This document shows positions 1-64,000 of a DNA stretch of 64,000 nt, in pieces; position 1 is the stretch's first letter; each line of letters opens with the position of its first letter. The translations under genes were made by a program, and so were the position numbers. This DNA is from Thamnidium elegans (Eukaryota; Mucoromycota; Mucoromycetes; Mucorales; Mucoraceae): NCBI GenBank assembly GCA_025201345.1, contig JAIXMG010000022.1, positions 372,001 to 436,000 on the forward strand, given 5' to 3'. The notes under the pieces are model-generated. The model did not search any database and was not told the origin of the DNA. It was given only the letters and a program-made list of their open reading frames with translations.

Positions 1-51
1 TAAATGTATAAAATAATTGTAATGGTTATATATAAATAAATAAGGAGAAAA

Positions 52-1507
52 TTATAAGGCGTATCTAAATTGAGGATGCTTATCGTACAAATCTTCAATA
101 TTAAGTCCAAACATATCACTGGATTCAGGCACACCGTAAAGTTCATCTCTTTTACGATTCTCACGCGCCAACAAAGCCCTTAGTGTACAAGCAGAACAAG
201 CTGCCAAAGAAAGAAAGATGAGACAAATTGTATGACCTTTAATATATCGAGGTCCGTCTTCGGCTCTATAGATTTGAGCTCCCAATATTGAAAAGCATTG
301 AGCAATCATACCTGTCATAGCCATAGCAACACCTCTCTTGGTATGACCTAATTGGTTATTAGAGACCCAAGTTAAGGTTAATGGAATAATTGGGAATGTG
401 CCGCAAGCAACAAGAACTGCTCCAGTGTAACGTAATCCAACCTTGGTTGTCGCTAGTAAAAAGACGTACCCTAAAACTCCGATTACACACACTACAACAA
501 TGTGATACGCTCGTTGAAGTGTACGATCCGAGTTCCAAGAGACCACCTATTATTAGAATTTAGCTTCAACAAAAAAATAACAAGTTTTTACTACTATTTA
601 CAAACACAAGACAAGCTGCCGCAATATAAGGTGGAATCGATAAAAGTTGTGCTTTCAAGGAATCAAATCCCATATCTCGAATAATAGTAGGTAAAAATAT
701 AGAAAAACTAGCAAGTGCAATATTTAGACCAATATAGATCACAACTTTTTGTAACAGGATTAGTCATAGGCAAATACTTTGAAAAAAAAATAATTAGGTA
801 GTACCTGAAAACCAAACCTTGTAATCAATTAAGGCAGCAACAAATTGCTTTTTATCAAATGATTTTTCATCAGTGTTACCACTCCTTCGAGTCCTTTCAA
901 TAGCTACTTGTTTTTCTTCTGGTGTAAGCCATTTACCTACTGTTTCTGGCGTATCTGGTAACACGATAAAACTCAGAAACCCTAATACAATTGTAGGTAA
1001 GGCTTCAACAATAAATAACCACCTGAATAGAAAAAAAATATACAAATTAGGAAATATGATAGCCATAAAAAAAACCATAATTATATTACCTCCATCCCGC
1101 AAGACCATGTGCTCCTTCTAAAGTACCAAGTACGCCATAAGCAATCGCACCTGCGAATGCACCTGCCGCTGTAGCTGAACCAAAATAAATTGCTACTCTG
1201 GTAGCCAATTCATCCCGTTGGTACCAAAAAGAGAGAAATAAAGGTGCAGAAGGCCCTGCACCTGTCTCAAATACTCCTAAAAAGAATCTGCAGGCAATTA
1301 AACCAGCTGCATTGTGCGTGAACGCTTGACTGCAACCCTATCATCAGTAATTTCTTTTATATATAACCCTTCTTTTTTTTTTTTTTACCCTAAAGAACAA
1401 ACACCCCAAAGTATCATAGTACAAGAAATCCATCTAGAAGGCCTTAATCTTTTTACCAATAAATTGGAAGGTATATGAAACAAAACAAAACCTGGTACGG
1501 CAATGAG

Positions 1508-1544
<37 letters not shown>

Positions 1545-1860
1545 CTTACCAATAAAGAAAATAGTCAGGGCAGTGTAATATTCATTGCCAATAAGATTCA
1601 AATCCTTTTCTAATGTACCAAGTCGAGCATTTCCAATATTATTTTTATCAATAGAAAGTAATAAAAACAGTACGGATAACCAAGGAATCAATCTACATAA
1701 AAAAAACGTGTTTATTAAAATCCTAAAATTCACAACTCTATTTATTTTACCTGAAATCAAGCTTACGCAATAACCTCCGTTCTGTACTTGAAACGGAGCC
1801 ATGACTACAAACTACATCCTCTAATGATATACTAGAAATACTTTTTTCTCTTTGTCTCAT
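52..1860 (-). CDS. MFS transporter, Dal5/anion:cation symporter family
   Basis: Probable plasma-membrane permease for an organic anion such as allantoate, nicotinate or a related vitamin; the substrate cannot be read from sequence. Seven exons can be joined in frame (1751-1860, 1550-1692, 1389-1491, 1090-1329, 805-1022, 602-744, 52-546), giving about 483 aa, normal for this family. Family hallmarks are an N-terminal ERRLLRKLDFRLIPWL motif, the IDKNNIGNAR stretch after TM1 and a hydrophilic central loop with the LPDTPETVGKWLTPEE segment. I chose the ATG at 1860 (MRQREKSISS) because it is in frame with ERRLLRK; the nearer ATG at 1802 is in another frame. Intron 2 carries a (GT)n run. Subfamily placement is by motif only. 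Confidence 0.85.
1512..1541. repeat. (GT)n dinucleotide repeat
   Basis: About 15 uninterrupted GT units lie inside an intron of the MFS transporter gene, read as (AC)n on the coding strand just inside the donor. It is an ordinary microsatellite with no coding effect. Confidence 0.95.
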
Positions 1861-2865
1861 ATACCGTATAATAAGTATAAACAGAAAAAACAGAAAAAAC
1901 GAAAGAGGAAAAGAAAATATCTATGCATTAAAATAAACTTAATAGCTACTAGTAAGTATGCGTGAATCGTTTTCATTCGTTAACTTTGTGTTAGTCGAAA
2001 AGAAAAGGATTTTCAATACATTCAAGCGTCTAATAAACTCTATTAGAATTGACTGAGACACTCAAATACAAAATAAGAAAACTGATTTTGCTTTAATCTT
2101 CCTTTTATTAATCCTAGACCAATATTTTTCATTCCGTTACAAACAAGATGTGTAAATTTATTTCTTGTCTAAGAAATAAAAGTGTATTTGTAAGGTTTGT
2201 TTTCATGTCTTAATATTTGTGTGCACGAGAGCCTCATATACAACATTTACACTCTTTTCTTCGTGTCAACAGCTTATTAATATTCGTAGTATGGCTGTTG
2301 TATATTAATCTACAGCTTCTTTTAGCCTGTCAAAAGTAACTTTAGAATTGCCGTGGCTTTATAGCTCGTTTATAGTAATATGATAATATTGTCTGAACGT
2401 TCGGAAAAGAGTCAATCCCGACCATGTTTTTTTATTGATAGTACAGTACTAGTGGTATTTCAAGAAATAATAGAAAAAGCATTATCGAGAACAATAAACA
2501 AAAATACGCATTAAGTAGATCAATTAATAAACAAAAAAAGTTAATAAAAAGGGCAGCCGTAATAGTCCCTTTACAGTCATAGCCACAATCGCATCTATAA
2601 TTTCTTTCTCTCATATTTAAAAATATTGTTAAACCCTTGGTCTAATTCCTCTGTTGTGTGAGGCGATTTTTTGGTCGAAACAACATCGCGCATATTCATG
2701 TTAGAAGTAGGTATAGAAAGAACTTCTTGATCTACTATTCTAGAATAATTAAGTGTTTCCGAACACGGGTAGTATCTTTCGACAGAACCTCTAGGAAATG
2801 CAGAGACCATTGCCTTCGTAAGACATGTCGTCAAATAAACCTTTTTTTATCTGTATGGGAACTTT
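1861..2865. other. Intergenic region, no convincing gene
   Basis: This is AT-rich sequence upstream of the permease. A short open frame on the minus strand (2595-2834) starts with MTTCLTKAMVSAF and ends in KYERKKL, but it has no recognisable domain, no clear splice partners and no supporting paralogue. It may be a relic connected with the element that begins at 2866. Confidence 0.6.
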
Positions 2866-3462
2866 TACAGTTCCGTTTTTATTTAAAGACCTTTAAAAGT
2901 CGCAACGAGAGTTGTCAAATAAAACAGTGATAAGCTCCATATAGCAATGTTGTTCGCCACGTGGAAAGAGTGCGCGAGTATTACCGCTACCAGACTCCAC
3001 GGGTGCAATCCAGTTTCTTAATACTGCAGATATACTTGACTTGTACATAACACCTGATCCAAATAATTGTACTGAAGAGCACTTCTTGCTTCGGATTAGC
3101 TCTCCATCAACAGAAAGTATCACATAAATTCTATAAAGAGCACAAAAGCTACTCAAACACGAGTATTTTTTCGCGGCATACCGACCAGAATGATGGTCAT
3201 CTTCTTCCATACTGTCTACCGCCTTCTTTTTAGTTGCGATAATAAAATTTAGTAATTTCCGACATAATATTTTTCCTTGTAGGGAAATGAGTCTTGAAAA
3301 TATGTTAAAAGTAAAAGGCTACTAAAAAAAATCGAGTATAGTAATGTTTGTACTACTCTCCCAACCTTATCTTGAATGCGTGTTCATAGTGGCGTGAACC
3401 GAAACAGTTCTGGGGAAAATCTCCCTTTGAATGGAACATCTTTAAATAGAGCCGTTACAGTA
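2866..3462. mobile_element. Non-autonomous Tc1/mariner-like element (597 bp)
   Basis: The left end reads TACAGTTCCGTTTTTATTTA and the right end, inverted, reads TACTGTAACGGCTCTATTTA. Both start at a TA, as expected for the TA target duplication of Tc1/mariner elements. The ends match those of the 145-bp MITE at 16319-16463 and the single end near 20500, defining a small family. Inside lies a minus-strand open frame (2893-3210, open further upstream) containing SVDGELIRSK and GSGVMYKSSISAVLRNW. It resembles no transposase I know and lacks a visible DDE/D signature. Its origin, captured gene or element gene, is unknown. Confidence 0.5.
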
Positions 3463-3600
3463 AACCAGTAGCCAAATTGAAAAATAAAAAAGATAGAAAA
3501 ATACGATAAAGATTGAAGTTCACTCCTCCCCCAGTTCGATTAATATATTTGACATAAATTATTTCCGATAGTACATTTTTTATTTTAAAACTAGTGAGTT

Positions 3601-3906
3601 TTATAGAGAATCGTCTGGATTTCTGGGCGCACATTTTTCTGGTCTTTCGCATTGTCCCACTGGATTACCACCTCCAATTCTACGCGCTTGAATGTTGGGC
3701 AGTGATTGTTCATGAGCAGAGACAGACGCATGATCTAAAGAACGATTAGCTCTCTTTTTTTTAATTATGTTTTCGTCAAGTAAATTTGTATTATACTTAC
3801 CAAACCGAATAGAGCCTTCGCCTTGATTTTTATTAATGACAAGAGCACTGGCACAAGTAAAAAGCATGAAACTCGTAACAAGTGTAATAAAAGCTGTGAT
3901 ACGCAT
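3601..3906 (-). CDS. Small secreted peptide precursor (family member A)
   Basis: A 101-aa protein opening with a signal peptide (MRITAFITLVTSFMLFTCASA) and followed by a hydrophilic chain. A KKKR dibasic site at about residue 52 is followed by a segment of roughly 25 residues and then ARRIGGGNP, giving a second dibasic site before a Gly-rich tail with two Cys (GQCERPEKC). The signal peptide and the KR-spacer-RR/KR-GG layout are shared with the genes at 4244, 5265 and 9796. The layout suggests export and Kex2-type processing, which is inference. A GTAAGTAT sequence inside the frame could be a splice donor, but the acceptors I tried break the conserved tail, so I kept the unspliced reading. Confidence 0.6.
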   Translation of the reverse strand: MRITAFITLVTSFMLFTCASALVINKNQGEGSIRFGKYNTNLLDENIIKKKRANRSLDHASVSAHEQSLPNIQARRIGGGNPVGQCERPEKCAPRNPDDSL

Positions 3907-4243
3907 TTTCTCGAGTGTGAATATATTTTCTCTGAGGTTTTTTTTTTTCTTTGCTTTTTATATGTATTTTTTTTTTATGCAGATTATAAATGATATATGC
4001 ATAACACTCTGGCTTAGACATCTTATTGACGTGAGTATAGTTAAAAGCCCCCAATTTTATTAAATATTATGTCCAATCAGTGTTTATATTGGAGGAAGGA
4101 CACACTTATTAATCTATACTACCATCGTCTCTTCTAATAAAAACGACTATCAATGAAGAAAAAAAAAATCTTGGGGTAGATCATGAAAGTTGACTTCTTT
4201 TTTTTTCTTTTTTTTTTACTAAAGGTAATATTAGTGTAAGGGA

Positions 4244-4447
4244 TTATACTTCATTGTATTTTTTTTCTTTATTTACCTTCTCTTTTTTATCGTGAGTTTT
4301 ACCAATATACTCTTCGAACAGACCAATATTCCAAAGTTCTCCTTCATCTAGTGATATACGTCGTTTTCTATCAATTGTATATGCATCGCCACCAGTAAAG
4401 AGTATAAAAACAGCAACCATGAAGGCAACAAGCGCAACAGTACGCAT
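4244..4447 (-). CDS. Small secreted peptide precursor (family member B)
   Basis: A 67-aa protein with a signal peptide (MRTVALVAFMVAVFILFTGG, cut probably after GDA) and a short, charged mature part that starts YTIDRKRRISLDEGEL. It has a KRR site right after the signal peptide and a Lys-rich end (KTHDKKEKVNKEKK). It lies 338 bp upstream of member A on the same strand, and its signal peptide aligns with the other members. The C-terminal Gly-rich tail is missing. The 3' end may be spliced (GTAAATAAAG near the end), so the true C-terminus is uncertain. Confidence 0.5.
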   Translation of the reverse strand: MRTVALVAFMVAVFILFTGGDAYTIDRKRRISLDEGELWNIGLFEEYIGKTHDKKEKVNKEKKYNEV

Positions 4448-5264
4448 TTTTCTAATATACGCAAAAGCTATTAATTATAAAACTACTAGACTTAATTTTC
4501 GTCCGTTTTATATATGTTACGCATAATATTTATTTACTATATGAGGAGGGAATGTACATAATACCGGTTCGGATTACGTATACTTAATCTTTACTTTTTT
4601 TTATGCTGCATCCGTATGATTCTCTTTTGTTGCATATCGTATAAACATAGAACAGGTGGGTTTCTCTGTTTATATATGATACTTGCAAAATAAATCTTTC
4701 GATATCTATAATGTTACATTTAGTTATATGCCTTGATAGTTTAAAACTTCATGCCTTGATGCAAAAAAAAAAACCATCATTAAGACAAAAATATAATATG
4801 TTTCTAAATACACATATGATTAACCAAAAGAAATGTCAAAATATTAAAAACCGCATATTTAAACAAAAATAAATGCTATAATAGTAAATTATTGAAGATA
4901 TATGAGTATAACTCTTCTTACAAGATGTATGTTATTTATGTCTTTTAAAGCAAGATAAGCAACGCAAACAAAAACTTTTTTGTTTTCGTAATTTATAGAC
5001 TCATGGGTAATTGTAATACGAATTAGACTCGACATTAGATATTATGAGTTAAAATCCGTGCCCCCCCCCTTTTTTTTTAATGAAGGTAGATACTTTTTAT
5101 ATGGACCATTGCGTTATTGTTTTTATTTTGATATTTTATTAAACTAGTTTGCCACTAGACACTAATTAAAAATGAATCTTGTTGTATTTGAGGTATGTGA
5201 AAGGTCAACTAATAATAATGATAAACAAATTTTTATTGAGTAGGTTTTCTATCAACTGAATTAA
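4448..5264. other. Intergenic region, nothing recognised
   Basis: AT-rich sequence with short homopolymer runs, including C8 followed by T9 near 5064. I see no open frame with domain or family support and no RNA gene. Confidence 0.7.
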
Positions 5265-5600
5265 CTATCCCTTTGGGTGCAAAATGTATTTACCACGCTT
5301 ACAACGTTCAACGGGACCACCATCAGTCGAGTCTCGCTTATAGATACTGGTAAAAGAGTTTTGGGCGTGACCTTCACGTTTTTCATAGCCTACAATAAGT
5401 TCTAAAAAGAAAACCTTACGCAACCCTCTTTTTCTATTTACTTTGACTTCTTGTTTATTGAGTTTAATGCTACTTCCTTCCAATTCATTAGATACCTCAT
5501 TTACACCTCTCGTTAATGAGGAATCTGGTGCAAGCGCCTCCGTAAAAGCGAAAAATAAAAATCTAGCGATAGAAGTAGTAGTAAGTATAACCGTTCGCGG
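5265..5600 (-). pseudogene. Relic of the small secreted peptide family (start codon lost)
   Basis: From 5600 to 5265 the minus strand has an unbroken 111-codon frame. Its first residues, PRTVILTTTSIARFLFF then AFTEALA, align with the signal peptides of members A, B and D (MRT-A--TL--A---LF----A). The codon at the start position is CCG instead of ATG and is preceded by TAG, so no upstream start exists in frame. The tail carries EKREGHAQNS, then YKRDSTDGG, the same KR-spacer-KR-GG layout as members A and D. The only in-frame ATG (5483) lies after the signal peptide. It could instead be rescued by an upstream spliced exon, but I found none. Confidence 0.5.
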
Positions 5601-6237
5601 CTAGTAATTTAGAATTGATGTGCCATGTTTAGTAAATAAGAGAATTGTACTTTTATACTTGGCTCACTGCATTATTTACTACAACTATTCACGTTGCTTT
5701 TAGAGGGTATATTGCACAGAAAAAGGATCAAACACACAACCAGCTGCAATCACATCAGTATAAAATAAAAAGCATTAAACAAGTTCATACTATCAAAATG
5801 CAATAAAAAGTATCAGTGTAAATATATATTTTTCTTTTTAAGAAATAGGAAACGCGTGCTTTTTCGATACTTAAACGACAACTTTTTCATAAATGACTGT
5901 ATGCACAGTGATCACTTTAACATTCAGAAGAATTGTCTGTTAAATGGGGAACTTTGCATAAATTTCTCAAAAATAAAACAGTAATGAAAAAAAACAGGAA
6001 GTATCGTGGAATAAAAGACACCGGGATATATAATTATCCTCTCTTCTTGTAAGACTTGGGAGGCAGAACGTTGAAGCGAAATAAAATACGAGCGAGGTAC
6101 CCTGCCCTATGTAACATTTCCCTTTACCTTTTCTCTTAATAGTGTCTATACATCCTTATACCAAAATTCTCGAATACAAAAATCTATCATTACATCTATT
6201 CCTCTCTTTTTATTATTATTATTATTCTATATAAATA
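5601..6237. other. Intergenic region, nothing recognised
   Basis: AT-rich spacer between the peptide relic and the haem lyase gene, with a short (TTA)n run near 6210. I saw no supported gene. Confidence 0.7.
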
Positions 6238-7151
6238 TTACATGAATTGCCCTTTTTTAAACGACATTCTTAATCTATCCCACATACCGGATGGAGATAC
6301 TGCAGGACGTACGTCTAAATAAAAGCTGAGAGACATTGGCTTCTTTGGATCTTGCTTTCCAGAATAAAAATCAATAACATAAGTAACCTTTTCTCCGCAT
6401 CTATCTACAACCCAATCATGACGATCAAATGGAAGTGCATATCTAATAAACATATGTCAGTAAATGACATATAGACATGTATATAATTATTTCTCTTACC
6501 CAAACCAAGATCGAATACGAGCTTTAGGTGTAATATCTTTAGGACGTCCTTCAAACTTTGCTAACATGGGTTGATTACACTCACTACACATAAAAAAAAA
6601 ACCTGTTATTCAACGTGTTGTCACTCATAAAAGGTATGTATACTTTACGTTTGGTGTAACTTTTCCCATTCCAAAATCTTTTGCCATGCCATTTCATTAA
6701 CAGCGTTATGAATAGGAACGACTACTTGCATATCTTGTTCTTCTGGTGTCCAATTCTTACGTCTCATAGCATTAAAGAACATTTGTTCTGAAGGGTAAAT
6801 CCATAACTTATCGTCAGAGTTAGCACGAGGAATGGTTGATATCTCTCTTTCTTTAGCAAGAGGTGCCTTTTGATCAAGTTGAGGTGCTTGTTCAGAAATC
6901 TTGGGCATATTGTTGGTACTATCAATAGCGTCTGAATCACACCCTTCTTTAGAGGCAGGCAAAAAGTGTTTATAAGCCGAAGGATCAACAGGACATGTTT
7001 GAGGTTCCTCTGTCTTGGGTGGAAGGAAGTTTTTATATGAATTATGATCGACGGGACATTTAGGTTCTTCGGCTTTAGTCTCAATAGGTTTATGGTCTAC
7101 TGGACATTTTGGCTCTTCTACTTTTTGGTGATCAACAGGACACTGAGACAT
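6238..7151 (-). CDS. CYC3: Holocytochrome c synthase (cytochrome c haem lyase)
   Basis: Attaches haem covalently to apocytochrome c at the mitochondrial inner membrane, facing the intermembrane space. Three exons (6649-7151, 6500-6583, 6238-6442) give about 263 aa. Family signatures are the [18 protein letters not shown] block, [31 protein letters not shown] and the end block with VIDFYSG and [10 protein letters not shown]. The N-terminal region is unusual: CPVD occurs at least four times ([28 protein letters not shown]) where one or two CP haem-regulatory motifs are more common. The start at 7151 places the first CPVD at residue 4. Identification is secure; the meaning of the extra CP motifs is inference. 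Confidence 0.93.
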
Positions 7152-7301
7152 AATGTAAGAATTGTGTTTTTTTTTTCAAAGAAAAGCTAGGGTGTAGAAA
7201 AAGGTAAAAAAAAAAAAAAAAAAAAAAAAAGAATAAAGCGAGGGGGGGTTTGAATTTGACCCGAAGAATTCAGGGCTTGGGTTAAAAAAAAAGTCTAGTG
7301 T

Positions 7302-8949
7302 TTATTTTTTGACTTTTTCCTTCTTCTTCATCAAAGCTCTTGTGTCTAATGATTTACCAATTATACTATCTGATTCTAAGCAGACGTTTGAATTAGAGGT
7401 GGCAATTTTTCTTTTAACAATTGATTCAGGGAACTGTTCAGATAACATTCTATCAGAATATGAAAAGTCAAAATTAACAAAACTTGAAGCTATTAGATCT
7501 TTCTTTTTCAAATCCTTCTTTTCTGCTTCTTCTTCTTCTTTTTCATCTTCATCTTCAGGTATAGAGTAGTGAATTGTAATAGGTACAGATGTAGCATATA
7601 AAGATACATGATTATCTTCACTATTGTTGCTGTTTGTACCTTTTTTGACATCCGTCTTTAAATCAAAATCTTTTCGCATATATTTATTGGTGTTTCTCTT
7701 CTTTTTGATCCAAGAAAACTTTTGATCAATTTCTGAAATAGATTTTTGTAAAGAAGAAGATAATAGTAAATCATTCTTATTTGCAACTTCTTCCTTTACT
7801 TCTTTTTCTTCTTTTTCTTCTTTTTCTTCATTTTTATCCTCATCTACCGATTCATCTTCCTTTTCTTCTTCAGATAATTCTTCATCTAAATTAAACATAT
7901 CTTCTTCTTCTTCTTCTTCCTCTTGATCATTATCTAAATTACACAAATATTAATAAATAAATAAATTCAAAAAAAAAAGCACATGAAAAACTAACTAGAT
8001 AGAATATTCAAATGGTAGTAATCAAGGTTCTTGTTCTTGAGACTGGAACTAATATCAGACTCATTTAATGCAAACCCAATTTTTCTAATAGTGGGTTTTG
8101 TATTTGAACTCTCTAACGTTGCTGCTGCAGGGGCAAATGTGACACGGCTCTTCTTTTCATCCGCATTTTGATCAGTTATTTGGATGATTTTTGACCACAA
8201 TTGGTTATTTTCTAGCTTTGCCTTTGATATTAAAGCTTGTGTTTCTTTTTCTTCCTTTTGCTTAAATTCTTCAATACGTAACTTGGACTCTAATCGAATC
8301 TTTTCAATCGACAGATCTAATAAAGAAATAATTTGTTGATGTGTAGATACAAGTTTTCCAGGAACATCTAATATATATAAAGTCAATACAATTTTCTCTG
8401 CAAAAAAAAAAAATATGATAAAAACCTTCGGCACTAGGCATTGGTACCAAGTCTTCTGTATCTCGATTTAATTTAATTTTAAAGATATTTGAATATTGAG
8501 GATCCTGCTTGACCTTTTCAGCTTCCTCGCCATACTATAAACTAGCTTAACTTTTTTTTTCATTCACTATACATGCATAAAGCATACTTACAATTGCGTT
8601 TTCGTGAACAACTACTTTGCTAAACGAAGAAGATTCCGTTACAGAATATATTTTCCCACAGTTACAGTTAAGACAACTAGTAGTTTTCCAACCTGATTTT
8701 GTTTCGGTATGAGCCAGCGTATTAAACTCCTAAAATAAATTATTCCGTAAGCATAATACTTTATATAAATACACCTGTAATGCTTACAATAACAATTCCG
8801 CCCATTCCAAGCTCAAATTCCCAGCCAGGAAACGGTTCCATTACAGCTGCCTGTTCTTTTAACTCAGCGAATGCATTAGCCGTGTACTTGGTGGCGAGAT
8901 GGATTCTTATATTAAGACAATGACAAGAATAGACTATAAAGTTCGACAT
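7302..8949 (-). CDS. Unrecognised protein with Cys-rich N-terminus and acidic C-terminus
   Basis: Five exons can be joined (about 8788-8949, 8592-8729, 8426-8534, 7993-8367, 7302-7937); the last junction uses a weak GTTAGT donor and is the least sure. The N-terminus has SCHC at residues 8-11, and about 70 residues later SCLNCNCGK, a possible zinc site made of these Cys. The middle is predicted coiled coil (IEKIRLESKLRIEEFKQKEE). The C-terminal exon holds long Glu/Asp runs and Lys-rich ends (MKKKEKVKK), typical of nuclear or nucleolar proteins. I do not recognise the family. The start at 8949 (MSNFIVYSCHC) was preferred to 9048 because the upstream part is Lys-rich low-complexity sequence. Confidence 0.55.
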
Positions 8950-9795
8950 TAAGAAACAACTTCTTTTTTTTTTTAACTTGCAAAAAGGAAAAAGGACACT
9001 TTTTTTTTTCTTTCTTATTCTAGCCTTAAAAAAAAAAGCTGAACTCAAAAAAAATAATACGAAAGTTCAGGTTTAAAACGTCTTTTTAATCAGTTTGGGT
9101 TATTTACTATGGTAACAAAACTGTTGGATACATTTCAAACATAAAAAAGAAAGCTCGTCCTCAGATAAGTTTGACCGATGGGAATAAGTATAAATAAAAA
9201 CTTGAAAAGCTGGTAGTAAAGAGTCCCTAATAAAAACACTTTTTTTTGTGTGTGTGTGTACGGAACCGACTGACATCATTTTCGGGATAAACGTCTTGTT
9301 TGCTCCTCCCTTGTGGCAAAAACACTAGAAAAATAAAGTGAAAATCATTAAAACGTACATTGATCCAATATGCGAAAGTTATTTGTTATTGAAAATAAAC
9401 AAAAACAAAAAAAAACTAGTTTTATGAACCTTTTCGCATACATACTAATAGTAATATGTGCGTGTATCTTCTTTTGTTATATAGTAAGCCTTTTCCCATA
9501 CATACATATATTTGTATTTGTGTATATATATTATCTCAGTATTAATCACTACATAGGTAAACATGAACTAGAAGTCAAATTTATTTTGCGGCTACTTTTT
9601 TTTTTATGAGACATACATAAAGAGAGTGCTGATCCATCTAGTTTTGGAGAGTATGAACTAATATAGTGTAAAGAGAAATGCAAGAAAATGTAAGTCTAGT
9701 ATGCAACCAGAAAATTCTACAACTATAAAAAAAAAGCTTAAAAGACGTTTTTTTCTTCTTCTTCTTTATAACTACTATAGTTTTATATAAACAAA
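8950..9795. other. Intergenic region, nothing recognised
   Basis: AT-rich spacer between a minus- and a plus-strand gene, so it probably holds both promoters. A (GT)6 run lies near 9248. A 79-codon frame at 9370-9609 is hydrophobic low-complexity sequence and is not taken as a gene. A TATATAA stretch at about 9783 precedes the peptide gene. Confidence 0.6.
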
Positions 9796-10101
9796 ATGCG
9801 TACCACTGCTTTTATCACTTTGGCCATTGCTAGCTGCGTGCTATTCTCTTCTACAGAAGCTGCTTCTCTCGCAGAAAGACGGGTTCCAATCTTGAACGGT
9901 GTACCTGGTGACTCTCACAAACTTAGTCCAGGCTTAACTCATGGTTTGCATGGCAGCAAAAGAGCACTTGAAAATAGAGGCGTCGGTTTAACTGTTCCGG
10001 ATTTGGCCTCTGCACCAGTAAAACGTGGCAGTAATGGCGGAAACAACGGTGAAAACAATAAATTTTCTTCTGCTGATGGTATTGATATCTCCATTTACTA
10101 A
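9796..10101 (+). CDS. Small secreted peptide precursor (family member D)
   Basis: A 101-aa protein with a signal peptide (MRTTAFITLAIASCVLFSST, cut probably after EAA) that is very close to member A (MRITAFITLVTS). The chain then carries AERRVPILNG, GSKRALENRG and PVKRGSNGGNNG: three dibasic sites, the last two about 25 residues apart and followed by a Gly/Asn-rich tail ending GIDISIY. The layout fits a prepropeptide cut by signal peptidase and a kexin, releasing a peptide of about 23 residues (ALENRG to ASAPV). It is a single exon, preceded by AAACAAA directly before the ATG. No known pheromone or defensin family is recognised. Confidence 0.65.
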   Translation: MRTTAFITLAIASCVLFSSTEAASLAERRVPILNGVPGDSHKLSPGLTHGLHGSKRALENRGVGLTVPDLASAPVKRGSNGGNNGENNKFSSADGIDISIY

Positions 10102-12502
<2,401 letters not shown>

Positions 12503-12672
12503 AGTACGGCTAAATTAAATGTCCCGAGCTTTAGTAATGTAACTCTCTCGGAAGTCTAAAAAAAATTCCCCTAAATAAATAAAAAAAAACTTCTCTTTTT
12601 ATTTTTTATAAACAATAACTTCTGCTTCTTTTTTTTTCTTTTTTCTTCTTTGTATATTTTATTTTATTTGCT

Positions 12673-14102
12673 ATGAGTATCCTTGTTAAGAAAGGTATTA
12701 AATTGACAGAACATAGTATACCGTCGCGTATGACAGAAAGTGATGGTCGTAGCTTTGAGGTATCACCTTTACTAAATGAAGAGCGAGTATCCATAACATC
12801 AAGTGAAGAAGAGGAGGCTGATATATTAGCAGCACCTCCTGCAATTTGCAGCCATAACGAAAAGGGTCCACAATGGCAAAATTGCCGAGCCACTTTCTGT
12901 TATTGTACTTCAAAAAAATCTTGCATTATTTTGTGTTTGCTAGTTATTTTATTACCCCTCCTCTCATTTATTCTATTCTGTTCAATTTACTTCTCTGCCG
13001 CATCTTTACCAACTGACACAATTCCACTAGACCAAGTTACTAGTATGCAGCAAACGGCGACTGCGCCACGTCTACTGACATTCAACATGTTTATGAGGCC
13101 ACCGGGTATAAAGAATAATAAAGATGACTTTAAAAACGAACGTTTGGAATACATTGTACAAAATATTTTACCCCATTATGATATCATAACCATCCAAGAG
13201 GCATTTGCCTACGCCAACAGACGTATCGATACTTTACTATCTGCTGCTTTCGCTCAAGGTTTCTATTACCATGTTGCTTCTGCCAGACATTACCCATGGC
13301 ATTTAGCAGGTGACGGTGGCCTACTCATCTTATCAAGGTTTCCTATTAAAAAATCAAATCGGATAGAATTTTCCCGTGGTGTACACTCAGACTGGTAATT
13401 TTTTTTTATAAAATTACCCGTATTTTTTTTTTTTATTTTCTGTATAATAACATGTCTTGATTTAGGTTATCCTTCAAGGGCGCTTTACACGCTTTAATTG
13501 AACTAAACCCAACACAGCATATTCATGTATATACAACGCATACCCAAGCATCTTATGATAATGCAGGCGCCATTAATTTTGATGACACCAAAGTGAGATT
13601 AAGCCAATTTGCAGCAGTACATCAGTTCATATCGGACACAGCAAAAGATGACACGCATCCAATTTTATTAATGGGTGATTTAAATGTAGACGCCGCCGCA
13701 CACGATGATGCAATTGATCAACCCTCTCGTCATAACTCACTGGCATATACCATGATGATGGATGTGCTTACAGGAAAAGGAACTCGTCTTGATTTAATAG
13801 ACAACAAGACATCATCTGAAACGGTGTATGCAAGCGACTGGAAATTAAATGATCTGACAGATATTGCTTATAAAACATACGGATATCATCCTATTACTTT
13901 TGGCGATTACAAAAAGTTGGATAATGGGTCACTGGTACCTGCCGAAACTATCTTGACAAGCCATAACCAGCTTATGACCGCACAAAGTATTGATCGATTA
14001 CTCTGGTCTAGTAATAACAATAAAAATATATCTATAGGAAACCTTACTGTTGAACCATTTTTTGCAAGTAATGAAACAAATCAACCTTTCACTCAAATAT
14101 CA

Positions 14103-14149
<47 letters not shown>

Positions 14150-14211
14150 ACATCATTTTTAATAAACCATTTATAGATCATTACGGACTTAGCGCTTTAC
14201 TTCATATTTAA
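12673..14211 (+). CDS. Neutral sphingomyelinase-like phosphodiesterase (EEP family)
   Basis: Three exons: 12673-13394, 13466-14103 and 14177-14211. The core is an endonuclease/exonuclease/phosphatase fold: LLTFNMFMRPP, TIQEAF (metal-binding Glu), GGLLILSRFP, HTQASYDN, LMGDLNVD, and the catalytic-His motif SDHYGLSA in the last short exon. Preceding it is a cytosolic Ser/Glu-rich segment of about 80 residues, then one membrane span (residues about 87-111). It looks like a type II membrane protein, unlike yeast Isc1, whose spans are C-terminal. Likely substrate is a sphingophospholipid such as inositol-phosphosphingolipid; this is inferred from the fold. Intron 2 begins with an A run of about 42 nt. 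Confidence 0.82.
14106..14147. repeat. Poly(A) tract inside an intron
   Basis: A run of about 42 A follows directly on the GT donor of the last intron of the sphingomyelinase-like gene. The flanking exons join in frame across it, so it is tolerated in the transcript before splicing. Confidence 0.9.
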
Positions 14212-14250
14212 ATAAATAAAAAAAAAACCCCTCCCGCAGCTCATTCTTAT

Positions 14251-15405
14251 TTATCGTAATCCGACTGCTTTATAAACCTCTTCCATTGTCTTATTAGCTA
14301 CTTGTTCTGCCTTTTCTGCACCATCATCCAACACTTTTCTAACATACCCTTCATCAGCTTGTAATCTAACAAGTTCAGATTGAATAGGTTGTAACTTTAC
14401 AATGATAGCATCGGACACACGATTTTTAAAATCCTTTGTGCTTGTAATATCCGCGCATTCTTTTACAGCCTCATCAATTTCAATATCACGCATGGCTGCA
14501 TAAATCGATACTAAATTAGACATACCAGGACGATGGACAGGATCAAAAGACACGCCGCGAATACCATCTGTAGTAGCCTTTGCAATCTTTGCTTGAATCA
14601 ATTGAGGCGTATCAACCAAATTCAATCTTGAGAAGTCAGACGGATCGGACTTTGACATCTTTCCTGAAGGATCACGTAAGGACATCACACGTTTAGCAGC
14701 AGGAGGAACAATGGCCGTAGGTTTAGGGAACACGTTCGTAAATGTCTTATTAAACAAACCAGCAATATCACGAGCCAATTCTAAATGTTGCATTTGATCT
14801 TCTCCTACAGGGACATGCGTACCCTTATACAACAATATATCAGCAGCCTGTAAAACAGGGTAATCAAATAGCCCCATCTTTAACCCCGTTGTCAAACTTT
14901 CATCCGCCAATACTTGAGCATGACCCATCCCTTTACCTTCCATTTTAGCCTTCCATTGGGTCATACGACCTAGCCATCCTACTGGCGTAATACAGTTGAA
15001 AATCCATGCAAGTTCTGTATGCGATCGAACTCGACTTTGTTCAAACAAAACAGATCGTTTAGGATCTACACCACAGGCTAATAAAGTGGCTGCGACATCA
15101 AGTTTGGCTTGTCTTAACGTAGCTGGGTTTTGTGGCATGGTAATGGCATGCAAATCAACAATGCTGTAGTAATTAATAGAGCTGGTACCTGTAACGACAT
15201 CAGGATCTTGTAACCGGGCCCAATTGGCTAACGCACCCAAGTAGTTGCCAAGATGAGGTGTTCCTGTAGGCTGAATTCCTGAAAATACAATACGTGGCTT
15301 GGGTTGGGTAGTGAGAGTACGCTATATAAAATATAATAAGAATAATTGTCTTGTCATTATTTGGGGGTGAGTGGTTTAAGGTATTACTTTGATTAAAGTA
15401 TTCAT
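14251..15405 (-). CDS. MSW1: Mitochondrial tryptophanyl-tRNA synthetase
   Basis: Charges mitochondrial tRNA-Trp. Exon 1 is only 18 nt (15388-15405, MNTLIK) and joins exon 2 (14251-15321) to give 362 aa. The class I signatures are visible: GIQPTGTPHLGNYLGA (HIGH variant TPHLGNY) near the N-terminus and GKMSKSDPSD (KMSKS loop). Other family blocks are MTQWKAKM, YPVLQAADILLY and VPVGEDQMQHLELARDIA. The bacterial-type sequence points to the organelle enzyme. The short Arg/Thr-rich start MNTLIKRTLTTQ fits a mitochondrial presequence. It converges on the preceding gene with only 39 bp between the stops. Confidence 0.93.
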
Positions 15406-16169
15406 ACTGACAGGTTAAAGAGAGAGAGAGAAAAAAAAGGGTGTGCTCGCGCTCAAGGGGATAAGAGAGGAAACCTGTGAATACTCCGACCTGTTTTGGC
15501 GGGTCATATACAGGCGCTTATTTCTTCCATTCAAAATCTTTAATGAGTCTGTAAAGGTACCACGCAAGTAAAAGAAACACGTTGATCTTGTACACATGAA
15601 TCCTGCCCTTCGTCAGAGAAATTTGCCGGCTGCTTGATAACTATGGTAGTTGTCCCCAGCTGGGAGTGGGAAGCTGTCATCTTTCTCTTTTACTTTGCGC
15701 TAAGAAAAATTAAATGGTAAATGTTTTTTTTCTAGGTGAAGATGTTTCAATATGTCTGAATCTGGATCTTCTATTATTGTCTAATTGGTGTTTAACAAGA
15801 GAAAACTTCTAGTAATCTAATAATCCAAAACTACCTATACTTTCTAAACGAACTTTTATTAAATAAACATTGTTTTTATTTTACATAAATTCATAGCATA
15901 ACTTCTAGCCAGTTATATGCAACTGATTTGCGTCGCTACTATTTTACCTTTTATCTCTTTTCACACTCCAGCTGTAAACTCTAGCTGAGTAACTGTGATA
16001 TATACTGCAATTTAGAACGCACAAGCTGTAAACTTCATTCTTTCTATTTACCACAAGCATTTCAGTATTGTTTGGTGTGTATGACTTCAATAGTTTAACA
16101 TTATTAGTAAATAAAGCATTATCTTTTATAAATTTGTTAATAAACTTTAATAATTTGTTACTACTATAT
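15406..16169. other. Intergenic region, nothing recognised
   Basis: AT-rich sequence upstream of the tryptophanyl-tRNA synthetase gene and downstream of the MITE-interrupted gene. A minus-strand frame at 15415-15597 has no support. Confidence 0.6.
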
Positions 16170-17362
16170 TAAAAAAATAATTCTAAAACTCTTTTAGCAA
16201 CCAAATCGACTGTACTATTGCAATTTCGAAACATCTTAACTTTATCAAGCCATTCTTCTTTGTTACCATTTTGAATATAAGTTGTGTTATTCTCCACATT
16301 TAAATAGGGGGTTCATCTTACAGTAGCGGCTCTATTTAAGGATGGCCGAAATTCTCAAGAAATCCACCCTTAAATCGATTATTAGCGATAATAGCGGTGT
16401 TAAAGCGGGGGACGGAAGAAATTGCCCTGGGAAAATTCACCCTTAAATAGAGCTAATACTGTACTGTATCAAGTGCATCCGATAACAATTGTTTAAAAAT
16501 ACGATCAACCCATTGCATTTTGATATTTGGGATTTGCTTGTTTAGTTCTTGGAAAAGCTCTACAGGGAGCACCGGTCTACGAAGTACTTTTTTTTATTAC
16601 ACCAAATTACATTGTGTGATTCAGGACTAAAAATCGAACCAGGTTTTACTTATTAATTATTAAATAATACAAAGTTATTATTTTACCTTAAGGCTAGTAA
16701 AACAATGGATTCTCTTATACTTTTCCAGGGTTCCCAAATATCATCAACATCATTTTCGTCATCTTCTTCGCCGCTGTTGTTGGGAATGTCTTGAGTTTTA
16801 CCCTCATCTTCTTTGCCTTTTACTCCGTTGCTCTCGAACAATTGCATAGCTTGTACTCGTTGTCTCTTCCTACTTCTACTTTCGCCTTTATCGACAACTT
16901 CTTCAACCATCTGTCCTCGTAATTGGTACTATACAGGCGTTTTAGGTTTTTTTTTTAATAGTGAACTAAAAGAAGAATGTAACTTACCTTCGATTTTTCA
17001 TAATTAATAGAGGTTGAAGCAATAACAGTAGAGTTTTTCCGGTACTCACTAATAGCTGCTTTTCTTTTCGCAGACTAAACAAACTTTATTGTCAGCTCTT
17101 CTCTACGGTTTTTCTTTATACCTATTCTTACTTTTAAAGCACCTTCCATTTGACGCAGCACTGTATCTGCTATTTTACCGGGAATAACATAAGCTTGTAT
17201 TATTTTGGTATCTTCTGAGAGAGCTTTATTTCCGTTTCGAGCGGTGATTGTAGGATTCTTTTGTATAAGCTGTATGAGATAAGCATTTGCGCTCCAGTTA
17301 GGGGGCTCTTCTGCTATAAAAAATTCTACAAAGAAAAAGGCTAATTCTTGGTACACCACCAT
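16170..17362 (-). pseudogene. Unknown gene interrupted by a MITE
   Basis: On the minus strand, exons with good GTAAGA/GTAAGT donors join in phase: 17362 downward (PPNWSANAYLIQLIQKNP, GKIADTVLRQMEGALK), then SAKRKAAISEYRKNS, then YQLRGQMVEEVVDKG with an acidic stretch (SGEEDDENDVDDIWEPW), then RPVLPVELFQELNK to SDALDT. At this point the MITE (16319-16463) enters and brings a stop. On its far side the same frame resumes (VENNTTYIQNGNKEEWL to VAKRVLELFF, stop near 16170) after one TGA. The protein family is unknown. Either it is a broken gene or the truncated form is still made; the 5' end above 17362 is not defined. Confidence 0.5.
16319..16463. mobile_element. MITE of Tc1/mariner type (145 bp)
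   Basis: Terminal inverted repeats of about 24 bp: left TACAGTAGCGGCTCTATTTA, right (inverted) TACAGTATTAGCTCTATTTA, each continuing with AGG, and each flanked by the TA dinucleotide that is the expected target duplication. The interior is too short to code. The ends match those of the element at 2866-3462, which suggests one mobilising family. It sits in the last coding exon of the gene on the minus strand. Confidence 0.85.
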
Positions 17363-18487
17363 TCACACCGCCGGTACCAATTTAGGGAAATTCCTGGTAT
17401 TTACATCATCATATCATTGGGAATGTCTTTTTGAAATATTTAGACATTTGATTATATAAAAGGTACTTGCTTGTATATGATTTCATTGTTAAAGAAAGGA
17501 AAAGAAAGGATGGAATAAATAGATTAATTTAATCATGATAAAAAAGGGGATTTATTCAACCATGATTTAATGGGGTTTATTTAATCATCGTGATATTTAT
17601 ATTGCAATTTCCTTTCTCATGATATTAAAGTCGTTTTTACATGTACGGTTGATTTTTTTATTTTTTATTTTTTGGCACAAACTCAAAAATAGAAGTTGGG
17701 AGAGATTACATAAGTTTTTAGACGTTTTCTTTTCTTTTCTTTTGGTATTAAATCTTTTAGAAACTAACATGGACTACATTAGCTATATACCTCCAAGCGA
17801 CTATTATATTATTGACGATGAGTCTGAAGAGCAGATGGAAGATGTGGCCTATCAATACGGCGACATCGACTTCTTGCCAAAAATAAATTAAAGTATGCCA
17901 AATTTATTTTGAAGTCGTACCAAAATCCTGTGTCAAACCATTAGTTTTTGGTTGAGGCGTATTTATGTAATAGTCGCTTTATGCCGATGCTTTTTTACTT
18001 TATATGTGTTTCTTTTGCAGCTAATACTATGAATGGTTTTCTCATTTTCAAGGGACTTATTACTTGGGACAGAGCGAATAAATGAAAGAGAATCGTATTT
18101 TTGCTAGGATATATCTCTTGGTTAAACTACATTAAACCACATTTTAGTTTCAATAAAAAACAAAACAATCTGTAAGTGTCTGTTATTGCACAATCTAGAA
18201 ACACAAGTTGTGAAATACTCTTTGGTGATGACATTATCTTATGCCTGTTGTTGTGTAATAAAAAGCAGCTATTGACTGTAATTATACACTCGATAAATAC
18301 AAAATTCTCTTATCAAAAAAAGACTTGCAGGACCCAGTTTGATTTCACAAGCAGAATACAACACCATTTTTTTTTTTTTTTTACTTTTTGAAATGATTGC
18401 GATGTGTGGTTATTTTATATATATAAACATAATGTTAAAAAAAAAGATAGAGAGAAGCTAGTGTATAATAGTTTTTTTTTTTTGATT
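17363..18487. other. Intergenic region with one small open frame
   Basis: Contains an imperfect direct repeat near 17520-17595 (variants of GGGATTTATTCAACCATGAT). A 40-codon frame at 17769-17891 (MDYISYIPPSDYYIIDDESE to DIDFLPKIN) is acidic and could be a small gene, but nothing supports it beyond the frame. The remainder shows no feature. Confidence 0.5.
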
Positions 18488-19470
18488 TTAGTTCATTTGA
18501 ATATCTTCGTTGTTAGCGGAACCCATGTAAGTATCCATTTCAGCGTCCAAATCTTGTTGACTGGGCTTAGGACGAGCTTCTCTTCTGCCGCCAGAGCGAC
18601 CACCACGAGAGTTATTATCACGGCGATTGTTATCACGACCATTGTTATTACCACCACGAATGTTTCCACGTCTACCACTGTTTACAGGAGCTGCGGCAAC
18701 AGCAGAAATGATAGAAGCACTAGTGATACGCATAGGACGACCTAAAAGATATAACGATAGATGATTTAGTATGCATATTTTTTTTTAAAAAAAAAAGGGA
18801 TAAATGACTACTTTACCATCCAATTCGACATTGTTATATGTGTTACGAGCCTTTTCAGCATCATTTGCATTTACGAATACAACATCAGCAATACCAGCTG
18901 ATTTACCATTAGGACCAATATGAAGGAAAGCTCTCTTTAATTGACCAATTTGACCAAAAAGATCCTAAAAAAAAAGGGTAAATAAGATTGTAAATATAAA
19001 TAATAAATATTGAACTTACATAAAGATCCTTTTCAGTGACATTGAAATGTAAATTAGCAACAACAAGACTGTTGCTCATACGGTTGCTTGAGTTATTAAT
19101 TCGGCTATCTACAGGTCTACTGGGTCTAGATGAGTTGTTGTTATTGCGAGCAGGTCTGGCTCCATTGTATGGCTTTTAACGCAAACAAAAAGGATCGAAG
19201 AGAGGTTGACGATTAGGATATTGATTATTTTAAACATGTATAAAATAAAAATAAAAAAAAGGGGGGTAAAAAAAAAAAAGGAAAAAAAAAAAAGGTGCAA
19301 AAGGAGTGTTATAAAAAAACTTATAAAAAGACGCGATATTCCATCATTTTCTTTACAAATCTCTGCACACACAAACTGCCTTGTTTCAACATGAAAATTC
19401 CATTCTATGATAAACTCTTTTTCCTTTTTGCAGTTTTTTTTTTTTTTTTTTAAAGTGTAGATGGGTGTAC

Positions 19471-19502
<32 letters not shown>

Positions 19503-19612
19503 AGAAAAAAGAGATGTAAACCTTTTCATCTCCTTTAAAAAAAAAGCAAGATGATGCAATCATCTTTTCTTTTTTTTTTTTTTTTCATCTTTTTTTCTTC
19601 CCTTGCGTTTCC

Positions 19613-19649
<37 letters not shown>

Positions 19650-19855
19650 GAAGAATAAAAAGAGGGAAAAGAGTTGGTTTTTTAATAACATACCGAAGAA
19701 CGAACACCTGAAGAGCGGTTCTTGTTGATTCCACCACCACCAGTACGAGGGTTACCGCGGCGACTGTTGCTGTTGTTGTTTGAACGTTTGTTGTTAGTAC
19801 GGTTTTGAGAGATGACATCGTCAAGTGCCATATCGAGAGCTCCAAGATTACTCAT
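18488..19855 (-). CDS. YRA1: ALY/REF mRNA export adaptor (Yra1/THO4 family)
   Basis: Nuclear RNA-binding adaptor of the TREX complex that hands spliced mRNA to the export receptor. Four exons: 19694-19855, 19020-19172, 18818-18964 and 18488-18741. The order is the family's: N-terminal helicase-binding motif (GALDMALDDVI), Arg/Gly/Asn-rich linker, one RRM (SLVVANLHFNVTEKDLYDLF, then GKSAGIADVVFVNANDAEKA), Arg/Gly-rich C-terminal linker (RRDNNSRGGRSGGRR) and the C-terminal box (QQDLDAEMDTYMG). Intron 1 is long for this genome (521 nt) and nearly made of homopolymer runs. Start at 19855 is fixed by the conserved N-terminal motif. Confidence 0.95.
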
Positions 19856-20497
19856 TTTTGTTAAGATTAGGTTTTTTTTTGTAAGAAAAGAAAAAGGGTA
19901 AAGAAAAGAAAAATGAGGAGGTTGCTTGTAAAATATTACAGGGTGCGACAAAAAAAAAAGGGAAATAAAAAAATTTTCCAATAGAAAGGCCTTAAATTGC
20001 GTCACATTTGAGGGAGGTTCAATACGAGTTAACCAATTACTCTCGTCTATTTATCCAGTCGGGGGAACAAGCCATGTGTAACATCATGCAAGTTCTAATT
20101 ACCCTTTTTTTGCAGTGTGTGTTAACAAAGCCCTTTTGGATACTACTTGCACGCATTTCAGTTTAATGAGTATAAATATTCTAGAAAGTACCATTTTAAG
20201 TATATTCACTGCTTATTGTAATCGAGCTTCTGGATAAGTTCTTTAATTATTTAATCAGCTCCAGACGACTAATTTGTATGAAAATCCGCAGTCTTTAGCA
20301 GGCTTATAATAAAAAACTTGAAACGACGCATAAATATTTTTTTTTATCTTCAATATAGAAGCTAACACAAAGAATATACAAATCGAGTGATGCTCCTAAT
20401 ATGCTTAATACGCTTATAATACACATACTGCACATACTACACTTAATACACTTAATAATAGTTTTTTTTTCTTTTTTTTTTTGGATGGGAACTTTTA
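19856..20497. other. Intergenic region upstream of ALY/REF
   Basis: AT-rich; holds a patch of short related units around CTTAATA and CATACTGCACATACTACAC near 20395-20460. No gene seen. Confidence 0.6.
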
Positions 20498-20979
20498 CAG
20501 TTATCTGTTTTTATTTAAAGTCACTGGTTATGTTTTTTTATTTAATGGTCTGACTTGCGATTGTTTAACTTTTATAAGTACTTTTGAATTTGGGCACGAC
20601 GACGAACTTCTAGATCGATTTCCGAATCTGCGGATATATCAGATATCAACAGCTGCTACAGAGTCTTTGATTTGGCTTAAGCATTTTTAAATATTTGTCA
20701 AGAAGATATCTAGCATCGTTATCATACTGTATTTATTTGGCCATTACCTCTTTGGCTACCTCGTATAACATCTTGGTGGTCTTGTCTTCGCTATTCGAGC
20801 GCTCAAAGGGTATTGCCTTTTGCTGGATGAAAAAAAAATGCTATGGCTTCAAGTATATCAAGAGGAGGACATAGAGTATCTTCGTTTTCCAACACAAACG
20901 AACATTCCGGAGCAAACAAAACCATCTGATTTTGATGAGCCCTTGTCACTAACGAAAAACCAACATAAGCGGCGTTGAC
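20498..20979 (+). pseudogene. Element end plus remnant coding segment
   Basis: Near 20500 the sequence TTACAGTTATCTGTTTTTAT copies the left end of the element at 2866. Downstream, from about 20765 to the TGA at 20977-20979, a frame reads LGGLVFAIRALKGYC, then LDEKKMLWLQVYQEEDIEYL, then RFPTQTNIPEQ and a KNQHKRR end. Its upstream side is broken by stops, and no ATG or clean acceptor precedes it. I do not recognise the protein; it looks like the 3' part of a decayed gene. Confidence 0.35.
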
Positions 20980-21756
20980 TTATACCGCTCAATAATATCT
21001 AAATAAAACACTTTTGTTATTGCCCTTAGCTTTAAAAAAAAAAGGACATATGACGAAGCCTTTCAGAGTAAGCTCTCCCCTTCAAAAAACTATGGATGTT
21101 TTTTGTTCCAAATTTACATAAATATAGAATTACCTTCTATATATTACTTCGCAACACTATGCCTCTAAAAATAGTCTTTTGGTTGATGAATTAATGATAT
21201 AATTATATGAAACAATAAGAGTTTTTTTTTTTTTGGAACAGGAACCACCTTTAGCTTGTTAAAAATCTGGGGTAAAAAAAAAGGGGGGGGGGTGATGATG
21301 ATGATATGAGACCCACCTTCAACATGGAGTTAGCTTAAAGTGATACATAAGAAGTAAGATCAAAGCATTGTACAATTGTCTACAGCTTTAAAAATTGAGC
21401 CTATGATACCACACTCATATCTTTTTAAAAAAGTACTAGGGTTGTTTTCTTTTTTTTAACGATTTCTAGAAAAGTAGTTACTGCGGTAAAACAATAATCC
21501 CAGCCTTGGTGGGGGGGGGGAGTTAACCTGTTATGTTTACCCTCAAAAATACAACCAATTGATCGTCAAGTATTTGTATTATTTGTCATTTTTCTTTGTC
21601 CCATCGGATACTCAAAATATTAGAAACAAAAACTTGACGACTCACAATCAAAAACCATGCGAACAGCAAATTAAGATAAATACCGGGCCAAAATTTCAAT
21701 TTTTCTCTCTTTTTTTTTAAAAAAAACTTATCACTTACAATAATAACATATATAAA
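20980..21756. other. Intergenic region, nothing recognised
   Basis: Homopolymer-rich spacer with G runs near 21283 and 21511. No supported gene. The last 40 bp are T- and A-rich leader sequence of the next gene. Confidence 0.6.
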
Positions 21757-22074
21757 ATGGATCCTGGTCATAAACTAATGCAACACTTGAAGACGGTGCC
21801 TAACCTCGTAAATGAAGATCCAAGCACTATCACACCGTCAAATACATCCTTTGTCGATATCCCCTGGAGCGACTTTTCCAAAATGCTGGCCAACAACCGT
21901 AAGGCGTCCGCAGAAAAACCCAAGGAAAGCGCTACATCTGTTTCCAAGGGCCAAGAAACCGATTATACTTTTACAAGTCCCGAAAAGGGGTCTGTTGAAG
22001 ACTTTTCGCTAGGTAACTGGGATTCTTCTACCGGTTATCAAGACGTCGAACATAAACAACAATTAAACGCATAG
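21757..22074 (+). CDS. Small hypothetical protein, 105 aa
   Basis: Single-exon frame from MDPGHKLMQHLKTVPNLV to HKQQLNA. It is hydrophilic, with codon use like its neighbours. Phrases such as SFVDIPWSDFSKMLANNR and VEDFSLGNWDSSTGY look constrained, not random. There is no signal peptide, membrane span or Cys. The ATG follows a TATA-like run and an A-rich leader. No family recognised; coding status rests on composition only. Confidence 0.55.
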   Translation: MDPGHKLMQHLKTVPNLVNEDPSTITPSNTSFVDIPWSDFSKMLANNRKASAEKPKESATSVSKGQETDYTFTSPEKGSVEDFSLGNWDSSTGYQDVEHKQQLNA

Positions 22075-22774
22075 TTTTTCTTTTTTGCATTGTAATAAAA
22101 AATGAAGTCATCATATTGTCATATTTTAAAAAAAAAGTAAAAATCAGTTTATGTCATAAAGTAGTAAGCTTTTTTTTTTTTTGAGTAACGTACACTACTA
22201 AAGTTCCGCTTCCGACCAACATGAAATTAACCTGTCAGAGCGAGCAAAAAAAAAAAAACGCTCAACTACAAAACTGGTAATTTTTTAAATGAAGCGAGGG
22301 GAGATTTATTTATTTATTTTTTACGCTTGCGCGCTTAGTTTGACAGGTTGTTAACATGTCTTTACAACTCTTCTAAATTCTAATAACAGAAAGTAGGATA
22401 TCACGCGATTGAAACGCGACACATTTAATTGTGATAGGGTGTCACAGTACAGTTTTTTTTTTTTTTTTTTTTTTTTTTTGCAGTTAAATAAGATACCCTG
22501 CTTTTTTTTTATTCAAAAAGTGATATACCCTGTATCATATGGGGTCATACCAGATACCATAGGGTTTTATCCAACCGTCATTGGCTCATACTGAAATAAT
22601 AGCTGCTTTGAGCTCAGCCACCAATTCAAAACTTGACTCTTTTTTTTTTTTTTATTTTTTTTTATTGCCCTTGTCCTTTTTGATTCTGGGGGATATATTT
22701 CTTTTTTGTTATTTACTTTTGGGTCGTTATATTAGCGCATAAATTTCCATAACACACCAAATTAAAAAAAAAAT
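22075..22774. other. Intergenic region with degenerate short repeats
   Basis: Around 22430-22590 related phrases recur (GATAGGGTGT, GATACCCTGC, GATATACCCTG, GATACCATAGGG), in both orientations, around a T run of about 25. The rest is T-rich sequence leading to COQ1. Confidence 0.55.
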
Positions 22775-24338
22775 ATGTTATCAGTCATTCGGCATTCAAC
22801 CCAATCAGCACGTTTGGCACAACATGGTATACGAGTAGTTGCAGGATTGCATACAAGTCAAGTATTACGCGCAGTTGCCTCACCCAATGAAGCCGCACCC
22901 GACATGCCCGTCCTGGGTAAAATAGCACATTCGTTAAAAACGACCGTTTTAGGCGGCCCTACGACTAAAGCCGAGGATACAGTATTATTTACAGGCGAAG
23001 CAGAAAGTTGGAACCAAGCCATTAAAGAAGCGCAAACTCTCGTAATTGAAAAGAGTCACAACCGTATCATTGATCCTGCCAAATTAGTAGGTGATGATTT
23101 AAAAGAGATTAAAGCCAACATTTCAAAGCTATTAGGCAGTGGACACCCGTTTTTAAACACGGTAGCCAAGCATTATTTCAGCGGAGAGGGCAAACATGTT
23201 CGACCTTTACTAGTGCTTTTGATTGCACAAGCAACCAGCATTGCAGATAAAAAGAACACGTTACCTAATGTCGATTATAGATCTATCGATACGCCGATTT
23301 CACATGGATTAGAGAATATCACATCACATGATGTGTTTGATAGAAAGATCCACTATACACCTTCTGTGACAGACCAAGGATGTATTATTTTACCTACACA
23401 GCGACGCTTAGCCGAGATTTCAGAAATGATTCATACCGCTTCATTATTGCACGACGACGTGATTGATGCGTCTATGACCCGACGAAACCTACCATCAGCA
23501 AACGCTAGTTTTGGAAATAAGATGGCAGTACTTGGAGGAGATTTTTTACTGGCTAGAGCGTCACTCGCATTAGCAAGACTGAGAAATGCAGAATGTATTG
23601 AATTAATGGCTACTTGTATTGCAAATTTGGTGGAAGGTGAATTTATGCAGTTAAAAAATACAAAAGAAGAAGCAGGAAAGGTTAAAAAATTAAGTACATT
23701 TGATCATTATATGGATAAGACGTACATGAAAACCGGAAGTTTAATTGCACAGAGTTGTAAAGCGTCTGCTGTGCTTGGTGGATCTACTGGTGAAGTAGCT
23801 GATATTGCTTATGACTTTGGAAAGAATTTGGGTCTGGCCTTTCAGGTAATACAAATTTAATTTATTGCATACCCCTGCTAATTTTTTTTTTTATTATTAT
23901 TATTGTTTATTTTAAAAAATAATGTACAATATAGCTTGTGGATGATATGTTGGATTTTACAGTTACAGCAGCAGAATTAGGTAAACCTGCAGGCGCAGAT
24001 CTTAAATTAGGTCTTGCTACAGCGCCGGTGTTATTTGCTTGGGAAGAATATCCTGAATTAGAGCCTTTAATTAAGCGTAAATTTTCAAAGAAGGGCGACG
24101 AAGAAAGGGTAAAATATATACACATATATATATAAATATAGGAATCCTATTTATTTTAACATTAATAACTAATTAGGCTAGAGATCTTGTTTATCAAAGT
24201 GATGGATTAAAAAAGACTTTAAACCTTGCCGAAATTCACTGTAAATATGCTACTGATGCACTAATCAAGTTACCAGCTTCAGATGCAAGATCAGCACTAA
24301 TTCAAATCACTGAAAAATTACTGACCAGAAGATCGTAA
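22775..24338 (+). CDS. COQ1: Polyprenyl (hexaprenyl/solanesyl) diphosphate synthase
   Basis: Mitochondrial trans-prenyltransferase that builds the polyprenyl tail of ubiquinone. Three exons (22775-23845, 23935-24108, 24177-24338) give 468 aa. The first aspartate-rich motif is ASLLHDDVIDASMTRR and the second LVDDMLDFT, split by intron 1 just before it. GEGKHVRPLLVLL and GDFLLARASLALARL are further prenyltransferase blocks. The N-terminus (MLSVIRHSTQSARLAQHGIR) is a typical mitochondrial targeting sequence. Chain length cannot be told from sequence. Confidence 0.95.
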
Positions 24339-25051
24339 ATACACATAATTTCCTTTTTTGTAAACATAGATTATTCATCGTCATCAAAAAAAAAAATTTT
24401 TTTTTTTTTTTTTTAACCGATTTTACTTAAATTTTTCCTCTTTTTTTTCTCTCTCTTTTCTCTTCTTTGCTTTATTTCTTTCTCTTTTTTAACTTTTTTA
24501 AAAAAAGGTCCAACCGCAAAAGAACCGCATTTTACCTTTTTGTTAAAAATAACTCTTTTTTAACTATAAATATCCCCCTTTTTTTTGCTGTTATACTCCT
24601 TCATAAAGTATTTTCAGTTCTCAACTTAACAACTCTTTTTTTATTTCTTCCTTTTATCGGACTGCAAAACCGCTCAGTCCGTCCTTGCCCATCACGGCCT
24701 CAGAAACAAGACTTTTAGACAGTTTATTTGACCGGCGAGGCTTCCCTCCTTGGCTTTCTTGAAACTTACTATTTTCATCAAGTTCATTTTAAATAACAAA
24801 CCCTTTTTAACTATTCTAACTATTCGTTAAGGACTCAAAAAAGAAGAAATCTCTCTCTCTGCCTGTTCCTTTAACCACAAAACACACATTTTTTCTTTTT
24901 TTTGCAAAAAAAAAAAGAAAAAAAAAACTATCTCCCTCTCTCGCACACTATTAACACTTGACCTATCTTTATCACCACCACCCTTTTTTTTTAAAAAAAA
25001 AAAAACCCTACTCTCAAACTCTTTTTATTCCTCTTTACAAGAAAAAAAAAA
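24339..25051 (+). promoter_or_regulatory. ODC upstream region: TATA box and ATG-free pyrimidine-rich leader
   Basis: Between the COQ1 stop and the ODC start there is no ATG on the plus strand in 713 nt, although by base composition several would be expected. TATAAATA at 24565-24572 is a candidate TATA box, which would give a leader of roughly 450 nt. The region is dominated by CT-rich stretches. Long leaders on ornithine decarboxylase mRNAs are known in fungi and animals and serve polyamine control; that this one does so is inference. Confidence 0.5.
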
Positions 25052-26416
25052 ATGCACGCTAATCTCGAAACTGTTGTCCTTAACCCACCTTACGATGTGG
25101 TTGATCTCTTCAAGTCTGTTCCTTCACCTGATGTGAACGTCTATAACAGATCTGTTTCTGAAGTCACTCAACAACGACTTGAATCCATCACTAACCAAAA
25201 ATGGGAATCAGACCAAGAAAACGCCTTTTTCGTAGGTGATTTAGGCGAAGTTTTTCGTCAACATTTACGTTGGAAGTCTTTACTTCCTAGAATCGAACCC
25301 TTTTTTGGTAAGTTTTTCTTTTTTCTTTTTTAAAACTCCCAAATTAATTTTTTTTTTTTCGCAGCTGTAAAATGTAATCCAGATCCTATGATTCTCAAGT
25401 TATTGGCTTCTTTGGGCTGTGGTTTTGATTGCGCCTCCAAGCAAGAAATCCAGCAAGTCCTTGACGTCGGTGTAGAACCACACCGTATCGTCTACGCCAA
25501 TCCCTGTAAACAAGCATCCTTTGTCCGTTATGCCGCGCAACAAAGTGTTAGTCGCATGACATTTGACAACGCAGAAGAACTCTACAAGATCAAAAAGTTC
25601 TACCCTGATGCCGAGCTTATCTTACGTATCTTGACCGACGATTCCTCTTCTCTCTGTCAATTGGGTCTTAAATTCGGTGCTCCTTTGCACACTGTTCAAC
25701 ACTTGTTGGAAACTGCTCAACAACTGGAGTTAAATGTCATTGGTGTTAGTTTCCATGTCGGTAGTGGCTGTCTTGACGAACACGCTTTTACCGATGCTGT
25801 AGAGAGAGCAAGAGTTGTATTTGACCAAGCCACGCTCATGGGTTTCAAGCTTACTCTTCTTGATGTTGGAGGTGGCTTCCCTGGTGCTGATGTAAAAGAC
25901 GGTATTACCTTTGAAAAAGTCGCCGCTGTATTGGGTCCTGCTGTGGACCGTTTATTTCCTGCTGATATTCGCGTGATTGCTGAACCTGGTCGTTATTATG
26001 TTGCTTCCGCTTTCACTATCTGTACCAACATTATCGGTAGAAGAACTGTTACCCTTCCTGTTGTCATGGAAGAGAAGAAGGATGCACCTGAACAGTATAT
26101 GTACTATGTGAACGACGGTATGTATGGTTCTTTCAACTGTATCATCTTTGATCATCAAATTGTTGAACCCAAGGTGTTGATGAAGAATGACGAATTCCTG
26201 TTTGCCCAAGATGTGTGCGAACCTGAATTCGAAAGTAGTGTCTGGGGACCTACTTGTGACTCTATTGATTGTTTAAACAAGTCTACTCGTTTACCTAAGC
26301 TCGAGCCTGGAGACTGGCTCTATTATGAGAACATGGGTGCTTACACTATCTGTGCTGCATCTCAATTCAATGGATTCAAGAAATCAGAAGTTGTTTACAC
26401 AAACACTTTCTGTTAG
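25052..26416 (+). CDS. SPE1: Ornithine decarboxylase
   Basis: PLP enzyme that converts ornithine to putrescine, the committed step of polyamine synthesis. Two exons (25052-25307, 25365-26416) give 435 aa. Motifs in order: the PLP lysine in AVKCNPDPM (the intron splits the Ala codon), FHVGSGC, LLDVGGGFPG, AEPGRYYV (phosphate and pyridine binding), YYVNDGMYGSFNC, and the active-site Cys in WGPTCDSIDCL. The N-terminal stretch is shorter than in budding yeast. Intron 1 is 57 nt with a T-rich acceptor. No antizyme gene is in the window. Confidence 0.97.
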
Positions 26417-28258
26417 TCCTTTTCTCTTATTACCATCAATAATAAAAAAGATTTCTAATTCCCTATATAAATTTCTTTATCAGATCCTAATAATACTAGT
26501 CAACTAGTTCACATCTGTTTTTTTATTTAACACAATCTTCGGATCTATCTGTTACACTACATCAAAAATATTTCCTTGACGATCACAGGCGCGCCTGTCC
26601 TTTTCTCGTTTTAGTTTAATATACAGCATTTTTTTTTTTATATATAAAAAACTAGGCCCCGTTTCGATCCTTCTTTTTTTTTAAAAACAAAAAAAAAATC
26701 AGATAAGACTAGTATAACTGTTTAAGGATAAAATGTACTGATTGAGAGAGAGTTTAACGAGGTAAATACGTTGATGACTCATCAGCATTAAGACAATAGT
26801 GGTATCACCGTCTATAACCTTCTATTAAGGGGTGTCACAGAAACTAAAAAAAAAAAATAAAAAAATAAAAAAATAAAAAAAAAGTACATATTTTTAAAAA
26901 TGAGCTAAACTACCGTCAGACACGTTCATAACAAGTGTTATTTTTTATTTTATATTCGCTAACCACAGCAAAAAAAAAAAAAAAAAAAAATCTTTTAGTT
27001 GATTAAAACAAGTGTACTGTAAAAATAAGCGAGGTGGCTTATGTTTTGGTCTTGAATTCAGGGGTCTCATGCAGAAATCACTCACTTAAACAGAGCCATA
27101 AAGAGAGAGAGAGATATTTTCTTTATGATTTGCTGTACAAAAAAAATACCGCCAAGTGACGGAATTAAAAAAAAAAAAAAAAAAGAAGGAATATAGCGGG
27201 TTTCCCGTGTAAACTTAATTTATCGTTACTTATTTTAATGTTCTTTTTTGAATGCAGTTTCTTGAGGTACTTTTGGACCCGTAACTGCATGCCTTGGCTA
27301 TTTGCGCTAAAAAGAAACGTTCAATCACCATTAAATGCCTTAAAGAACAATTAAATCATTTAACTTTATTTCGATAAAAGGCGCTTTTCCCAGTTTATCA
27401 GCAATAAAAAAATCCCTCTTATTCTCCTTTATAGATGCGGGTTTTTATTATGCATCATAAAAAGAAATATATATTTGTGACTTTAATTCAATGGTCCTAA
27501 CATCATATATAGATCAATTGATTAATTGAAATATTATCTATTTTATAATAGAACCAATCAGCAAAAAAAAAATAGAGAAACAAATAATATATATGTTGCC
27601 ATCAATTGTTATTTAAATATTAGTTATCTAAATTGATTACTTCAAAATTATCCTTTACTCAATTCGTTTAGACATCTAATCAAGATAGCTATCATGTCCT
27701 GCGCAATCGTTTTTTTTTTAAAAAGCTCAAATCTGTTTGTTAAATAAATATAGTAAAAGTATAATCCGATGTTTCAAATTCAAAAACCAGAGCTTGTTCC
27801 AAATATGAACCGACTACAAACAACCTTAGAACACAGATACCGAGTAAATATGTCCCACATATATAATATATAAGACAACTTTATCGTTACTATTATTATA
27901 AGTTTTTTTTTATATCGTATTAGGAAAATATGAGACTGTCTCGTCTTCAGTTAATTTAAGTCAATGCTTTAGTCGCCCACAAAGTACTGGTATTCTTATC
28001 TACCAATTTACAAAAAAAAAAAAAAAAAAAAAAAAAAAACGGAAATTACCAAGCGCATAAGTTCTACCTGTCACTTGAGATCAAGATATATATTTCAACA
28101 AGTGTTCGGCAATAATAACAGTAGCTTATATGTTACTAAATTTCTTTCACAATATAATTATTTTTATAAAATAATAAAAAAAAAATGTTTATTAATTAAT
28201 TAATCTAAAGAGTATGAAAATGTATAAAAAAAAATAATGTTATGGAAATTTGAAACAC
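26417..28258. other. Intergenic region, about 1.8 kb, no gene seen
   Basis: AT-rich DNA between convergent genes (ODC and the H+-ATPase), rich in A/T runs, e.g. an (A7T)n patch near 26848-26883 and an A run of about 27 at 28011-28038. An 8-bp stem (ATGCAGTT / AACTGCAT) lies near 27252-27290. No open frame or RNA gene is supported. Confidence 0.65.
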
Positions 28259-31200
28259 TTAAGCGCCAGAGCTCAATACTTGAGCAGCATGAGAAGTCTA
28301 TATATAAAGTTAGCACTCATATTGATAATTTTTGTTTCCTAATTTTTTTTTTACCTGTACAGAGGAGAAACGACGCATTTCAGTAGGATTCATTGTCTTT
28401 CCAGTCTTACCCAAAACCTTTTGAGCAAAGTTTTGAGGACGTTCCATGGAACGGAGCGATTTTGTTCTGTTGGCATAGTAACGAGCGGAAGAAGTTCCCG
28501 ACACTGCAGAAGCATGACGCGTAGCTGTAACCTTTGCGTCTTCTGCGTTACCGACCTTGGGCTCAAAGATACGTTGCATAGCAAACTTGAGTAAATCCAA
28601 TGGAGCGAACCAAATGAAATTCCAAACCCAAGCAACACCAGCCCCTAATAATAATAAAAAAAACCCATTAGAAAACCTTTTTTTTTCCTCGAAAAAAATA
28701 AAATAACTTACAGTGCCAACCACATCCTTCAATTTGTGTGAAACCCCAATTAGCATAAACCGCAATAAACGTAGCAACCAACTGAGCGATAATAAACGAA
28801 CTAATAAGGAACATGGAAGGACGTTCAGTGAAGAACCAACCACGCGAACGAGTGATAAAGATCAAACCTTGGGAGATGGTTGAAACTTGAAGGTATACAA
28901 TAGAGTGAAGCGCGAAATCGTTGGGGTTATCAAAGTTCCTAAGTCCAAAGTGACGGTTAAAGAAGGTTGTCTTGAGACATACTGCCACAAACGCAACTGT
29001 AGATGCAGTAAGGTAGAGACCGTAAACGATGGCATAAGAGAAAATCTCTCTTAAATTCCAAGAGTTGGGGAAAGGAGAGGGCTTGACTCGATCTTTAGAA
29101 ATAGTCATGATCGTACCGTCATTAAGCATAGCAATAATCAAAACCATAAATGGAGGGAAATCAAATTCGAATGCCCAAATAAGAATAGAGAAGCCGACAA
29201 CAATACGAATCGTAACAGAACAAGTATAGATAGAGTAGTTACGCATACGTTGGAAAATACGACGAGAACCAATAATCGCTTCAACAATGGTAGAGAGACC
29301 GGGTGCGGTCAATACAATATCCGCAGCGGAACGAGCAGCATCAGAGGCATCAGAGACAGCGACACCAACATTGGCCTTGGAAAGAGCAGGAGCATCATTG
29401 ACACCATCACCAGTCATAGCAACCATCAAACCCATATTCTGTAAACGTTCCACGATCTCATACTTGTGTTCAGGATAGACACCAGCAAAGCCATCAGCAT
29501 GAAGAACCATATGATCGACATCGCTATAGCCAGAGCCAGCAGGAGGTCCTTCCTTTAAAGTCTTTGATAAAAACATGTTGTCACCCATACCGAGACGACG
29601 ACCAGTTTCTTTAGCAATAGCCAGTTGATCACCAGTAATCATCTTGACACCAACACCGAGAGCTTGAGCACGATCGATGGTTTCTTTCGTATCAGATCGA
29701 GGAGGGTCATAAATAGGTAAGAGACCCACGAGTTTAAACCCGATACCTTCTGCATCAACTACACCCGACGGGATTTCGTCAATAGCAAGAGCAAGTGCAC
29801 GGAGACCACGACGAGCGAATTCATCAACGTCATCGTTAAGCGCTTGAATTATAGCTTCCGTCTTATCACGAGTACAGAGATCCAAGATCATGTGAGACAT
29901 ACCCTTGGTAACACGATACACTTTACCATCTTCGTTACGTTTGTAAGTAATCTCAGTACGTTTGATAACCGGGTTAAACGGCTTGAACTCCAATTCGGTG
30001 ATACCAGCACGGGCCTGTGTAGGGTCAGGAAGAGAATGCGTAATACAGAAATCAATAGCGTCTTGATTTTCAAGACGAGATGCATAAGAACATAAACGGA
30101 TCACGTCTTCACCATTATACTCGGGACTATAAGTTTTAATCGTAGGTTTATCAACAATAAGCTTATTCAAAGTAAGGGTACCGGTTTTATCAGAACACAA
30201 GATGGTGACAGCTGCCATTTCCTCAATCGCAGTGATACGCGTAACGATGGCCTTATGCTCTGCCAATTGTTTCGCACCAATAGCGAGCGTGACAGACAAG
30301 ACGGTAGGCATGGCAATGGGAATACCACCAATGAGCAACACAAGGATGTTATCGATACCACGTCTATACGCATAACGGAACGCAGCATACTGAACAATAA
30401 TAACCACAACCATAAACAAAGTAATCGTACAAAGACAAAAGTTACCGATCTTGGCAAGAATACTTTGTAAATGGCCAATATCGTCACCGGCATCTCCAAC
30501 AAGTTTTGCAGCACGACCAAAGAAAGTATTTACACCCGTACCGATAACGACTGCTTCCGCTTCACCTTGCTTTACTGTGGATCCAGAGAATACTTCATCG
30601 CCGGCTTCTTTACCTACAGGTAGTGATTCACCAGTAAGCGCTGCTTGATCAATAGAGACATCACCATGTGCCTAATATGAAACATAAAAATAAAAAATTA
30701 ATGCAAGGGTTTCAAAAAAAAAAAAAGCTTTTTTTTGTGCGGAAAATAAAAAAAAAAACTTACAATCAAGAGACGACCATCAGCAGGAATAACATCACCT
30801 AGTTTAATACTAATGATATCACCGGGAACAAGTTCACTAGCTTCTAATGTTTTCCACTGACCATCACGTTTCACTTTACATTCTGGCGCAAGAGCATCCA
30901 TAAGTGCCTTGACAGCATTACCAGCTTGACGTTCTTCGAGGAAACCAATTGTAGCATTTGCAAACAAAAGAATAACGATACCAATGAAATCCGGATAATC
31001 TGGAGGTCGGTTATCACCGTTCGAAAGCGCAATAGCTACAATGGCCGCTGCTTCCATAACCCAAGAAAGCGGGTTCCACATAAATCCCAAGAACATCTTG
31101 ATGGGATTCACTTCTTTTGTTTCTAACTTGTTGGGACCAAATTTTTCAACACGTTTAGCAACTTCTTCTGACGTTAAACCTTCTGGTTGAGTCCTATATA

Positions 31201-31380
31201 AAATGTTAGTTTTTTTTTTTTTTGATAAATGTTTTGAAAAATATATACGTACTGTAAAAGTTGCATAACATCTTGTCGCTCCATAGTAGAGAGATCATAC
31301 TTTTCTTTGTCATAAAGGTCTTCGACCATGATTTGGTGAATGTCACCAGTGACTTTGGGGCGAGGTTGTTCTTCGGCCAT
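28259..31380 (-). CDS. PMA1: Plasma-membrane H+-ATPase, P-type IIIA
   Basis: Electrogenic proton pump that energises nutrient uptake. Six exons: 31253-31380, 30764-31193, 28712-30671, 28355-28644, 28259-28297 and their joins give about 950 residues. Motifs in order: [17 protein letters not shown], the phosphorylated Asp in [45 protein letters not shown], and the M5-M6 region with [14 protein letters not shown] and [12 protein letters not shown]. The C-terminal tail ([19 protein letters not shown]) resembles the regulatory tail of fungal and plant pumps, and the last exon adds 12 residues ([12 protein letters not shown]). The start is MAEEQPRPK. Confidence 0.96.
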
Positions 31381-32168
31381 AGTCAACGAGTCCGTATATT
31401 AGGGGTGATTTAAAAGAGTATAAAGTAAAAATGTATTATATGTGTAAAGATATGAAAGAAATGCAGTTTAAATAAATATGAAAATGCGAAATTAATTGAA
31501 TCACAAAAAAAAAAAAAGATGGTATTTATATTCATCTTTTTTTTAGGTTTTGGTCTTGAAAAATCCGAGCAGGGGGTGTTTTATTTTCCACCCGTCCGTC
31601 GTCTGTACTGGTATAATGAATTTGAAAAAAAAGTAAATCATTTGAAAAGTTAAGAGACAGGTTTCATTTAACTCAATTCAATAACCGCATCCGATATAAG
31701 CATATTTGATTAACCTTCGAAAAGAACCAGTTAAGATGGTTTGAAATGTTTGTAACCGAGTATTTTACGCGCTTATATATTTTTCCTTACTGAATACCCA
31801 TTACCCAGTACCTTTTTTTTTCTTCTCAATTGTATAAATTATTTTCCTTCCTCTACTAAAAGTCGTAGATCAAACTACAATTAAATTTTTTATGCAACTT
31901 TTTTTTTTCGATTTTTTTTTTCCACTAATTGTGTTACACATTTAATTTCAAGTCTGTGCATTTAATCTTTTAGGTTAGTCCTAATTTTTTTTAAAAAAAT
32001 AAACATCCTGTTCTTTATTTTACAAAGTTGCTTGAGTTATCTCTACAAAAAAAAAGCGCAGCAATAAATAAAAAAAACTCTACTGCATGGTTGGTACAAG
32101 CAACCCCCCTTTCTGTCATGCGTTTAAAGCATAAAGACCTCAATACAAATAAAATAACCATTAGAGTT
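31381..32168. other. Upstream region of the H+-ATPase gene
   Basis: Promoter side of PMA1; T- and A-rich, no other gene. A weakly supported frame follows at 32169-32387. Confidence 0.6.
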
Positions 32169-32387
32169 CTATGGTAGTGATGTGATATCAATCAGAGACA
32201 TATGGCGTCCGATTGGTTTATCCAGTGTGGCTTTTGCATTAAAACGGGTAATTAAAAAAGCGATCAAGAAAATGAGTGTACACACGGATAAAAAAAATTT
32301 GTAGCGGATCAATACGCCACGGGTAATACTTTTGTCGAATTGAACAAACAGTACGTCAGTATCGTCATGGCAACTAAAATAGAGCAA
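32169..32387 (-). other. Possible exon of a small membrane protein
   Basis: A 72-codon frame with one hydrophobic span (FFLSVCTLIFLIAFLITRF) and the flank TRFNAKATLDKPIGRH. A TATTTTAG acceptor-like sequence lies just upstream of the Cys-His-Asp stretch, but no first exon could be located. It may be the last exon of a gene or noise. Confidence 0.2.
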
Positions 32388-32688
32388 AGGATTACGTACT
32401 ACAGTTGTTAATAAGATCGTTTAATTCCTTTTCATGTAAAAAAAAAAAGCATGCGTAATTTTTTTTTTACGCACGAGCCGATAACTCTTTTATGCGCATA
32501 AAAAGAAATCTTGCGTGACTCAAGTTGGACAAATACATGTATATAAAAATTATTAACTAAAAGTATAAATACGATTGTATAAAACAGATAGTAGTAGGAC
32601 CCCATTTTATCATTGATTAAATCGACATACTGTTTATTCCATCTTTTTTTTTATTTGAAATCTTTTGCTTTTGTTTTTGTTTTTTTTT

Positions 32689-33767
32689 ATGTTCATGCAA
32701 ACTTATAGTGTTCTTATTAGAGCAACTGTCATCCATAAAGGTACGTGAAAAGTAATATGCCGCACTTTTTTTCTGAACGTGTAAATAGAACGTGCATCAA
32801 GATTTTCTGTTATTGATCTTGAAAACAACAAAAAGCTCTGCTTCTGACAAGATCCTTCATATGAAAATTGAAAAAGTCAGAAGAAAACGTAGAGAAAGAA
32901 AATTTAGATTACGAAGGTAAAATTGCAACTCTCTTGGTAGCTTCTCACCAATCTAAGAAAGTACAAAGCTTAGAAAAGCAAAATATGAACACTTCTGCTC
33001 CAAATTCAAAACCTCTTTACCACCACATTTATAAGAGACTCAATGACTCTGATGCTAGTATTGTATTATCGAAAAACGACATCTCTGTTTCTTCTTCTTC
33101 CATTGGGACCGCCACATCACAACAAGCAAGGAAAGGACATAAACCACGAAAAATGAAGGATATGAGGAATATACAGAACTCTGTTTTGAAATCGTTGAAG
33201 ATCCCAGGATGTATATATATAGTAGGTTCTTTTGATATATCCAGTCTTTTCTATCAGTTCTGACTATCGATTAAAAAGCAAAAAACTAAATCACATATTG
33301 GGTCTCACGTGCATCGCATACTGTAAGTACCATTCATTGGAATACCAATGGGCGCAAGATGCATTCAAAGACCCGATGATTTACTGAATATGTAATCCAC
33401 ATTAGTTATCGGACTTTGCTACGTTCTTCATCGATGCGAGAGCCTTATTACGCTAAGGGTACTTTCACCGATCTTATTGCTGAACCCAACAAGAATGAAT
33501 GAATATATTTTAAATGGGCTTGGCATGAACAACTTGAACCTTATTATTGATTATGTAAAGAAGCTGTTGGAAATTGGCAGAGAGGAGCTACCAATGAATA
33601 TTATTACTTCAGTCACTAGAATTGTTGGTACTTGTGCCACAATCTGTGTGGTTAAGCCTTTATTTTTATTTTATTTCCCGCTTTTCATTTTAAGTGTTGT
33701 GGTCACTGTCAGCTGTCAAAGTCAAAGACTTGTGAGCTTTTTAAAAGGTGTATTCAATATCAATTAG
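32689..33767 (+). pseudogene. Decayed locus of unknown family
   Basis: An ATG at 32689 opens MFMQTYSVLIRATVIHK with a GTACGT donor; after the next acceptor the frame runs ERASRFSVIDLENNKKL and hits a stop. In another frame a 131-codon stretch follows (SEENVEKENLDYEGKIATLL to NIQNSVLKSLKIPGC), and from about 33477 a third (RMNEYILNGLGMNNLNLII, VTRIVGTCATICVVKPLF). These read like pieces of one protein separated by shifts. I do not recognise it. A multi-intron gene with unusual sites is the alternative. Confidence 0.3.
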
Positions 33768-33905
33768 ACCAAGTAAAGAATTAGATAAATAAAACCGTCA
33801 AACCAGTATTGCGTTTTGACTTTTTTTTTCCTTTTTTTTTTTTTCTGTTTCACGATGAAAAATTTATTTATTCTTTTTTTTTTCCTCTTGATCGATTAAA
33901 CCAAG

Positions 33906-35518
33906 ATGCCAACTAAAGAGAATAAAGTATTGGAAAGTGCGAGATTCATTTCAGAGGTACAACAAGTTTCTATATATAAAAAAAAAGATAATTATGAAAT
34001 GTTCCTGAATGATCTAATATGTATATATAAAAAAGAACAGCAAAAATGTCTTCATTCCTAAAGAAAACTTGGACAATGCAGTTCAAACAGTATGTCAAAC
34101 GACAAACTAAAAAACCTTTTCCCGCAGTTAACCTTTACATACATAGATTTTAACCAATATGAAGAAAAGAAGTTATAGTACAAAGACTTGGAACGAACAT
34201 CCATTGCATCCTAAAGTAGCCGATTGTCGTACCGTGGATTGGTGAGTATTTGTTTTTTTTGTTTGATTTTTTTTTTTATTTTTTTTTACTGATTTAATAC
34301 AACCAAAAAAGGATCTTTTTGATTGATTTGCTCAATTTCTCATTCTGGAGCGACCTTGATGTTTCAGATAAAAGTGTACCACACCCTGATCGTTACGCTG
34401 TCACTTATGATGGCGTATCTTATACTGGATACTGGTCATTATGCGCTGCTATTAATCGTGGTAAGTTACGAAAAAAAAAAAGAGTATTATAATCTATAAA
34501 TCTCTAATCCACTTTTTTTTTTTAAAAAAAAAAGCACTTGATAACGGTATCCCAATTACTAACCCTGAGTATTATGGCAGTCAGGCTTCAGATGAAGAAT
34601 TAGCAGAGGTTTTTAAATCTGACACGAAAGAACCTGCACCAATGCTTGCCGAGAGAATTAGAGTGATGAGAGAAGCAGGAAAAGTTTTATGCGAGGTAAC
34701 AAAAACAAAACAGCTCAAACAAAGATAGTTTTAATGAATATATGTCTGTAGAAATTTGATGGATCTTTTATCAACTGTATACTCGAAGCAAATCATTCTG
34801 CAGCCAAACTTTTAGATATTATTATTGATAATTTCGGTTCTTTCAATGATGTTCACGACTTTCACGGAAGAAAAGGTATGCGTTTTTTTTTTAAAAAAAA
34901 AAAGCGATATATTTGATTATTAAAAAAAAACACGATTTAGTCTTTATTTTGAAAAGAGCTCAAATATTGATTGCTGATTTATGGTAAGTAAAAACCAAAT
35001 GAATACACAATTTTAAAATCTAAATATGTTCCTATAGGGCATGTTTTGATGGTGAAAGTTACGGAGAGTTTTATGATATTGATTCAATTACCATGTTTGC
35101 TGATTATAGGTAAACTTTTATACTCTCATAAAAAAAACCCATGTTTTCTTAACTTCTTATCTTTTTATTATTTAGAGTCCCTCAGGTACATATCACTCTG
35201 TAAATATTTGATAAGTTTCACTTGTCTAAAGATATTTTTTTGTAGGCTTTATATCAATTAGGTTTGCTTCGTTATTCTCCAGCTTTGATCAAAAGATTAG
35301 AAAAAAGAGAGTACTTCCCTTCTGGATCAGAAGATGAAGTAGAAATCAGAGGAAATTCCATTTGGGCTGTAGAATTAGCTCGTCAACGAATTGAAGAGAT
35401 TGATCCCAGCCTCAAGATCAATGCTATTTTAATTGATTTTTATATCTGGGACATGGCCAAAGAAATTCAAGATCAAATGACTGTACCAACTCATTGTACT
35501 AGAAGTTGTTTTTACTAG
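33906..35518 (+). CDS. QNG1: Queuosine salvage protein (DUF2419, Qng1 family)
   Basis: Hydrolase that releases queuine from salvaged queuosine 5'-phosphate so that eukaryotic tRNA can be modified. Several short exons. Exon 1 (33906-33956) reads MPTKENKVLESARFISE and exon 2 (from 34036) NSKNVFIPKENLDNAVQ; later blocks are TWNEHPLHPKVADCRTVDW, IFLIDLLNFSFWSD, ISYTGYW-like VSYTGYWSLCAAINRAL, FDGSFINCILEANHSAA, ACFDGESYGEFYDIDSITMF, EVEIRGNSIWAVELARQRIE and the C-terminal end VPTHCTRSCFY. These are family hallmarks, and the C-terminus is complete. The junction after exon 2 is ambiguous. The stop lies only 12 bp before a foldback transposon. Confidence 0.9.
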
Positions 35519-35620
35519 ATTTTTTTTATATACAGTGCGTCCACTCTTAAATCAAACTTGGTGGTACATTTTTTGAAAATAAAATGGAAAAAATTTGAAC
35601 TTTATTTTTACTTTATTTTA

Positions 35621-36066
35621 TTTTTTTTACGTGAAGACGGCTCTGGCAACATTACGAAGGAAGATGGAACTGAAGCTATGGATTTCGAGATTGAAGGCGA
35701 TCCTTACAATTTAAATAAACTGACAGATTTCGAGGAGTACCTGAAAAAAATAAACTTTTGGACGTCAAGATGTCTGAGAACAATAGTATGTGCTATAATT
35801 AATATCATGTTCAAGCCAGACTGTTGTAATCCAAATGTAACAAGACCTTCATAGCTGCCATTATTGTTGAAGACCAGATTATCTAGCATATCTTTTAAAA
35901 CTTTTGGTAATTTGATTTCTCCTTCTACAATGTGTTTTGTTCCATCCAGCACGTTCTATGATCCTTGATTTGGACGATACAACATACGTGAAAGAAAAAC
36001 TGTTTACTACGCCAGAAATCGATGAATTGAAGAAAGAAGCTTCAATGAATATAATATCCAGGAATC
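35621..36066 (+). repeat. Left arm of the long inverted repeat
   Basis: Pairs with 36138-36583. Plus-strand phrases include SGNITKEDGTEAMDFEIEG then LTDFEEYLKK, and later RSMILDLDDTTYVKEKL; between them a minus-strand phrase reads KLPKVLKDMLDNLVF and NGSYEGLVTFGLQQSGLN. These look like pieces of one or more host genes joined in mixed orientation. Confidence 0.85.
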
Positions 36067-36137
36067 TGCAAGACGCATTCGTAAATCTTTCAGGTTGTCA
36101 CAGCTGAAGTGATCAATGTAAACACCAAGCTCTTGCG

Positions 36138-36583
36138 GATTCCTGGATATTATATTCATTGAAGCTTCTTTCTTCAATTCATCGATTTCTGGCGTAGTAA
36201 ACAGTTTTTCTTTCACGTATGTTGTATCGTCCAAATCAAGGATCATAGAACGTGCTGGATGGAACAAAACACATTGTAGAAGGAGAAATCAAATTACCAA
36301 AAGTTTTAAAAGATATGCTAGATAATCTGGTCTTCAACAATAATGGCAGCTATGAAGGTCTTGTTACATTTGGATTACAACAGTCTGGCTTGAACATGAT
36401 ATTAATTATAGCACATACTATTGTTCTCAGACATCTTGACGTCCAAAAGTTTATTTTTTTCAGGTACTCCTCGAAATCTGTCAGTTTATTTAAATTGTAA
36501 GGATCGCCTTCAATCTCGAAATCCATAGCTTCAGTTCCATCTTCCTTCGTAATGTTGCCAGAGCCGTCTTCACGTAAAAAAAA
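36138..36583 (-). repeat. Right arm of the long inverted repeat
   Basis: Inverted copy of 35621-36066. A minus-strand frame crosses from this arm into the loop (RSMILDLDDTTYVKEKL to NPQELGVYIDHFSCDNLKDL), so the loop probably preserves more of the captured gene than the left arm does. Confidence 0.85.
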
Positions 36584-36751
36584 TAAACATTATGAATTAT
36601 GAAGAGTAAAATAAAAAAGTAAAAATAATGTTCAAATTTTTTCGAATTTAATTGGTTGAATGTTCCATTTTATTTTCAAAAAATGTACCACCAAGTTCAA
36701 AAAAGTGTTCAATTTGAGAGTGGACGCACTGTACATACATTTTTATTTTTA

Positions 36752-39521
36752 TTAAATATTTGACCAAGTAAGTCTTATAACATGATCTGTCTTTCTCTGT
36801 GTAGGTTTAATAAAACCTAAAAATTGAAGTTCTGCCACAGATCGAATAAATCGAGCCCTAAAATCAAATAACATGGTTAATAATCTTCTCTCGTTTAATT
36901 CACTTTATATTACTTACTGGACTTCATTTTCTTCCAAAGATTTGTTCTTTGGCCGCTTTTCTCTTTCAATCATACATCCAAACGCTACAAACCAGTCGTA
37001 TAAATTGATTAATCGACCACATTCGAGATAAAGTTTGTACAAGATACATGTATCATGTTCTGAAGCAATAATTTGGTCACTCTTTTCAATGCTACAACAA
37101 GGACAATTGAGGTAATGTTGTGGTTGAGTCAATGCAGTTTGAACAGAAGCTCGAGGTTGAGAAGCAAACGACTATATAAAACTTTATTAGATTTTTTTTT
37201 TTTAAAAAAAAAGTGTTACTTACTTTTTCATGCAATTTTATATTTGTATAATAGACCAGCTCAAACAAGGGTAAAGTTGTGAACGATCTCAGTAAATGAC
37301 CAAGTGTTTTATCGCACCATTCTGCAATATCCATAGCAATCTTTGAAGCTTCTGTGCCCTTTCTTTTCAAATGCTCCAAGGACTCATTTTGAACCTTCTT
37401 TGCAGTCTCAGTATGTCTACTTCCTTCATTTTCCAATACCATGCCTTCCAACTTCTTTGCCTTTTTATTCATTCTTGCATTATAAGCCTCATCAGCCTCC
37501 ATCAATTGCTCATAACGTTTATCCCATATCGACAATTGATCTAAAAACGAATTATTGACATCATCATAAATTTGCAAGAGTTGACGAATTTCTTTTAAAA
37601 GTCTTCCAACATGTTCTGTATCAATCTTTCGAACAAAGCTCACTAATTTTCGTACCATATCTATATTCTCTCCTAATCCATCTTTAGATTCCAATACTTC
37701 TAAAAGTAACATGAGTTTAGATTTATGTAGACTGGAAAAGGAAGGGAACTGAGCTTGTAACAGGACAAGCAAATTGAACCCCATTTTAAATTGCTTTTGG
37801 TATATTTTGATGTCGCATAAAAGTGAAGGAATAACTTCTGTGATTAAGTAATCATCATCTTCCAACAATCGAAGTGCCTTTTTGGAATCTGTTTCAACTA
37901 ATGATTCAATATAGTTTTTGAACGATCCAAGCATACGTATATGTGTAATATGATGTTCATTGATCAATTCACTTCTCATCCATTGTTGTAATGTTGCTGT
38001 CATATCAAATTCATCCATTTGTAAAAGAGGTAAAAAGATGGATAATGGATTTCCATAAAAGTGATGCATTAATGCATACTACAAATTCTTGTTTGATTAA
38101 AAATATTATCCCTACCAACACATACACACACACAAATAGTTTACCTTGATACTAGCAGTAACTTTAGTCATAGAGAAATCGTATAAATAGAAATGATCCA
38201 AAAGAAACTTGTAAGGACGAGGGCCAAACTTTAAAGTACTAGTAGAATCCAAAAATATCTTTTCTATCACTCTATTAAACCATACACCACTCTGCTCCAA
38301 TTTAAACTTTTCAATTCGAAGCAATCCAATGGTTGATTTATTAAGAGATTGATGAAGAATTTCAGTTGAAGTCGCAATACCCATAATACAAATAATTGGT
38401 AAACGAGATCTATATTCACTACAAATTGTAAAGAAATCTTGAAGGATAGCTGGCTCAAATGATTCGAAATCTTGCAGAATAATAACTAGGTTGGGCCTAT
38501 TTGCATATCTTTGTTGATGATGTTTATACCATCCCTCTAATAATTTCATATCATAAGGTAAACATTTACTTGGTTTTGCTGCAACTCCACCTAATCGATA
38601 AGACGTAGCCGCACGCTTTTAAATAGATGCATTGGAATATGAATAACACATACCCTTAAATACGAAACCCCTTTTTTTACTTTACCTCTGTTGATCTAAT
38701 CATATCATCATCATCCTCTTCATCCTCTTCACTTTCTTCATTATTAGCCATTGTCGTATCATTTTCTAAATCTGTTGTGAGAGCGTTTGGGGTATTTGCT
38801 AAAAATCGTTCAATCATTGTTCTAAGCATGTTTTTAATATTGGCGCAATCTTTAGATTGTAGTAAACAAACAAAATTCTTCTGTTTTCGGTTATTATCTG
38901 TCGTGGTTTCTTCTTTTAACTTGGAAGCAATGTGAGCAAATTGTGTATCGTGATCTGGTGTATTGATACCAGCAAATACAAGACCGGTAGGAATTTCGTG
39001 AAAAGGTAAGGCGACCATACTGTTAATATAATACGTATAAATAAAAAACGTACTCTTCTTTCTAGATACTAAAATATATTACCTCTCTTCAACATCATGA
39101 CTTTTATCTACAAATTGACAAATACTTTCGACAGCAGTATGGTTCATATCCAACAAGATATCCTATATTGTACTATTATTAAATATTTACTTTTTTATAG
39201 TATAAAATTTATATACTCACACTGATATCATTGTTTACGCTATCCCATACTTTTTTAAAAGAATCTTTTCGAAACAACATGGATTCAATCGGTTCCTGTC
39301 CATTAAACAATTGCTGAAATCCCTCGTTTAAAATTTCCTGACTATCTTGTTCAGCTCGTTGTGCGATTGAAACTTTTATATATAGTCGAAGCAAATTAGT
39401 TTTTTTTTCTTAAAAAAACGACAACAATAATTCAACATTAATATGATTTACCATTGGTTTTTCCTCTAGCTTTCTTTGTTCTCTTTGGTTCAGTTGTAGG
39501 ACGTCTTCTTTTGCCTGGCAT
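36752..39521 (-). CDS. ORC3: Origin recognition complex subunit 3
   Basis: Subunit of the six-protein complex that marks replication origins and loads MCM helicase. Eight exons (39452-39521, 39231-39372, 39083-39162, 38686-39019, 38145-38615, 37224-38078, 36918-37171, 36752-36857) join in phase, giving about 770 aa. The N-terminal basic tail is [20 protein letters not shown]. The AAA-like region has [19 protein letters not shown] and [19 protein letters not shown]; then comes [19 protein letters not shown], and the C-terminal winged-helix end has [19 protein letters not shown] and [10 protein letters not shown]. An acidic stretch ([12 protein letters not shown]) interrupts the ATPase-like core. 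The stop is 18 bp from the foldback element. Confidence 0.93.
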
Positions 39522-39916
39522 AACCAAAAAACACCCCTTTTTTTTTTGCAAGTTTATAGTTTAGTCATTATCTGGTATAAATTTCAAATATAAAAACAGT
39601 TCCAAACCTCTGAAATGGAGTCAAAGTTATCTCTCACTAATGTTGTTACATTCGCCATAGTATAGAATTGGATCTAAAGTATAAGCAGAAAGACGTGTCT
39701 TAAAAGAAAAAAAAAAGTTGGCAACAAAAAAAAAGAGCCAATTCATTTGATTTCCCGCTTGGACTGTTTTTTTTTTTTGACATTAATTTACCAGGTCGTG
39801 AACAACAGGCCCTTTTTTTTTTCTTAAGACTCTTCATACAAAATCTATAGGTAAAGTATAGATTCATTAAAGCTTTTTTCTTTCTTCATTACTTATATAA
39901 AATTGAATCATTAGTC
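39522..39916. other. Divergent promoter region of ORC3 and mL49
   Basis: About 395 bp between the two start codons. A short minus-strand phrase (MANVTTLVRDNFDSISE, from 39658) has no confirmed splice partner and may be a leader frame. Otherwise A/T runs only. Confidence 0.5.
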
Positions 39917-40216
39917 ATGTTGCGCACATTTATTCAAAAGGCCTGTCAAAACCAGCGATTCTATTCCACACCCGCTTATACCATCCAACGCACTACCAAC
40001 AAGGGTCTTCCAGTTTACTCTGAATATAAGAACGGTAACACTCGTCTTTTAACCATTGTTCGTAGAATTGAAGGTGATTCAAATGCATTGATGAACGATA
40101 TTAAGGCTGATTTTCCTGAAGCTGTTCTCAGCGTTAACCCCAAAACACAACATGTTGTTATTAAGGGCCACCATGTCAATGAAATTAAAGAATGGTTGAT
40201 CACTAAAGGTTTCTAA
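39917..40216 (+). CDS. IMG2: Mitochondrial large-subunit ribosomal protein mL49 (Img2)
   Basis: Component of the mitochondrial ribosome. The 99-aa single-exon frame begins with a targeting sequence (MLRTFIQKACQNQRFYST) and then the Img2 domain: YTIQRTTNKGLPVYSEYKNG, TRLLTIVRRIEGDSNALMND, and the C-terminal HVVIKGHHVNEIKEWLITKG. Length and motif order match the family. It is divergent from ORC3. Confidence 0.92.
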   Translation: MLRTFIQKACQNQRFYSTPAYTIQRTTNKGLPVYSEYKNGNTRLLTIVRRIEGDSNALMNDIKADFPEAVLSVNPKTQHVVIKGHHVNEIKEWLITKGF

Positions 40217-40669
40217 AAAGAAAAAGAAAAAGAAAAATGTATTTGAAAACGACTCTAGATTCAACTGTTCTTTTGAATATTGGTAACCTTCGAAATGTAA
40301 ATATATATAATTAATAAACCAACCGCAAAAAAAAAAAATTATCTAGACTTTTTTTTCATACATTTAAAAAAAAAATAAAGCTTGGAATTGGTTTTGAAAT
40401 TAGCATAATACGTGCCTACTGTAAATAGTGCCGAAACGCGAGTTAACAAGTATGAAGAGCCAATGTATTTTAAGCTCTGTTTGTAGTAAGAGAGAGGGAG
40501 GAATGGGTTTAGCCAATTATAACGCTGAACATACTAAACTTTGATGTTTAATCTTTAATGACTGTACTCTCTTGCCCCTTTTAATGTGTTTCATATGTGA
40601 CTGAAGCTAGTGTAACAAAAAAGAAAAAGAAAAAAAAAACTTTCTTCTCCCTCCCCTTTATTAAAAAAT
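40217..40669. other. Intergenic region, nothing recognised
   Basis: A/T-rich spacer between two plus-strand genes; no supported frame. Confidence 0.6.
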
Positions 40670-42465
40670 ATGCGACAAAAAAACGATACAAAAGTCAAAA
40701 GCAACGCGTTTAAACGTGATTTGAATGTAGGCAGGCCAAAAACTAGAGCTTATATTAAACAAGAAACTGAAGACAGTAAAGAATCTTTGAATTGCGCTCT
40801 ATATTCCCCTGTGAAAATTGAATCGCCTTCTTTAGAAATAAGCAAGTATGAAAATAGTAATCCTGCCGAGACTTTGCATTGCAAGTGTTAAAAAGTGAAT
40901 TTACATAAAGAAAGAAGGAAGATATTTTTTATACAGCTTGATACTAATTAAATATAGCTTCATCGAAAGTCATAAAAAACAAACGTTGTAGTATATGTAA
41001 TATTACTTTTCATAAAAGAGAACTTTATCTTGAACATGAACTCCACTCTCATACAACTAAACAGACACCGGTTATTAACCTTGCAACCCTTTGCTGTAAT
41101 ATATGCAATAAGAGTTACTCATCCAGGTATACGTATCGACGTCATATGAGAATTCTAAATAATATTCATATTCCATATCTCAAACCAAGACTAAACCCAT
41201 CGAAAGCACCTGATATCAAAGATCCAAACAATTACTGTATGGCATGTAATTATACGTTCAAGTCTCAATACAACTACAATTCACACTTGATTAAAGTTCA
41301 TCGAATGTCGCATCTTAAACCCTTAGAAGAGCCTCGTAAACCAAAAAGTATGAGGTCAACAACATTTGATATTTTAAATCTGTATTGTGATGTCTGCCAG
41401 AAAGGATATGCTTCCAAGAGAACTTATATACGACATTTAGTTCACTTTCATAAAATGACTTTACCAGACGTTTACTCGGAACCGAGCAATTTTGATGCAA
41501 AAAATCGTTATTGTAAAGTGTGCGATATGAAATATGGTTACAAGCTAAAATTTATTATTCATTTACAAAAAATACATCATATAGCACCAATCTCTAGTCC
41601 AAAGGCTGATGATCAGGATAATTATTGCGCTTCATGCGATAGAACGTTTTTTGATAGAAAAAGTTATTTGTTTCATCTGTCTTCAGCTCATCTTGACCAA
41701 AACCCTGAACTTTATCAAGGGATGGATTGTAAGAGCCCTAGTAAGAGAAACATCCAGTATAAGAGATATTGTGGTGATTGTCAGAAAGTATTTAGGTTGA
41801 AACTTTTATATCAAATTCATATGGAAAAAATTCATGGGGTAGAGCCACCAAGTGTTGATGATTCATATGTTAACAATGCAAATAACCACTGCAGATTATG
41901 CGATAAAACATATAGTCAAAATGCTACATATCGAACGCATCTGAAGCGTGTGCATAATATTAGTGTACCTTCTATATCCAGAATATCTACTATACCTGGC
42001 AATATAGCACCTGTTCTAGACCTTTTAAATAAGTACTGTAATGTCTGTGATAGAATATATCAAACATTGGGACCCTATCGAAATCATATGTCTAAATGTC
42101 ACCTTATGAATTTTCACGAGCCTAAATTATTGTCAAGCTATGTTAATCGTAATGAAATACCTGTTATTGACGAACTAGGGAGATATTATACAGCCTGTAA
42201 GAAAGCATACAAAGATAGATGTTTATACCAAAGACATATGTTTAATATTCATGGCCTCAGACTACCTAGACTGAATGGTAAAGCACGGCAGATTAATAGC
42301 GACATGGATGATAAAAGGAATCATTGTGCCTTATGCAATAAATCTTACTCGAATCCACATGATTATAGGCGTCATTTGACTATAATCCATAAGACGAAAA
42401 AACTAGAAATCAAACAAGAAGATAAAAAGGAAAAATTACTTACACGATCTATGCAAACAAACTAG
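40670..42465 (+). CDS. C2H2 zinc-finger protein with about eleven spaced fingers
   Basis: Probable nuclear DNA-binding protein. Exon 1 (40670-about 40886) is basic and Ser-rich; exon 2 (about 40968-42465) carries the fingers. The junction uses a weak GTTAAA donor and is tentative. The fingers follow C-x2-C-x12-H-x4-H, for example YCMACNYTFKSQYNYNSHLI, YCDVCQKGYASKRTYIRHLV and HCALCNKSYSNPHDYRRHL. They are separated by 17-25 residue linkers, often rich in Pro and Ser, instead of TGEKP linkers. One finger near residue 420 has Tyr in place of the first Cys (YYTACKKAYKDRCLYQRHM). A decayed copy lies at 59.1-60.0 kb. Target and role unknown. Confidence 0.8.
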
Positions 42466-43008
42466 TTACAGTTTTGACTATTAGATTATGACTTGAATAA
42501 ATATATCTTTTTCTAAATAAACTTACTACTTAACTATGTAAATGACTCAAAGGCGCTTCTGCCTTTTGTTTTTTATTATAATATAGACTCCCAGCGTTTA
42601 ATAACATGTCCTCTTCAACCGAAGGTGTATGCCTGCTATTTATAATTAAGATGGCTATTTCCGACCGAACATGATGCTTGCGGTAAAAGCAAAAGTAACA
42701 GAGACGAAAAAAAGTTTTGTTATGGAGACTAAACAAAGTCTTGTACCGAATTATAGTAAAAAAAAAACTGAATATAACAGTAGCAAAAAAAAAAAAAAAA
42801 AATTAATTCATGCTGCAGCTCTACTTTCTTTTTTTAAAAAAAAATAGCTATAAATTAGTTACTTATGATTATATTTGGATTTAATTAATAGGACATGTTA
42901 TTAGACTTTAGGTAGAGCTAACCCCCGAGTCCTATATACTTTTGAATTGTTTATATAGTGCAATAGTAAGTTTATTTATACTTCAAAAAAAATATTTCTT
43001 CGCTAGGA
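42466..43008. other. Intergenic region, nothing firm
   Basis: AT-rich. A 68-codon minus-strand frame (42530-42736) lacks support. An A run of 20 lies at 42785. Confidence 0.55.
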
Positions 43009-43069
43009 TCTAATAATCAGTACTATACTTGATCTTAACCAAACGGCCTGAGAGGATTCTAATAATCAG
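43009..43069 (-). ncRNA. U2 snRNA-like 5' fragment flanked by 12-bp direct repeats
   Basis: The minus strand at about 43021-43056 reads CTCTCAGGCCGTTTGG then TTAAGATCAAGTATAGTA. This follows the 5' part of U2 snRNA, including stem-loop I (GGCC-loop-GGCT) and AAGATCAAGTGTAGTA, but the branch-site pairing box is altered (GTATAGTA for GTGTAGTA). The homology fades after about 40 nt. TCTAATAATCAG occurs on both sides (43009-43020 and 43058-43069). I read it as a truncated, probably inactive U2 copy. A diverged functional U2 gene is less likely because the rest of U2 is not evident. Confidence 0.4.
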
Positions 43070-43201
43070 CACAGAAAACTATATCTCATCCAAGCGGACC
43101 CTACGTACACACCTGTGGTCGGAAAAAAATAAAATAAAATTGAATTGTTGTCCCCCAAAGAATCCTGTTATTTCTTTTTTCACTTATAGCAAAACATTAA
43201 T

Positions 43202-43615
43202 ATGTCTACTATACAGTTGAAATTTTTGCCTGACGGATTTTCAGTTTATCAATACGACCGTAGTTTCCAAGTTTCGTCTGATATCTTGAACGCACCATGG
43301 TACACAGTTTCCAAGACAAGTTCCGAGCTTTCTATTATTTTGCCTTCCGAGTATGAATTGCCAGACCCTCAACCAAACAAGACTGAGGACGGGTGGCGTA
43401 TGTTCCAAGTAGATGCCCAAATGGATTTCGGTTTAGTTGGTATTTTGGCCCGAATTGTATCACCTCTCAAGGACCAAAAGGTTCCTGTATTTGTTGTTAG
43501 TACTTTTGATACTGATTATGTTATGGTCAAGGAAGATAAATTAACTGAAGCTATTAAAGTATTGAATGGTGAGCCTAATATGGTTGTGAAACCAGGAGAG
43601 TCTGTAATGATATAA
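43202..43615 (+). CDS. ACT-domain protein (amino-acid-sensing type)
   Basis: A 137-aa single-exon protein. The second half is an ACT domain with GWRMFQVDAQMDFGLVGILA, RIVSPLKDQKVPVFVVSTFD and TDYVMVKEDKLTEAI, as in the small ACT proteins related to the aspartate-kinase and CASTOR folds. The first half (IQLKFLPDGFSVYQYDRS, SELSIILPSEYELP) is the degenerate partner domain usual in this group. Ligand unknown. It likely binds an amino acid and regulates another protein; this is inferred from the fold. Confidence 0.85.
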   Translation: MSTIQLKFLPDGFSVYQYDRSFQVSSDILNAPWYTVSKTSSELSIILPSEYELPDPQPNKTEDGWRMFQVDAQMDFGLVGILARIVSPLKDQKVPVFVVSTFDTDYVMVKEDKLTEAIKVLNGEPNMVVKPGESVMI

Positions 43616-43676
43616 AATAAAATTTAGCTCTTTTTTATTTTTATTTTTTATAACCACTTTTATTTTTGTAACAAAA

Positions 43677-44445
43677 ATGACGGGTCATCCCTATTATCCT
43701 ACTGATGCAGAGATACCTCATTACGTACCAAACGATCGTTCGACAACCGAGCTATTAGTCATCGCAGGCGGTATAATGACAAGTTTGGTTGGGTTATGTT
43801 TCATCGGTTCACGTACTTTATCAAAAAAGACGAGTTCAGTTTCGAGATTAACTTGGTTTTTTATATCTGGTATATTACATGTTGGATTTGAGTCATACTG
43901 GCTTTGGTATAGAGCGAGTATAGCGGGCCGTAACGACATATTAGCTCAGCTATGGAAAGAATATGCTCATGGTGACTCACGTTACTTGGTAGCCGATGAA
44001 TTATTGTTGACGTTAGAAGTGATGACAATAGTAAAGTATAATATAACATGATATCATATTGGCTATTATATCCAACTAAATGTTTTCATCTGTCAAAAAA
44101 AGTTTATTTGGGGACCACTTTGTTTGATCACTTGTTGGTATATATTGAATGGATCACCAAAGCAATACTTTTTTCAACTAGTTGCTTCACTCTGTCACCT
44201 TTTTTCATGTTCATTATACTTTATAATGGATTTACCAGAAGCAACTCATTGTAATCCAAGCCCTTATTATTTTTACATTTATTTCATCTCTTTTAATATG
44301 CCGTGGTTGATTGTAAGGTGGTACTAAATATTTTTTTTTAGAACATTCATCATTGATCATATTTTTTTAGGTACCCTTCACCTTATTATGTCAAAGTTAC
44401 CAGCATATAACTAAATCATTGATGTTAAAGACCAAGATACAATAA
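43677..44445 (+). CDS. EBP: Emopamil-binding-protein (EXPERA) family, sterol isomerase-like
   Basis: ER membrane protein resembling the sterol C8-C7 isomerase EBP. Three exons (43677-44030, 44103-44312, 44371-44445) give 212 aa, the family length. Family residues are present: HVGFE in the second span (the catalytic His and Glu pair of HxxxE), the cytosolic loop LAQLWKEYAHGDSRYLVAD, Glu in LTLEVMTI, then WGPLCLITCWYI and the last span with NMPWLIVPFTLLCQS. Most fungi use the unrelated Erg2 for this reaction, so an EBP-type protein is of interest. Enzymatic activity is inferred. Confidence 0.85.
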
Positions 44446-44617
44446 TATATTTTACTTTTTACTTTTTTTTTATTATTTTTGTTTTTTTTTTCGTCAGTGT
44501 TTTATTTCGACTTAAAAAAATAAAATAAAAATTCTAAGCTTTTTTTTTTTTTTAGGGTGCAAAAAAATTTATCATATAAGAAAAAAAAATATACATATAG
44601 CTTTTTTTTTATACAAT

Positions 44618-45258
44618 TTAAATCTATAATAAAAAGAGTATTAGTAACAAACTTAACAAAGCAAAAAACAAAACAAAAAAAGACTTACATCATCAATATC
44701 AAAATCGAATTCAACTTCGTCATCTTCTTCACCACCAAAGTTATTATCGGCTTCGTTAATCTTGGCAGTATCGGGTAATTCACCATAAGATTTCAATTGT
44801 CTTGCTTCATCAGGGTTATAACGTTGAATGACATCAGCCTTTTCGTCTTGGAAATCACGCAAGGACAATAAAACAATATCACCCTGGTTAATCCAAACCT
44901 TCTTACGTAATTTACCACGAATAAGTGCTAGACGTTTAACACCATCGAAACATTGAGCTTCGACACGACCGTTACCCAACATCTTGAGTACTTGAGCGTA
45001 TTCTATTATATTCTTTTATTAGTTTTATTTTATTTTATTTCACTTTTATTTTTTAAAAAAAAAACAAACCTTGTCCTTCTTCCTTGAAAACAAGTTCACG
45101 CTTGTCATTTTCAGTATCGTTCTTTCCTCTTCTTCTGGATTTACCACCCTAAAAAAAGTAAGTTCTTTTAATAACCAAGTTCTGCAATCAATCTTCTACT
45201 AGTGTTTTTTTTTTTGTTTTCATTGATAATACTTTACTTTTCCCTTATTTTTAACCAT
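44618..45258 (-). CDS. TIF11: Translation initiation factor eIF1A
   Basis: Binds the A site of the 40S subunit and promotes scanning and start-codon choice. Four exons: 45238-45258 (MVKNKGK), 45070-45148 ([19 protein letters not shown]), 44689-45002 (OB fold: [52 protein letters not shown]) and a 6-nt last exon 44618-44623 coding only Ile and stop. This gives the family ending DIDDI. Without the last exon the frame would read on into intron sequence. Donor of exon 2 is the variant GTTTGT. Total 139 aa. Confidence 0.95.
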
Positions 45259-45498
45259 TGTGAATATGTGTAGAAAGGAAAAAAAGAAAAAAGAAGAAAA
45301 AAAAATTGCTAGTGTATTAAAACTGCGGCACACACACACACTAACTCCCCCCCTTACACCGGCAACCTCACAAAATCTCTCAAGCCTGCACTAGTCGGGT
45401 TCTTTCTGAAAAAAAAAAGAAAAAAAACTTCACGTGGCTTATACACTTTTTTTTTTTCCATACCCAATTTTTTAACTTGTCTCTTCATATCAAGAAAC

Positions 45499-46414
45499 AT
45501 GTGGTATTCAAAAGAATATGATCCTATTCAAGTAGGCTCTATTGACGGCACAGATACAGACCCACATGATGCTGCTATAACTAGAGCTACACGTTCCACT
45601 TGTAAAAAGATATTTTACTTCTTTTCGCTGCGTCACTTGACTAACTATTTTTTTCTGTAAAAAAAATAAAAAAAAAGACAGACCACCAAGGCATTTAAAG
45701 ACCGATCCAAACAATACTTTGTTTATCAGTAGATTAAATTTTGATACAACAGAATCAACCATAAAACCATTATTTGAAAAGTATGGTAACGTAACCACTG
45801 TAGAATTAATTCGAAATAACGGTAAACCTTTTTTTTTTATTTTCATTGTTCTATGTCTCTAATTTTTGCTTTCCCCTTGTAAAGTCACCGGTCTATCGCA
45901 GGGTTACGCTTTCGTTACTTTTGAAGATACAAAATCTACGCGAGAAGCATACAAAGACGCTAACGAAACTGTGCTGGATGACCATGTGATATTAGTAGAC
46001 TATGAACGAAGTAGAGGTATGGTAGGTTGGATACCTCGAAGATTTGGCGGCGGATACGGAGGAAAAAAAGAAAGCGGTCAATTGAGATTTGGTGCTAGAG
46101 ATAGACCGTTCCGAGATAATCATGGCAAGGTCAAGGTTCCGTATGAACAAAAGAGATCGGATGTGTGGAGACAAGATGAAATTAGTAAGAGATCAAGTGA
46201 GCGCAGTGACAGTCGACATGATCGTCATGACAGCAGTCATAACGATAGATCATACCGCAGTAGTAGACGTAGGTCTGTTAGTCCCGAACACCGTTCCACG
46301 AAAAGACGTACATCTGATAGTAGTAGACATCACTCTGATTCAAAGAGAAAAAGACGAGAGTCATCACGTAGCAGTAGAGATGATGACAGAAGTCATCATC
46401 GTCGTCGCTACTGA
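45499..46414 (+). CDS. SNRNP35: U11/U12 small nuclear ribonucleoprotein 35 kDa (minor spliceosome)
   Basis: Component of the U11/U12 di-snRNP, which recognises U12-type introns. Three exons (45499-45601, 45678-45821, 45885-46414) give 258 aa. The N-terminus has the family block [20 protein letters not shown]. One RRM follows ([20 protein letters not shown] and [16 protein letters not shown]), then the diagnostic region [40 protein letters not shown] and RPF. The tail is Arg/Ser/Asp/His-rich. The [20 protein letters not shown] block separates it from U1-70K, which is its closest relative. Confidence 0.95.
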
Positions 46415-46541
46415 ATATCAATCAAAAAACCTGCCAAATGAAAATTGAAACAAAGCAAAAATGCAAATCTAAAATAATAAAAACACTCTTCTATATATCT
46501 TTTTTTTTTTTTTTCTTATTTTATTAAAATAATATAAAAAA

Positions 46542-48660
46542 ATGGATAGAAACAGAATTTGGTCAGATGAGGCTACACCAACCAAACCACCACCACTTTT
46601 TGGTAATTTCTTCGAAGGTTGGTCATTCGGAAAGAGCGATATGCCATTGACTCCACCACCTGATGAGGAACTACTAGAAGAGGAATTTGTCGATGCAGAT
46701 GATACTAGTTTTAGCAGCAGAACATCTAGTACTAACCTACATCCCCAAAGCAGTAGTTCATTTTCAACCCCTGTAATTTACCAGTCAAGAAGAAAGAGTA
46801 GTATCCAAGTAGGCAACCAAGTCATGACAAAATTACTAGAGGAAGATAACGTAAAAAACGCCATAGAAATTCTCCAGCAAGCATTAAACCATCTAAATAT
46901 GGCTCAACAAGAAGAAGCAGAAGATAAATCCGCTATTTCAAAAATATATTCAAAAATCATTAAATCATTATGCGACCCTACTATATCCAAAATAGTAGAT
47001 GAAATGACACCTGATGACCAAAAGTCTGATATACATCATTCTGTACTATGGCGCTTATTTACCAAAGTAGTTGAATCGGGTCATGTATTACAGGTATAAA
47101 AAAAACATTTTTGGTATAGAATATTTTAATTCAATTATTTATCAATAGACCGACGCGCATTTAGCAGTAGTGAATACATTGGTTGATAAAGGTCAAGAGA
47201 TGTTAGCTTTGCAGGCCATGTACACGCTACCTAGAAAGGAATGGGATACTCAGTGTTACCGTAAGGCAATATTACTTCATTTAATGCAACACCCCAAACA
47301 GATTATTGAAGCACAGAAATTACTTTCTGATTATGGTAAGCCATATTTAGAAATTGCCAATCCAACTGCCCCCAACGATTTACCGCCAATTCGCATTGCC
47401 ATGCCATTAATGACCGAAATTACAGAGAACGATCAATTTAAGCTCTGGATGTTCTATCAAGCCGCTCAATCTCGAGACAACGATTACTGGACGCGCGAAA
47501 TGCAAACCTATGAAGCCAAAAGAGAAGAAACCTTGACACTACTAAGAGAAAAAGAAAACGATACCACTGACTGGGCCTTGGAACAATTTAATATCGAGAC
47601 AGAAAAGCTAAAGGTGGATCGGAAGAGCACTGAAAGTGATAATACAATGATTTATATCGCCATGAACAATAATCAGTTTGAGTATGCGTGGCAAGTTTAT
47701 TTGGCTATGGCAGATGCAGTAAATGAATCAACGCCTTGCATTGTAATGCATCTTTGTTGGGTCGCATTTCGTCAAATACCTATTGCGGACGTATCTTACC
47801 GCACAGACTGGGAAACAAGAGCTTGGTTAGTGTACTCAAGATTCATGTGCTCAGAGTATCTTCACCCTGACCAGCCAGAAGCACCAAGTTTTTTACACGA
47901 TATACTTTCAATTGCGACACATACACCAGAAGTAAGCGTAGATAAAAAGACAAGGTATACAAAGGCAATGAGTATATATAATTTACTATCTAGGTTGCAT
48001 TTTGATAAACTCTTGTGCGACGACCGAGTGATAGAACCGTTAATTTGTACTATCCTTTACGAATGTAAAGGATCTCCCATGAACATTGTCAACATGTGTC
48101 AAAAGGCATTTGAAATTATAGATCGAAAGAATGAAATCGTTCAACGATTACCTTTTGACCAGACCAAACAAACACCTTATTCGATTATTTGGGGGTTACT
48201 GATTCTGTGTTTAAAATCGGGTGATGAGACTCATTTTCAAAAGGTGCTAAGCTGGTTATTACATAATGTTTTAGAGACCAATCGTGCCAGCACATTACCG
48301 TCTTCCATTTTGGCACCTATACAAGAATTTCATGATATGTATATATGTAATCGAAAGACGTGTTATTTTCAAGAATACATGTTTCGATATATAAGATATA
48401 CGGACGATTTAGATAACACAATACCGATAAACATGAACGTATTTGGGTTTTTATCAGATGATAAAAATGAAGACTACAATCAACAATTATTATGGCATAG
48501 TAATATAAAAGAACCTCAGGAACCAAATATAGCTATGGCTATACTAATGGGTGCTGCACTAGGTGAAAAATTAGTGCAAAAGCAAATGTATTTTTCTACC
48601 AAAAAGGCAAAGGCACTTATTCGACACGCTTGTAGTTTAACCTTTTCATTAGATCAATAA
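46542..48660 (+). CDS. Unrecognised 687-aa alpha-helical protein
   Basis: Two exons (46542-47093, 47149-48660). The N-terminal 90 residues are Pro/Ser/Glu-rich and probably disordered (TPTKPPPLFGNFFEGWSFGK). The remainder is a run of helix-like units of PPR/TPR character (NAIEILQQALNHLNMAQQEE, EMLALQAMYTLPRKEWDTQC, NNQFEYAWQVYLAMADAVNE, MNIVNMCQKAFEIIDRK), without clear 35-residue periodicity by eye. No targeting peptide or membrane span. Helical-repeat RNA binding or scaffold roles are possible but unproven. It starts 127 bp after the minor-spliceosome gene on the same strand. Confidence 0.7.
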
Positions 48661-48800
48661 TTTTGTCTTTTTTAATACACGTGATGAATATCATTGCTTG
48701 TAACAAAAAATAAAATAAAAATACAATTACCCTTTTTTATTCACACCCTTTTTCTTTTTCTTTTTTCTCTTCTTCATTTATATACATAAAAAAAAAAACG

Positions 48801-50306
48801 ATGGGTAACATTCCTTCCAAGAAAAGAAAAGATAATAGACCTAGTATTGTTAGGTCCGAAATACCAGATAATGAGCTATCCAACGCAACAGCTACTTCAG
48901 TCAACTCTATTCTTGTCAGTTCAAGTGTTCAAAGAAATAAAGCGCCAACTAATATTGTCACTGCGCAAAATACGTTTAAAAACACAACAGGTGCAATTTC
49001 ACCTCCTTACAGCCCTATAACAGATAGTAATCAACTTACATTTTCCTCTCAGAATCAGTTAACTGCTACTTCGATTCGATCCATTGGTTGGAACCTTGAT
49101 ATTGATGAGTGTATCAGTAGATTATTAGACGCTGGTGTTAAGAATAAGGTACCCAAATCAATTTGTTTTCGAAATTCGGAAATTGTAGCAATTTGTAGAG
49201 CAGCACAAGAAGTATTTCTTAGTCAACCTGTAAGCTTTTATTTGTTATTGTTATTGTTTTCTTGTTTCATAACTCTTGTTTTATGATTATTTTTAGAGTT
49301 TAATAGAATTGAATCCACCCGTAAAGATATTAGGTGATATTCATGGTCAATTTCAAGATTTGATTCGATTATTTGAAATGGTAAGAACAGAAATATATAT
49401 ATATATATATATGTGCACAGTAAAAACAAAATGACTATATTAATACTAGTTTAGGGTGGATTTCCTCCTGATTCAAATTATTTATTTCTTGGTGATTATG
49501 TAGACAGGGGAAAGCAAAGTTTAGAAACGATACTATTATTATTCTGTTTTAAAATCAAGTATCCCGAAAACTTTTTTTTGTTACGAGGTAATCACGAATG
49601 TGCAAACGTTACTCGTGTTTATGGATTCTATGACGAGTGTAAAAGGAGAACGAATGTAAAGGTTTGGAAGACATTTGTCGATGTATTTAATACTTTACCC
49701 ATTGCTGCTCTAGTAGCTGGTAAAATATTTTGTGTTCATGGTGGATTATCCCCTTCTTTACATAGTATGGATGACGTAAGAAACATTATGCGTCCAACAG
49801 ATGTACCAGAGTATGGTCTCTTGAATGATTTATTATGGTCTGATCCAAGTGATACTTCGGTAGAGTGGGAGGATAATGAAAGAGGTGTTTCATATTGCTT
49901 TGGTAAGAAAATCGTGAATGAGTTCTTGGCAAAGCATGATTTGGATTTAGTCTGTAGAGCACATATGGTCGTAGAAGATGGCTATCAGTTCTTTAATGAA
50001 AGAACTCTGGTGACCGTATTTAGCGCTCCTAATTACTGTGGCGAATTTGATAATTTTGGTGCCATCATGAGTATTAATGAAGAGCTATTGTGTAGTTTTG
50101 AATTATTAGCTCCAATGGAACATCCATCCGCTGCTAAAGTACAAGAAGCTCATAAAAACAAGGGAAGAAGACCAAGGTTTGTTCTAACTTTATTGTTTTC
50201 AGTCATCTTTTTTTACTAACTTATATATAGTCCTCCTATGATCGATACTTCTACTGTTCCTGAATTGCAAGAAGTACCAACACTAATAGTGCAATCACCT
50301 GCATAG
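48801..50306 (+). CDS. PPZ1: Serine/threonine protein phosphatase Z (PPZ type)
   Basis: Fungal-specific PP1-like phosphatase that governs salt tolerance and potassium transport, antagonised by Hal3. Four exons (48801-49229, 49297-49380, 49455-50176, 50231-50306) give 436 aa. The N-terminus [10 protein letters not shown] is a myristoylation motif followed by a Ser/Thr/Asn-rich arm of about 90 residues, much shorter than in budding yeast. Catalytic motifs are [33 protein letters not shown] (the ANVTRV variant is typical of PPZ), [19 protein letters not shown] and [12 protein letters not shown]. The CT-rich tract before the ATG is a probable promoter element. Confidence 0.93.
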
Positions 50307-51997
50307 TGGGTTTTTTTTTCCCTTTTATTATTTATACCTCGAAAATATCTTTTACTATTTAATGTCACGTCCATAGAAATAAAGCCCTTTTTTTATTTTT
50401 TTATTTGTGTTAATTATCTTGTTACATAAAGAGTAATATGTTAAAGCAATTACTCTTATTTTAAATTTTTCCAATGTCCCTGTATTTAGGCATTATAACA
50501 AGACTTTTTTAAATTAAAATACATGTTTCTCCTCAAACAACCTATGAGATTTACCACCTACAACTTTTTGCTTGTATAACCACATTATTTTATCCAGGGT
50601 GTTTTTTTTTGACAGGTGGTTTTCTTTTTATTTAATTCAAAACGTGATAAAATAGTTTTCTATTTCTCTGTCCTATTTTATCTTAAATACAATTTAAATT
50701 GTTGGCTCGTAAACAGCTCGAATATATATATATATATTTGCAATGTATCCCTTTCTATGGCATCACAAAACATATTTGATACGTAAAAATCAAAGCAATA
50801 CTGTATGTAAATAGAGAATTGTTTTAAAAGACATGTACCGCTTTATATGAAGCATGGTGTAAGTATAAAGTTTATATAAATAATATTAACATTCGAGCAC
50901 ATTGATAGATTTGTCGGAGGGAACTTGGGCCCAACTACTCTCTTCTTGGCCAAAACTCTTCTGATACTTTTTTATTGCTCGACAAGCTTCTCCTATTATA
51001 ATAGAGCTATTAGGATGTGAGTAATTCTTATTCTTTCCACTACGAATCGATTTTTAATAAAAATGTTAAAGAGAAAGAAAAATGTTTTTTTAAAAAAAAA
51101 AAATTGACTGAAGAGACAAACTTGTTTTTTCGAAAAGGCAGGGAAAAAACGATAAATTTCACTCTCATAATTAGAGAGCTGATAGATATATGTAGAAGTT
51201 TAACGAGCCAGCATTGAATTTGATCAAGGAAGGGGAGTCCCCTTTTTGCTACGTGTCGCATTTACTACTACCTATAAGAATAACGTATAACCATTATCTA
51301 GTTGAAAATACAGGTCAAGTTTCGATCTATACTTTGGCCAGTTTTGTTTATAATAAAAGAGGGTTTTATATATATATATATATATATATATAATAACCCT
51401 TTTTTCCCTCACAAGACTTTACTATACAGTCAATAAAGAAAGACTATGTAATACATACAATACTCCTAATATCAAGAGTTTTTTTTTTTTTTTTTCTGTT
51501 TTAATCCTAAACGCACACACGTGTATATTACGCGACCATTGTGATTGCTCTAAGAAAATGACAATTACATTATTTGAAACAATCTCTGTGTGTGTGTGAA
51601 CTTTATCCATTGTTTTCCGCAGTACATAATCTCAACTCTCTTGTGAGTATATACACTTTTTTTTCTCTTATTTTATAGTAAAGAATACACCTCCTATAAT
51701 ATTCAACTATATAAAAAAAAAAGTAAAGGAGTTTATTGTTATACAAAAAGCATGGATTAAACTAAATAGCCACAAACAAAATACACATGCATAAACTTAT
51801 AAATTTACACTCGCAAAAAAAAAGAAAAGAAAAAAAAGTGTATACAGTCTTGATTATAATAAATTGTAACTTTAGCATTAAAATGTTGGATCTTTACAGG
51901 TTTTGCATATAGTGTATCATATTTATACACCGCTTTTTTTTTTTTTTTTTTTAATGTGAAATATATTATAAATTATATGTAAAAAAAAAAAAAGAAG

Positions 51998-52028
<31 letters not shown>

Positions 52029-52134
52029 ACCAGAGAGAAAGACTGTATATGTAAGAACAAACAAAGAAATATATATATATATATATGAACAAAACTAGTA
52101 TTAAAAAATAAAAAATAATTAAAAAATACAATTT
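50307..52134. other. Intergenic region, about 1.8 kb, with (TA)n runs
   Basis: Between convergent genes. Holds (TA)n runs near 50722-50738, 51367-51392, 52000-52025 and 52069-52086, and many A/T homopolymers. A plus-strand frame at 51017-51217 and a minus-strand frame at 51422-51610 are not supported. Confidence 0.65.
51367..51392. repeat. (TA)n microsatellite
   Basis: About 13 TA units in intergenic DNA. Similar runs recur at 52000-52025 and 52069-52086. Confidence 0.9.
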
Positions 52135-55086
52135 TTAAAAAGTTTCATCCTGATTTGGACATTCTTCAGTGGGATGAGTACCAAATACATCGCAGTTGAC
52201 ACAGTAAAACTAGTTTATATATATATTAGAAAAGGAGACATGTATTAGCTTATTATAACTTACAGATGATGACGACAAAGTATCATCGTATTCATCCATT
52301 TGAACAAATGCATTACAGGTCATCACGTCATGTCCATATTCTTCGCATATCTCGCAGTACACACTTTCTAATAAATTACTTCCATGATCAGAAACTGTAT
52401 CTAAACTACTACTTGTCATTAAACTAAATGAGCTAGCCGTTGCAGAAGAAGATCGTTTCTTATTGATATGAAATATGGAAGAATACTGAGGAGAAGTAGG
52501 TGACATGGGCGGCAGATTATTTAAAAGGACTCGTTTATGATGATGATTCTTTTCTTCTTCTTCTTTTAACTTTGCTTCCAGTAACCTAACCTTTTTCTTT
52601 TCGTTCTGTAAAGTTTCTTCTAATTCGGTTTCGTTAAATACTTTGTTTTCAACCAGGGACTCCAAATCATTTAATTCTTTATTCAACTGTTCTAATTTGA
52701 CCTGTTTGGAGTTTTCTAAATCCTGGTATTTTTTGGTTTCACGAACCACTTGTAACTTTAGTTGTTCGATTTCTCGTTTGTATATACGATTACCGTCTCC
52801 TTGGTCCTCTTGCTGATTCTCGTTGACTTTTTCAATCGCCAACAGTTCATCCATTAACCTCATACATTCATGTTCCGTCTGTCTTTGAGATTCCAAAATG
52901 CATTCGTTTTCTAATTCAAGCTGACGATTTCTATCTACTAAAGACTCTTCGTGTACATTTAATCTTTGTTGTTGTTGTTGTTTTTCCATCAACGCCATTT
53001 TTTTAAGCAAGTCAGCTAAATCACGTTGTGTTTTATCATGTGTAAGACGAATCCGTTCATTTTCTTCTTCTATACGAGACTGTGTTTCAAGAGCTGCATT
53101 GGCCTCTTCCATTATCCGTACCTTGTCTTTAATTTCATGGTCTAGTTCTTCACGAATAGAATAAAACTGTGAACTAGAAGAAACAGAGACACGATGCAGT
53201 CTTTTGATTTCTGCTTTTAACTGATCGATATCATCCGACATAGTCTTTCTTAATTCCCTTTCTCTATCCAACTCCTGTGTTGATAATTCCAGTTGTGCTT
53301 CTAATCTTCTTCGGGTATCGTCCACAATAGGTGTTAAAGGAGAAGAAGGTAAACAATGCGAAAAATCGTTTACGATATGTTGCAATCTTTGTATCTGTGT
53401 GTTCTTGATCGATATCATATTTTCGTACTCTTGTTTACACTGGATTAACGACGATTCATATACACGTGAATTTTCTCTATTTAATTGTCTTAGCTCAGCG
53501 CAATCGCGTTCAATTGCAGCCGTCGCTTCATCACGTGCAGCCAACTGTTTACGAATTTGGTCGATCTGAGCTGCATTATCACGCATTTTGTACTCGTGAC
53601 TAGAAATAAGGTTAGCATTTTGATCTTGCAAAGTGCGGACGCGAAGATCGAGTCTTTCTATTACTTTTATATGTTGTTTTTCCATCGCTTCAGACATACT
53701 GGCTCTTGATAAAGCACCGTCCTTTTCGGATGTTAACTTGGTGAGTTGTTCATTAGCCAAACGAGTTTGCTCAAACTGACGTCGAAGCCTATTTAATTCA
53801 TCTTCTTTTTCTTGTACTCTTAAAGCATAGCTTTCTTTTGCAGACAATAAACGTTCCCAAGCAGCTTCCTTACCATCCATCTGTTGCGAAAGCGCCTTTT
53901 GTTCTTGACGGGATTGCTCCAATAAAGCAGATACACGCTTTAATTCGTCTACTTCGTTACGTGTTGTCTTTGAGCTAGAACTGGCTCTCATCATCTTCTT
54001 TTTTTCGGGTGCTTCATGATTACTATGACGGTGGTGGCAACCAGTTTCGGAAGAAGAAGTGGTTGAAAGCGAACAGGATTTTTTTAATTTGGTCGTAGCG
54101 GGCTTTGATAGCGGAACGATGGGGTTAGACTTTTTATTAATAGAAGGAGAGCTGCGAGTAGGTAAAGGTTGTTGATGACTGTGAGAAGAGATACGAGCCG
54201 ATTTACTTGGTGTAGGTTGGTTTCTTTTTATCATACTCTTTTTAGCAGCGGGTATAATTGATTTATGTGTAGTTTTACTGACACAAGGTGTAATTGTTTT
54301 CTCTGCAACTACCTTATTAGATAGTATAAAGATACCTGAATCTGGCGCACAAGAAAAGTATCGAACACTAAAAAGGGAGAAAGAAAGGAAAAAAAAAATT
54401 AAATTTATACCGTGAACAAAAAAAAATTTTATGAAACTTTACCCCTGAATACTGCCATCATTTTTTCCTGTTCCTTTTATATCTAATTCAATTCCAACCC
54501 AATTTCCACCATTTGTAAATTTCGTTTCACCATAGAAACGAACAGTACCAAATACAGATAAGCTAGGGATAGATACTCTTTGGCCAATTCTTAAATCTGT
54601 ATAATCATTGCCACCATATTCAACCGGGTTCATTAAAGAAGAAGATCTTCGCATAGAAGATGTAGTAACATTACTAGTGGTAGTGGATGTAGTTAATGAT
54701 GCCGATTTTACTGCAGCAGCCTTACTTGATTTAGGTGATCCAACTAAAACTCCACTATTATGATGTTCGGTTGAAAACCTTTTAATTAAGCTAGATGGTC
54801 TAGGCATAGGTGTTGTGGTTGCCCTGCTTAATAATGCTCTTCTATGCATTTGTTGTTGATATGTATCATAATCTTCTTCTTCTTCTTCATCATCACTTGG
54901 ATACGAATCTGCTAATCGATGCATTGAATGTGATTTAGATAGACGAGAAGTAGGTCGCTTGTTCTTCTTTTTATCATGGTCACTAATACTAGATACTCTT
55001 CTTCTGTTATTCGTTTGTGCTGTACTTGTTGCTTGTAATATTGATGTAATTGAAAGTGGTCGAGCTATTCTACTGTTATTAGACAT
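52135..55086 (-). CDS. CLIP-170-like CAP-Gly microtubule plus-end protein
   Basis: Binds growing microtubule ends. Three exons (54443-55086, 52264-54367, 52135-52209) give 940 aa. Order: Ser/Arg-rich basic arm, one CAP-Gly domain (RIGQRVSIPSLSVFGTVRF, GGNWVGIELDI and GKNDGSIQG joined by splicing to VRYFSC), a second Ser-rich basic stretch, a long coiled coil (residues about 330-820, heavy in EQSRQEQKAL-like heptads with a QQQQQ run), and at the C-terminus two CCHC-like zinc knuckles (YCEICEEYGHDVMTC and YCVNCDVFGTHPTEEC). The second knuckle lies in the small last exon. The layout matches CLIP-170 and fission-yeast tip1. Confidence 0.93.
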
Positions 55087-55247
55087 TTTTATTTATTTAA
55101 TTGTAATTGATTATATGATTTCTATTTCTTTTTTTTAAAAAATTGTAATGAATTATTCACACATCTTTTTTGTTACTGCTACACAAGAAAAGAAAAAAGT
55201 GTATATATATTTAAATTTAAATTTAAATAGAAAGAAGAAAAAAAAGG

Positions 55248-55283
<36 letters not shown>

Positions 55284-55867
55284 AGGGAAAATATATAAAT
55301 ATACATGATGGGGAAATAGGAGCAAAATGCATATTCGTCTAAATGCAACCATCTGCATATAAAAAAAAAAGAATGATTTATATGCCGCTGCTGGTATATT
55401 TTGAGAAAGGAGTAAAAAAGGGATAACAACAACAAAAAGGGCTTATAACTGATAACTAAGCAACAATTTATATATTTAAAAGAAAAAGAAAAAGAAAAAG
55501 AAAAAGAAAAAGAAAAAGAGAGACAGTAGTTATATGTTGGGTTCGTGTAAATGAAAGCACGTAGCGTCAACTGCAAAAAGAAATCCCCCCCCCCTCTTTC
55601 TTATCCTCCGTCAAATCACCTGTATTCTTTTTTTCTCTTGCATAGTCTACAAAAATAAAAGAAAGAAAGTGCTTCTTAGTCGTATGTGCCATTAGTATTA
55701 TTAGACAACGTATGACAACTTGTTTTTCCACCAAAGTAACAATTCGCACTTTAAAGTCTAATGCGCTCGAACCCTTACAATAAGACTGTTTTCTGTAACT
55801 TTTTTTTTTCTGTATAAAACCTACCTTTTTTTTATTCTGTTTTTACTCTTTTTTTTTTTTTTTAACA
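55087..55867. other. Divergent promoter region, low-complexity
   Basis: Between the CLIP gene and the NUDIX gene. Contains an A run of about 28 at 55253-55280 and a GAAAAA hexamer array at 55481-55520. The frames in this stretch are homopolymer shadows. Confidence 0.65.
55481..55520. repeat. (GAAAAA)n hexamer array
   Basis: Six to seven units of GAAAAA in a row, ending GAGAGAC. Simple sequence in the promoter region of two divergent genes. Confidence 0.85.
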
Positions 55868-56764
55868 ATGTCGCGTCAAACATTAACGAAGCCACTTGCC
55901 AATGTAAAAAGCTCTCCTGGTATTCCCATGGGAGCTGGCGATTGGCTTCAACTTGAATATCTCTTATATGAAGATAATAAAGGAATAGAAAGAAAGTGGG
56001 AGCGTTGTATTCGAAGAAAACAAAGGCCTTCTGATATTGACGGTAAAAGAAGAGTACCAGTATATAAAATAAAAAGATACTTATATTTTTTTTTTAGCTA
56101 TTGATATCCATGCAATTTTGTTAACTCCCAAGCCAGAGATTTTGTTTGTGGTTCAATATAGGTAATAAAAACAAAGACGGTGTTTCATTAGTTTTTTTTT
56201 TAACGGCACTTTTTAAAACGTAGACCAGCAATTGAGCGTTACTGTATTGAGTTTCCATCTGGTGAATAGTTTAAAAAAGGAAACCTTGCAATCCTCATTT
56301 TTCTTATCAATTCTAAATTATTTTTTTCTAGGGTTAATCGATGCTGATGAAAGTGATCCTGTTAGATCTGCACAACGAGAGTTAAAAGAAGAAACGGGTT
56401 ACTATGTATCCGAAAAAGACATTCAGTTATTAAAAGTGCCTGTTGCCTATGAACCTGGATTAAGTAATTCGTGTTGCTATGTTGCAAAAGTTACAATTGA
56501 TATAACCCGATTGGCTGAACCACCTTTACAAGAATTAGAACCTGATGAATGGAGTTTACAAACAATTAGTTTACCCTTGGATGGGTTATTAAATCATTTG
56601 CTCGGTAATAAATTACTCTTACACCCCCATATACAATCAAATTTATTTAATATGAACTGTTTTAATATATAGAGTTAGAGAAATCCCAAAAAGGATTATT
56701 AGTCATCGATAGTAGAGTACATGCTCTCGCAACAGGTTTAGCATATGCACACGAATTCATATAA
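55868..56764 (+). CDS. YSA1: ADP-ribose pyrophosphatase, NUDIX family (YSA1/NUDT5-like)
   Basis: Hydrolyses ADP-ribose and related nucleotide sugars. Five exons (55868-56042, 56098-56161, 56224-56261, 56332-56604, 56673-56764) give about 213 aa. The NUDIX box is intact and spans the junction of exons 3 and 4: G then LIDADESDPVRSAQRELKEE followed by TGY (GX5EX7REUXEEXGU). Flanking family blocks are ILLTPKPEILFVVQYRPAIE, YCIEFPSG before the box, VAYEPGLSNSCCYVAKV after it, and the end LLVIDSRVHALATGLAYAHE. Exon 3 is only 38 nt. Confidence 0.92.
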
Positions 56765-56951
56765 ATATGGGGGGAAATAAATTAGGATATATAAATATAT
56801 GTACAAGTATATATATTTTTTTTATTTTTTTTTTTTAGAAAGTAATTTTACAATGGAGATTATTATTGTTATTGTTATTAGAATATGAATTGGGGGAGGG
56901 AGGATGAATGTTTATATCTACATGGTTTATTTGCTTATTGATTGTTTGGCT

Positions 56952-57197
56952 TTAATTCGAATAATAACGATCTATCACACTTTTTGCGGATCCGGGTAAT
57001 GAGCTTTCTTTTGTGATATAAGCAGTAGTAGTATCATTGACAATGAGGACTTTGGAAAATTTGACAGTAGACTTATTGACCTGCGATGAGCCATTGGATA
57101 ATATAGAGGGAAGTACGCCATCAGGACTATTACTATCGCAAGACCAATTGGAGATATCTGAAGTATCACTTATAGTACGACGGTGGAGACGAAACAT
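56952..57197 (-). CDS. Small hypothetical protein, 81 aa
   Basis: Frame from MFRLHRRTISDTSDISNWSC to SVIDRYYSN. It is hydrophilic, Ser-rich, with no span or motif. It lies between a NUDIX and a universal stress protein gene. Coding use is plausible, but no paralogue or domain confirms it; it could be a chance frame. Confidence 0.4.
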   Translation of the reverse strand: MFRLHRRTISDTSDISNWSCDSNSPDGVLPSILSNGSSQVNKSTVKFSKVLIVNDTTTAYITKESSLPGSAKSVIDRYYSN

Positions 57198-57439
57198 AGC
57201 GTATAATAAAAAGAAAGTAACTTTGCCTTAACGAAATTTTGGAAAAAAAAGTTTTTTGTAATAATTTAAAATTTTTATTTCCCTCTTCCTTCCCCCTTTA
57301 TATACCTTTTTTTTTTTAAAAAATTATATTGATTTAAGCTACCGTTTTTTTCGGACTGCTTATTTGTTTTTGGCGGACAAGTTGAAAATATATAAGGGAA
57401 AACACTGGACACTTTTTATTTAAGGTTTACAAGAAGGGT

Positions 57440-58069
57440 TCATTTCTTTTCAGTGGAATAATGATCATCTTTTATGACTAGTACTGAACAATTTAAATGA
57501 TGTATAAGATAATCTGATACTGATCCAACCAATTGTCTAAGGTTTTAATAAATTTCCCTTCTTGTGTCAGTAAAGATTATCACTCACGTCTCTTTTTTTC
57601 TTACCTTTTGAAAAATCCTAACCCTCGACTTCCCACAATTACCAAATCAATATTATTTGCTTCTGCGAAATCTTTTAATGTTTCCCCCGGTTCTCCACTT
57701 AAAATCCTCGGAGTAACAGTGATCTGAAATTTTTTTTAAGCAAGAGATCCCTTTTTTTTTTATATATATAAAAAAAAAACTTACACCTTTACTTGCAAAC
57801 CATTTTACTACTGCCTTTAATGCCTCTGTAGAATCCTTTTCGACCTTTGATATACGTTCTACATAATCATCTGCTAACCAACCAGATGGTCCTGCTATAG
57901 CTGACTCTAATCCAAAAGCGCCTTCTACCGCAATGGCATCATCATTCACAATGATCGCTAACGTGATATCGTCTTCTGGATATACAATTCTTTTTTCGAT
58001 AATCCATTCCATTGCCGTATTTGATGCTTTGCTATGATCATATCCTATCAGTATTCTACGACTCACCAT
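57440..58069 (-). CDS. Universal stress protein (UspA fold)
   Basis: Small ATP-binding alpha/beta protein. Three exons (57785-58069, 57605-57723, 57440-57536) give 166 aa. The N-terminus has RRILIGYDHSKASNTAMEWI with the conserved Asp; the end has the ATP-binding pattern GSRGLGFFKR joined by splicing to QLVGSVSDYLIHHLNCSVLV (G-x2-G-x9-G-S). A single-domain USP of this kind is common in fungi; client and trigger unknown. Stop follows VIKDDHYSTEKK. Confidence 0.9.
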
Positions 58070-59109
58070 ATTGTTTATTCTTTTTTTTTTGTTTTTTTAA
58101 AAAAAAAAAAATTATAAGAAAAAAAAAAAAGGAAATTAAAAGCTAGTGTGGGAGTATATCTTTTTTACCAAAAAGAAAGGAAAAAAAAAAAATCAGTCCA
58201 CTTACAACATAGCATGATTTAATAGTTTTTTTAAAACAAACATGATTGATGTTGTACTACTATCACGCCATATAGAGTTTAGTTTATGTGATGCATTTTA
58301 GTTACTTTAACTTGACCATCGTTTTTGGGCTGTATTCAACTAGAGATTAGTACTAAATGTCAGTCGTTGCGCATCTTTAATAAGACATTGGACTGCTCAT
58401 AAACCTAAAATAAAATTACTTTTTGTCTATGACGATCACCAATAAACAATAGTAAATTATGTATTTACGGCTGGCATAATATTCTTACTGATATCCAACC
58501 TTTTTTAGAATTTGATATGATTACTTTTCCAAAGTAATCTGTCATACCAAGTGATACGTCTTTTTTTTTTTTTTTTTTTTTTGTGGGGGTTTAAGATGTG
58601 AGTAATCTCATAAAAGGCAGAACTTCTGTTGGATCTGTTTATCATTCTGTTAATTTCCTATTAATAGTTAAACAATCTGAGATACACACAGTTTAATTTC
58701 ATGCTGAGATACATAGCTTTTTTTATTTCATGCTGAGATACATAATGAAAAAAAGAATTTCATACTGAGATTCATTTAAAAAAAAGGTTCTACACAAACT
58801 ACTGAAACCCCTTTCCATATCTTTCTTTTTACTCTACCATGAAACTTTATCAGCAGTTCTATTGAACCGTTTTTTTTTATAATGATGTAAGACTACAATT
58901 TTTTGGCTTTTATAAAACGCATTAAATTCCATTGGTACTCAGCTTTTTTTTTTATATTCCAAAAAAAAAGTTACGCAGTAACTACGTTTTTTCTTTGTCA
59001 CGTTTACAAATATAGGAAAGATGAATCCCACTAACCTCCATAATACCTTTAGAGCTTTCAATAGTTTTTTATTGATTTGGTAGTTCCTTTGCGCAAAAAA
59101 AAAAAGTAG
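58070..59109. other. Intergenic region with a short tandem repeat
   Basis: About 1 kb, no supported gene. T run of about 23 at 58561, and a triplicated phrase at 58675-58780 (listed separately). Confidence 0.6.
58675..58780. repeat. Short tandem repeat, about 30-bp unit
   Basis: ATTTCATGCTGAGATACATA recurs at about 58696 and 58724, with a diverged third copy (ATTTCATACTGAGATTCATT) near 58756 and a partial one (CTGAGATACA) near 58675. The spacers are T- or A-runs. Confidence 0.8.
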
Positions 59110-60000
59110 AAATGTCAAAAACAAATACTGTAGTATATGTGACATTACTTTTAGGGGATACAATTTTTTATCTTGACCACGAACTACACTCCCATAAAAC
59201 TAAAGAGACACCCGTTATCGACCTCAAAACCTGCTGCTGTAATATATGCAGGAACAAAGAAGGGTATCGCGAATCTAAATAATATTCATATTCCACTTAT
59301 CAGAAAATACGAAAGCCAAAACCCACTGAAAACGCCTAATATCAAAGATCCAAACAATTACTGTCACTCATGTAATTTTAAGTTCAAGAGGCCAAGAAAC
59401 TACACTTTACACTTGACTAACGTTCATCACATTCCGTAGGATAGACTTTTAGTAAGAGAACCGCCCAAACCAAAAATTATGACACCAACAATTGATATGT
59501 TAAATATACGTTGTGATCCCTATAATATGGGATATGATAACCAAGAAAAGTTATATACAACATTTGGTTAAAGTTCATAAAATAACTTTGCCACAAGTTT
59601 ACTCGGAGCCCAAGCAAATTTAACCTAAAAAATCGCGATAGAAGATATACTAGAAAAAAAAAGCTTATCAACAACATTTGCATCTTCTGGATTCAATCCA
59701 ACTATTGTAGTTAGTGATATAAAACCTGTTGTGGACTCTTTAAAAAAGTATTGTAATGCTTGTGGTAAAATATACAAATCAAAGTGTTCTTATCGATCAT
59801 ATATGTATAAATATCATCGTATACGTTTATCCTCGTTGTCTAGTCATGTTAATCGAAATGGAATACCCTGTTATTGACGGAATAGATAAACATTGCATGA
59901 TCTGTGACAAAACATTTGTATCATATACATGGCCTCCGTCTATATAAACGCATAGCGGATGAACCGCAATATTATCCCCGATATGGACGATAAAATAACT
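59110..60000 (+). pseudogene. Decayed copy of the spaced C2H2 zinc-finger gene
   Basis: Broken frames match the gene at 40.7-42.5 kb in order: KYCSICDITF (frame lost at a deletion), LDHELHSHKTKETPVIDL, CCCNICRNK, NIHIPLI, IKDPNNYCHSCNFKFKRPRN then YTLHLTNVHHIP and a stop, later SLKKYCNACGKIYKSKCSYR and HCMICDKTFVSYTW. There are several stops and shifts, and four or more fingers of the parent are missing or unreadable. It is clearly non-functional as a full-length protein. Whether it arose by segmental duplication or insertion is not visible. Confidence 0.85.
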
Positions 60001-60214
60001 ACTTAAATCTAAATAGTTATAGGTTTCAACTCATCAAATGAAAAAAAAAAACGTATTCAACAGATGTATTTTTACACTTCAAGTTGCACAGCCCAAAAAT
60101 ATACAAAAAAAAATAATGGGTTGGTTTTTTTTTATTATTATAATTAAAAAAAATAGTAGTTAAAAAAGAAGAAAGGTATGATTTTTTTAAAGTGTTGAGT
60201 AAGTAGCATATATT

Positions 60215-60868
60215 TTAGTTGGTAGTTTCGGGAGTTTGAGCAACATGAACAGAGGTTGGTGGTTTAGCACTAATGATATGACTAGGAGTAGGAGAATCAT
60301 TAAACAAATCTACAGTTTGTTGAACATAACTCTGAGCAGGCTTAAACCATTCATCATGAAGTTCAGTAATAATATCATCCAATTTCGTTCCACTAGTAAC
60401 GATAGTTCTATTTAAAGCTGTGATAAAGCAATCCTTGGACTCAATTCTAGGTCTGATTTCAACCTTGACTCTTTCAACATCATAAATACTGACAAAATAA
60501 GACTTGACGTAGTCAAGGTATCCTTGATCTTGATCATAGACATATTGTAAATCAATCACAAGCTCAGTATGCGTATTAGCGTTCGAATCTTTTCTGCCGA
60601 CAAATACGGTATTTTCAAGTACGATTTCATGGTGATCTTGCATCCAGTCGATAATTTGTTTACGTGTTCCATAAAATACCCAACGGTTGGTGTTTCCGGC
60701 ACTGGAAAGTGTGATTTTGTTGGATAAAAGAGGTGGACAAATGACATGACCCATTTGACCAGGTGCTGAATCTATTTATAATTAAAAACGTAATTAGTTT
60801 AATTACACTCTTACAAACAAAAGGGAAAACCAAAACGTACTCATTTCATAACCATAAAGAAGCTTCAT
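60215..60868 (-). CDS. Unrecognised 193-aa protein
   Basis: Two exons: 60841-60868 (MKLLYGYEM plus one base) and 60215-60771 (NSAPGQMGHVICPPLLSNKI onward). Conserved-looking phrases are NTNRWVFYGTRKQIIDWMQD, TVFVGRKDSN, ELVIDLQYVYDQDQGYLDYV and VEIRPRIESKDCFITALNRT. The C-terminus is polar (THE end TSVHVAQTPETTN). No signal peptide or span. I do not recognise the family. The first exon is short but uses a clean GTACGT donor and TAG acceptor in phase. It converges on the zinc-finger relic. Confidence 0.65.
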
Positions 60869-61037
60869 TTTTTTTTTTTTCGTATGTGTGTGTTTTTGTT
60901 GTTATATGTAAAGAAAAAAAAAAAAAAAAAGAAAAGAATGCAGATTTTTTTTTATTATTATTATTTACCAACTAAAAAAAAAAAAGGCTTTCCGGTCTTT
61001 CTGGAAATTCGAAAACTTGAAACAGAAACCTTTCAGC

Positions 61038-63206
61038 TTAGCAGCGACGATAAAAAATACCAATTTGGTCCAACCAATCATTAGCAGTAGAAAAGAAGCC
61101 AATCATCTCATAGCCTGCGGGAGGTTCAACAACTGTAGGCGAGCCACCCATACCACCGTACCAAGCAGACATTCTACCACTACTTAATTTAAATTGAAGA
61201 CCATCAATCCACGCACCACACCGTAAAACAATGCCTTGAATCTTTTCTCCTGCCATAATATCAAAATCAGATCTAGCACCACCCGTCTTACCCACACAAT
61301 CTCGGCTTCCGTCACTCCAATGAATGATAAATCCATCTAAAAACGAACCATGGTGAACAGTGATACGTACCGCTTGTTTCATCTGCTGGTTATGTTTTAA
61401 AAAGATGGATCTGGATTTTGTAGTACCTTCGGAATCGCCACCGAACACATCACTTTGAATCACTGTACCTTGAACCCCGGGTAAACGGACATGATGCGAC
61501 TGTAAAAACGCTTGCAAGTTTTCGACGCATTTTTCTTCTTGATTTATACTGATCACTTGCAACGAAATCTTTTGCTGTGGTTTACACTGACACCTATTAC
61601 AAACATCATCAAGACTCAATTGTAACACTTTAGGTTGGTCTTGTAAAAATTCAAAATGGGTACGGTAACCTCCATCCACGTTCATTTCAACCATGGAAAT
61701 ACCTGCGGGTGCATTGATTAAGAAATGACCGGATTCAAGTGGAACGAAACTAGGTGAGGTCTTGTCTGTTTGATTTTTAAGTCCGTCTTGAGGGATTCGA
61801 AACCCGGGATGAAATCGAAGTCGCATAATGTCGAGGCGATGCCAGTGAGATCCATGTTCTGCTTCAGGGGGAATAGGTCCTACAAGCGCCGGTTCCTTAG
61901 CAACATATGTACGATTTAAATTATTGTAACCACGACTCATAACACCTTTACATAAAAATAAAAATAAAAAACTGTTAGTGTAAATATAGTCTGTATTAGT
62001 AATTATTATTCTTACCTGTTGGTGTATGACTCAAAGTATATGCATGACCCACCTCATGTAACTATATATATATATGTATTTCAACCAAAGTTAGCATAAT
62101 TATTTAAGACACACGCTAATAAATTTTTACCATAGCACCTAACCCAATATTAGCTGCTCTCCACCACTCACCAGACTCATTTGCGTCATTCGCAACGTAC
62201 CTTATATCCGTCTTTGTACTATTCATAAAACAAGGCACGATATCTTCGACGCAAGTCGGCCAAGCATGTAAAAGATGCGACCCAAACACACCTAACCGAG
62301 TATCACCTGCCCCTCCGCCTAAAGCAGTATGACCTAACGTAACATTTTTCTCAACATCCCAATGCGAGTCCAAAATCAGCCCAGCCACCATACACCCAGC
62401 TCTACTGTTAAACGGTGCCTTTTCATGTAAATCCTCAAAAAAGAAATCAAACAAACTTTCAAAATCTTCATCCTCGTCATCGCTTTGTTGCGCACGACGT
62501 ATATCACGTATCTCGGCTACTGTATGCTTGGACCGAATAATATGCACTTTAGCTGTGCTTCTTACAACTCCTTTATCTTGACAGGAAACGGTGTCTGGTG
62601 AGACCTCTTCCTCTAAACGGAACGTGCGTCTGCCCATGCCGTTGCGGTACATTTGCTCAGCACAAAACGCTTGCCACATATACCCAGCGGTACGAAGCTT
62701 TTCAACCGCAATCGAAAGTGTGTCCTGCCCCCGTTTTTGAGGAGGTACGTCAAATGTACCAGGCGAATCAGAGCCCATAAATATGACCAGAGACAACGCA
62801 GGATTCTCTAGCAGAGGCACATAATTGACATGGAAATGCAATTCTCGTCTGGTATGAGCGTCTAATTGCAAAATAAACGAAACCGTGTTGGGTCCGGGCA
62901 ACAGATGGACCATGGCTTTAAAATGTGAATTGACGCAGGGCCAACTTGTTGGAGGGAAACCATTGCAAAGCACTTGTAACGGTTTATCAAACTGTTCCTG
63001 TCTAGGACCTGCTCTGCCGTTTACTAAAAGAAAACGCTGCCGAAAAGTTTATAGTTTAGAAAAGCGTAAACCAAGTAGTACTTTTTTTTTTTTTTTTTTA
63101 CTTGGTGAACAGTTTCTTTATCCTTGACGTTGGTTATTTCAATTGAATCATTATTAGGTCTAGGAGGAATAGGCGGTTGACTGTAGGGCGCTTGGTAACT
63201 TATCAT
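61038..63206 (-). CDS. Zinc metalloprotease with C-terminal jacalin-like domain (YIL108W type)
   Basis: Four exons (63102-63206, 62131-63036, 62016-62061, 61038-61945) give 654 aa. The zinc site is in the 46-nt exon 3: LHEVGHAYTLSHTPTG (HExxHxxxxxH), followed by VMSRG as a likely Met-turn. The N-terminal half has QVLCNGFPPTSWPCVN, MWQAFCAEQMYRNGMGRRTF and an acidic stretch SDDEDEDFESLFDFFFEDL. The C-terminal third has a jacalin-like lectin pattern (FGGDSEG, DGFIIHWSDGSRDCVGKTGG, WIDGLQFKLSSGRMSAWYGG). Domain order matches the uncharacterised yeast YIL108W group. No signal peptide, so likely cytosolic. Confidence 0.88.
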
Positions 63207-63708
63207 ATTACAGACAAGAAAAAAAAAGGGACGTGAAATGTGATGGAATGCTATATCGCGTCACAAGATTATAACAAAAAAAAAAGCTTAAAATGTGGTA
63301 GTACGAAAGATTACATACACCGCTAATACATGCATTTTTCTCAACTCTCTTTTTTAGCAATAACGCGCTCACAGAGAAAAAAAAAATCAATGAAAATAAT
63401 TGAGACAAATGTTGGGGGAGCAATAAATTTGGCACAGTACAAGAGAAAAGCTTAATTCGAGTGTAATACCTCCTTACCCCAAGACAAACCAAGTAGTTTT
63501 TAATACACTGTACAACCCAAGGTATCGTTGCGGCCAATTTCAATTCAAATAAGAAATAAGCCAAATTGAGCATTTTACGAAACCCAGTCCTATTGTGTCT
63601 TTTCACGTGAAAATATTATTGCCCTTAAAAAAAAAAAAAAAAAAATTCCCTTTGGAGAGTTTTTTCTATTCTTTTTTTTTCTTCTTTATAACACTATACA
63701 TATCTTTA
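63207..63708. other. Divergent promoter region, no gene
   Basis: The 132-codon minus-strand frame at 63208-63606 (FFFSVSALLLKKR, YHILSFFFCYN) is T-rich shadow coding and not accepted. The region probably holds promoters of the two flanking genes. Confidence 0.55.
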
Positions 63709-64000
63709 ATGGAAATCTATCATAAAAAACACTTGCAACGTAACCAAGATTATAAAGAATATCAACATACGATTGATAGTATACAAAATGCGTTACGTAG
63801 AGAGATACCACAGTTGATACAAGAGTTTGAATTAACGGTACAAGAAGCGACCGAAATTGATGAATTTGTAAACGATCGAGGTAAATATATATCTTACTTT
63901 AATATTTTTGCAGTACTAACGCAAATAGAAATAGCCACTATGTTTCGTTTTTTACGCAAGAATAATTATTCTTTACCCACAACACTTTCATTATTACTGG
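63709..64000 (+). CDS. Partial gene, probably CRAL-TRIO (Sec14-like), cut by the window edge
   Basis: Exon 1 (63709-63880) codes MEIYHKKHLQRNQDYKEYQH to TEIDEFVNDR. After a 33-nt intron (very short, GTAAAT to TTTGCAG), exon 2 (from 63914) reads VLTQIEIATMFRFLRKNNYS then LPTTLSLL. The FRFLRKNNYSLPTTLSLL phrase resembles the N-terminal helix bundle of CRAL-TRIO proteins (LLRFLRARKF...). The lipid-binding domain itself lies beyond the window, so the call is tentative. Confidence 0.5.
   Translation, partial: MEIYHKKHLQRNQDYKEYQHTIDSIQNALRREIPQLIQEFELTVQEATEIDEFVNDRGKYISYFNIFAVLTQIEIATMFRFLRKNNYSLPTTLSLLL

What the first reader, a model, noticed from the sequence alone, without database searches (positions are those of the whole stretch)
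35531..36733. 1.2-kb palindromic transposon filling the gap between two convergent genes
The queuosine salvage stop is 12 bp before the element and the ORC3 stop 18 bp after it, so both 3' UTRs and polyadenylation signals must lie in or across a near-perfect inverted repeat with 446-bp arms and a 71-bp loop. Any read-through transcript from either gene would fold into a long hairpin. Mucorales have Dicer/Argonaute silencing triggered by inverted repeats, so the locus could produce siRNAs and act on itself, on donor genes, or on read-through of ORC3 or QNG1.
Basis: partly seen in the sequence, partly recalled or inferred. Interest (0 to 1): 0.75.

Follow-up and report, generated by a model that had tools for sequence, protein, structure and literature searches.

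The report
Tc1-like transposon turned into palindrome
An old jumping-gene fragment between two fungal genes has become an almost perfect 1.2-kb mirror-image repeat, built much like the maize 'Mu killer' locus that silences its parent transposon, but whether this one makes silencing RNA has not been tested.

Summary
The palindrome is real and at the stated coordinates, in a Thamnidium elegans genome: 450-nt perfect arms, 71-nt loop, QNG1 and ORC3 stops 12 and 18 nt away. Correction: the outer ends differ by indels and are different TIR variants.

Each arm holds the 5' end of a Tc1/mariner-type element, transposase start pointing inward, then two fragments of a Mucorales gene whose close kin are in Rhizopus and Mucor; no close copy was found elsewhere in this genome. 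The centre is a short repeat of the captured gene, which points to fold-back DNA synthesis.

The plan resembles maize Mu killer. Transcripts crossing it would fold into hairpin RNA; Piwi, Dicer and RdRP domains are present. The arm shares exact runs of 21-52 nt with 6 of 6 transposon loci compared, the inner part at most 17 nt with gene-family loci. So trans-silencing would hit the transposon family, not ORC3, QNG1 or the gene family. No RNA data; functional silencing about 0.2.

The parts
35531..36733 (.). palindromic non-autonomous Tc1/mariner-type element, including a TA at each end (TA-CAGTGCG...CGCACTG-TA)
35531..35616 (+). left terminal inverted repeat plus subterminal stretch (short variant: lacks blocks of about 12, 22 and 26 nt)
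36588..36733 (-). right terminal inverted repeat plus subterminal stretch (long variant)
35617..36066 (+). left arm, 450 nt perfectly complementary to the right arm; inferred copy
36138..36587 (-). right arm, 450 nt; inferred template, since the captured gene reads on from it through the loop
36074..36130 (.). inner loop of 57 nt; on the minus strand it continues the captured gene
36064..36073 (.). one half of the 10-nt imperfect inverted repeat (9 of 10 complementary) at the palindrome centre; part of the captured gene by protein homology
   Evidence: P0042 homology runs ungapped to 36064
36131..36140 (.). other half of the 10-nt imperfect inverted repeat
35617..35788 (+). 5' end of the Tc1-like transposase gene (ATG at 35678, 58-codon truncated frame), pointing inward
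36416..36587 (-). second copy of the transposase 5' end (ATG at 36526), pointing inward
35791..35943 (-). captured fragment P1, C-terminal part of a Mucorales gene (90% identical to 51 aa of P0045, Rhizopus stolonifer)
36261..36413 (+). second copy of fragment P1
36064..36270 (-). captured fragment P2, N-terminal part of the same kind of gene, running through right arm and loop (81% over 69 aa to P0042, R. stolonifer)
35934..36074 (+). copy of fragment P2 in the left arm (81% over 47 aa to P0042)
35578..35583 (+). AATAAA motif 60 nt after the QNG1 stop codon, within the left end
36748..36753 (-). AATAAA motif overlapping the ORC3 stop codon (another begins at 36747)
35246..35518 (+). open frame carrying the last part of QNG1 (Q_salvage), stop at 35516-35518
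36752..36904 (-). open frame carrying the end of ORC3 (ORC_WH_C), stop at 36752-36754

Best explanation
A Tc1/mariner-type element lost its interior, took up two inverted fragments of a Mucorales gene, and was then made palindromic by fold-back DNA synthesis. Shown: the composition, the inward-facing transposase starts, and a centre that is a short imperfect inverted repeat lying, by protein homology, in the captured gene, with the loop belonging to that gene on the minus strand. Inferred: a 3' end broken just after this repeat folded back, primed synthesis, and copied the right arm outward into the left. Functionally it is most likely a by-product that is silent or weakly transcribed. When transcribed across the arms, from inward transposase promoters or by read-through, it would give a long hairpin RNA for Dicer, and the resulting siRNAs could match the Tc1-like family, as in a Mu killer-like locus. 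Promoters, transcription and siRNA are untested. Later gene conversion between the arms (a rival below) is compatible with this origin.
For: Arms and ends. The outer 258 nt of an arm match the 5' end of an element whose other frames hit DDE_3; the 172-nt transposase part matches 13 other sites at 75-93% and none of them is an inverted pair. TIR CAGTG with TA at both ends. P2 homology to R. stolonifer P0042 runs ungapped on the minus strand through right arm and loop, 36270 to 36064, while its match in the left arm ends at the loop; the centre is a 10-nt repeat with 9 of 10 pairs, and its mismatch persists. Yeast inverted duplications start at natural inverted repeats such as an 11-bp one with two mismatches or a 5-bp one (PMC10622511, passages). 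Machinery: 1 Piwi, 2 Dicer_dimer and 3 RdRP places. The arm shares exact 21-52 nt runs with 6 of 6 transposon loci compared.
Against: No RNA or small-RNA data. The outer ends differ while the interior is identical, which simple copying of a whole arm does not explain; end exchange with another TIR or later gene conversion must be added. The yeast repeats cited had spacers of 6 and 35 bp, here 57, and in that study mismatches were corrected in nearly all clones, whereas here the mismatch is kept. The DNA of the native gene was not seen, only its protein relatives. Frames of the transposase are broken in 3 of 3 loci read, so there may be no active member of this family to silence; distant relatives at about 21-38% identity do have open frames of up to 456 codons.
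Confidence: 0.6

Rival explanations
1. Functional Mu killer-type locus: the palindrome is transcribed, diced into siRNAs and silences the Tc1-like family in trans, and is kept for that reason.
For: Organisation matches Mu killer (inverted duplication of the transposase 5' end with TIRs at both ends, between two genes; PMC3440606 passages); exact 21-52 nt runs in 6 of 6 transposon loci compared; RNAi domains present; transposase frames broken in 3 of 3 loci read, as could be expected if long silenced.
Against: No transcript or small-RNA data; broken copies are equally expected of a dead family; nothing shows selection on the palindrome.
Confidence: 0.2
2. One reading: read-through of QNG1 or ORC3 makes the hairpin and so regulates these genes or the donor gene.
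For: Stops lie 12 and 18 nt from the element, and the element folds as RNA at -934.5 kcal/mol.
Against: AATAAA motifs precede both arms; the arm shares no run of 16 nt or more with the rest of the window, so siRNAs could not match the flanking genes; no close donor gene was found in this genome. In Mu killer, read-through sense transcripts were found in plants that failed to silence.
Confidence: 0.1
3. Old palindrome kept identical by gene conversion between arms; formation is ancient and only the interior is homogenised. Not exclusive of the fold-back origin.
For: 0 differences in 450 nt against several substitutions and three indels in the outer ends; identity stops next to the 26-nt indel, a likely barrier to conversion.
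Against: The same pattern follows if the ends come from two different TIR variants, which L003 also shows at its two ends.
Confidence: 0.3
4. Assembly or amplification artefact.
For: Long perfect palindromes with short loops are a known artefact class, and amplification chimeras can also start at short inverted repeats (recalled).
Against: Different genes on the two sides, different TIR variants and a TA at both ends; an artefact would be expected to mirror the flanks too.
Confidence: 0.04

Closest known systems
Mu killer (maize)
   Same: Inverted duplication of the transposase 5' end with a TIR at both ends, interior of the parent lost, sits between two host genes; proposed hairpin or antisense source of silencing RNA (PMC3440606, abstract and passages)
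   Different: Tc1/mariner-type instead of Mutator; about 170 nt instead of 1.3 kb of transposase per arm; carries captured gene fragments; palindrome centre readable; silencing not demonstrated; the two TIRs are different variants
Tc1/mariner non-autonomous elements and MITEs
   Same: CAGTG-type TIRs with TA, internal deletion, dependence on another copy's transposase (inferred)
   Different: Interior is a 450-bp perfect palindrome, and no second copy of the whole element appeared in the genome searches (lower bounds)
Foldback (FB) elements (recalled)
   Same: Long inverted arms, small loop
   Different: Arms are one inverted duplication of a transposase end plus gene fragments, not long TIRs of a family; no other copy appeared
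Gene-fragment-carrying transposons (Pack-type, recalled)
   Same: Host-type gene fragments between TIRs
   Different: Fragments are in opposite orientation to each other and then duplicated as a palindrome; no close donor found in this genome
Fold-back inverted duplications in yeast (PMC10622511, passages)
   Same: Centre at a short imperfect natural inverted repeat
   Different: Small scale inside a transposon; longer spacer (57 nt); mismatch kept, where nearly all yeast clones had corrected it

Membership tests
Tc1/mariner superfamily | DDE_3-type transposase in the parent element | tested here: met
   PF13358 E 7e-17 on an L002 frame; 36 residues between second site (N in this copy) and last E in L002, 34 in a neighbouring copy in L003
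Tc1/mariner superfamily | TA at both ends and CAGTG-type TIRs | tested here: met
   TACAGTGCG...CGCACTGTA at 35531 and 36733; the empty site was not seen
Tc1/mariner superfamily | own complete transposase | tested here: not met
   only a 58-codon truncated frame per arm: a non-autonomous derivative
Mu killer-type silencing locus (works like) | inverted duplication of the transposase 5' end with TIRs outside | tested here: met
Mu killer-type silencing locus (works like) | sequence match long enough for siRNA on family members | tested here: met
   21-52 nt exact runs in 6 of 6 loci compared, out of 13 other sites known
Mu killer-type silencing locus (works like) | antisense or hairpin transcript, siRNA and dominant trans-silencing | not testable with these tools
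   no RNA data
Mutator superfamily (true Mu killer) | MuDR/mudrA-derived | tested here: not met
   parent transposase is DDE_3
MITE / foldback family | multiple copies of the same short inverted-repeat element | tested here: not met
   no other inverted pair among 13 other sites; middle matches only itself; both searches give lower bounds

The most novel reading that the evidence does not exclude
A natural Mu killer-type locus in a fungus: fold-back duplication of a Tc1-like 5' end with inward promoters created, in one step, a hairpin-RNA gene that silences its parent transposon family through the Mucorales RNAi pathway.
Probability: 0.2. Interest if true: 0.75.

Novelty: new variant of a known kind. 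Interest (0 to 1): 0.45.

Why it matters
How a genome first acquires a silencing trigger against a transposon is an open question. Mu killer is the best-known single-locus case (recalled), and in the 2012 study its centre could not be sequenced (PMC3440606). Here the whole structure is readable, including a centre that suggests how the palindrome formed, in a fungus with Dicer, Argonaute and RdRP domains. Small-RNA sequencing of one strain would decide whether it acts.

Tried and rejected
Cargo function: Pfam gave nothing above cut-off for the captured fragments or for P0001 and P0041. P0031, a 484-aa prediction overlapping a family member at C64, does pass for PF21125 (MPN_2A_DUB_like); I did not work out whether that part belongs to the gene family. 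AlphaFold on the 20-sequence alignment reached mean pLDDT 45.9, so no fold search was run; a PD-(D/E)XK-like nuclease is only a hunch from motif memory.

Recurrent palindromes in the cargo gene family: inverted repeats of 150 bp or more at 90% or more were found in 4 of 24 merged family stretches (108.8 kb) and in 0 of 11 control stretches (103.6 kb). This is suggestive only. The family stretches hold the loci given for part of the matches (30 loci from the 52 matches, plus those); C2 had been seen before the count and C11 was extended after a first sight of its repeat; the window's own palindrome is below the 90% cut over its whole length (87.6%) and is not counted; the C14 arms resemble a dispersed repeat (98.9% match in C11).

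Assigning the left end as the element's 5' TIR and the right as its 3' TIR: the block of about 12 nt is mixed among the ends aligned, so not claimed.

Literature: no fungal Mu killer-like locus in the listings of six searches; most subscription papers are not held.

Full report
Where it is. The window is contig C15, 372001-436000, of a 34.1-Mb genome in 64 contigs. Contigs C11 and C64 have the lengths given for Thamnidium elegans BDF21DRAFT proteins (711124 and 1218868), so this is taken as a T. elegans genome (Mucorales).

The observation. Self-comparison gives inverted arms of 450 nt without a mismatch (35617-36066 and 36138-36587) around 71 nt. One mismatch (36067 T, 36137 C) and six more pairs follow, leaving a 57-nt inner loop. 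Outside the arms the two ends are clearly not identical: the left lacks blocks of about 12, 22 and 26 nt and has several substitutions. Both ends begin with TACAGTGCGTCCACTC, thus a TA plus a CAGTG-type TIR. Pfam supports QNG1 on the left (PF10343) and ORC3 on the right (PF18137). Stops lie 12 nt before and 18 nt after.

What the arms are made of. The outer 258 nt match many places in the genome; the middle matches only itself (40 of 49 candidates scored, lower bounds). The outer part is the 5' end of an element whose further frames hit DDE_3, a Tc1/mariner-type transposase. In L002, 36 residues separate the last E from the second catalytic site, which is mutated to N; a neighbouring copy in L003 has 34. 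An ATG with a 58-codon truncated frame lies in each arm, both pointing inward (35678 plus, 36526 minus). The 172-nt transposase part occurs at 13 other sites at 75-93% identity (16 matches, two of them the window's own arms and two of them adjacent pieces of one site). None of these is an inverted pair. Frames are broken in the three loci whose frames I read (L002, L003, L006). The longest frames in the six loci L002-L007 are 112-182 codons, except 318 in L005, which runs off an end of the locus and was not identified. A protein search lists more distant relatives, about 21-38% identical, some with open frames of up to 456 codons, so other Tc1-like families may be intact.

The rest of each arm is two fragments of one kind of Mucorales gene. 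The closest public proteins are from Rhizopus and Mucor: P0042 and P0045 of R. stolonifer, P0041 of R. delemar, P0046 of Mucor fragilis. Right-arm readings of the pieces are 72-90% identical over 32-72 aa to P0042-P0048, setting aside one 94% piece of 18 aa; P0041 aligns only in one gapped stretch at 45% there. In this genome a search with P0041 finds the palindrome at 83% (fragment P1) and 62% (fragment P2). Other places are weaker: 39-40% for the two best by score, and 50-58% in short pieces of 37-77 aa. So a close donor was not found here; it was lost, missed, or never native. The two fragments lie in opposite orientation to each other within the arm.

How the palindrome formed. On the minus strand, homology to P0042 runs without a gap from 36270 to 36064, through the right arm and the loop. 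In the left arm the match to P0042 on the plus strand stops at the loop. So right arm plus loop looks like the original and the left arm the copy. As read on the minus strand, the captured gene carries ATCCGCAAGA and, after 57 nt, TCTTGCAGAT, which pair at 9 of 10 positions. The palindrome is centred exactly there, and the unpaired base survives as the single mismatch. The DNA of a native copy was not seen; that both halves belong to the gene rests on protein homology. This is what fold-back priming after a break predicts. In yeast, natural inverted repeats of 11 bp with two mismatches, or of 5 bp, served as such centres, with spacers of 6 and 35 bp; mismatches there were corrected in nearly all clones, unlike here (PMC10622511, passages only).

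The ends. In an alignment of 21 ends, the window's two included, the block of about 12 nt that separates the right from the left end is present in some copies and absent in others, and L003 has one of each. The two ends are therefore different TIR variants, not recent copies of each other. Either the copied arm was joined to another TIR, or the interior was later homogenised by gene conversion; the data do not decide.

What it could do. The genome holds places for one Piwi, two Dicer_dimer and three RdRP domains over cut-off, in line with a published survey of Mucorales genomes that includes a T. elegans (PMC7928374, passages), which also names Tc1/mariner as the largest TE group in the Mucorales. 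A transcript across the element would fold at -934.5 kcal/mol. The longest exact matches between the arm and the transposon loci L002-L007 are 44, 52, 41, 21, 49 and 28 nt. No other locus fetched by then shared 18 nt with the arm, the inner part shares at most 17 nt with gene-family loci, and the arm shares no run of 16 nt or more with the rest of the window. The possible target is thus the transposon family.

AATAAA overlaps the ORC3 stop and recurs 5 nt on; for QNG1 it lies 60 nt after the stop, before the arm. Motifs are not proof of use, but both genes could end without entering the arms.

Comparison. Maize Mu killer is an internally deleted, partially duplicated MuDR with both TIRs from the mudrA side, inverted partial mudrA copies, between two genes; it silences MuDR. 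The 2012 study found that silencing plants made short antisense transcripts from inside the locus, while read-through sense transcripts went with failure to silence (PMC3440606, abstract and passages). The present element has the same plan on a Tc1-like element, with captured gene fragments added, but no silencing evidence. It is a new variant of a known kind in structure; as a silencing locus it is a hypothesis.

Side finding. The cargo gene family lies in other young inverted repeats in this genome: C2:512731-515956 (arms 1564 nt at 99.7%, 98-nt loop), C11:446304-450953 (1162 nt, 99.7%), C64:1095897-1098331 (768 nt, 99.2%) and C14:8210-9259 (268 nt, 100%). Against controls this is 4 of 24 stretches against 0 of 11, too few to claim.

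Noticed in passing
L024 (G000:C2:509500-519200), 3232-6457: A second large near-perfect palindrome, arms 1564 nt at 99.7%, 98-nt loop, holding a member of the same gene family as the cargo, tail to tail.
   Followed up: partly
G000:C11:446304-450953 (L069, L025, L070): 1162-nt inverted repeats at 99.7% identity flank an open 421-codon member of the gene family.
   Followed up: partly
L036/L041 (G000:C64:1095897-1098331): Divergent pair of gene-family members in 768-nt inverted repeats at 99.2%.
   Followed up: partly
L033 (G000:C14:8210-9259): 268-nt perfect inverted repeat between matches of a gene-family member; its sequence recurs at 98.9% in C11, so it may be a dispersed element.
   Followed up: no
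G000: Unnamed Mucorales gene family with 52 matches in this genome (the window's own included) and relatives in Mucor, Rhizopus, Pilaira, Parasitella and others; no Pfam family for the member P0001; conserved segments around HPSRS, CDLVF and KLPxxLKDMLD.
   Followed up: partly
window:36064-36413: The captured gene fragments are closer to Rhizopus/Mucor fragilis proteins than to any other place found in this genome; loss of the donor or arrival with a transferred transposon are both open.
   Followed up: partly
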